Below, one piece after another: positions 1-39,238 of a stretch of DNA of 39,238 nucleotides. The DNA comes from an uncultured Prochlorococcus sp. (GTDB lineage: Bacteria; Cyanobacteriota; Cyanobacteriia; PCC-6307; Cyanobiaceae). Under the pieces are notes generated by a model. That model saw nothing but the letters and a program-made list of their open reading frames with translations. It was not told the DNA's origin and made no database searches. The position numbers and the translations under genes are program-made. Numbering within the stretch: the first letter of the stretch is position 1; each line of letters opens with the position of its first letter. The stretch is taken from contig CACBFH010000007.1 in NCBI GenBank assembly GCA_902538515.1, positions 1-39,238 of the forward strand, in the 5' to 3' direction.

Positions 1-384
1 GCTTTTTTTATCTTTTCCATAGGGAACTTCAGATTTAATTGTCTCTATTTCTCCAATGAATTCGTTTAGCAAATTTTTCTCAATTACCTTTTTGATTAAC
101 TTATTTGCAAATAAAGTATTTATTCCGACCCAAACCTCCTCATTTTTTGAATTGGAAACACATATCTGTTCCCAAGTAAAAGGTAATTTTCTTTTTGGAG
201 AAGGGGAAATACTTATTCTTACTTTTGATCCCTCACTCAAAAGTCCTTTCATTGGGCCTGTATTAGCACAATGAGCAGTTATTACCTCTCCACTCTCTAA
301 TTTTATATCTGCAAGAAACCTTTTATACCTCTTAATTAAAATCCCTTCAATTAATGGATCAAATTCAATTATCCGATCATTCAT
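1..384 (-). CDS. sfsA: SfsA family protein, C-terminus cut off by the window edge
   Basis: The reverse strand from an ATG at 384 is open to the left edge, giving 128 residues of the N-terminal part. It matches the SfsA family (sugar fermentation stimulation protein, a proposed nucleic-acid-binding protein with a nuclease-like fold). Visible family signatures are [12 protein letters not shown] near residues 16-27, HCANTGPM near 38-45, a [10 protein letters not shown] block, VNTLFANKL-type residues and SEVPYG near the edge. About 110 C-terminal residues, which hold the acidic nuclease-like site, lie outside the window. The cellular role of SfsA in cyanobacteria is not established. It diverges from the MurJ-like gene that starts at 417, and the 32-base gap must hold both promoters. 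Confidence 0.9.
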
Positions 385-416
385 AAATTATGTAGCTAGT
401 TAAAAATCAAATATAA

Positions 417-2039
417 TTGAAACTTAAACTTCTTGAAAAAATTAGACAAATCCAAATGCATTCATTTTTAAAAAATAATGTTTTTTCAATTTCCTTTGGT
501 ACTAGTCTTAGTAAATTAGCTGGATGTATAAGACAAATATTTATAGCTGCTGCTTTTGGAGTTGGGATAACATACGACGCATTTAATTATGCCTATATAA
601 TTCCTGGTTTTTTGCTAATAATCATTGGAGGGATCAATGGTCCCTTACATAATGCAGTCGTTGCAGTTCTAACTCCCCTCAACAAAAAACATGGAGGGAT
701 TGTTTTAACTCAAGTAAGCATAAAACTTTCAATATTATTATTTGGTTTAGCTATACTGATTTTCTTTAATTCCAGTTTATTAATTGAATTATTAGCCCCC
801 AATTTAAGTTATGAAGCTAAATCTATTGCCACTTACCAATTAAAAATACTCATACCTTGTATCCCATTATCTGGCTTCATAGGTTTAAGCTTTGGCGCCT
901 TAAATTCTCAAAGAAAATTCTTTTTATCAAGTATAAGTCCAGCAATTACAAGCCTAACTACTATTTTTTTTATTTTATTTAATTGGATTGTAAACCTAGA
1001 AAATACATCTTCAAATTTCCTTACTTATACGGGATTACTTGCTTATGCAACTTTGACGGGAACTTTAATTCAGTTTGTTGTACAAACTTGGGAAATAAAT
1101 AAAATCGGTCTCTTGAGATTAGAGTCAAACTTCCAATTATTTAATAATGAAGAGAAGAGGATTTTCAAACTAATTTTTCCAGCATCTATATCATCAGGTC
1201 TCAGTCAAATAAATGTTTTTATCGATATGTTTTTCGCTTCAAGTTTTCAAGGAGCAGCATCGGGACTAGCTTACGGAAACTTTCTGATACAAGCCCCTTT
1301 AGGCATATTATCTAACTCTTTGATTTTGCCATTACTTCCAAAATTCTCAGAATTTAGAAGTGAACAAGATAATAGTGGCCTCCAAAAACAATTGATGTCT
1401 GGGATAGAGTACTGTTTCTTGACAACTATTTTTTTAACTGGATTTTTTATAACATTTAATAATCAAATAGTAGAGTTAGTTTTTCAAAGAGGATCATTTG
1501 ATGATTTAGCGGCTTTAAAAGTAAAGAATATATTAATTGCTTATGCAGTTGGCATACCTTTTTATCTTTATAGAGATTTATTAGTAAGAACTTACTATTC
1601 CATAGAAAAAACAAACTTCCCTTTTAAGTCTTCATTTGCAGGGATAATATTAAATATTTTTTTTGATTGGTTTTTAATTGGTGCCCCAATTAATAATTTT
1701 GGCAATCTTTCACCATATAATTTTGGAGTTATAGGAATAATTTTATCTTCGGTAATAGTCAACTTTATAGTTTGTATTTTGCTTTCTATTAATCTGAAAA
1801 ATGAAAAAATCCATTTGCCTAACTTTTATTTATTAAGGAAAATTATCCTCATGTCATTAGCGGCATTTATAGATAGCACACTTTGTTTTACTATTCTCAA
1901 AACTACAAATAACTTAAATTCAAATCTCGGAGAATTTTTATTATTAATATTTGGATCTCTAACTTTTTTTGTAATCTATTTTTTACTTACAAAATGCTTC
2001 AAAGTAAATAGATTTAAAGTTAATAAAAAAAATATTTAG
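417..2039 (+). CDS. murJ: MurJ/MviN-family lipid II flippase
   Basis: 540 residues, almost wholly hydrophobic, with about 13-14 predicted membrane segments. The N-terminal block (SKLAGCIRQIFIAAAFG, then YDAFNYAYIIP) and the internal LVFQRGSFD and GIPFYLYRDLLVRTYYS motifs are typical of MurJ/MviN. The family moves lipid II across the inner membrane for peptidoglycan synthesis. The longest frame begins at a TTG (417). An ATG at 456 (residue 14, MHSFLKNN) is a plausible alternative, and neither has a clear ribosome binding site. Its stop overlaps by four bases the stop of the convergent small gene at 2036. Identity is secure at family level. I have not verified individual charged residues in the central cavity. 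Confidence 0.92.
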   Translation: MKLKLLEKIRQIQMHSFLKNNVFSISFGTSLSKLAGCIRQIFIAAAFGVGITYDAFNYAYIIPGFLLIIIGGINGPLHNAVVAVLTPLNKKHGGIVLTQVSIKLSILLFGLAILIFFNSSLLIELLAPNLSYEAKSIATYQLKILIPCIPLSGFIGLSFGALNSQRKFFLSSISPAITSLTTIFFILFNWIVNLENTSSNFLTYTGLLAYATLTGTLIQFVVQTWEINKIGLLRLESNFQLFNNEEKRIFKLIFPASISSGLSQINVFIDMFFASSFQGAASGLAYGNFLIQAPLGILSNSLILPLLPKFSEFRSEQDNSGLQKQLMSGIEYCFLTTIFLTGFFITFNNQIVELVFQRGSFDDLAALKVKNILIAYAVGIPFYLYRDLLVRTYYSIEKTNFPFKSSFAGIILNIFFDWFLIGAPINNFGNLSPYNFGVIGIILSSVIVNFIVCILLSINLKNEKIHLPNFYLLRKIILMSLAAFIDSTLCFTILKTTNNLNSNLGEFLLLIFGSLTFFVIYFLLTKCFKVNRFKVNKKNI

Positions 2040-2326
2040 TTTTCAAAAAAACTTTCCAAAATCTCTTCTAATTCTAGAATTTGTGGAGTAGTGATTAAAT
2101 TAATAAGTGGAATACTGTTAACACCATCCCCTACTTTTACATTTATTGCTTTCAAACTTATTTTTGCGGCCTCCAATGGGCCTTGATCTTTATTGCTGAT
2201 AAATTCAATAGCAAGACGTCTAGCTAGTCCAGCATCTCCAAGATATAAATTCCACTTTTCTATTTTTATAAAAACCTTTTCTGAAATAATATTTTCTAGA
2301 TCACTTATTTGTATTTGAGAGTCCAT
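2036..2326 (-). CDS. Small conserved cyanobacterial protein (DUF3181-like)
   Basis: 96 residues from ATG. It has no signal peptide or membrane segment, and is acidic at the C-terminus. The features I see (an early segment LENIISEKVFIKIEKWNLYLGDAGLARRLAIE and an end rich in Glu/Leu) resemble the cyanobacteria-restricted DUF3181 family, recalled from memory and not searched. No function is known to me. It lies 15 bases downstream of the 83-residue membrane protein on the same strand, so the two are probably cotranscribed. It converges on the MurJ gene with a 4-base overlap. Confidence 0.8.
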   Translation of the reverse strand: MDSQIQISDLENIISEKVFIKIEKWNLYLGDAGLARRLAIEFISNKDQGPLEAAKISLKAINVKVGDGVNSIPLINLITTPQILELEEILESFFEN

Positions 2327-2341
2327 AAATTAAAATTTAAA

Positions 2342-2593
2342 TTAAGTTGATTGTTTTGAATTATCTTTAGGTTTTTTTATAATTACAAAAAGTAAATGAG
2401 AGGCCAAAAGAACTGACCAGAAAATTGCAAAATTATTAAAAAAAGCGATTTCATATTTAATTTCTTTTAAAAGCCAAGTGCCACTTACAATTGCAGTAAA
2501 TATCATGCAGTGAATAACAAAATTTACTATTCGAGAAAAATGTTTGTAGATAGGATCTTCTAAATCACCATTTCCGTACCACTTTATAGGCAT
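2342..2593 (-). CDS. Small two-helix membrane protein (2TM-domain-like)
   Basis: 83 residues from ATG, with two likely membrane helices at about residues 22-42 and 54-72 joined by a short loop and flanked by charged ends. The N-terminus (MPIKWYGNGDLEDPIYKHF) and the helix pair resemble short 2TM-domain proteins found across marine cyanobacteria. I do not recognise a function. It is the upstream gene of a likely two-gene unit with the 96-residue protein, and is transcribed away from the tRNA-Arg gene. Confidence 0.78.
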   Translation of the reverse strand: MPIKWYGNGDLEDPIYKHFSRIVNFVIHCMIFTAIVSGTWLLKEIKYEIAFFNNFAIFWSVLLASHLLFVIIKKPKDNSKQST

Positions 2594-2679
2594 ATTAATA
2601 ATTTTATTGTTAATAATAGATATTTTACCTGAAACCTAGTTGACTAAGAGACCCTGAAACAGAGATATTACATAATAAT

Positions 2680-2753
2680 GCGCCTGTAGCTCAGTGGATT
2701 AGAGCACCTGACTACGGATCAGGGTGTCGGGAGTTCGAATCTCTCCAGGCGCG
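2680..2753 (+). tRNA. tRNA-Arg(ACG)
   Basis: A 74-nt cloverleaf. The acceptor stem GCGCCUG pairs perfectly with CAGGCGC, with discriminator G at 2753. The anticodon stem CCTGA/TCAGG encloses the loop CTACGGA with anticodon ACG, and the T-arm carries GTTCGAATC. No CCA is encoded. The A at the wobble position implies editing to inosine to read CGN codons, as is usual for bacterial tRNA-Arg(ACG). Confidence 0.97.
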
Positions 2754-2830
2754 TTTAGAATTATGAAATATTTTTTTTATATTTTTCTAAGAAATATCGT
2801 CTATATTATTAGTATTACTTATGAAATTCA

Positions 2831-4102
2831 ATGAATATCCTTCAAAATCTCAAAGAAAGTGATCCAGTAATATCCAACTTTATTAATTCTGAAAAAAATA
2901 GACAGGAAACTCATCTTGAGTTAATAGCAAGTGAAAATTTCGCATCAATTGCCGTCATGCAGGCTCAAGGATCCGTACTTACAAATAAATATGCAGAGGG
3001 ATTACCACAAAAAAGATATTACGGGGGATGTGAATTTGTTGATGAAATCGAGGAATTAGCTATTCAGAGGGCGAAAAAATTATTTAATGCAAATTGGGCT
3101 AATGTACAACCCCATAGTGGAGCTCAGGCAAATGCTGCTGTTTTCCTAAGTTTACTTAAACCTGGCGACACAATTATGGGGATGGATTTATCTCATGGTG
3201 GACACCTAACTCATGGATCTCCAGTAAATATGAGTGGTAAGTGGTTCAATGCAGTTCACTATGGTGTAAATAAAGAAACTAGTAAACTAAATTTTGATGA
3301 AATAAGAGAGATAGCACTTGAAACAAAACCAAAATTGATCATATGCGGATATTCAGCTTATCCAAGAACAATCGATTTTGAATCATTTAGAAAAATTGCA
3401 GATGAAGTTGGTGCATTCTTAATGGCTGATATTGCACACATCGCAGGTCTTGTAGCAAGTAAACTCCATCCAAATCCAATTCCTTATTGTGATGTAGTAA
3501 CTACAACTACTCATAAAACATTAAGAGGACCTAGAGGTGGACTTATCTTGTGTAAAGATGCAGAATTTGGAAAGAAATTTGATAAATCTGTTTTCCCAGG
3601 AACTCAGGGCGGGCCCCTAGAACATATTATTGCCGCTAAAGCAGTTGCATTTGGAGAAGCATTAAATCCAGATTTCGTTAATTATTCCCAACAAGTAATA
3701 AAAAATGCCAAAGTTCTAGCTTCAACTTTAATAAATAGAGGTATTGATATAGTTAGTGGAGGCACTGATAATCATATTGTTTTACTTGATTTAAGAAGTA
3801 TTAATATGACTGGCAAAATTGCTGATTTGCTCGTAAGTGAAGTGAATATTACGGCAAATAAAAATACAGTTCCCTTTGACCCTGAATCCCCTTTTGTGAC
3901 CAGCGGTCTAAGGTTAGGTACTGCCGCTTTAACTACAAGAGGCTTTAATGACAATGCTTTTGCTGAAGTTGGCCAAATTATTGCTGATAGATTACTTAAT
4001 CCAGACGATCCACTGATTGAAATTCAATGTAAAGATAGAGTATTAACCTTATGTAATCGTTTTCCTCTTTATGAAGGCAAACTTGAAGCATCAATAAAAT
4101 GA
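2831..4102 (+). CDS. glyA: Serine hydroxymethyltransferase
   Basis: 423 residues, the normal length for bacterial SHMT. This cytosolic pyridoxal-phosphate enzyme interconverts serine and glycine while charging tetrahydrofolate with a one-carbon unit. The PLP lysine is K229 in the diagnostic [14 protein letters not shown] block. ELIASENF (residues 30-37), KYAEGLP (53-59), RYYGG (62-66) and the PHSGAQAN block (94-101) are intact. The ATG at 2831 gives the expected N-terminus. The stop overlaps the start of cinA (ATGA, 4099-4102), which indicates translational coupling. The one-carbon units it supplies feed purine synthesis and the folate-dependent ThyX reaction encoded 10 kb away. Confidence 0.98.
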
Positions 4103-5373
4103 GTCCAAATTCCAAGGGAGTTGAAATTCTTTCTATTGGAACAGAGCTACTTTTAGGAAATATTATAAATACCAATGCTCAATGGATTGCTGAACAGTTA
4201 TCTCAATTAGGCTTAAATCACTTTAGGCAATTAACTGTAGGAGATAATTGTGATCGAATTATAAAAGTTATTCAAGAAATATCGAAAAGAAGTAATCTTC
4301 TAATTACAACAGGTGGCTTGGGACCCACCCCAGATGACTTAACTACTGAAGCAATAGCCAAATCATTTAATGTATCTCTTTTTGAAAGACCCTATTTATG
4401 GGATGAAATTAAACAAAAACTTTCAAACTCAAAGCTCCAGGAGAATTCCTCTAGCTTAAGGAAACAATGTTTATTCCCAAAAAATGCTCAAATAATTAAT
4501 AACCCTAGAGGCACTGCCCCAGGAATGATATGGGAACCAATAAAAGGATTTACTATTCTTACTTTCCCGGGAGTTCCAAGTGAGATGAAAACTATGTGGG
4601 AAGAGACAGCGTTTGAATTCATTAAAACCAAATTTTCAGATAGTTATTCCTTTTTTTCAAATACTCTTAAATTTACTGGCATTGGAGAATCTAGCGTTGC
4701 AGAAAAAATTAACGATCTATTAAATCTTAAGAACCCTACTGTTGCTCCATATGCAAACTTAGGAGAGGTTAAACTCAGAATCACAGCGAGAGCAAAGAAT
4801 AACCTAGAAGCAAAAAATATCATTAAACCTGTAAAAGAAAAATTAAAAAAAGAGTTTTCGAAATTTATTTTTGGTGAGGATAATGATACTCTTCCTAGCG
4901 TTTTATTAAAAGAATTAGTCAAGAAAAACCAAACTATTGTTTTTGCTGAGTCCTGCACCGGAGGCCTTCTATCTTCATCACTAACATCAATATCAGGCTC
5001 ATCTCAAGTTTTTCAAGGTAGTATTGTTTCCTATAGTAATAAGCTAAAAAATTCATTATTAAATATTTCTGAAGAAAAGCTCATAAAATATGGAGCTGTT
5101 TCTAAAGAAGTTTGTGAGGACATGGCAATTAATGTAAAAGAGAAATTAGGAGCAGATTGGGCAATAGCAATTAGTGGAATAGCTGGTCCGAATGGAGGGA
5201 GTCAAGATAAACCGGTTGGACTTGTGTATATCTCAATTTCAGGACCTAATAATCATATAACTAATATAAAAAAAATATTTAACTCAACCCGAAATAGAGT
5301 AGAAATTCAAACACTAAGTGTAAATGTGTGTTTGAACAGTCTCAGATTAATCCTATTATCAAGTAATAAGTAA
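4099..5373 (+). CDS. cinA: CinA-family protein (NMN amidohydrolase-like)
   Basis: 424 residues, matching two-domain CinA proteins. The N-terminal half is a molybdopterin-binding-like (COG1058) domain with [16 protein letters not shown] and [11 protein letters not shown]. The C-terminal half (from about residue 275) is the PncC-type domain with [17 protein letters not shown] and [10 protein letters not shown]. In characterised family members the C-terminal domain deamidates nicotinamide mononucleotide and the N-terminal domain acts on ADP-ribose, so NAD recycling is the likely role. The name comes from competence-linked homologues, and nothing here indicates competence. It overlaps glyA by four bases. 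leuC follows 11 bases after its stop, so glyA-cinA-leuC-leuD may be one transcript. Confidence 0.94.
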
Positions 5374-5384
5374 CTTTTTACAAA

Positions 5385-6794
5385 TTGAGTCAAGACACCT
5401 TATTTGATAAAGTTTGGGATTTACACAAAGTTTCAAGTCTTCCTGGTGGCTCAGATCAAATTTTTATTGGTCTTCACCTCATCCATGAGGTAACAAGCCC
5501 TCAAGCATTTGGTGCTTTAAAAGATAAAAAATTAAAAGTAAAATTCCCTAATAGAACAGTTGCTACAGTCGATCATATTGTGCCAACAGATAATCAGAGC
5601 AGGCCTTTTAAAGATAATCTTGCTGAACGAATGATTAGCACATTAGAAAAGAATTGTTTACAACATAAAATCAAATTTTTTAATATTGGCAGTGGCAGTC
5701 AAGGAATAGTGCATGTAGTAGCTCCAGAATTGGGTCTAACACAGCCAGGTATGACAATCGCTTGCGGCGACTCACATACTTCAACTCATGGAGCTTTTGG
5801 ATCAATCGCTTTTGGGATAGGTACAAGCCAAGTAAGAGATGTCCTTGCTACCCAAACTATTGCCATGAATAAATTAAAGGTAAGGCAAATTTGGTGTGAA
5901 AAAAAATTATCTCATGGGGTTTATGCTAAGGATTTAGTGCTTCATATTATTAACGAACTTGGTGTAAAGGCTGGGGTAGGTTTTGCATATGAATTCGCAG
6001 GGCCTGCCATCGAGGCATTATCAATGGAAGAAAGAATGACTATATGCAATATGTCTATTGAAGGGGGTGCGAGATGCGGCTATATAAATCCTGATGAAAA
6101 GACCTTTAGTTATATTAAAAATAAATTATGTGCTCCCAAAAATGAACATTGGGATGAAGCACTATTGTGGTGGAAATCATTAAAAAGTGATGAAAGTTCT
6201 ATTTATGATGATGTCATTAAATTAGATGCTTCAAAAGTAAATCCAACCGTTACTTGGGGAATTACACCAGGTCAAAGCATAGGAATCAATCAAAAAGTAC
6301 CCCTATTAAGTGACCTATCTCCAAACGACCAATTAATTGCTGAAGAAGCTTATGAATATATGGGGTTTAAGCCAGGGCAATCGATCAAAGATACTCCAGT
6401 TGATGTTTGTTTCATAGGCAGTTGCACCAATGGGAGGATAAGTGACTTAAGAGTTGCGGCAAAGGTATTAAAAGATAAAAAAGTATCTAATAGAGTAAAA
6501 GCATTTGTAGTACCTGGCTCAGAAAAAGTAGCAAATGAAGCAAAACAAGAAGGTCTTGATAAGATCTTTAAGGATTCTGGATTTCAATGGAGAGAGCCAG
6601 GTTGCTCAATGTGTTTAGCAATGAATTCAGATAAGCTTTTGGGTAATCAAGTTAGCGCTAGTTCGAGTAATAGAAATTTCAAAGGTAGGCAAGGTTCTCC
6701 CAACGGTAGAACGCTTTTAATGAGTCCAGCAATGGTTGCTGCTGCTGCAATTAATGGCAAAGTAAGTGATGTTCGAGAATTTATAAACCTATGA
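5385..6794 (+). CDS. leuC: 3-isopropylmalate dehydratase, large subunit
   Basis: 469 residues, the expected length of LeuC, the aconitase-family large subunit that isomerises 2-isopropylmalate to 3-isopropylmalate in leucine synthesis. The [4Fe-4S] ligands are Cys347 (in GSCTNGR), Cys407 and Cys410 (in EPGCSMC). The substrate-site [11 protein letters not shown] block is at 129-139. The start codon is TTG at 5385 ([11 protein letters not shown]), with no closer ATG that keeps the family N-terminus. The stop overlaps the start of leuD by four bases, as expected for subunits of one enzyme. Confidence 0.98.
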
Positions 6795-7414
6795 ATTCTG
6801 AATTTACCTCGCCAATTGGAAAGATTTTAAAGATAAATGGGAAATGCATCTCATTGATTGGTAACGATATTGATACTGATCGAATAATTCCTGCGCGTTT
6901 TTTAAAGTGCGTTGATTTCGATTCATTAGGCAAATCTGTTTTTGAAGACGATAGAGAAACTTTAAAGGGAAAACATCCTTTCGATCTAGTAGAAAACAAA
7001 AATTCCTCAATATTAATTGTTAATAGCAATTTTGGATGTGGTTCCAGCAGGGAACATGCCCCCCAAGCACTTATGAGATGGGGTATAAAAGCAATTATTG
7101 GTGAGAGTTTTGCCGAAATTTTTTATAGTAATTGCATTGCAATTGGAATTCCTTGTTTTACGCTTAAAAAAAAATTAATACAAGATATTCAAAAATATAA
7201 TAATAATAAAAGTCTTTTCTTAGAAATTGATCTAAAAAATTCCTTAGCAAAATCAAACGATTTTAATTTTCACCTTGAGATTAAAGAAAGCTCAAAAAAT
7301 ATGTTTTTATCAGGAGAGTGGGATGCAACTTCAACATTACTTTGTAAGGAAAAACTTATTGAAAATAAATATAACGATTTGCCCTATCTAAAATTTAATA
7401 ATCTTGTGATATAG
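6791..7414 (+). CDS. leuD: 3-isopropylmalate dehydratase, small subunit
   Basis: 207 residues from ATG, overlapping leuC by ATGA. It is the swivel-domain partner of LeuC. Family marks are [15 protein letters not shown] (near 24-38) and [15 protein letters not shown] (near 77-91), which shape substrate specificity in the aconitase family. Length and order with leuC are standard. The stop (7412-7414) directly abuts the stop of the convergent LptD-like gene (7415), so there is no intergenic terminator and the two transcripts are likely to overlap. Confidence 0.97.
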
Positions 7415-9421
7415 CTATTTAAATCCAAAGAGATTAAAAGAAATTCCTCCTGATTGATTAAGCGGTTGATAGAAAATACCAAATTCATAAGCTCTTTTTT
7501 TCCAATTTAATGAGATTTTAGAATCTATGAATTCACCATAACTAGCTGAATTATTGGTAAGATTTAGGGTGCCCTGGCTTTTGATAATAACTGGTCCAAA
7601 TAATTGCTGATCAAAAACAATATTTAACGTAAACTTATCGTCATTCTGATCAAATTTAAAAACACTTTCTCCACTATTTAATCGATAGAAAGGGAAAAGA
7701 CTTAAGCGAGTATAGTCAAAGCTTTTATTTTTGAAATTACCCAATATAAATTCTGGGCCTATACCTAAACCTAAATACTCTTGATGTTCTCCATTTTCGT
7801 AGAAAGAATAAGATGATTCTATTCTTGTATTAAGAAATAATCCTTTTGTGATTGGTTCAGGAATGTACCTATACGAAATATCTATAGATTTATTTTTAGG
7901 CTCTTCAATACTCAAAGGAAATTGCTGATCTAAAGCATAAAAAAAGTTACCTTTTAGGTTACTTATAAGATTGTCTGAATCTAGAGCCTCAGCAGTAATA
8001 TCAGCCACACCTAAAGAAAAAGTTTCTGTTTTTTTAATGCCATTAACTATCCAATTATTTTCTTTTTTTAATTTTGAACCATAACCTGAGTAAATTTCTG
8101 ATTCGCCTAATGAACCATTCCAAATCTTCTCTCTATAAATTCCATCAAAGCTTAAGTCCCATTTTGAATCAAAAAAATTGATTTCTTTACTTAATTTAGT
8201 TTTTAATCTAACTGCATCTGAAAATTTATCAAAATCAAAGGAATTTAAATTTTTGTCTATTTCTAAATCCCAATTTTTTATTGTGCCTTTTAACTGAGAA
8301 CTTAGAGCAAAATTATCATTTGAGCCCGCATTTCTCCTAACCCTATTTGAAGTTATTGATTCGTTTTTGGCAACAAAACTTTTTGTATAACCTTTAAGTG
8401 AGCGTTGGATTAAGAATTGGGGCTCTAAATCAAGAATAAAATTTTCAGATATTTCTATAGGGTTAAATTTCCTGCCAATGAAATAACCATCCTTATCTCT
8501 ATAGTCATATCCAAAATTCCATCTGCTAAATAGGTTAAATTTTCCTTCATCCTTAGTTATAGTTCTATTTCCAATCCAAAATGGAATTGATACTTTTTCG
8601 TCTAAAATTAAATAATTTAAAGATGACTTGAATCGTAGTTCCTCTTCTTCAGGAATTACTTCCAATGAATTAATTACTATTTTTACTTGTTTAGACTCAA
8701 GTAAATCATTACTAAATACGGCTTTATTACTTTTCCATTTTTCACCATCTATAGAAATTTTGTCTGTAAAAAACAACCAATTTTCAATTTTCCCAGGGGT
8801 ATTTAATACTTCCTCTTTATTTAATTTAAGTAAACTCTCTATTTTATTAGAATCTAAAAATTCAAAATTTGAGGATAAGTCCTCTAGTAAATACCTTGAA
8901 TTAATAAATCCCTTAACATTCATCAAATACCCTTTTTCATCAGTAAAGCTATATTCCAGTTCTGAAGATTTTAAAATCTGATTCCCTACTATTAAAGAAA
9001 TATTACCGTTCGCTCTTATTTTTTTAATCGGTTTTTCATAAATTAAGCTATCAGCCCTTAAAACCTTTCCTCGATATTGGACTATTACATTACCTTCTGC
9101 ATAAATAATATCATTAACTTCAGATTGTTTATCGGATTGAATTACAATTTCTTTTTGGTTTTGGCCATTATTAGCAACAAATGGCTTTGAATATTCATTT
9201 AAATATTTTTTTTCAATGGATAATTCTCGAAAAGTATTACTTAAGGATAAATTTGGTAAATGGTATGAAGATTTACTATCAATTTCTGACCACCTTATGT
9301 TGGATTTGGAATTATCTTTACTGTAATTAAATTTCTGATATTCTGCTGATATTGATGGCCATGTATAGTTGATGCACAAAGAAAATATGGTAATTAACTT
9401 TCCTGAAGTTCTTACAATCAA
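7415..9421 (-). CDS. LptD/OstA-like outer-membrane protein (DUF3769 type)
   Basis: 668 residues. The N-terminus is hydrophobic (IFSLCINYTWPSISA) and ends in an Ala-x-Ala-like stretch consistent with secretion. Residues about 95-170 show an OstA/LptA-like pattern (IYAEGNVIVQYRG, KVLRADSLIYE). The long rest is rich in alternating hydrophobic, aromatic and Asn/Ser residues, as in beta-barrels. This matches the cyanobacterial DUF3769 proteins seen as LptD counterparts that insert lipopolysaccharide in the outer membrane. No ATG fits: an upstream in-frame TAA at 9431-9433 leaves TTG at 9421 as the first start codon. The function is inferred from the OstA-like segment, and the barrel is a prediction. 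psbI lies 22 bases upstream on the same strand. Confidence 0.83.
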   Translation of the reverse strand: MIVRTSGKLITIFSLCINYTWPSISAEYQKFNYSKDNSKSNIRWSEIDSKSSYHLPNLSLSNTFRELSIEKKYLNEYSKPFVANNGQNQKEIVIQSDKQSEVNDIIYAEGNVIVQYRGKVLRADSLIYEKPIKKIRANGNISLIVGNQILKSSELEYSFTDEKGYLMNVKGFINSRYLLEDLSSNFEFLDSNKIESLLKLNKEEVLNTPGKIENWLFFTDKISIDGEKWKSNKAVFSNDLLESKQVKIVINSLEVIPEEEELRFKSSLNYLILDEKVSIPFWIGNRTITKDEGKFNLFSRWNFGYDYRDKDGYFIGRKFNPIEISENFILDLEPQFLIQRSLKGYTKSFVAKNESITSNRVRRNAGSNDNFALSSQLKGTIKNWDLEIDKNLNSFDFDKFSDAVRLKTKLSKEINFFDSKWDLSFDGIYREKIWNGSLGESEIYSGYGSKLKKENNWIVNGIKKTETFSLGVADITAEALDSDNLISNLKGNFFYALDQQFPLSIEEPKNKSIDISYRYIPEPITKGLFLNTRIESSYSFYENGEHQEYLGLGIGPEFILGNFKNKSFDYTRLSLFPFYRLNSGESVFKFDQNDDKFTLNIVFDQQLFGPVIIKSQGTLNLTNNSASYGEFIDSKISLNWKKRAYEFGIFYQPLNQSGGISFNLFGFK

Positions 9422-9443
9422 TTTAAGAGATTATATTAAAGGA

Positions 9444-9572
9444 TTAATCTTGTGGACTTTCTAAGTCTTTTCTATTTGGTGTTCTTGTTGGATCACTTGC
9501 TAAAAATCCGAATAGAAAAATTCCTACGAAGAAAAAAACGATTGTGTAAACTGAAATTTTTAAAGCAAGCAT
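9444..9572 (-). CDS. psbI: Photosystem II reaction centre protein I
   Basis: A 42-residue ORF read from the reverse strand, starting [10 protein letters not shown] and ending [18 protein letters not shown]. It has one thylakoid-membrane helix (about residues 5-24) followed by the conserved SDPTR(T/N)P motif of PsbI. PsbI is a single-helix subunit next to D1 that helps early assembly of the reaction centre. The C-terminal extension after the TPNR motif is a few residues longer than in plant PsbI. psbN lies upstream on the same strand and psbH is divergent from it. Confidence 0.95.
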
Positions 9573-9698
9573 GAAAATAGTATGGCTGTGAGAACTATAT
9601 CCTATAAAGATATATATATATTATGGTAAAAGGTTTACTTTTTGTATTGTTGGCAAATTTTAAACTAATTTAATAAATTAAATTTTAAAAATAGTTAT

Positions 9699-9851
9699 TT
9701 AATCATCGTGGTCATCCCAAGGATCTGTTAGCTTTGCTGCTTTTGGTCCAAAAGCTGTCCACAATCCAAAACCTGTTAAAGCAAGTAGTAAGGCTAGAAT
9801 TGTGACTGCAATAGAAACTGCAGGATCTGGTGCTGATGATAAAGTTTGCAT
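9699..9851 (-). CDS. psbN: PsbN, photosystem II assembly factor
   Basis: A 50-residue ORF on the reverse strand from ATG at 9851. The protein begins MQTLSSAPDPAVSIAVTILA and carries one membrane helix (about 12-32), then the family signature GLWTAFGP and an acidic tail ending DPWDDHDD. PsbN is needed for assembly and repair of the photosystem II reaction centre rather than being a stable subunit. The head-to-head arrangement with psbH (80 bases apart) is the classic cyanobacterial and plastid layout, which supports both calls. Confidence 0.96.
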   Translation of the reverse strand: MQTLSSAPDPAVSIAVTILALLLALTGFGLWTAFGPKAAKLTDPWDDHDD

Positions 9852-9931
9852 CAATTTTAATAAGTTTGTAAACAATTTATGTATTAGTTCCTATACAATA
9901 GCGAAATAATAATCGATTTAGTGAATTCACC

Positions 9932-10132
9932 ATGGGTCAAAAAACTGCTTTAGGAAACCTTTTAAAAGCCATCGGCAATTCTGGTCAAGGCAAGGTTGTT
10001 CCTGGTTGGGGGGCCGTACCAATAATGACTGTCATAGGATTACTTTTATTAGTTTTTCTCGTTATCCTCCTACAAATTTATAATCAATCTTTGCTTCTAC
10101 AAGGCTTTTCTGTAGATTGGAATGGTAACTAA
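9932..10132 (+). CDS. psbH: Photosystem II protein H
   Basis: 66 residues from ATG. The short stromal/cytoplasmic N-terminus ([13 protein letters not shown]) is followed by the VPGWG motif, a single membrane helix (about residues 29-49) and a C-terminus of the GFSVDW type. It lacks the long phosphorylatable N-terminal extension of plant PsbH, as expected for cyanobacteria. PsbH stabilises the photosystem II core and quinone-side function. It is divergent from psbN, with both promoters in the 80-base gap. Confidence 0.97.
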
Positions 10133-10288
10133 ACTTAGACCTACTACTTAAATAGTTATTGTCATCCAAATAAATAATTAAATTCTTTAAAAACATTTCA
10201 AGAACTAATATTTACTTTTTTTAAGTAAAAAAAATTAATATTACCTAATTTCAAATTATAATTTTATTTATACAAACTCCTTCCTTAT

Positions 10289-10891
10289 ATGAATGAAAAA
10301 TATATTGTAGGTTTGGGTAATCCTGGTAAAGAATATAAAAACAATAGGCATAACATTGGTTTTTTAATCCTTGAACAACTTACAAAAAAATATGAATCTA
10401 ATTTTGTTTTAAAAAATAAGTTAAAAAGTAGATATTCAGAGTTAAATATAAATAATTTAACTTACAGATTATTTTTACCTAACACTTATATGAATAAAAG
10501 CGGAGAGGCTGTAAAAGCCATAGTTGATTGGTACAAATTAGATTTAGATCAATTATTTATTATCGTTGATGACATGGATCTTCCCATAGGGAAAATAAGA
10601 TTCAGAAAAAAAGGAGGTTCTGGAGGGCATAATGGCCTCAAAAGTATAATCGATAACTTAGAAACTCAAAATTTCAACCGGATTAGAGTAGGCATAGGGA
10701 GCCCTAAAAAAATTCGAGATTCATATAATCATAATGTTATATCTCATGTTCTAGGAAATATCTCCTCAGAAGAGAAATTAATATTGGATAAAGTTTACTT
10801 GAAAATAAATAAATCTCTAGAACAATTGAATACAAAAACGGAGGATTCTATTATGAGTGAATTAAATTCTTTCAATCGAGAAGAAATCTAA
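10289..10891 (+). CDS. pth: Peptidyl-tRNA hydrolase
   Basis: 200 residues, normal for bacterial Pth. It releases peptides from prematurely dropped peptidyl-tRNAs. The conserved active-site blocks are present in order: GLGNPGKEY with NRHNIGF (catalytic His), NTYMNKSG, DDMDLPIG (Asp) and GGSGGHNGLKSI. The ATG at 10289 gives the family N-terminus (MNEKYIVGLGNPG). The next gene starts three bases after its stop, so they are probably cotranscribed. The 156 bases upstream are AT-rich with no gene. Confidence 0.97.
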   Translation: MNEKYIVGLGNPGKEYKNNRHNIGFLILEQLTKKYESNFVLKNKLKSRYSELNINNLTYRLFLPNTYMNKSGEAVKAIVDWYKLDLDQLFIIVDDMDLPIGKIRFRKKGGSGGHNGLKSIIDNLETQNFNRIRVGIGSPKKIRDSYNHNVISHVLGNISSEEKLILDKVYLKINKSLEQLNTKTEDSIMSELNSFNREEI

Positions 10892-10894
10892 CTA

Positions 10895-11152
10895 ATGAGG
10901 TCAAAGCCCGAAACAATCGCATATCTTAACGTACAAGAGTATTGTTTTACTAAAAGACAAGTCAAAGGGATAGTAAAAGCAAGTCAGTTTAAATGGCAAT
11001 TCACATGGTCATTTGGCCGAGGAATATTATTTATAAGTCCTCCCTTAGGGAGAGCTCTAATTGAAAATTCTTTATTAAGATTTCTTTTAAAAAAAGATTA
11101 TGAGTTAGAGGCAGGTTGTGAATATAAATTTGTTATTTCAGCCAAGTTTTAA
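10895..11152 (+). CDS. Small conserved cyanobacterial protein (DUF3146-like)
   Basis: 85 residues from ATG, soluble, with no signal or helix. The layout (WQFTWSFGRG, then PPLGRALIENSLLRFLLKKDYELEAG and a final beta-like strand) resembles the cyanobacterial DUF3146 family as I recall it, which I could not search. Function unknown. It starts three bases after pth, and its last 20 bases overlap the convergent RuvC-fold gene. Confidence 0.8.
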   Translation: MRSKPETIAYLNVQEYCFTKRQVKGIVKASQFKWQFTWSFGRGILFISPPLGRALIENSLLRFLLKKDYELEAGCEYKFVISAKF

Positions 11153-11570
11153 GGTCTACATCGCTGGATAAAGTAAATTTGTCATTACAATAATCCTCTA
11201 GTATTATCAATGCTGAAATAGCATCCAAGTTTTTATTCATTAAGAAAAACTCTTTTGGGAGAAAAAATTTTAAACCTCTGATTGGGAAAAGTTCAAAAAA
11301 TCTTTTTTTAGCTCTAAATGTTGTATTTTTCTCTTCAAAAATAATTAGATCTTTCTTTATAAATTTAAGTTTATCTATATTTTCTTTAGAAGTTGTTCCA
11401 TTACCAATAACAACTTTCGAAATGTTTTCAAAACTATGAAGTGTTTTTACATAATTTGGTAGAAATTCAGTATTGAGAACTATTGCTTTTTCAATTTTTT
11501 TCGTATTGATATCAACCAACACTAATCCGCATTTACATTTACCAGGATCAATTGATATCAGCTTAAACAT
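11133..11570 (-). CDS. RuvC/YqgF-fold nuclease-like protein
   Basis: 145 residues from ATG. The N-terminal strand holds LISIDPGKCKCGLVLVD, the hallmark DPGxxxxG of the RuvC/RuvX RNase H-like fold. A second strand (VVIGNGTTSKENIDKL) and a C-terminal acidic block (LDAISALIILED) sit where the family's other catalytic acids fall. It differs from classic YqgF/RuvX (pre-16S rRNA nuclease) in lacking a recognisable GxPxxxDG block, so it is best called a divergent relative. Its substrate is unknown. It lies six bases after the DUF3084 gene, probably in one transcript, and overlaps the convergent 85-residue gene by 20 bases. Confidence 0.8.
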   Translation of the reverse strand: MFKLISIDPGKCKCGLVLVDINTKKIEKAIVLNTEFLPNYVKTLHSFENISKVVIGNGTTSKENIDKLKFIKKDLIIFEEKNTTFRAKKRFFELFPIRGLKFFLPKEFFLMNKNLDAISALIILEDYCNDKFTLSSDVDLKTWLK

Positions 11571-11576
11571 GCAATT

Positions 11577-12536
11577 TTATAATTTGATAATATTCAAATC
11601 AACTATAATTGGATCCGCGGTTTTACTATTTTTTAAAGATATAACTTCCAACCTATATTTAGCATTTTGATTTGTATTTAAAGTATCTCTAAATTTTTTA
11701 ATAAAGTCTCCTCTTGTAGAAATTTCGTTTGCGATAGATCCTCTTAATTTGATTAGGTCTCTTGTTTTTCTCAACAAAGTTTTAATTTTTGAATTGATAT
11801 TTTTAAAGTCAAGACCATCAGTTCCCAAGAATTCGCTCGTAATAACTTCCCCTTTTTTTACAATAATTTTATTTTGCAGCAACTCTGGATAAACAATAAC
11901 AAAATTATCTCCTTTCAACACATTAGTTTCTGATCTTATTAAGAGTATCCAATCACCTTCTTTAGCCGTAACTTTTTCAATTTCAGAAATATCACTTGGT
12001 TTCCACAAAAGAATATTTTTCAATTCTTTTTTACTTGGAATTACGATTTTCTGAACATATCTATCCGCACTATTGTAAATTTTGGCTAAATCTGATTTTA
12101 TATTTGGATTGGAAGAAACTTTAGAAATAAATAAAGTTTGCCCTCTTTTTATTACTACATTTCCTCTTCTAAATTCTTTAATATTACTTTTTAGTTTATT
12201 TAATTCTTTTTCTTTATTGTTAATTTTATCTTCGAGCCTCTTTCTTTCTGCCTGCAAAGGAACAAGGGCTTTTTTACTTTCATCTAAAGTTTTTTGCAAA
12301 AAAGGAATATCAACAAAAAGTCTTTGTCTAAATTCTTCACTAACCAAAAGCAATAATCCTATTGATATTGCACTTATAAAGGCTCCAGTTATTATCGTTA
12401 TGAAAGTAGCTGTTTTTTTGGGTCTTAGTTGCAAGATACTAAACCTTGATTTACCAATTTTTGTGCCAAGGAGATCCCCAAATGGTGCAATTAATCCTCC
12501 AAGTAATATTAAAAAAATAATTAGAATCCAAGCCAC
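11577..12536 (-). CDS. DUF3084 family membrane protein with coiled coil
   Basis: 319 residues. A hydrophobic N-terminal segment (about 1-18) with the motif GDLLGTKIGKSRFSILQLRPKKTA is followed by a second membrane helix (about 46-66), a Lys/Glu/Leu-rich coiled coil (about 80-125) and a soluble C-terminal half. This layout and the LRPKKTA motif match cyanobacterial DUF3084 proteins. The function is not known. The first codon is GTG at 12536 (MAWILIIFL). It is followed at six bases by the RuvC-fold gene and preceded by ntcA on the same strand, 39 bases upstream. Confidence 0.88.
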   Translation of the reverse strand: MAWILIIFLILLGGLIAPFGDLLGTKIGKSRFSILQLRPKKTATFITIITGAFISAISIGLLLLVSEEFRQRLFVDIPFLQKTLDESKKALVPLQAERKRLEDKINNKEKELNKLKSNIKEFRRGNVVIKRGQTLFISKVSSNPNIKSDLAKIYNSADRYVQKIVIPSKKELKNILLWKPSDISEIEKVTAKEGDWILLIRSETNVLKGDNFVIVYPELLQNKIIVKKGEVITSEFLGTDGLDFKNINSKIKTLLRKTRDLIKLRGSIANEISTRGDFIKKFRDTLNTNQNAKYRLEVISLKNSKTADPIIVDLNIIKL

Positions 12537-12575
12537 TCTCTTTTACTTATTCGTTTCATCATAATTAATGATGAA

Positions 12576-13316
12576 TCAATTAAATCTTTTCGCAAGAGCT
12601 ATTGGGTCAAATACCGTTATCTTTTTTCTTTCAATAGTGAGAAGCCCAGAGTCCTTTAAATCTCCTAATAATCTTGTAATCGTAACTCTAGTTGAACCAA
12701 TAGCTTCTGCGATAGCTTGATGTGAAAGCCTCAAATCTATTGTTATACCTTTTTCACTCGCAACTCCAAAGTCTCTACAAAGAACCATTAAAAAGCTTAC
12801 TAAACGAGAAGACATATCTCTATGAGTAAGGGTTTCTATCATTGTTTCTGTTTGTAGGATCCTACTTGAAAGCCCCTGTAATAATAATAATCCTACTGAT
12901 GCATCTTCTTCTATTGCTCTTAAAACTGAATTCGCAGGTGCTGTTATCATTTCAACTCTTGTAAAAGCTATAGAATGATAAAAACGATCAGATCTATGAC
13001 CAGTTAGAAGAGATAAAACACCAAACAGACTATTCTCTCTCAAAAGAGCAACAGTTATCTCTTCACCTGACTCATAAACTCTTGACAACCTTACTGCTCC
13101 TCTTCTTATTAAATAAACTCTTTCTGCAGGATCCCCAGGGAAAAATATTGTTTTCGATCTCTCAACCATTTCAGTGCTTGCACCATCTAACCCTTTTATT
13201 ACTTCCATCAGAGTTCTGTTGATTGGAAAACGTTCTCCAACAGAATTAATTTTACTTTGTCCGGACAGTTGTGAACTAAAACTGCTGAATCCTCGAGAAG
13301 AAGGTAACATAAACAT
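12576..13316 (-). CDS. ntcA: Global nitrogen regulator NtcA
   Basis: A CRP-family transcription factor. A cyclic-nucleotide-binding-like sensor domain ([21 protein letters not shown]) is followed by a long dimer helix and a winged helix-turn-helix ([20 protein letters not shown]). In cyanobacteria NtcA senses 2-oxoglutarate with PipX and switches nitrogen-assimilation genes. I chose the ATG at 13316 ([10 protein letters not shown], 246 residues) because it gives the family's usual length. The frame is open upstream to 13373 (265 residues), and that extension does not resemble other NtcA proteins as I recall them. It diverges from the CobO-like gene. I found no full GTA-N8-TAC site in the 195-base gap, so autoregulation is not shown here. 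Confidence 0.96.
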
Positions 13317-13511
13317 TTTTACTTCTAAAAATTTAAGAAGACACCATGAAATTTCTTGTATCAACAGTAACAATTTTAAATTCTTATTTATTTCTCTGTT
13401 AATCTCTCGCTGTCTATAGTAATAATCTCAACATTTTTTTAAGTAAAATTACACTATATGCAGCGTAAATGAATACAACTTATACTCTATATAGAAAAGA
13501 AATTCAAAATA

Positions 13512-14093
13512 ATGGTTATTAGTTCACCTAATAGTTATTCCGAAAGTAATCTTGATGTTTTAAAAATAAGTACTGCTAAAGAAAAAAATTTAAAACAATT
13601 TACACAAAACGGGCAAATTCAAATCTTTCAATCTCCTTATAGGGGAAGCTATTCATCTATCTTTAGAGACTCCCTAAGAAATGCTGCACTTGGCAGGAAA
13701 GTACTTTTAGTTCAATTCATGAAAGGAGGTGTTAAACAAGGTATCACTAATGCAGTTAAGCTTTGTGGAAATTTAACTTGGGTAAGGTCATCACATTCTT
13801 TTGATCAATATCATTCTGAAGAAATTGAAAATAATAAAAATTTAAAAAAAAATATTTATGAATCTATTTATGAATTATGGAATTTTTGCAAAAAAGAACT
13901 ACTGTCAGGTAACTATGATCAAATCATTCTTGATGAAGTTTTTCTTGCAATTGAGATGAAAATTATCAATAAGGATGATTTGATTTCAACACTTGAAAAC
14001 CGATTTATATTAGGAGATGTAATCCTTACTGGTACAGGTATTCCTAAAGATCTATTATTGATGGCTAACCAAGTTACCGAACTTCGCTCATAA
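13512..14093 (+). CDS. CobO/BtuR-like P-loop-fold protein with degenerate Walker A
   Basis: 193 residues from ATG. Residues about 35-193 align with the ATP:corrinoid adenosyltransferase (CobO/BtuR) fold: GQIQIFQ, then GRKVLLVQFMKGG, then a Walker-B-like IILDEVFLAIE and the closing TGTGIPKDLLLMANQVTE. The expected nucleotide loop (GxGKGKTT) is replaced by SPYRGSYSS, with no P-loop lysine. The usual C-terminal tail after VTE is also almost absent (two residues, RS). Enzyme activity is therefore doubtful, and a regulatory or structural role may be more likely. The gene stands next to, and divergent from, ntcA and is followed at five bases by dcd. Confidence 0.82.
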   Translation: MVISSPNSYSESNLDVLKISTAKEKNLKQFTQNGQIQIFQSPYRGSYSSIFRDSLRNAALGRKVLLVQFMKGGVKQGITNAVKLCGNLTWVRSSHSFDQYHSEEIENNKNLKKNIYESIYELWNFCKKELLSGNYDQIILDEVFLAIEMKIINKDDLISTLENRFILGDVILTGTGIPKDLLLMANQVTELRS

Positions 14094-14098
14094 AAACA

Positions 14099-14692
14099 AT
14101 GCTTAAAAATGACCTCTGGATAAATCAAAAAGCTTCTGAAGGAATGATAAACCCCTTCCAATCAAATTTAGTGCGACACCTTGAGCCTGACAATAAAAAA
14201 AAGCCAGTCTTGAGTTATGGATGTTCTTCTTATGGCTATGACTTAAGACTCTCATCCAAAGAATTTCTAATTTTTAGACATATACCCGGGACAGTAATGA
14301 ATCCCAAAAAGTTTAATCCAAATAATTTAGAAAAAACTGCTCTGCATCAGGATGATGATGGTGACTTTTTTATTCTCCCTGCTCACTCTTATGGCTTAGG
14401 AGTTGCTTTAGAAAAGATGAAAGTGCCAGAGAATATAACTGTAATTTGTATAGGTAAAAGTACTTATGCACGCCTAGGAATTATAGTCAATACTACCCCA
14501 GCAGAGGCAGGTTGGGAAGGTCACCTAACTTTAGAATTTAGTAATAGTTCAGGCGCAGATTGCAGAATATATGCAAACGAGGGGATCTGCCAACTACTCT
14601 TTTTTGAAGGTGATCCTTGCTCAACAACTTATGAAGATAGAAAAGGCAAATATCAAAACCAACCGGAAAAAGTAACTCTTGCAAAAATTTAA
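14099..14692 (+). CDS. dcd: dCTP deaminase
   Basis: 197 residues from ATG. A dUTPase/Dcd-fold enzyme that converts dCTP to dUTP, the route to dUMP for thymidylate synthesis. Family marks are LSYGCSSYGYDLRLS near the N-terminus, the catalytic region CIGKSTYARLGI, and TPAEAGWEGHLTLEFSNSS. The C-terminal GKYQNQPEKVTLAKI matches the mobile lid of this subclass. It lies five bases after the CobO-like gene and ends one base before the thyX ATG. The pairing with thyX makes biochemical sense: one makes the dUMP precursor and the other methylates dUMP. Confidence 0.94.
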   Translation: MLKNDLWINQKASEGMINPFQSNLVRHLEPDNKKKPVLSYGCSSYGYDLRLSSKEFLIFRHIPGTVMNPKKFNPNNLEKTALHQDDDGDFFILPAHSYGLGVALEKMKVPENITVICIGKSTYARLGIIVNTTPAEAGWEGHLTLEFSNSSGADCRIYANEGICQLLFFEGDPCSTTYEDRKGKYQNQPEKVTLAKI

Positions 14693-14693
14693 A

Positions 14694-15326
14694 ATGAGTA
14701 AAGTTGAGCTAATTTCATTAACTCCTGATGCAGAAAAGACAATGGCTTACATTGCAAGAGTGAGTAATCCAAATAATCAGAAAAATGAGGATTATTCAAA
14801 ATTGTTGAGTTATTGTATTAAAAATGAACATTGGAGTGTCTTTGAGCAGTCATTTATGACATTACAAATTGAGACCAATAGAGGAATTGCAGCTCAAATT
14901 TTAAGACATAGATCATTTACTTTCCAAGAGTTTTCACAGAGATATGCAGATAGTTCTCAATTAGGAAGAATTCCTATACCAGAATTGAGAAGGCAAGATT
15001 TCAAAAATAGGCAAAATTCTATTCCAGATCTTCCTGATGAATTAAAAAAAAGATTCAATCAAAAAATTGCTGCACATTTTAAAGCTGCTTCAGAATTATA
15101 TGAAGATTTACTTGATAAAGGAATAGCTAAAGAATGTGCGAGGTTTGTTTTGCCATTGGCAACGCCAACCAGAATCTATATGTCTGGATCATGCAGATCG
15201 TGGATACATTATATTCATTTAAGATCAGCTCATGGTACCCAAGAAGAACACAAGTCGATTGCCCTAAGTTGCAAGTCTATTTTCAAAAAAAGTTTTCCAA
15301 CTGTATCAAAATCTCTAGATTGGTAA
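14694..15326 (+). CDS. thyX: Flavin-dependent thymidylate synthase
   Basis: 210 residues from the ATG at 14694. A TTG at 14679 in the same frame would add five residues inside dcd, but the ATG with MSKVELI is the more natural start. The ThyX motif RHRSFTFQEFSQRY lies at residues 71-84, with further conserved SGSCRSWIHYIHLRSAHGTQEEH near the C-terminus. ThyX makes dTMP from dUMP with FAD, NADPH and methylene-tetrahydrofolate. It is the alternative to ThyA, and no thyA is visible in this window. It converges on txlA with a 3-base gap. Confidence 0.97.
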   Translation: MSKVELISLTPDAEKTMAYIARVSNPNNQKNEDYSKLLSYCIKNEHWSVFEQSFMTLQIETNRGIAAQILRHRSFTFQEFSQRYADSSQLGRIPIPELRRQDFKNRQNSIPDLPDELKKRFNQKIAAHFKAASELYEDLLDKGIAKECARFVLPLATPTRIYMSGSCRSWIHYIHLRSAHGTQEEHKSIALSCKSIFKKSFPTVSKSLDW

Positions 15327-15329
15327 TAA

Positions 15330-15875
15330 TTATCCATGACTACGAGGTCCAACTTCAGGATTCTTATTTTCTTTGACAACTGAAAAGTCAGAATTAAGAA
15401 GTCCATCATAAGATTTTGCCTCTTTGCTAATATTATCGATAGAATTCCTGATTATTTTTTCTTCTTGTTTACCAATCAAGGTAGATTTTAAATTTCCTTG
15501 TCTATCAAAGAAATTAACTTGAGGTATTCCATTGACCCCAAATTTCTGGATATAGAAATCCCATTTTTTATTATCAACATTTAGAAAAACAAAATTTATA
15601 TCTTTCTCATACTCCTCTTTTAAAGAAGATACTCTTGGAGCCATTTCTTTGCAAACTTCACACCACTCAGCATAAAATTCAAGAAAAGTAGGTTTATTAT
15701 TATTAAAAGCTATTTCAGGATCAACAGATAATTCTCCAAAACTCTTAAGGAGGTAACTTGATTGAAAAAAGAGATTTCTAAAAAAAATCAAAGAAATAAT
15801 GACAACAACAATAAACAAAAAAAGTATTGCTTTTAAGCTTTTATTTAAAAGTGGTTGTCTACCCTCAGATTGCAC
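15330..15875 (-). CDS. txlA: Membrane-anchored thioredoxin-like protein (TxlA/HCF164 type)
   Basis: 181 residues from a GTG at 15875. One N-terminal membrane anchor (about residues 14-33) precedes a thioredoxin domain with the redox pair WCEVC (Cys72 and Cys75), preceded by FLEFYAEW, and the cis-proline GIPQVNFFD. Cyanobacterial TxlA and its plastid relative HCF164 face the thylakoid lumen and transfer reducing equivalents for photosynthetic complex maturation. That role is carried over from the family. The tail (NPEVGPRSHG) matches TxlA ends as I recall them. It is convergent with thyX. Confidence 0.88.
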   Translation of the reverse strand: MQSEGRQPLLNKSLKAILFLFIVVVIISLIFFRNLFFQSSYLLKSFGELSVDPEIAFNNNKPTFLEFYAEWCEVCKEMAPRVSSLKEEYEKDINFVFLNVDNKKWDFYIQKFGVNGIPQVNFFDRQGNLKSTLIGKQEEKIIRNSIDNISKEAKSYDGLLNSDFSVVKENKNPEVGPRSHG

Positions 15876-16011
15876 TATGAATTCATAAATCTCTCAAAAC
15901 ATTTTAGATAAGTTGAACAAATAAAGAGAATTTAAATCCTTCGCTTTTAATCAACTGATAAAATAAGAAAAAGATAATGTGACGAATATCTTAAAATCCT
16001 GAAATCTCATT

Positions 16012-17370
16012 ATGCAATCAATCTTTGGAACTGATGGAATTAGAGGGAGATTTAATGAAGACATAACTTATGCTTTAGCTTATAAAGTTGGCTATGCTCT
16101 TGGTCTGACTTTAGAAAATGATAATCCAGTATTAATTGGTAGAGATACTAGGATTAGTGGAGATATTCTGCTTCAAGCGATAGCCAAGGGTATCAATGCA
16201 AGTGGCAAGAAATTTATAAATCTTGGAATTTGCCCTACCCCAGCTATTCCTTTTCTAATAAAAAAAGAGAACCTAAGTAGCGGAATAATGATATCTGCCA
16301 GTCATAATCCGCCGTCATATAATGGCATAAAAATCTTTGATAATAATGGTCAGAAAATCTCTAAAAATTATGAAAATAAAATTCAAAAATTAATTAAAAA
16401 GATCAATCATAATAGATCATATCCTACAGATGAGATCTTTCTTCAAGCAAACCAAGAGCTTATGGATATTTATATACAAAGCCTAATACAAACAATGGGG
16501 GGAGAAAAATTAAGTGGTATGAAAATAATATTAGACACATGCTATGGATCAGCGACAACTTGCGCAAAAAATATTTTTCAAAATCTTGACGCAGATGTAA
16601 GAGTTATCAATAACTCTAAAAATGGATTAAAAATTAATATGAATTGTGGTTCTACTAATCTCGAACCATTAAAAAAAGCTTTAACAGAGAATCCTGCAGA
16701 CATGGGATTTAGTTTTGATGGCGATGCAGACAGAGTAATAGGGTTAGATTCTTTAGGTAATATATTGAATGGAGACCATATCCTTTTTTTATGGGGTAGA
16801 GAACTTAAAGAACAAAAAATTCTTACAAATAATTTACTGATATCAACTCAAATGTCAAATATAGCTTTTGAAAAGGCTTGGAACAACCTTGGTGGGATAC
16901 TATATAGAACTGATGTTGGAGATAAAAACGTTTATGATGCCATAAAGGAGAAAAACGCTATTTTAGGAGGTGAGCAGTCAGGACATATACTCTCAAAAAT
17001 AAATAATTTTTCTGGAGATGGAATACTAACTGCACTTCAAATTTCTAAATACTGTAAACAGAAAAATATTACTTTAAAAGATTGGCTTAAAAGTAGTTTT
17101 GACCCTTATCCTCAGATACTAACCAAAATTAATATAGAATCTGATTTTAATAAAATGAATCAGAAAAATAAACACTTAATTAATCAAACTATAGATAATT
17201 ACCAAGCAATTTATTCCGATGATTGTAGAGTTTACATAAGGCCTAGCGGCACTGAACCCCTAGTTCGAGTGCTCGTAGAGGCAGAAGACAAGAAGAAAGT
17301 CCATTTTTTATCAAAGGAAATAACAAATAAACTAAGTTTGGATATTAATAAAATACTAAATAAATTTTGA
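16012..17370 (+). CDS. glmM: Phosphoglucosamine mutase
   Basis: 452 residues from ATG, the usual GlmM length. It interconverts glucosamine-6- and glucosamine-1-phosphate for UDP-GlcNAc, peptidoglycan and lipopolysaccharide. The N-terminus FGTDGIRG is followed by the phosphoserine loop [12 protein letters not shown] (S97 is the likely phosphorylated residue). The magnesium loop FDGDADR is at about 235-241, and the sugar and phosphate loops GGEQSGH and [11 protein letters not shown] follow. The stop lies one base before the stop of convergent trmB. This gene, murJ and the LptD-like gene are the envelope genes of the window. Confidence 0.97.
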
Positions 17371-17371
17371 A

Positions 17372-18001
17372 TCAGATTTTCATATAAATCATCTCAAAAA
17401 TATCAAATTCATTATTAATTACATATTTCTCCCTATTAGTTTGAATTCTATTTGGATTAAAACTTGTAGAATAATTAAAATCATTTTTATCTATTTTTTT
17501 AAGATTTAAATTACTTGATAAAGTGAAATCCATATATTTGAATAATTCCTCTACATCAGTTTTTATAAAAATGAAAGCACCTTTCTTAATTGAAATTGAG
17601 AGTGTGTTAATAAAATCTGACTGAATTACACGCCTTTTATAATGTCTTTTCTTGAACCATGGATCTGGGAAATTAAAGGAAATACTTTTTAAATTATTTA
17701 ATATAAATTGGCTTTGGACATCACTTAAAATTTTATTAGCATTGCCAAACACAAAATATAAGTTTTCAATTTTACTTTCTCGCAATTTTACTTTAGCTGT
17801 TTTTACCAATCTCTCACGAATTTCAATTCCTAAATAATTCCAGTTGGTATTAACTAAAGCTAAATTGAATAAAAACTCACCAGTGGCACAACCAATATCT
17901 AAATGAAGATTCAATTCAGAATCATTAAACATTTCTTTCAAAGAGATAATTTTCTCAAATTTATCAAAATTATTACTTAGGGGATTAACATGCTGTCTCA
18001 T
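17372..18001 (-). CDS. trmB: tRNA (guanine-N7-)-methyltransferase
   Basis: 209 residues from ATG (MRQHVNPLS). A class I SAM-dependent methyltransferase: [12 protein letters not shown] is the SAM motif I, IEIR follows strand 2, and [18 protein letters not shown] is the TrmB signature at the active site. It makes m7G at position 46 of tRNAs. It is somewhat shorter than the E. coli enzyme because the N-terminal leader is short, as is common outside the proteobacteria. Convergent with glmM. Confidence 0.95.
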
Positions 18002-18123
18002 GAAATAATAAACTTATTTCTCGTAAGTAATACAAAGATGCATAATATTCATAACTATGACAATACTAAGTTAAATAGTAACAGTTTGATGTTTAATGAT
18101 TATGTATTTAAAAAGAAAAAGTT

Positions 18124-18747
18124 TTGAACGTTTTTAATCAACTTTCTATTTGGCTATCTTTTCAACTTTCAATAATTTTTCTCATTGGAATTCCCATTTC
18201 ATTACTATTGTGGTCAATTAAAAAAAAGAATAAACCTGTTAATAAACTTATATCTATTTATTGGAAAACATCCCTTTTATTTTTTATAAGCCTTTTACTG
18301 TTAATAGGGAAATATAATTATGCCCTGCTCATTACAAATATTTCATTATTTTTAATGACAATTTCAGTTTGGTTTTGGAATGATATTAATGATGAATTAA
18401 AAGAATATGATTTTTCATATTCCCTTGCCACAACTACAAAAGTATGGAGATGGTCTCTTACGTTTATATCTTTAAATTTCTTAATTCAAAGTTTACAAAA
18501 CTTTAGCTGTTTATCTTTTATAAATTCCGATGCGTGTAAAATTTGGCTTCAGCCCTCTTCAAATTTCTATTTCATAATCAAAAATATATTTAATTTTTTC
18601 TTCGGGGCTAACTTTACTCTTCCAATAGCAAAATTTTTAGGATTGTTTTCATTATTTATTTATATTTTAGGCTTTATTCAATGGTCAATAATTAAATTAC
18701 CTAAGAATGGAAGAAACTCTTGCTTCTCACAGAATGGGAGAAATTGA
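18124..18747 (+). CDS. DUF3177 family integral membrane protein
   Basis: 207 residues with five or six hydrophobic segments (about 12-32, 45-63, 65-84, 109-125, 152-165, 172-190). A short conserved loop, WFWNDINDELKEYDFSYSLATTTKVWRW, and the ending GFIQWSIIKLPKNGR agree with the cyanobacterial DUF3177 family from memory. The start codon is TTG at 18124 and no ATG upstream fits. The last residues (NGRNSCFSQNGRN) are a small imperfect duplication and could be drift. Function unknown. A 288-base AT-rich gap without a convincing gene separates it from the ileS stop. Confidence 0.82.
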   Translation: MNVFNQLSIWLSFQLSIIFLIGIPISLLLWSIKKKNKPVNKLISIYWKTSLLFFISLLLLIGKYNYALLITNISLFLMTISVWFWNDINDELKEYDFSYSLATTTKVWRWSLTFISLNFLIQSLQNFSCLSFINSDACKIWLQPSSNFYFIIKNIFNFFFGANFTLPIAKFLGLFSLFIYILGFIQWSIIKLPKNGRNSCFSQNGRN

Positions 18748-19035
18748 TTTAAGAAAAAATTTAAGAGAATAAGATCAAAGATATTTAATAATATTCTTTA
18801 ACTATCAGGGTAAATTATAAAAAAAATTACAAAGAATAATTAGAAATAACTATTTTAAAAGGTTTTATTACTTCAACTATTAATTTAATTGAATTAGATT
18901 TAATAAAAAAGTTATTGAATTAAGGGATATACTTATAAACTTTAAACTTTTAAAATCACCCTTATAGGAAGACAAAGATTAATTAATAAGAGAAAAAAGC
19001 AACTTAGTTTTCTTTTTAAATTAATTAAATTTAAC

Positions 19036-21942
19036 TTAAGAAAATTCAAGGTTAATAATATTTGAACATCTTTTGCATAATTTTGTATTTTGGATTCCTG
19101 TAAAAGTTTCTTTTTGATAATGCCAACATCTATCACATTTTTGACCATCAGCCCTACAAATTTGGATCTTTCCAAACTTGTTATCATCGATAATTAGTGA
19201 ATTATCAGCCAAATCGGATACTAATTGGAAATTTGAAACTATAAGCCAATCCCTAAATAAATCTACATCCTCATTACCAAATTTTTCTAGCCAAATTAGA
19301 GAATCTTTTACAACTTTATCTTCAGGTAAATAATTAACTTTTGTTTCTAAAGCTGCTCCAATCATTTGTTGGTTTCTACATCCTTCTATAGCTTTGTTAA
19401 TTTCGACTCTCAAATTTCTCAAATTTGCGATGTTTTCATTGAGAGTTTGATTTTTCCATGACTGTGAAAAAATTGGCCATCCTCTTTGAAATACAGATTT
19501 TTCTTTAGTTGAATATGGAATATTTTGCCAAATATCTTCAGCCATATGACAAAGCACTGGAGAAATAAGTACGGCTAAATTTTCAACAACTTTTGACATG
19601 ACGAACTGACAAGATCTTCTCCTAAATTGTGATTTTGAACTTACATATAATCTATCCTTAGCAATATCCAAATAAAAATTTGATAGATCTATAACGCAAA
19701 AACTTTGCAAAATTTGGAAAAATTTGGAAAATTCATAATTTTCATAAGCATTTGATATTTGATCTGTAACCTCAACTAATCTGCCTAACATCCATTGATC
19801 TAAGAGGGGCAGTTGATCAATTTCAAAACTATCAATTTTAGGATCATAATCATGAATATTACCTAGAAGATATCTTGCAGTATTACGAACTTTTCTATAA
19901 ACGTCTGAAAGTTGCTTGAGTATATTGGAACCTATTGGAACATCTACTGAATAATCTACAGAGCTTACCCATAGCCTTAAAACATCAGCACCATATGCAG
20001 GATCAGTTTTTTTATTATTACCTCCATTAATAATTATGTTTGGATCAACAACATTTCCTAAAGATTTGCTCATTTTTCTTCCGTTTTCATCAAGTGCAAA
20101 ACCATGAGTTAAAACTTTCTTATATGGAGGCTTATTATTGACTGCAACAGATGTTAATAAAGAAGACTGAAACCATCCTCGATGTTGATCTGAGCCCTCT
20201 AAATAAAGATCTGCTGGATACTTTAATTCACTTCTTAGTTCACATACTGCGGCCCAGCTAGATCCAGAATCGAACCAAACATCCATTGTATCTGTTCCTT
20301 TTTTCCAAAGATCAGATTCTTTTGCATAATTTTCTGGCAAAAGATTCTTAACATCCCAATCCCACCAAATATCTGCTCCATGTTCACTAAAAAGTTCTTG
20401 AATATGATTAATTATCTCCTTGTTAAGGAGAATATCATTACCATTTTTTTTATAAAAAACTGGAATAGGGACTCCCCATGACCTTTGTCTAGAAATACAC
20501 CAATCTCCTCTACCAACAACCATAGAATAAATTCTTTTCTTTCCAGTCTCTGGCATCCATTCAACATCTTCGATTGCCTTTAATGCAGATGATCTAAAGC
20601 CATTTACAGATGCAAACCATTGTTCTGTTGCCCTAAAAATAGTTGGTTTTTTGGTTCTCCAATCATAGGGATATCTATGCTTATAATTTTCTTGTAATAA
20701 AAGCAAATTATTTCCTTTTAAATGTTTAATAATTAAATCATTTGCATCTTTCAGGACATTTGATCCTTTGAATTGACCAGAATATTCATTTAAGTTACCT
20801 TTTTCATCAACGACACATGTTATTGGTAAATCATATTTTTGACCCACATTAAAATCATCTATCCCATGACCAGGCGCAGTATGAACAATTCCAGTCCCTG
20901 ATTCTGTAGTAATATAATCTCCTCCAATTACAATTCTGCAATTTTTATTCCTAGAGGGATGTTGATATTCAATATTTTCCAATTTGGAGCCTTGAACCTC
21001 TAAAAGCACCTTGAAATCTTTATTAAATTTCTTACTTATTTCAGAAAATAAATCCTCAGCAAAAAGGTAAATTTTCTTCCCTTCATCGATAGCAAAAACG
21101 TACTTTATTTTTGGATTTACTGCAACTGCTTCATTTGCAGGTATAGTCCAAGGAGTTGTGGTCCAGATAGTTATAAAAGAATTATTTTGAAAAAAATCTT
21201 TTTTGATATTAAGGTTTTCTTGGATGAAATTTAATAAAATTTCCTCAGGTATTTTAGTGATTTTTAATGAAACATAAATACTTTTTGAATAATGTTGATC
21301 AGGGTATTCCAATTCAGCTTCTGCAAGTGCAGTCCTTGAACTTGGACTCCAATGTACAGGTTTAAGACCTCGATATATATAGCCATTTAAAAACATTTTC
21401 CCAAATACTCCAATCTGAGCAGATTCATAACTTTTCTTAAGAGTTAAGTAAGGGTTATTCCAATCTCCCCATATGCCCCATCTTTTGAAACCCTCCTTCT
21501 GATTATTAATTTGGATATAGGCATAATCTGTTGCTTTTTTTCTTAAATCTAGAATGTTAAGATTCTTCCTTTCATCAGATTTTAAATTCTGTAGAACTTT
21601 TAATTCAATAGGTAATCCATGACAGTCCCAACCAGGTACGAAGTGAACCCTAAATCTTCTTAAGGTTTTATACTTATTTATTATGTCTTTTAAAACTTTA
21701 TTAAGAGCATGACCCATATGAAGAGCTCCATTTGCATAAGGAGGGCCATCATGTAATGTAAATATTTCTCCTGAATTGCTTGAACCTAATTGGAAATCAA
21801 TATCATTGTTAGCCCAAAAATTCTGTATCTCAGGTTCTCTTACAACCGAGTTAGCACGCATTGAGAAGTCAGTTTTTAATAAATTTAAAGTTTCTTTGTA
21901 AGAAAAGTTTGATTTTTGTTCTTTGCTATTTTGAGATTTCAT
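19036..21942 (-). CDS. ileS: Isoleucyl-tRNA synthetase
   Basis: 968 residues from ATG, a class I aminoacyl-tRNA synthetase of the bacterial type. The N-terminus has the HIGH-type motif ([21 protein letters not shown] at residues 75-78). The CP1 editing region contains the [11 protein letters not shown] strand and [12 protein letters not shown]. The KMSKS loop ([11 protein letters not shown]) follows at about residue 620. The C-terminal zinc motif is intact (CDRCWHY and LCKRC). Presence of the zinc finger and the length place it with the type most bacteria carry, not the mupirocin-resistant type. Its promoter must lie in the 121 bases before the Ycf66-like gene. Confidence 0.98.
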
Positions 21943-22063
21943 ACGACGATATAAGAAATATTGGTGATCAAAAGAATTATTTAAATAAATCTAATTCATT
22001 ATATTCTTTCTTAATTGACCTGTAGTATTTTTGGGATGTTTCAAATAACCAATTTGTTTGATT

Positions 22064-22513
22064 TCAGACTTTTATATTATCATTCTTATCATTTCTCACC
22101 CACTTCTTTTGGGTTGAGTTTTTAATATTGCTACCAAAATTAAAAAGATTTGAAGGTTTTTTGAAATCACCATATACCAGGTTAATCGATTCTAATATTT
22201 TCAAAAAGTTATTTTTAAACTCCAAAAAGGTACTTAATTTTTTCTTTTCGTTATCTGTCAATTGGTACCATCTAGATAAAAAAAGCTCTACTAGATAAAA
22301 AATAACTAGTACTGTTAAAAAAAGGAAAATTACAAAAAATGATTCATCTAGAATTTTATTTTTAATTATTAATATCAAACCTATTAATAAATTTAAAAAA
22401 GCTTTTATTAAGTCTTTTGGTTTGCCGAGCTCAAGATAAATTATCGGTACAGTTAGAAAAATAGTGCCAACTAAAATATAAAAAATTCCCAAATAAAATA
22501 TCGAACTATTCAT
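22064..22513 (-). CDS. Small membrane protein, possibly Ycf66-like
   Basis: 149 residues from ATG, with three hydrophobic helices (about 4-25, 33-51, 59-77) followed by a charged soluble tail. The conserved-looking pieces are IYLELGKPKDLIKAFLNLLIGLILI and SRWYQLTDNEKKK. The overall pattern recalls Ycf66-type proteins of cyanobacteria and plastids, but I am working from memory and the match is loose. Function unknown. It lies between tRNA-Leu and ileS, all on the reverse strand. Confidence 0.7.
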   Translation of the reverse strand: MNSSIFYLGIFYILVGTIFLTVPIIYLELGKPKDLIKAFLNLLIGLILIIKNKILDESFFVIFLFLTVLVIFYLVELFLSRWYQLTDNEKKKLSTFLEFKNNFLKILESINLVYGDFKKPSNLFNFGSNIKNSTQKKWVRNDKNDNIKV

Positions 22514-22584
22514 TAAATTAAATACTTAATTAAATTATAAGAGTTTATATAAATAAACAAACTATCTATCAGAGTTTCCTTAAG

Positions 22585-22666
22585 TGCGGTCGGGGAGACT
22601 TGAACTCCCACACCCGAAGATACGAGTACCTAAAACTCGCGCGTCTACCAATTCCGCCACGACCGC
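22585..22666 (-). tRNA. tRNA-Leu(UAG)
   Basis: Read on the reverse strand, the acceptor stem GCGGUCG pairs with CGACCGC and the discriminator is A, the leucine identity base. The anticodon stem CGAGT/ACTCG encloses TTTAGGT with anticodon UAG, and GTTCAAGTC forms the T-loop region. A long variable arm (TATCTTCGGGTGT) is present, as in class II tRNAs. No CCA is encoded. It is the isoacceptor for CUN leucine codons. Confidence 0.95.
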
Positions 22667-22714
22667 TCAAATAAGATAATAATTGAAAGAGGTTTATTTT
22701 AAAAATTTTTTTTC

Positions 22715-22786
22715 TTAAGATGATTAATTTGACACATTAAAATCTCTTTAAAAAAATTTTTATGTTTGAGCATGCAATCATCTTAA
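22715..22786. repeat. 11-bp perfect inverted repeat upstream of crtR
   Basis: TTAAGATGATT at 22715-22725 is matched exactly by its reverse complement AATCATCTTAA at 22776-22786, with 50 bases between. The right arm ends 36 bases before the ATT at which crtR probably starts. It could be an operator for a dimeric regulator with widely spaced half-sites, or a long stem in the crtR leader. Chance is possible in such AT-rich DNA, although the arms contain GATGAT rather than only A and T. Confidence 0.45.
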
Positions 22787-22822
22787 AATATTAGTTATAT
22801 TACTTAAAGAATATAAGAAACT

Positions 22823-23842
22823 ATTTCAAACTTAATCAGTAAAAATACAACGGAAAATTCTAATTCTTCAAAAACATTTAATTGGCAAAAAGAGATTAAA
22901 AATTACGTAGATCCGCCAAGTTTTTGGAATCCAACATTAGGTTTATTTTTTGGCGGTTATTTTCTTGCTTTTCTTAGCATATGGCAATGGTATAGAGGTG
23001 TTTGGCCTTTACCTTTACTTGTAGCTACTGCGTTTTTAGCTTTACATATTGAGGGTACTGTTATTCATGATGCCTGTCATAAAGCTGCTCATCCAGTACC
23101 TTGGATAAATCAAGCAATGGGCCATGGCTCAGCTATTCTATTAGGGTTTAGTTTCCCAGTTTTTACGAGAGTTCATTTACAACATCACATACACGTAAAT
23201 CACCCCAAAAATGATCCAGATCATATTGTCAGTACTTTTGGTCCAATTTGGCTAATTGCTCCAAGATTTTTTTATCATGAAGTTTTTTTCTTTCAAAGAA
23301 AACTTTGGCGAAGATATGAATTGCTACAATGGGGAATTGAAAGATCCATATTCATAACGATTATCTTGGCAGGTTTGAAATTTGACTTTATGAATTTAAT
23401 TTATAACTTATGGTTCGGCCCAGCATTAATGGTAGGAGTCACGTTAGGAATATTTTTTGATTATTTACCTCATAGACCATTTCGATCAAGAAATAAATGG
23501 ATAAATTCTCGAGTTTATCCAAGCAAATTTATGAATTTATTAATAATGGGACAAAATTACCACCTCATTCATCATCTTTGGCCTTCGATTCCTTGGTTTG
23601 AGTACAAAATAGCTTATGAAAAAACTAAGCCTTTATTGGATAAAAAAGGCTCCCCTCAAAGGGTAGGGATATTTGAAAGTAAAGAAGACATTTTTAACTT
23701 TATTTATGATTTATTAATAGGTGTAAGGAGTCATAGCAAAAAGAGGGGAAAAATAAGAAAAATTATAAATTTATATCCAGGCTTTAAAATAAAAAAATTT
23801 TTATTAAGGATAGTCAACAAAACATTTATTGGAAGCAACTAA
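22823..23842 (+). CDS. crtR: Beta-carotene hydroxylase (CrtR), no canonical start codon
   Basis: 339 residues if read from an ATT at 22823. A membrane diiron hydroxylase of the fatty-acid-desaturase superfamily that makes zeaxanthin, the main photoprotective carotenoid of Prochlorococcus. Counting from the ATT, the histidine boxes are HDACHKAAH (82-90), HLQHHIHVNH (118-127) and NYHLIHHLW (245-253). The first ATG in the frame (23117, residue 99) would delete the first box and a membrane helix. From the upstream in-frame TAA (22814-22816) to that ATG there is no ATG, GTG or TTG. The N-terminal text (VDPPSFWNPTLG) fits cyanobacterial CrtR, so the gene seems intact and starts at a near-cognate codon (ATT 22823 or ATC 22835), unless the sequence has an error. 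It converges on gatC with a 5-base gap. Confidence 0.88.
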   Translation: MSNLISKNTTENSNSSKTFNWQKEIKNYVDPPSFWNPTLGLFFGGYFLAFLSIWQWYRGVWPLPLLVATAFLALHIEGTVIHDACHKAAHPVPWINQAMGHGSAILLGFSFPVFTRVHLQHHIHVNHPKNDPDHIVSTFGPIWLIAPRFFYHEVFFFQRKLWRRYELLQWGIERSIFITIILAGLKFDFMNLIYNLWFGPALMVGVTLGIFFDYLPHRPFRSRNKWINSRVYPSKFMNLLIMGQNYHLIHHLWPSIPWFEYKIAYEKTKPLLDKKGSPQRVGIFESKEDIFNFIYDLLIGVRSHSKKRGKIRKIINLYPGFKIKKFLLRIVNKTFIGSN

Positions 23843-23847
23843 CTTAC

Positions 23848-24141
23848 TCATTCATTAATAATTTTTGGTACTTTAAAATACTTGTCTTCTCTCGATGGAC
23901 CCAATTCTAAAAGTTCTTCATTGCAATCAGAATTTTTCTTTTCGTCTTTTCTAAATACATTTACAACCTCAATAGCTCTTGTTGTACAGGGGACATCATC
24001 TGTGTCAATTTTTTCAAGTTGTCTTATATAATCTAATATCTTTTCTAATTGTTCTACATGATTATTAATTTCATTCTCGTTGAGTTCTAATCTCGCCAAA
24101 TGAGCAACTTTTTTTACTTCCTCTTTATTTATTTTTGTCAT
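23848..24141 (-). CDS. gatC: Asp/Glu-tRNA amidotransferase subunit C
   Basis: 97 residues from ATG. The GatC pattern is clear: KEEVKKVAHLARLELNENE at the N-terminus, an EQLEKILDYIRQLEKIDTDDVPCTTRA helix-plus-loop, and a C-terminal ending with SREDKYFKVPKII. GatC bridges GatA and GatB in the complex that converts misacylated Glu-tRNA(Gln), and in some bacteria Asp-tRNA(Asn), to the amidated form. gatA and gatB are not in this window. Convergent with crtR. Confidence 0.95.
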   Translation of the reverse strand: MTKINKEEVKKVAHLARLELNENEINNHVEQLEKILDYIRQLEKIDTDDVPCTTRAIEVVNVFRKDEKKNSDCNEELLELGPSREDKYFKVPKIINE

Positions 24142-24310
24142 ACTTTTAATATTTCTCTTTAATAATAGTTTATTAAGAACAACTTATTTACATATCCTTT
24201 GAATTTCAAATAATTTAAAAAAAATTATCACATTTTTTTGAAAATCAATATCAATTCATAGCCTTAATTATTTTTCTCAGCTAAATATGATATTAGATAG
24301 ATATTAAAAA

Positions 24311-24895
24311 ATAGAAGAAGAATTATTTCCAAAAAATTTTTTTTATCGGCACTCTAAACTTGTTGCTCCTGATTTAATAGGCTGTCACCTCATAAAAAAA
24401 AATAATGAGATAGATCAAGTTAAAGGGGTGATTGTTGAAACTGAAGCTTATTCACAGGAAGAAGAGGCCTGTCATGGCTACCGCAAAATGACTGAATCAA
24501 ATAAATCATTATTTGGCAAACCTGGCACATTTTATATTTACAAATCTTATGGCATTCATCATTGTTTAAACATAGTTACTGATAAAGAAAATTTTGCGAG
24601 TGGTGTCTTGATAAGATCAGTTTTTATATCTAATAAAAATGAAAGATTAGCTTCTGGACCTGGCCTGGTAACTAAAACATTCAGTGTAGACATTTCATTT
24701 AACTCACTTGAAGTTCTTAATAACAAATCTTTATGGATTTCTCCACGAGACTTCACTCTAGAAGAAAAAGATTTTATTCAAACTACGAGAATTGGCATAT
24801 CAAAGGCAAAAAATATAAAATGGCGTTGGTATCTCAAAAATAGTAGGAGTGTAAGTAAAAGATTAAAAGGTGACAGAACACCTAAATTTAAATAA
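24311..24895 (+). CDS. 3-methyladenine DNA glycosylase (AAG/MPG family), no canonical start
   Basis: 194 residues if read from an ATA at 24311, the normal length for bacterial Aag/MPG base-excision enzymes that remove alkylated purines. The N-terminal FFYRHSKLVAPDLIGCHLI, the catalytic GVIVETEAYSQEEEACHG (VETEAY around residues 42-47), FGKPGTFYIYKSYGIHHCLNIV and ASGPGLVTK are all family blocks. A GTG at 24428 would give 155 residues but lose the conserved first strand. Upstream, an in-frame ATG (24287) is followed after six codons by TAA (24305-24307). So the gene begins at a near-cognate ATA or carries a start or nonsense mutation: ATG to ATA at 24311, or CAA to TAA at 24305, would each explain it. 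pyrB follows 21 bases later. Confidence 0.85.
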   Translation: MEEELFPKNFFYRHSKLVAPDLIGCHLIKKNNEIDQVKGVIVETEAYSQEEEACHGYRKMTESNKSLFGKPGTFYIYKSYGIHHCLNIVTDKENFASGVLIRSVFISNKNERLASGPGLVTKTFSVDISFNSLEVLNNKSLWISPRDFTLEEKDFIQTTRIGISKAKNIKWRWYLKNSRSVSKRLKGDRTPKFK

Positions 24896-24916
24896 TCATT
24901 TATCTTTTTAAGCGTA

Positions 24917-25933
24917 ATGCAAATTTGGCCTCATAAACATATCCACACACTAGCTAATTTTTCAATTAAAGATTATGAGTCAGTATTTGAATTAGCTAAT
25001 AGATTTGATGCACTAAAGAATGCAGGCACAAAAAAGATACCGGCCTTACAAGGAACTTTGGTAACGTCTTTATTTTTTGAAGCTAGTACAAGAACAAAAA
25101 ATAGTTTTGAGCTTGCAGCAAAAAGACTTTCTGCTGATGTCCAAACCTTTGCGCCATCTTCCAGCTCTTTAACAAAAGGCGAAACAATAATTGATACAGC
25201 CATAACTTATTCTGCTATGGGTGCGGATACATTAGTTATCAGACATTCATCAAGTTACATAACCTTTGAAATCGCAAAAAAACTTGATGCAATAAATTCC
25301 AAGACTTCGGTTCTTAATGCAGGCGATGGATTACATAGTCACCCCAGCCAAGGATTGCTTGACATCTATACATTGATAAAATTCTTTTCCCAAAAAACAC
25401 TGAATCCAGAGGTTTTAAATTCCAAAAAAATTTTAATAATTGGAGACGTTAATCATTCAAGAGTTGCCAGGTCAAATCTTTGGGCTTTAAGTGCATTCGG
25501 CGCCGATATAATCTTATGTGGTCCTAAGACATTGATACCTGACGAATTTATCAATTTTTTAAAAAACCCCGCGCCAAATCAAACAGAAGATCCTGTTAAA
25601 TCAAGAGGTTCCATAACAATTTCTAGATCATTGGAAGAATCAATAAAAATTGCAGATGCGATTATTGTTTTAAGACTCCAGAAAGAGAGAATGATGGAAA
25701 ATTTACTAAGTAGCATTGATTCATATAGTTTGGATTATGGCTTAACCCCAGAGAAATTATCTTTAAATAACAAAGAAATTCCAATTTTACATCCTGGTCC
25801 TATTAACAGAGATATTGAAATAAGTAGCAAAGTGGTAGATCGATATCCTAATTGCTTAATTAATAACCAAGTTGCAAATGGTATTCCTATAAGAATGGCT
25901 TTGCTTTATCTATTACAAAAACACAACAAGTAA
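24917..25933 (+). CDS. pyrB: Aspartate carbamoyltransferase, catalytic chain
   Basis: 338 residues from ATG. The carbamoyl-phosphate loop [19 protein letters not shown] is the ATCase/OTCase signature, KGETIIDT and the [10 protein letters not shown] block follow, and [11 protein letters not shown] near the C-terminus is typical of PyrB. It catalyses the first committed step of pyrimidine synthesis. No pyrI regulatory chain is near, in line with the trimeric class B/C-like bacterial enzymes. It lies 21 bases after the DNA glycosylase on the same strand and converges on the Ycf20-like gene with a 2-base gap. Confidence 0.97.
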
Positions 25934-25935
25934 AT

Positions 25936-26277
25936 TTATAGCAACTTCAGACTTTCAGTAAAGAAACCATAAAATAATCCCAATCTTAAAGAGTCTAATA
26001 AAAGTACTAAAAATTTCTTTTTCTTTTCGAATCTAAAATTTCTTCTAAGAACTATTAAAAACTCAATAAAAACTACTGATATGAAAGCAGCTACTGGATC
26101 CATGAGTTCCACAACGGCACTTACCATACCAAGAGAACTTCCAAAAAAGTAGCCGATTAAAATTGTAATCAATGATATTGAATATCTTCTCCATGGATTA
26201 TTAGCCCAAATACTTAATGTCTGAATATTTTCCACAATTTTTAGCTGAAATTTTGTCTTTTGAGGTTTAACAACCAT
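25936..26277 (-). CDS. DUF565 / Ycf20-like membrane protein
   Basis: 113 residues from ATG, with NPWRRYSISLITILIGYFFGSSLG in the first half and three likely membrane helices (about 34-58, 61-78, 90-108). The NPWR motif followed by a Gly-rich helix is characteristic of the DUF565/Ycf20 family of cyanobacteria and plastids. Algal and plant members are linked to thermal energy dissipation, but the function in cyanobacteria is not clear. It lies 11 bases after the 66-residue protein on the same strand. Confidence 0.83.
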   Translation of the reverse strand: MVVKPQKTKFQLKIVENIQTLSIWANNPWRRYSISLITILIGYFFGSSLGMVSAVVELMDPVAAFISVVFIEFLIVLRRNFRFEKKKKFLVLLLDSLRLGLFYGFFTESLKLL

Positions 26278-26288
26278 TTTGCATTAAA

Positions 26289-26489
26289 CTAAGCAGCCTC
26301 AGAGTTTGATTGAATTTTAGTATTTCCTTCTATTAATTCAAGTAATGCTTCCAACTGAGCCATTAATCCTCTTAATTCGCCTGGTTCAGGGAGAAGGTCA
26401 TCTTCTTTTATTCCTAAATGCATTTCTCTGAGCTCTTGCCTTAAATAGCGTATGTGACTAATGACTTGCTCTCTTTTGGTTTGCGACAT
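26289..26489 (-). CDS. Small conserved protein of unknown function
   Basis: 66 residues from ATG, helical and charged: MSQTKREQVISHIRYLRQEL then LLPEPGELRGLMAQLEALLELIEGN. It has no membrane helix. The regular heptad-like Leu spacing in both halves suggests a helical hairpin or dimer. I do not recognise a family. Its codon pattern and its position 11 bases upstream of the Ycf20-like gene support a real gene in a two-gene unit. Confidence 0.75.
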   Translation of the reverse strand: MSQTKREQVISHIRYLRQELREMHLGIKEDDLLPEPGELRGLMAQLEALLELIEGNTKIQSNSEAA

Positions 26490-26707
26490 GATATCGATTT
26501 TATCATATATTTTAAAAAAGAATATTTTTGAAAATGAGAGTTTGCATGTTTATAACTGAGAATGAAGATAAATGACTTAACAACAATTTAAAAAGATTAT
26601 GAAAATCGAAAATTATAATATCCTTGAAAATATGTACTTAATTCTTTAGTCAATTTTTAAATAATTACTTGAGGCTTTATTATTAGAAAGTATTGACTTT
26701 ACTCAAT

Positions 26708-26929
26708 ATGAAATTCATTTCTGAAAATAAAATAAGCGAGGAACTAGTGAATTCTTTTGATGAAAAAATGACCCTTGAGCTCGCTAAAAGGCTAGAGGAA
26801 GACAATTATAATACTCCATTTGATGGATTAAAAGACTGGCACTTACTGAGGGCTCTTGCAATCAATAGACCTGAATTGACCACTAATTATACTCATCTCC
26901 TTGATCAGGAACCTTTCGATGAAAATTAA
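26708..26929 (+). CDS. Small cyanobacterial protein (DUF2555-like)
   Basis: 73 residues from the ATG at 26708. A TTG at 26693 in frame would add five residues, and I prefer the ATG. The block LAKRLEEDNYNTPFDGLKDWHLLRALAINRPELTTNYTHLLD matches the cyanobacterial DUF2555 family as I recall it. It is soluble, and the function is unknown. It overlaps the start of coaBC by 11 bases, so the two are probably translated together. Confidence 0.85.
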   Translation: MKFISENKISEELVNSFDEKMTLELAKRLEEDNYNTPFDGLKDWHLLRALAINRPELTTNYTHLLDQEPFDEN

Positions 26930-28175
26930 AAGTAAGGACTCCAAAATAAAGGTTCTTTTATTAATAACTGGAAGTATCGCAGCTGTAAGAATTCCATTAT
27001 TAGTTAGCCAATTAACGAAAGAAAATTATGAAATAAGATGCGTTTTATCAAAAAATGCAGAAAAATTAATAAAGCCTCTTTCTCTTTCTATTCTAAGTAG
27101 AAACCCGTGCATTTTAGAAAATGATCAATGGTCAAATAGTCAATCAACACCTCTTCACATAGAACTAAGTAATTGGGCTGATATTTTAATCATTGCGCCT
27201 TTAACAGCGACAACATTAGCAAAATGGGTAACTGGAAATGCAGAGGGATTGATCCCAAGCATCTTAATAGCAAATATAAAGCCAATTATTGTTGCACCAG
27301 CAATGAATACACAAATGTGGCTAAATAAAGCTGTCCAAAAAAATTATGAGAATTTACAAAATTACGAAAATGTTTTGTCTTTGCAACCAAGTGAAGGCCT
27401 CTTAGCATGTGATGTTATTGGCATCGGTAAGATACCTCCAAATGATCTAATCCAGTTAGCTCTTGAATTTATAGCTTCAAACAAACAAAATGAATATCGC
27501 AAAGATTTACTTAATAAAGAAATTTTAATAACCGGAGGGTGTACCTCAGAGAAAATTGACGCGGCAAGACACATTACTAACAAAAGTTCTGGAGCTATGG
27601 GCCTACTTCTTTCTCAAGTAGCGAGGTTCAGAGGAGCACAAGTAAAATATGTTCATGGGCCTCTGAAAATAAATAAGAATCTTTCTGATGGAATAAAAAG
27701 ATATGAAATTGAAAATAGTGTTGATTTAATTAGGGAACTTAATAATGAAATATCAAATTGCGATTATTTTTTCATGAATGCAGCAGTATCTGATTTCAAA
27801 GTAACCTCTGATACTTCAGATAAAATTCCAAAAAATCAAATTAATGCTCATTTGAATCAAAACTTTGAGCTTGTCCCAGATATTTTAAAATTAATTAGTA
27901 AATCAAAAAAAGAAAACCAAATTTTTGTAGGCTTTTGTGCTTTTACAGGATCTATTGAAGAAGCACGAATGACAATTAAAGAAAAGATTATTCAAAAGGG
28001 TTGTGATTATTTATTCGCAAATCCAATTGATATTGAAGGTCAAGGATTTGGTTTTTTAGCGCAAAATGAAGGTTGGCTATTCGATAAAAAAAATATGGAA
28101 TACTATATGAAAAAAACATCTAAAGTTGATTTAGCAAATAAATTAATAACTCAAGTTATTTCAGAAAAAAATTAA
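26919..28175 (+). CDS. coaBC: Bifunctional phosphopantothenoylcysteine decarboxylase/synthetase
   Basis: 418 residues from the ATG at 26919. An in-frame TTG at 26901 would extend it by six. The N-terminal flavoprotein CoaC domain has VLLLITGSIAAVRIP, the catalytic-His strand HIELSNWADILIIAPLTA and the substrate clamp PAMNTQMW. The C-terminal CoaB ligase domain starts near residue 200 with ITGGCTSEKIDAARHITNKSSGAMG and has FMNAAVSDFK. Together they turn 4'-phosphopantothenate and cysteine into 4'-phosphopantetheine for coenzyme A. It overlaps the small DUF2555-like gene by 11 bases. Confidence 0.96.
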   Translation: MKIKSKDSKIKVLLLITGSIAAVRIPLLVSQLTKENYEIRCVLSKNAEKLIKPLSLSILSRNPCILENDQWSNSQSTPLHIELSNWADILIIAPLTATTLAKWVTGNAEGLIPSILIANIKPIIVAPAMNTQMWLNKAVQKNYENLQNYENVLSLQPSEGLLACDVIGIGKIPPNDLIQLALEFIASNKQNEYRKDLLNKEILITGGCTSEKIDAARHITNKSSGAMGLLLSQVARFRGAQVKYVHGPLKINKNLSDGIKRYEIENSVDLIRELNNEISNCDYFFMNAAVSDFKVTSDTSDKIPKNQINAHLNQNFELVPDILKLISKSKKENQIFVGFCAFTGSIEEARMTIKEKIIQKGCDYLFANPIDIEGQGFGFLAQNEGWLFDKKNMEYYMKKTSKVDLANKLITQVISEKN

Positions 28176-28391
28176 AAAAAAATTTTTTATTTGTATTTTT
28201 TTGTAATCTTAATCATTAAAAATAATGTGATAGCTTAAAATGATTCAAGTTTTCAAAAATCAAAAAAGCTACGGGTTGTTTCGAGGATTTAAAAGTCCTA
28301 TCTAATACGGTCTTTTCTCTTGTAATATCCGTACTGAACTATTTAGGTGACCATTAATCAATCGTCACATAACTTTACTGCAACTTTAATT

Positions 28392-29186
28392 ATGAGAATT
28401 CGTTCTTTCTTAGCTTTTGTTATTTCACTTTGTATAACTTTTGCTTTCGTACCTGATAAAACATTTGCTTTTTCTGAAAGAGGAAATGCACAATTCACAG
28501 ATGTCGTTAACACAGGAAAAGCTAATGACTGTCCTACATTAGACTCATCTCTTGTTGGAACAATATCCTTAGGAAATGGAGATAGCCTTAGAGGAATATG
28601 CATGCATCCCACAGAAGTTTATGTAAAAGTGCCAGGAACAAAAAGAAAAGCTGCAGAATTTGTTTCTACAAAAATTATTAGTCCTAGAAATAACACCACA
28701 GTGACAGAAGTTTATGGAGATATAGACTCAGGAACTTTCACCGAAAAAGGTGGTATTGATTTTCAACTTATAACTGTATTAACTCCTGGTGGCTTGGAAG
28801 TACCATTTGCATTTTCAGCAAAAGATCTTACAGCTGATTTACCTTCATCTATAGAGCCTGGTATTGAGGTTAGTGGTTCAACATTTACACCTAACTATAG
28901 AACTGGTGATTTTCTTGATCCTAAAGCAAGAGCTAAAAATACTGGTGTTGAATATGCTCAAGGTTTAGTTGCATTAGGAGGAGATGATGAAGAACTTGCC
29001 AAAGAAAATATTAAAGTTGATGTAAATGGTACTGGGGTTATTACTCTTTCAATCAATAATGTAGATTCTGACACAGATGAATTTACTGGTACTTTTGAAG
29101 CTATCCAACCTTCAGATACAGACATGGGATCAAAAGATCCACTTGATGTAAAAATAATTGGAGAGCTTTACGGAAGAAAGGCATAA
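28392..29186 (+). CDS. psbO: Photosystem II manganese-stabilising protein PsbO
   Basis: 264 residues from the ATG at 28392. The open frame extends to a GTG at 28347, but the ATG places the signal peptide correctly (MRIRSFLAFVISLCITFAF, cleavage near TFA). The mature part has the two cysteines in DCPTLD and RGICMHP that form the PsbO disulphide. It also has EKGGIDFQLITVLTPGGLEVPFAF-type strands and the C-terminal GELYGRKA. PsbO is the lumenal extrinsic subunit that stabilises the Mn4CaO5 cluster. It is followed by a strong terminator and so is probably transcribed alone. The leader from coaBC is 216 bases and could hold a promoter and a 21-codon upstream ORF. Confidence 0.97.
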   Translation: MRIRSFLAFVISLCITFAFVPDKTFAFSERGNAQFTDVVNTGKANDCPTLDSSLVGTISLGNGDSLRGICMHPTEVYVKVPGTKRKAAEFVSTKIISPRNNTTVTEVYGDIDSGTFTEKGGIDFQLITVLTPGGLEVPFAFSAKDLTADLPSSIEPGIEVSGSTFTPNYRTGDFLDPKARAKNTGVEYAQGLVALGGDDEELAKENIKVDVNGTGVITLSINNVDSDTDEFTGTFEAIQPSDTDMGSKDPLDVKIIGELYGRKA

Positions 29187-29201
29187 AACCTACTTAAGAG
29201 A

Positions 29202-29230
29202 AAAAGAGGGTTAAACCCCTCTTTTTTTTT
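29202..29230 (+). terminator. Rho-independent terminator of psbO
   Basis: AAAAGAGGG (29202-29210) pairs with CCCTCTTTT (29217-29225) around a TTAAAC loop, followed by an unbroken T run to 29230. It lies 16 bases after the psbO stop and 28 before the sat start. This is the expected position for terminating a highly expressed photosystem gene. Confidence 0.93.
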
Positions 29231-29257
29231 CAAAATTTTTCTTTATCAATTTAAAAA

Positions 29258-30433
29258 ATGGAATTACAACAAAAAACTAAAACAGATACTAATGGACTAA
29301 TACCGCCTTATGGAGGGGAACTAAAAAATTTAATTATCAAAGATAATAGCCTTAAAAATGATCTTATCTCTAAAGCTACTTATGAGTTTGAATGTAGCGA
29401 GAGAAATGCATGTGATGTAGAACTTTTGATGGTTGGTGCTTTTTCTCCTTTGGAAGGTTTTATGGATGAAAATAACTACAAATCAGTTATTAAAAATAAC
29501 AGAGAAACAGGCGGTTTACTTTTTGGCTTACCTATTGTCTTCGATTCAAATAACGAAAAAGTAAAAGCTGGAGAAACAATATTGCTTTCCTACAAAAACC
29601 AAAAAATTGCACTTTTGGAAGTAAGTTCTATTTGGGAGCCTGACAAATCTTTAGAAGCTGAACTTTGTTATGGCACCAATTCTTTAGATCATCCTGCTGT
29701 TAAGATGATTTTTAATGAGAGGGGAAGATTTTATTTAGGAGGGAAAATTTATGGTTTCGAACTACCAGTTAGAGAATTTCCCTGCAAAACCCCAGAAGAA
29801 GTTAGATCTACACTGCCATCAAATCATGATGTAGTTGCATTTCAATGCAGAAATCCAATTCATAGAGCACATTATGAGTTGTTTACTAATGCCTTACTCT
29901 CAGATAATGTTTCTTCTAAATCAGTGGTTTTAGTACATCCAACCTGTGGCCCAACTCAACAAGATGATATTCCTGGAAAAGTTAGATATTTGACCTATAA
30001 AGAATTAGAAGAGGAAATATCTGATGAAAGAATAAAATGGGCTTTTTTACCTTATTCAATGCATATGGCAGGGCCAAGAGAAGCTCTTCAACATATGATA
30101 ATCAGAAGAAATTACGGCTGTACCCATTTCATTATTGGTAGGGATATGGCTGGTTGTAAGTCATCATTAACTGGTGAAGATTTTTATGGCCCATATGACG
30201 CTCAGAATTTTGCTAATAGGTGTGCAGATGAATTGATGATGCAGACTGTTCCTTCAAAAAATTTAGTTTACACGAAGGAAAAAGGATACATAACTGCTGA
30301 AGAAGCTAAAGAATTTAATTATGAAATTATGAAACTTAGTGGTACTGAATTTAGAAAGAAATTGAGGAATGGCGAACCAATTCCTGAATGGTTTGCATTT
30401 AAAAGTGTAGTAGATGTTCTAAGACGCTCTTAA
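29258..30433 (+). CDS. sat: Sulfate adenylyltransferase (ATP sulfurylase)
   Basis: 391 residues from ATG, the single-subunit ATP sulfurylase type (Sat/MET3) that activates sulfate to APS for assimilation. The ATP site QCRNPIHRAHYELF and the phosphate-binding VHPTCGPTQQDD, followed by IIGRDMAGCKSSLTGEDFYGPYDAQ, are intact. The C-terminal LSGTEFRKKLRNGEPIPEWF is standard. There is no APS kinase domain. It follows the psbO terminator and precedes ftsH by 46 bases. Confidence 0.97.
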   Translation: MELQQKTKTDTNGLIPPYGGELKNLIIKDNSLKNDLISKATYEFECSERNACDVELLMVGAFSPLEGFMDENNYKSVIKNNRETGGLLFGLPIVFDSNNEKVKAGETILLSYKNQKIALLEVSSIWEPDKSLEAELCYGTNSLDHPAVKMIFNERGRFYLGGKIYGFELPVREFPCKTPEEVRSTLPSNHDVVAFQCRNPIHRAHYELFTNALLSDNVSSKSVVLVHPTCGPTQQDDIPGKVRYLTYKELEEEISDERIKWAFLPYSMHMAGPREALQHMIIRRNYGCTHFIIGRDMAGCKSSLTGEDFYGPYDAQNFANRCADELMMQTVPSKNLVYTKEKGYITAEEAKEFNYEIMKLSGTEFRKKLRNGEPIPEWFAFKSVVDVLRRS

Positions 30434-30479
30434 TATTGTTTTATTAATAGTATTATAGATTTATTAAAGATTTTTTATC

Positions 30480-32333
30480 GTGAACAAACGTTGGAGAAAC
30501 GTAGGACTTTATGTCCTAGCTGCTATTACTGTAATTTTCATTGGTACTTCTGTTTTTGATAAACCTAGTACTGAAAGTTCCACAAAGACCTTGAGATATA
30601 GTGATTTTATAGAGGCGGTACAAGATAAAGAAATCAGTAGAGTCCTAATATCTCCAGATAATGCCACAGCTCAAGTTGTTGAAAATGATGGGAGTAGGTC
30701 TGAGGTCAACTTAGCTCCTGACAAAGATTTATTAAAAATACTTACTGAGAATAATGTAGATATAGCTGTAACCCCTACAAAACTAGCCAATCCATGGCAA
30801 CAGGCTTTAAGTAGTTTGATTTTCCCAGTACTTTTAATTGGAGGACTATTTTTTCTTTTCAGAAGATCTCAAAGCGGAAATCCTGGAGGTGGTAATCCTG
30901 CCATGAGTTTCGGTAAGAGTAAAGCCAGACTACAAATGGAACCTTCTACACAGGTAACCTTCTCAGATGTTGCTGGTGTAGAGGGTGCAAAATTAGAACT
31001 TACTGAAGTTGTAGATTTTCTTAAAAGCCCAGATAGATTTACTGCAGTAGGAGCAAAAATTCCAAAAGGAGTACTTCTTGTTGGTCCTCCTGGCACAGGA
31101 AAAACATTATTAGCAAAAGCTGTGGCAGGAGAAGCGGGTGTTCCTTTTTTCTCAATATCAGGTTCAGAATTTGTAGAAATGTTTGTTGGAGTTGGTGCTA
31201 GCAGAGTTAGAGATCTTTTTGAGCAAGCTAAAAAAAATGCTCCTTGTATTGTATTCATTGACGAAATAGATGCTGTTGGAAGACAAAGAGGTGCTGGTAT
31301 GGGTGGAGGAAATGATGAAAGAGAACAAACGTTAAATCAACTTCTAACTGAAATGGATGGTTTCGAAGGTAATTCAGGAATAATAATAGTAGCTGCGACA
31401 AACAGACCTGATGTCTTAGATTCAGCTCTAATGCGTCCTGGAAGATTTGATAGACAGGTAACAGTTGACAGACCAGACTACGCTGGAAGATTACAAATTT
31501 TAAATGTTCATGCGAAAGATAAAACTCTTTCAAAAGATGTTGACTTAGACAAAGTTGCTAGAAGAACACCAGGTTTTACTGGTGCAGATTTAGCTAATCT
31601 TTTAAATGAAGCAGCAATATTAGCAGCTAGAAAAGATTTAGATAAAGTAAGTAATGATGAAGTCGGTGATGCTATCGAAAGAGTTATGGCTGGTCCAGAA
31701 AAGAAAGATAGAGTTATTAGTGACAAGAAAAAAGAATTAGTTGCTTATCACGAAGCTGGACATGCACTCGTAGGTGCATTAATGCCTGATTATGATCCTG
31801 TAGCAAAAGTTTCAATAATTCCTAGAGGTCAAGCTGGAGGTTTAACCTTCTTTACTCCAAGTGAAGAAAGAATGGAATCAGGTCTTTACTCTCGTTCTTA
31901 CCTTCAAAATCAAATGGCTGTAGCACTTGGTGGAAGGGTTGCTGAAGAGATTGTATATGGAGAAGAAGAGGTAACAACTGGAGCTTCAAATGATTTACAA
32001 CAAGTTGCCAATGTAGCAAGACAAATGATCACTAAATTTGGCATGAGTGACAAAATAGGTCCAGTTGCTCTAGGTCAATCCCAAGGTGGAATGTTTCTAG
32101 GAAGAGATATGAGCTCTACAAGAGATTTCTCTGAAGACACGGCCGCAACAATTGATGTAGAGGTCTCAGAACTTGTTGATGTTGCCTATAAAAGAGCTAC
32201 AAAAGTTTTATCAGATAACAGAACAGTTCTAGACGAAATGGCTCAAATGCTAATTGAAATGGAAACTATAGATACTGAAGATATTCAAAATTTGCTTAAC
32301 CGCTCAGAAGTTAAAGTCGCAAACTATATTTAA
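30480..32333 (+). CDS. ftsH: ATP-dependent zinc metalloprotease FtsH
   Basis: 617 residues from a GTG at 30480. Two N-terminal membrane helices (about 9-26 and 111-127) flank a short lumenal/periplasmic domain. The AAA ATPase has Walker A GPPGTGKT (202-209), Walker [13 protein letters not shown] and the second region of homology ending ATNRPDVLD...RPGRFDR. The zinc site HEAGH is at 424-428. Cyanobacterial FtsH paralogues form hexamers that degrade damaged D1 in the photosystem II repair cycle, and this full-length, strongly conserved copy could be one of them. Which paralogue it is cannot be decided from sequence alone here. The KDPG-aldolase-like gene starts 21 bases after its stop. Confidence 0.98.
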
Positions 32334-32354
32334 TCGCGAAAGTTTAAATTTTTA

Positions 32355-32981
32355 ATGAATAATAAAGAAGATTCTTTTTCGGAGTTCCTGAAAACTGAGT
32401 CTTTTTTTTTACTTATAAAACCTGAGGATAATATTTACTCAAATACCTCTATAAGAAATTCATTTTTTGAAGAATTAGAATACTTAGTAAAATTAGGATT
32501 AAAGAATATTGAAATAAGTTGGTCTAACAACGAAAATTGGTTCGATTTTGTATCCGATATTAAAATTAAATATCCAAGAATTAATTTAGGCTCCGCCTCC
32601 ATAGTTAATAAGCAATCAATAGAAGATTCTTTAAAAATTGGATTAAATTTTTCGATGATGAAATTTTGGGATAAAGATCTTTTCAATTATGCGCAGTCAA
32701 AAAGTTATTTATTAATTCCTGGAATTAATAATTTAAAAGATCTTAAGGAAGCGATAGATTTAAATTGCAAAATTATCAAAATTTACCCAATAAACAGTAA
32801 AAATAGTTCGATAGATATACTCAACTATACAAATATTGATTTCATTGCTGCTGGAGGACTATCAATCAATGATTTAAAAACTTATAAATCTTTAGGGTAT
32901 AAAGCAGTCGTAATTGGAGATAAAGCTATCAAAAATAAAAAATTTGATCCAAAAATATTTGAATGGCTCAAAAATAATTAA
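32355..32981 (+). CDS. KDPG-aldolase-like protein (Eda fold, divergent)
   Basis: 208 residues from ATG, a class I aldolase-like TIM barrel resembling Eda (2-keto-3-deoxy-6-phosphogluconate aldolase). Retained features are the strand-2 Glu (NIEISW), the Schiff-base lysine context (IIKIYPINS, like KFFPAE in E. coli), PGI(N/S) and AAGGLSINDL for phosphate binding. The TLRT arginine of classic Eda is replaced by SWSN. The protein is very Asn/Lys/Ile-rich, as expected at this base composition. Either an Entner-Doudoroff aldolase or a relative with another substrate is possible. It lies 21 bases after ftsH, on the same strand. Confidence 0.78.
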   Translation: MNNKEDSFSEFLKTESFFLLIKPEDNIYSNTSIRNSFFEELEYLVKLGLKNIEISWSNNENWFDFVSDIKIKYPRINLGSASIVNKQSIEDSLKIGLNFSMMKFWDKDLFNYAQSKSYLLIPGINNLKDLKEAIDLNCKIIKIYPINSKNSSIDILNYTNIDFIAAGGLSINDLKTYKSLGYKAVVIGDKAIKNKKFDPKIFEWLKNN

Positions 32982-33015
32982 ATCAAAGATAAATATAATT
33001 TATTCAAGAAAAATA

Positions 33016-34113
33016 CTACTTATTTATTAAGTCACATTGAGCATGATTTAGAAGCAAATGATCAGCAAGTACTAGAGCTACCATAGCATCAACCATGGGA
33101 ACTGCTCTTGGTAGAACGCATGGATCGTGCCTCCCTTTTGCTTTCATAAGTACTTCTTTACCTTCAGCATTTACTGTTTTCTGTTCTTTCCCGATGGTTG
33201 CTGTAGGTTTAAAAGCTATCTTCATCTCGATATTTTCACCATTACTTATTCCGCCCTGTATACCTCCTGAATTGTTTGATGTTGTTCTTAACTTACTAAT
33301 ATCATCAGACTTGATGAATGCATCATTATGTTCGCTTCCTTTTAAATAAGTTCCAGAGAAACCTGAACCTATTTCAAAGCCTTTCGTGGCAGGCAAAGAC
33401 ATCAAAGCCTTTGCTAAATCAGCTTCTAATTTATCAAAAACTGGCATTCCAAGACCCGAGGGAACATTCCTTACTAGACATTCAATAACACCGCCGCAAG
33501 AGTCTCCTTGACGCTTTAATTCCTTAATTCTCTCGATCATTTCTGTTGATACCTTTTCATCTGGACATCTAACAATATTAGAATCTATTTGTTTGAGAGA
33601 AATCTTCTCTTTATTTATATCAGAATCAATATCATGTATACGCTTTACCCAAGATAGTATTTCAGTGTTACAGTAGGTTTTTAATAATTGTTTTGCCACA
33701 GCACCAGCAGCTACTCTCCCAATTGTTTCTCTAGCAGAGGCTCTTCCACCGCCAGAACTTGCCTGAATTCCATATTTCAGATGATATGTACCATCTGCAT
33801 GAGAAGGCCTAAATACTTGTTCCAAATTATCATAGTCTCCTGGTCTTTGATCCTTGTTTCTTACCAACATCGCTATTGGAGTTCCAAGTGTGAACCCTTC
33901 CTTTATCCCACTTAATATTTCAATTTTATCTTCTTCATTTCTGGGCGTTGTAATGTCACTTTGGCCAGGCCTTCGCCTATCTAATTCATTTTGTATCAGA
34001 TTTATATCTACTTTTAACTTAGGGGGACATCCATCAAGGATAACTCCTACTGCACCACCATGTGATTCTCCAAAAGTACTAACACGAAAAATTTTTCCAA
34101 AACTACTACTCAT
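33016..34113 (-). CDS. aroC: Chorismate synthase
   Basis: 365 residues from ATG. It uses reduced FMN to turn 5-enolpyruvylshikimate-3-phosphate into chorismate, the last shared step to aromatic amino acids and quinones. The N-terminus [15 protein letters not shown], the [16 protein letters not shown] block, [22 protein letters not shown] and the C-terminal [17 protein letters not shown] are all family signatures with the FMN/EPSP residues. It lies downstream of psbA but behind that gene's terminator, so it has its own promoter in 34114-34172. Confidence 0.98.
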
Positions 34114-34172
34114 AGAAATATCAAATGTTTTATCTATATATAAACATTATATGAAACCAATTGAAAATTAAA

Positions 34173-34200
34173 CAAAAAAAAGCCCCCAAAAAGGGGGCTT
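34173..34200 (-). terminator. Rho-independent terminator of psbA
   Basis: AAGCCCCC (34180-34187) and GGGGGCTT (34193-34200) form a perfect 8-bp GC-rich stem around a 5-base loop. On the reverse strand it is followed by a run of seven T (34179-34173). It sits 21 bases beyond the psbA stop and separates psbA from aroC. It is among the most GC-rich short motifs in the window. Confidence 0.96.
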
Positions 34201-34221
34201 GTAAATTTAAGAACTTTAAGC

Positions 34222-35304
34222 TTAACCGATAGCTGGAGCTGAAAGAGCTACTGTTGTAGACTCAGCTGCTGCTAGATCAAGTGGGAAGTTGTGAGCGTTA
34301 CGCTCGTGCATTACTTCCATACCTAGGTTTGCTCTGTTAAGAACGTCACCCCATGTAGGAACAATCTTACCGTTTGCATCAACAACTGACTGGTTGAAGT
34401 TGAAACCGTTAAGGTTGAATGCCATTGTGCAGATACCCATTGAAGTTAACCATACACAAACAACTGGGAATACAGCTAGGAAGAAGTGAAGACTTCTGCT
34501 GTTGTTGAATGAAGCATATTGGAAGATCAAACGACCGAAGTAGCCATGAGCTGCAACGATGTTATATGTTTCTTCTTCTTGTCCGAACTTGTAACCATAG
34601 TTCTGAGACTCTGTCTCAGTTGTTTCTCTGATTAGAGATGAAGTAACAAGTGAACCGTGCATAGCTGAGAATAAAGATCCTCCGAACATACCAGCAACAC
34701 CAGCCATGTGGAATGGGTGCATAAGAATGTTGTGCTCTGCCTGGAAAACAAACATGAAGTTGAATGTTCCAGAGATACCTAGAGGCATTCCGTCAGAGAA
34801 TGAACCTTGACCGAATGGGTATACAAGAAATACTGCGAAAGCTGCTGAAACTGGTGCAGAGTATGCAACACAGATCCAAGGACGCATACCTAAACGGTAT
34901 GAAAGCTCCCACTGTCTTCCCATGTATGCTGAGATACCGATTAGGAAGTGGAAAATTACAAGCTGGTAAGGACCACCGTTGTATAACCACTCATCTACAG
35001 TAGCTGCTTCCCAAATTGGGTAGAAGTGTAGACCAATAGCGTTAGATGAAGGAACAACTGCACCTGAGATGATGTTGTTTCCGTATAGGAATGAACCAGC
35101 AACTGGCTCTCTAATTCCGTCGATGTCTACTGGTGGTGCTGCGATGAATGCAACGATGAAGCAAGCCGCTGCTGTAAGTAGGCATGGAATCATTAAGACG
35201 CCGAACCAACCAACATAAATTCTGTTGTTAGTTGATGTTACCCACTCACAAAACTGTGGCCAACCTTTTAACAGCGAAGAACGCTGCTGCTGAATAGTTG
35301 TCAT
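34222..35304 (-). CDS. psbA: Photosystem II D1 protein
   Basis: 360 residues from ATG. D1 has five membrane helices and binds the primary donors, QB and the Mn cluster. Landmarks are [10 protein letters not shown], the conserved [17 protein letters not shown] loop, the [15 protein letters not shown] histidine region and the C-terminal HNFPLDLA followed by a 15-residue extension that CtpA removes. The residue equivalent to D1-130 is Gln (GRQWELS; Q131 here because the N-terminus is one residue longer), as in low-light-type D1. Codon use is visibly richer in C/G third bases than in neighbouring genes, as expected for a very highly expressed gene. A strong terminator follows it. The leader has two hairpins. 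Confidence 0.99.
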
Positions 35305-35378
35305 GAGTTCGTAAAGTATGTCTCTAAATTGAGACGTGTAAATAAAAACGGAAAATAAATTCCGCTTCGAAGATTTTA
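35305..35378 (-). promoter_or_regulatory. Putative psbA core promoter and structured leader
   Basis: On the reverse strand a TAAAAT (35378-35373) could be a -10 element. A start near 35366 would put the transcript's first bases at a hairpin, CGGAA/TTCCG (35364-35349), followed by a second hairpin, GTCTC/GAGAC (35335-35320), before the ATG at 35304. There is no evident Shine-Dalgarno sequence, so leader structure may set translation. The -10 assignment is a by-eye guess. The hairpins are directly visible. Confidence 0.4.
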
Positions 35379-35492
35379 GACCAAAATCGCTAAAAATGTG
35401 TAAATTATTTTCTGTAGGTAAAGTTATTTTTGCGAAATACTAAGAAAAGAGGCTTTGTGTCTTAATATTTTCTTTGTAATTGGTGATTAAAC

Positions 35493-35621
35493 TTGGTAAT
35501 AATCGAATGGCTTCTTAACGGAAAAAGATCGAAAGAGGTAGTTTCCTTAAAAGAGGCTAGGTTTAGAAGACTGCAATTAGAGGGTTTTGGAGCTGTTATC
35601 TATTGGAGCGAAAGAATTTAG
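35493..35621 (+). CDS. Probable 42-residue small protein upstream of psbA
   Basis: A TTG-initiated frame of 42 residues in the only gene-free gap over 300 bases (35305-35738). It reads MVIIEWLLNGKRSKEVVS, then LKEARFRRLQLEGFGAVIYW and SERI, bounded upstream by an in-frame TGA. The composition (Arg, Glu, Gly, Trp; use of GAG, AGG, CTG) is unlike random AT-rich spacer, and the string of charged and aromatic residues reads like a real small domain. It is transcribed away from psbA and towards the stop of the aspartoacylase family gene. I do not recognise the family, and the start codon is not certain. The rest of the gap is AT-rich and shows only the psbA leader hairpins. Confidence 0.6.
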   Translation: MVIIEWLLNGKRSKEVVSLKEARFRRLQLEGFGAVIYWSERI

Positions 35622-35738
35622 GTTTTTAAGGTTTAAGAGTTAGTAAAAAAAATTAAAGTATTGAACATTAAATAAACTTATCTATTAGATAAAAAATCCT
35701 TATTAGTTTTCAATGATTTATTGTTCCGGTTTCTTAAT

Positions 35739-36644
35739 TTAAAGACTTTCAAAATCTTGAACCCATTGTTTTTTGGAACAAATAACTTCTTTTATTGTGT
35801 AACTCATGGCAATATTTTTTTCCTTATAAGCAACTTCTCCAATAAAAACAGGCCAAATCAATTGGTCTCCGTCATATTTGTGAACTATTCCTTGGCTATC
35901 AAGAAATAATGGATCTCCTTTTTTAATCATTTTCCAATCTTGATTTATTCTCTCAGGATGAATTAGGCCATCAATATCTCCTTTTTTATCTCTTGGATAA
36001 TCTATGCTTCCTTTATGAACATAAACAACCAATTCCTTTGGGAGTTGTATAAGGTTATTTTTTAATTTATCTATCTCTTCCCTTAGGGAGCTAATTATTA
36101 GAGAGAATCTATCTATGATTTTTGGATCATAAAAATTTTGTGCTACAGCTCCTATTTCAATAACTAGACCACATGGCCAAGCTTCTACAAGAAAGCCAGT
36201 TTGAGCTTTATCTTTTTCGTGCAAATAAATAGGCAATCCAAATTTGTTCTGCAGTAACGCAGCTAAACAAAAATCTTTGAATCTCCTCCCATACAAAACA
36301 ATACTAGTTCCCATATTTGCAGTAGTAGTATGCAAATCGATTACAATTTGACAAGGTTTAGATCCGTCAATTCCAAATTCATCTAACAAAAAATTGGCTC
36401 TATTTGTTTCATAAAAGCTATTCTTTTGTTGATCACAATTCTCACTTTCTTTAAAAGATCTATTTAAATCTACATCTATATATCTACACCCTTTTTCATA
36501 GGCAACAGGATTACCTATGATGTATTCATACTCAATACCATGTTTTAAACTATTTTCCTCTCTATTAAATTGTTTAACCGCCCAAACAGGATTAATTTCA
36601 TTACCATGAGTGCCTGAAACGATAAGTATTCTTTGAACAGTCAT
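35739..36644 (-). CDS. Aspartoacylase / succinylglutamate desuccinylase family metalloenzyme
   Basis: 301 residues from ATG. A zinc carboxypeptidase-like fold of the AspA/AstE family. The zinc ligands H13 and E16 are in GTHGNE, H105 is in VIDLHTTT, and the catalytic Glu is E163 in VIEIG. DLNRSF (residues 59-64) contains the substrate-binding Asn-Arg pair. This places it with aspartoacylases, which cleave N-acyl amino acids such as N-acetylaspartate. Its natural substrate in cyanobacteria is not known to me. It lies upstream of psbA on the same strand, across a 434-base gap, and diverges from the GST-like gene. Confidence 0.88.
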   Translation of the reverse strand: MTVQRILIVSGTHGNEINPVWAVKQFNREENSLKHGIEYEYIIGNPVAYEKGCRYIDVDLNRSFKESENCDQQKNSFYETNRANFLLDEFGIDGSKPCQIVIDLHTTTANMGTSIVLYGRRFKDFCLAALLQNKFGLPIYLHEKDKAQTGFLVEAWPCGLVIEIGAVAQNFYDPKIIDRFSLIISSLREEIDKLKNNLIQLPKELVVYVHKGSIDYPRDKKGDIDGLIHPERINQDWKMIKKGDPLFLDSQGIVHKYDGDQLIWPVFIGEVAYKEKNIAMSYTIKEVICSKKQWVQDFESL

Positions 36645-36667
36645 TTTTTCTTTAAAAATAAAATTTT

Positions 36668-37612
36668 ATGCAAAATAGACACTTTATTAAGGCCTCCAAA
36701 AAATTCTGGTTTTGGTTTTGGACTCAACTAATGAATGGCTTTGCGCCATCAGATTTACATGGTAATTATATAAGGCCCAAAGGTATAACAATTGATAGTG
36801 AATACGATATTAATAATGAGCATGGGCAAATTTATTTGTTAGTAGGCAATTCTTGTCCATGGTGTCAAAGAACTTTACTCGTCCACGAAATAAAACATTT
36901 ATCAAAAAAAGTTAAGGTTATTTTTTTAAAAGCAGATGTTGAGCATGGCGAATGGATCTTCAATACAAGTATTAAAGGATATATAAGACTTTCAGACCTT
37001 TATAAAAATGCTAATGAAAAGATTATTTTTAGAGCGACATTACCTCTTTTAATTAGTTTTGTAAAAGATGAAGTAAATATTTTGTCTAATGAAAGTTCAC
37101 AGATTATAAGGCTGCTCAATTCAATAAAAAATGAATCGAAATATAAGACATTAAGCATTAAAAATTGTAATCAAAAATTTTTAGATTTAATTAATAACAG
37201 CATTAATGATGGCGTATATAAATGTGGTTTCGCCAGAAACCAGTCAGCTTACGAAAAAGCAAGTCAAAATCTTTTCACGGCTATAAATGAAGTTGAAAAT
37301 TTACTAGAGAAAAACAAAGGGGACTGGATATTTGGAGAAGAGTTAACCTACGCAGATATTTACCTTTTTCCAACTCTTATAAGGTGGGAATTGATATATA
37401 GCAAACTTTTCAAATGTACTGAACAAGAACTTTCAAGTTTCGAAAAGATTATTGAATGGAGATTGAAATTCTTTAACTTATCTAACGTAAATAGGACATG
37501 CTTCGACGATGAATGGAAAAAAGATTACTACAAAGCTTTATTCCCTTTAAACCCAAATCAACTAATCCCAGTTTTACCATCGTTAGATGAAATAATGAGA
37601 TTAAAGTCCTAA
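36668..37612 (+). CDS. Glutathione S-transferase-like protein (omega/Xi type)
   Basis: 314 residues from ATG. The N-terminal thioredoxin-like part has YLLVGNSCPWCQRTLLVHEIKHL with the pair Cys63/Cys66. The C-terminal all-helical part has GDWIFGEELTYADIYLFPTLIRWE, the GST N-capping-type motif, and FDDEWKKDYYKALFPLNP-type family residues. The length and CPWC motif fit glutathionyl-hydroquinone reductase-like (Xi/omega) GSTs, which reduce glutathionylated quinones. The substrate is inferred from the family. It diverges from the aspartoacylase family gene with a 23-base gap. Confidence 0.86.
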   Translation: MQNRHFIKASKKFWFWFWTQLMNGFAPSDLHGNYIRPKGITIDSEYDINNEHGQIYLLVGNSCPWCQRTLLVHEIKHLSKKVKVIFLKADVEHGEWIFNTSIKGYIRLSDLYKNANEKIIFRATLPLLISFVKDEVNILSNESSQIIRLLNSIKNESKYKTLSIKNCNQKFLDLINNSINDGVYKCGFARNQSAYEKASQNLFTAINEVENLLEKNKGDWIFGEELTYADIYLFPTLIRWELIYSKLFKCTEQELSSFEKIIEWRLKFFNLSNVNRTCFDDEWKKDYYKALFPLNPNQLIPVLPSLDEIMRLKS

Positions 37613-37739
37613 AAAATACATTAATTAATTTAGAAAAAAAAATGATGTTGTAATGAACACTTATTTAGTTCACAGATAATGCAATTTCATTAGAAATTAA
37701 CTATGTTGTGTATGTCTACTAAAGTACGAAAAGCTTAAA

Positions 37740-37958
37740 ATGAAATCCATTGACGAACACATCCAAAAAGATCAATCGGAAATCGAATCTGCAAAAGCAG
37801 AGGGCAATCTTCCCAAGGTCAGACATTTAACTGAAGAGCTAAAAGAACTCGAAGAATACAAGGATCATCATCCAGAGGATAAACATGACCCTAATGCTTT
37901 GGAACTTTTCTGCGATGCCAATCCGGATGAACCGGAATGTCTTGTTTATGATGATTGA
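37740..37958 (+). CDS. cp12: CP12, GAPDH/PRK-binding regulator (C-terminal cysteine pair only)
   Basis: 72 residues from ATG. The C-terminal end LELFCDANPDEPECLVYDD is the CP12 GAPDH-binding module, with one cysteine pair (FC and EC). The N-terminal half is a charged helix (EIESAKAEGNLPKVRHLTEELKELEEY) with no cysteines and no AWDAVEEL core. CP12 links glyceraldehyde-3-phosphate dehydrogenase and phosphoribulokinase and so turns the Calvin cycle down in the dark. Loss of the N-terminal pair is known for Prochlorococcus-type CP12. It is probably monocistronic, bounded by a bidirectional terminator. Confidence 0.93.
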   Translation: MKSIDEHIQKDQSEIESAKAEGNLPKVRHLTEELKELEEYKDHHPEDKHDPNALELFCDANPDEPECLVYDD

Positions 37959-37985
37959 TTTTTCTTTTGATCGATAATGCACAAT

Positions 37986-38013
37986 AAAAAAGGGCTTCAA
38001 AAGCCCTTTTTTT
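37986..38013. terminator. Bidirectional terminator between cp12 and the 60-residue gene
   Basis: AAAAAAGGGCTT (37986-37997) pairs with AAGCCCTTTTTT (38001-38012) around a 3-base loop, with T runs on the right and, on the reverse strand, on the left. It lies between the stops of cp12 (37958) and the reverse-strand gene (38028), serving both. Confidence 0.93.
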
Positions 38014-38027
38014 ATTTGTTAAATTCT

Positions 38028-38210
38028 TTAGTAATCTCTATTAAAGTCAGATGGGCTTCCTGTAAGAGAACAAACAACCGACTCCTCATTTTTCATTTCC
38101 TTGACTTCTACAATTGGTCTTCCCATTTTCTTCAAAACCTCGATATCCTGAATCGTTTGACATCTAGCTATTATGTTTCCTTGTTGATCAAAGCAAGTAT
38201 AGAAATTCAT
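38028..38210 (-). CDS. Small conserved protein of unknown function
   Basis: 60 residues from ATG, starting MNFYTCFDQQGNIIARCQTI and containing EVLKKMGRPIVEVKEM. Two cysteines fall in the first 17 residues (Cys6 and Cys17) and a third at residue 47. It is soluble and I do not recognise it. It has its own bidirectional terminator just beyond its stop and lies in an 88-base-upstream spacing from obgE on the same strand, which makes a real gene likely. Confidence 0.72.
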   Translation of the reverse strand: MNFYTCFDQQGNIIARCQTIQDIEVLKKMGRPIVEVKEMKNEESVVCSLTGSPSDFNRDY

Positions 38211-38295
38211 ATTGTTTTAAAGACGTATCTTATTTATGACTAATTTTCATTATTAAATCAAGTGTATTTTTTTACAAAAAAATTTTTAATTTAAG

Positions 38296-39238
38296 TTAGA
38301 ACCTCTTCCATACTTCAGATAGCAGTGAAGATAAACCTTTTTTTAAAGATGAAGAAATAACTAAGACTTTCTTTTTAGATAAATCTTCTAACTTTTTTGT
38401 AATTATTTTCAAATAATCATCATCTACCAGCTCCATTTTATTCAATACTATTATCCTCTCTTTATCTAAAAGACCTTTCCCATATTTTTTTAATTCCTGC
38501 TCAATAATCTCAAAATCATGTAAAGGATTTTCTGCAATTGCATCAATTAAGTGAATAAGTATCTTCGTTCTTTGGATATGCCTTAAAAAATCATGCCCTA
38601 AACCCACTCCATCAGCAGCACCTGATATTAATCCAGGAATATCCGCAAAAAGGCAACCATTCCCATCAATTTTTCTTACTACACCTAAGTTAGGTATTAG
38701 TGTCGTGAAAGGATAATTTGCAATTTTTGGACGGGCAGATGATACAACGGAAATCAAAGTACTTTTACCAGCATTTGGAAGGCCTATAATCCCAACCTCT
38801 GCAAGAAGTTTTAGTTCTAATTGAACCTCCCATATCTCACCATCTTTTCCTTCAGTGAATGATTCTGGGGCTCTATTTTGATTACTTAAATAGTAAGCAT
38901 TACCATGTCCGCCTCTTCCTCCAATGGCAATAGTTAAACTCTGTTTATCTTTAGTTAAGTCTCCTAAAATGATTCCGGTTTGAATATCCCTTATTTCTGT
39001 ACCGCACGGAACTTTAAGGATTCTATTCTCACCTGAAGCACCTGATCTCTTATTAGGACCTCCTTTGCATCCATCTTCAGCAATTATTTCTCGTTTGAAT
39101 TTGAAATCTAATAATGTTTGTAGATTATTATCAGCCATCAAAATAACAGAACCCCCTCTGCCACCATTCCCCCCGGAAGGTCCTCCAGCAGGAACGAATT
39201 TTTCTCTTCTAAATGAAACTATTCCATTGCCACCTTTT
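38296..39238 (-). CDS. obgE: GTPase ObgE/CgtA, N-terminus cut off by the window edge
   Basis: The reverse-strand frame is open to the right edge, about 313 residues, and needs roughly 14 more for the usual start. The glycine-rich Obg fold is visible ([15 protein letters not shown], then the [14 protein letters not shown] and [20 protein letters not shown] blocks). The GTPase domain follows with GLPNAGKST (G1), TTLIPNLG (G2), [22 protein letters not shown] (G3) and NKMEL (G4). Obg is a ribosome-associated GTPase in 50S maturation and stress control. An ATG at 39138 preceded by TTG lies inside the fold and is not the start. Confidence 0.96.

Follow-up and report, generated by a model that had tools for sequence, protein, structure and literature searches.

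The crtR locus and its reading frame

The DNA analysed here (the window) is a stretch of 39,238 nucleotides from an uncultured Prochlorococcus sp. It carries a crtR gene on the forward strand, in a frame that is open from position 22817 to 23839 and closed by TAA at 23840-23842 (Table 1). The best match of the encoded protein is NCBIfam NF045688 (470.2 bits, E 2.1e-141; the curated cut-off, 475, is slightly above this score), and by this best hit we name the product beta-carotene hydroxylase. The protein also matches Pfam PF00487 (119 bits, cut-off 29.7). A search of the window's own genome with PF04116 gave no match, the CrtR protein belonging with PF00487 instead, and a phage search using the crtR DNA likewise gave none. 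HDACHKAAH, HLQHHIHVNH and HLIHHLWPS were found in the translation; we take these to be the three histidine boxes of the desaturase-like family, all of which had been recognized in a first-pass annotation of this DNA. In several divergent genomes of the genus (L068-L074) the frame ends about 25 codons earlier than in the window.

The first ATG, GTG or TTG in the frame is the ATG at 23117, 3' of HDACHKAAH, and a mechanical list of open reading frames places the start of crtR only there. The first-pass annotation had pointed out that the full frame lacks a canonical start before 23117 and contains ATT at 22823 and ATC at 22835, and our reading of the frame agrees on each point.

Table 1. Features at and near the crtR locus (positions in the window; + is the forward strand)
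Feature	Position	Strand	Basis
tRNA-Leu gene upstream of crtR	22584..22666	-	
TATATT, predicted -10 hexamer of the crtR promoter	22796..22801	+	constant spacing in relatives
Predicted short 5' leader, ~15 nt, without Shine-Dalgarno sequence	22808..22822	+	substitution pattern; transcription start inferred
In-frame stop TAA, closes the crtR frame upstream	22814..22816	+	sequence reading
ATT, proposed as the near-cognate crtR start (some relatives have ATC)	22823..22825	+	174-genome comparison
crtR, beta-carotene hydroxylase (by best hit); 339 codons and a stop, counted from the ATT	22823..23842	+	NF045688 and PF00487 matches
First in-frame ATG, within the conserved domain, not the start	23117..23119	+	codon-position changes upstream
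3-methyladenine DNA glycosylase-like neighbour (presumed); ATA 24311-24313 proposed as its start, none canonical before 24428	24308..24895	+	comparison

The proposed start codon across the genus

A protein search covered 200 genomes of the window's genus, sampled from a larger group, and matched 171; a family search covered 201 genomes and matched 198. The comparison set of 174 distinct genomes consists of 170 of the 171 from the protein search and four from the family search. One locus with crtR truncated on the 5' side (L076) was dropped, and loci of one genome were counted once (L072/L082, L080/L081). Named loci (the best 80 of 394) were kept out because many repeat the same contigs; these best 80 are all Prochlorococcus except three labelled uncultured Synechococcaceae cyanobacterium. 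Changes were counted for 169 taxa on a FastTree tree built from the crtR sequence downstream of the Trp of NWQKEI.

The first-pass annotation had proposed comparing the crtR start with that of other Prochlorococcus. All 174 genomes have ATT (164) or ATC (10) at the position matching 22823-22825, and ATG, GTG, TTG and ATA never occur there. The codon lies 20 codons before the Trp, or 16 where four codons are deleted (three genomes, L222-L224). In 158 genomes, the window's among them, the frame holds no canonical start from the previous stop to this Trp. The other 16 comprise five with ATG one codon before the ATT, one with ATG four codons before it, and ten with only a TTG or ATG 8 to 31 codons before it, overlapping or upstream of the TATATT.

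Bases 1, 2 and 3 of the ATT/ATC codon show 0, 0 and 6 parsimony changes, base 3 being only T or C. ATA is found in all 32 columns downstream of the Trp in which isoleucine is the majority residue (at the lowest in 3 of 169 taxa), and at least nine of these columns hold ATG; the isoleucine codons summed over the 32 columns are ATT 2449, ATA 2213 and ATC 474. Because its first two bases do not change and it is never ATA, as against ATA in every downstream isoleucine column, the codon at 22823 is, on this comparison, more than an ordinary isoleucine codon. The six T/C changes represent few events, and conversion of ATT to ATG requires a transversion; both points weaken the argument from conservation.

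A coding-type pattern of change sets in directly after the ATT/ATC, as judged from the alignment: changes per base are 11/1/17 in the Ser codon, 1/0/15 in the Asn codon and 11/3/2 in the Leu codon, where they are mostly TTA/CTA. A stop at the second codon before the ATT/ATC in 10 of the 174 genomes implies that initiation is not further upstream in those genomes. The near-cognate start suggested by the first-pass annotation is thus upheld for ATT 22823. It is not upheld for ATC 22835: of 169 taxa, 148 have C as the middle base of the matching codon, and only 12 have T.

Predicted promoter and leader, and alternative starts

The distance from the end of TATATT to the start codon is nearly constant in the 174 genomes (21 nt in 160, 22 nt in 13 and 23 nt in one). 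Across the 169 taxa, bases -21 to -16 are variable (20-30 changes per base), and changes drop at -15, -14 and -13 (9, 10 and 5) and from -6 to -2 (10, 10, 6, 4 and 8). The spacing of TATATT, the variable stretch and the fewer changes at -15 to -13 suggest a -10 element followed by a leader some 15 nt long, and crtR mRNA probably has its own promoter with the TATATT at 22796-22801. GGAG or GAGG does not occur in the 20 nt upstream of any of the 174 starts, where only 14 AAGG and 10 AGGA were found. Prochlorococcus has been described, in the part of the source available, as likely not relying on Shine-Dalgarno sequences (PMC5607370).

Near-cognate initiation of crtR at ATT 22823 is strongly supported by these comparisons of sequence. 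We consider it highly probable that crtR would be translated from the conserved AUU/AUC at 22823-22825, behind a probable promoter of its own and a leader of about 15 nt without a Shine-Dalgarno sequence, with initiation expected to be low and IF3-dependent. The initiator tRNA would pair with the AU of AUU, and CrtR would begin fMet-Ser-Asn-Leu. The low initiation, dependent on IF3 stringency, is expected by analogy with E. coli infC and with sigR.

Several other readings of the locus were weighed against initiation at the ATT. A start at ATG 23117, with the frame upstream untranslated, would use the first canonical start in frame, but HDACHKAAH would be lost. Moreover, third positions take most of the changes in the 80 codons between Trp 22877 and this ATG (1239, against 164 at first and 72 at second positions, in 169 taxa), and this region is therefore translated; the chance that 23117 is the true start is negligible. 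No greater credence can be given to the alternative offered by the first-pass annotation, an error in the sequence or a mutated start codon peculiar to the window's genome. That genome is a 74% complete draft in 50 contigs, but its relatives refute this explanation: ATT or ATC is present in 174 of 174 genomes, single-contig ones included, and also in MIT 9314 and MIT 9401.

The start could instead be one codon upstream, at the ACN codon at 22820-22822, with ACG as a near-cognate start. This codon is ACG in 112 of the 174 genomes and ATG in five, and its first two bases are fairly conserved, with 4 and 8 changes. Against such a start, 43 genomes have ACA, six (the window's included) ACT and three CCG, and TCG, AAG, ATT, GCA and AAA occur once each; ACA, ACT, CCG, TCG, GCA and AAA each agree with ATG at no more than one base. 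With 22 changes at its third base, this Thr codon has a partly coding-like pattern, which to that extent counts against a start at the ATT. We regard initiation at ACN as quite unlikely. Less likely still is that ribosomes starting further upstream or out of frame enter crtR through a frameshift or by reading through a stop. An element resembling ATGCAATC lies about 50 nt upstream of the crtR start, and suitable upstream starts could be those of the ten genomes with only a distant in-frame TTG or ATG, or the ATG or TTG that 12 of the 174 genomes have out of frame within the predicted leader. However, most genomes lack any given kind of upstream start. Those in frame overlap or precede TATATT, 39 of 169 taxa have A in place of the G in the ATGCAATC element, and ten genomes have the stop at the second codon before the ATT. 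The out-of-frame leader codons would be expected to compete with the AUU start, and in this respect they count against it.

For initiation at the ATT, the preferred reading, the genomes with an ATG close by bear on whether a weak start is needed. The five with an adjacent ATG do not sit side by side among the leaves of the tree, so this ATG has probably been gained repeatedly from ACG. Together with the ATG four codons upstream in one genome, they indicate that crtR can tolerate a strong start, at least for some time. The adjacent ATG in five genomes speaks against an absolute need for a weak crtR start and against strict selection for one. That crtR output is regulated through the AUU/AUC start we can only infer. 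In Prochlorococcus PCC 9511, crtR transcripts surge in the morning and are maximal by mid-morning, according to the available part of the source (PMC3441193). This timing shows expression and says nothing on translation.

Rarity, origin and known systems

In 22 of 25 crtR loci from other genera of the family (from 25 of the 182 matched genomes outside the window's genus), we identified an ATG 15-23 codons before the same Trp. Of the remaining three, L273 has an ATG, with its Trp unparsed; L282 is unparsed, a stop breaking the frame; and L277 (G202) has only a TTG, six codons before the Trp. Upstream of this last crtR, an ATG frame in another reading frame, possibly the usual crtR N-terminus, ends at TAG. 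ATG in other genera, set against ATT or ATC within the genus, suggests a probable origin of the near-cognate start at the base of this genus. The crtR N-termini of other genera align poorly with those of this genus.

To place crtR among other genes, we paired non-overlapping frames in two 200-kb stretches, each from a different single-contig genome of the genus (233 pairs). Twenty of these, in the rRNA operon, were left out; 36 of the other 213 were flagged, and 29 of the 36 listed. Seven flagged frames with less than 45% identity upstream are not among the 29, and scpA is, by our reading, one of the seven. Among the frames listed crtR comes first: in both genomes 82 aligned codons precede any canonical start, and changes in this stretch are mostly at third positions (8, 7 and 33). 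Given this first rank among 233 paired frames and the third-position changes, the missing canonical start of crtR is more than chance. The second among the protein genes listed is the frame beside crtR, presumably a 3-methyladenine DNA glycosylase-like gene (40 codons; changes 7/8/18), and the third frame listed (21 codons; changes 4/4/5) is without a coding pattern.

The glycosylase-like gene has ATA 7-9 codons before an FF motif in 117 of 123 distinct loci, other genera included (9 of 11 parsed loci); two more loci are unparsed. Of the other six, five have only ATT, or ATT with ATC, and one has neither. Some canonical codon lies upstream in frame in 19 of the 123 loci. A short in-frame ATG...TGA lies just upstream of this gene in many relatives.

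Three further frames, which we assume to be cobS (L353-L372), scpA (L323-L326, L313:18510-19397) and CP12 (L317), were also inspected. In cobS of ten other-genus loci, ATT or TTT is followed by CTG near the start; among five genomes of the genus, two have TTG, and three show no canonical start ahead of the conserved part. For scpA, five genomes of the genus are without a canonical start upstream of a conserved QLGPRLL, where other genera mostly have TTG. The CP12 frame of genome G015 (L317, complement 4665-4432) has AAG at the position of a relative's ATG, with no canonical start in frame and a CTG two codons before the AAG. The glycosylase-like, cobS and scpA cases are leads, not results. It is conceivable, if rather doubtful, that Prochlorococcus keeps a small set of genes (crtR with AUU/AUC, the glycosylase with AUA, perhaps cobS with CUG/AUC) on conserved near-cognate starts, behind short leaders that have no Shine-Dalgarno sequence, tuned together by initiation-factor stringency in a genome with few regulators.

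A literature search, with most subscription papers outside its scope, found no report of such a crtR start in Prochlorococcus. The near-cognate start belongs to the gene for the enzyme that makes zeaxanthin, a pigment that protects against light, in a phototroph abundant in the ocean, and it may keep translation of this key sunscreen enzyme weak or regulated. Start callers limited to ATG, GTG and TTG would truncate or omit crtR. To our knowledge, clade-conserved near-cognate starts are few in bacteria, and the best studied ones serve IF3-dependent control.

The E. coli infC gene, for IF3, starts with AUU, and this AUU mediates the autocontrol of IF3; such autocontrol through the infC AUU was reportedly described by Butler in 1987 and Sacerdot in 1996. 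Like infC, crtR would use a near-cognate AUU start. Unlike infC, it is a different gene without a Shine-Dalgarno sequence, and its link to IF3 is drawn by analogy. Since crtR is without a strong Shine-Dalgarno sequence, we propose that it works like infC, not that it is an infC-type gene. In the window's own genus, infC starts with ATG in nine of the ten loci read (L294 being out of register). In two other cyanobacterial genomes (L301, L302), a second infC-like gene lacks a canonical start from the previous stop up to the IF3 domain; the one in L301 has ATC after a GAGG.

The sigR gene of Streptomyces has a GTC start (GTC in 32 and GTT in 2 of 34) that is repressed by IF3, according to the available part of the source (PMC5472188). 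As described there, sigR differs from crtR in having a conserved, extensive ribosome-binding site, experimental proof and another first base. A strong compensating Shine-Dalgarno sequence of the sigR kind is absent at crtR, and we do not count this trait as defining near-cognate starts. The crtR start resembles the sigR start, as far as the source text available goes, in being near-cognate, pyrimidine-ending and conserved within a genus (ATT in 164 and ATC in 10 of 174). In chloroplasts and cyanobacteria, the native non-AUG starts given in the portion available of another source are UUG (infA) and GUG (psbC), and AUU and AUC appear there as engineered changes (PMC9845219). The AUU/AUC of crtR is unlike these native examples. 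It shares with them, as presented in that portion, a place in a photosynthetic lineage and a start that is conserved across species.
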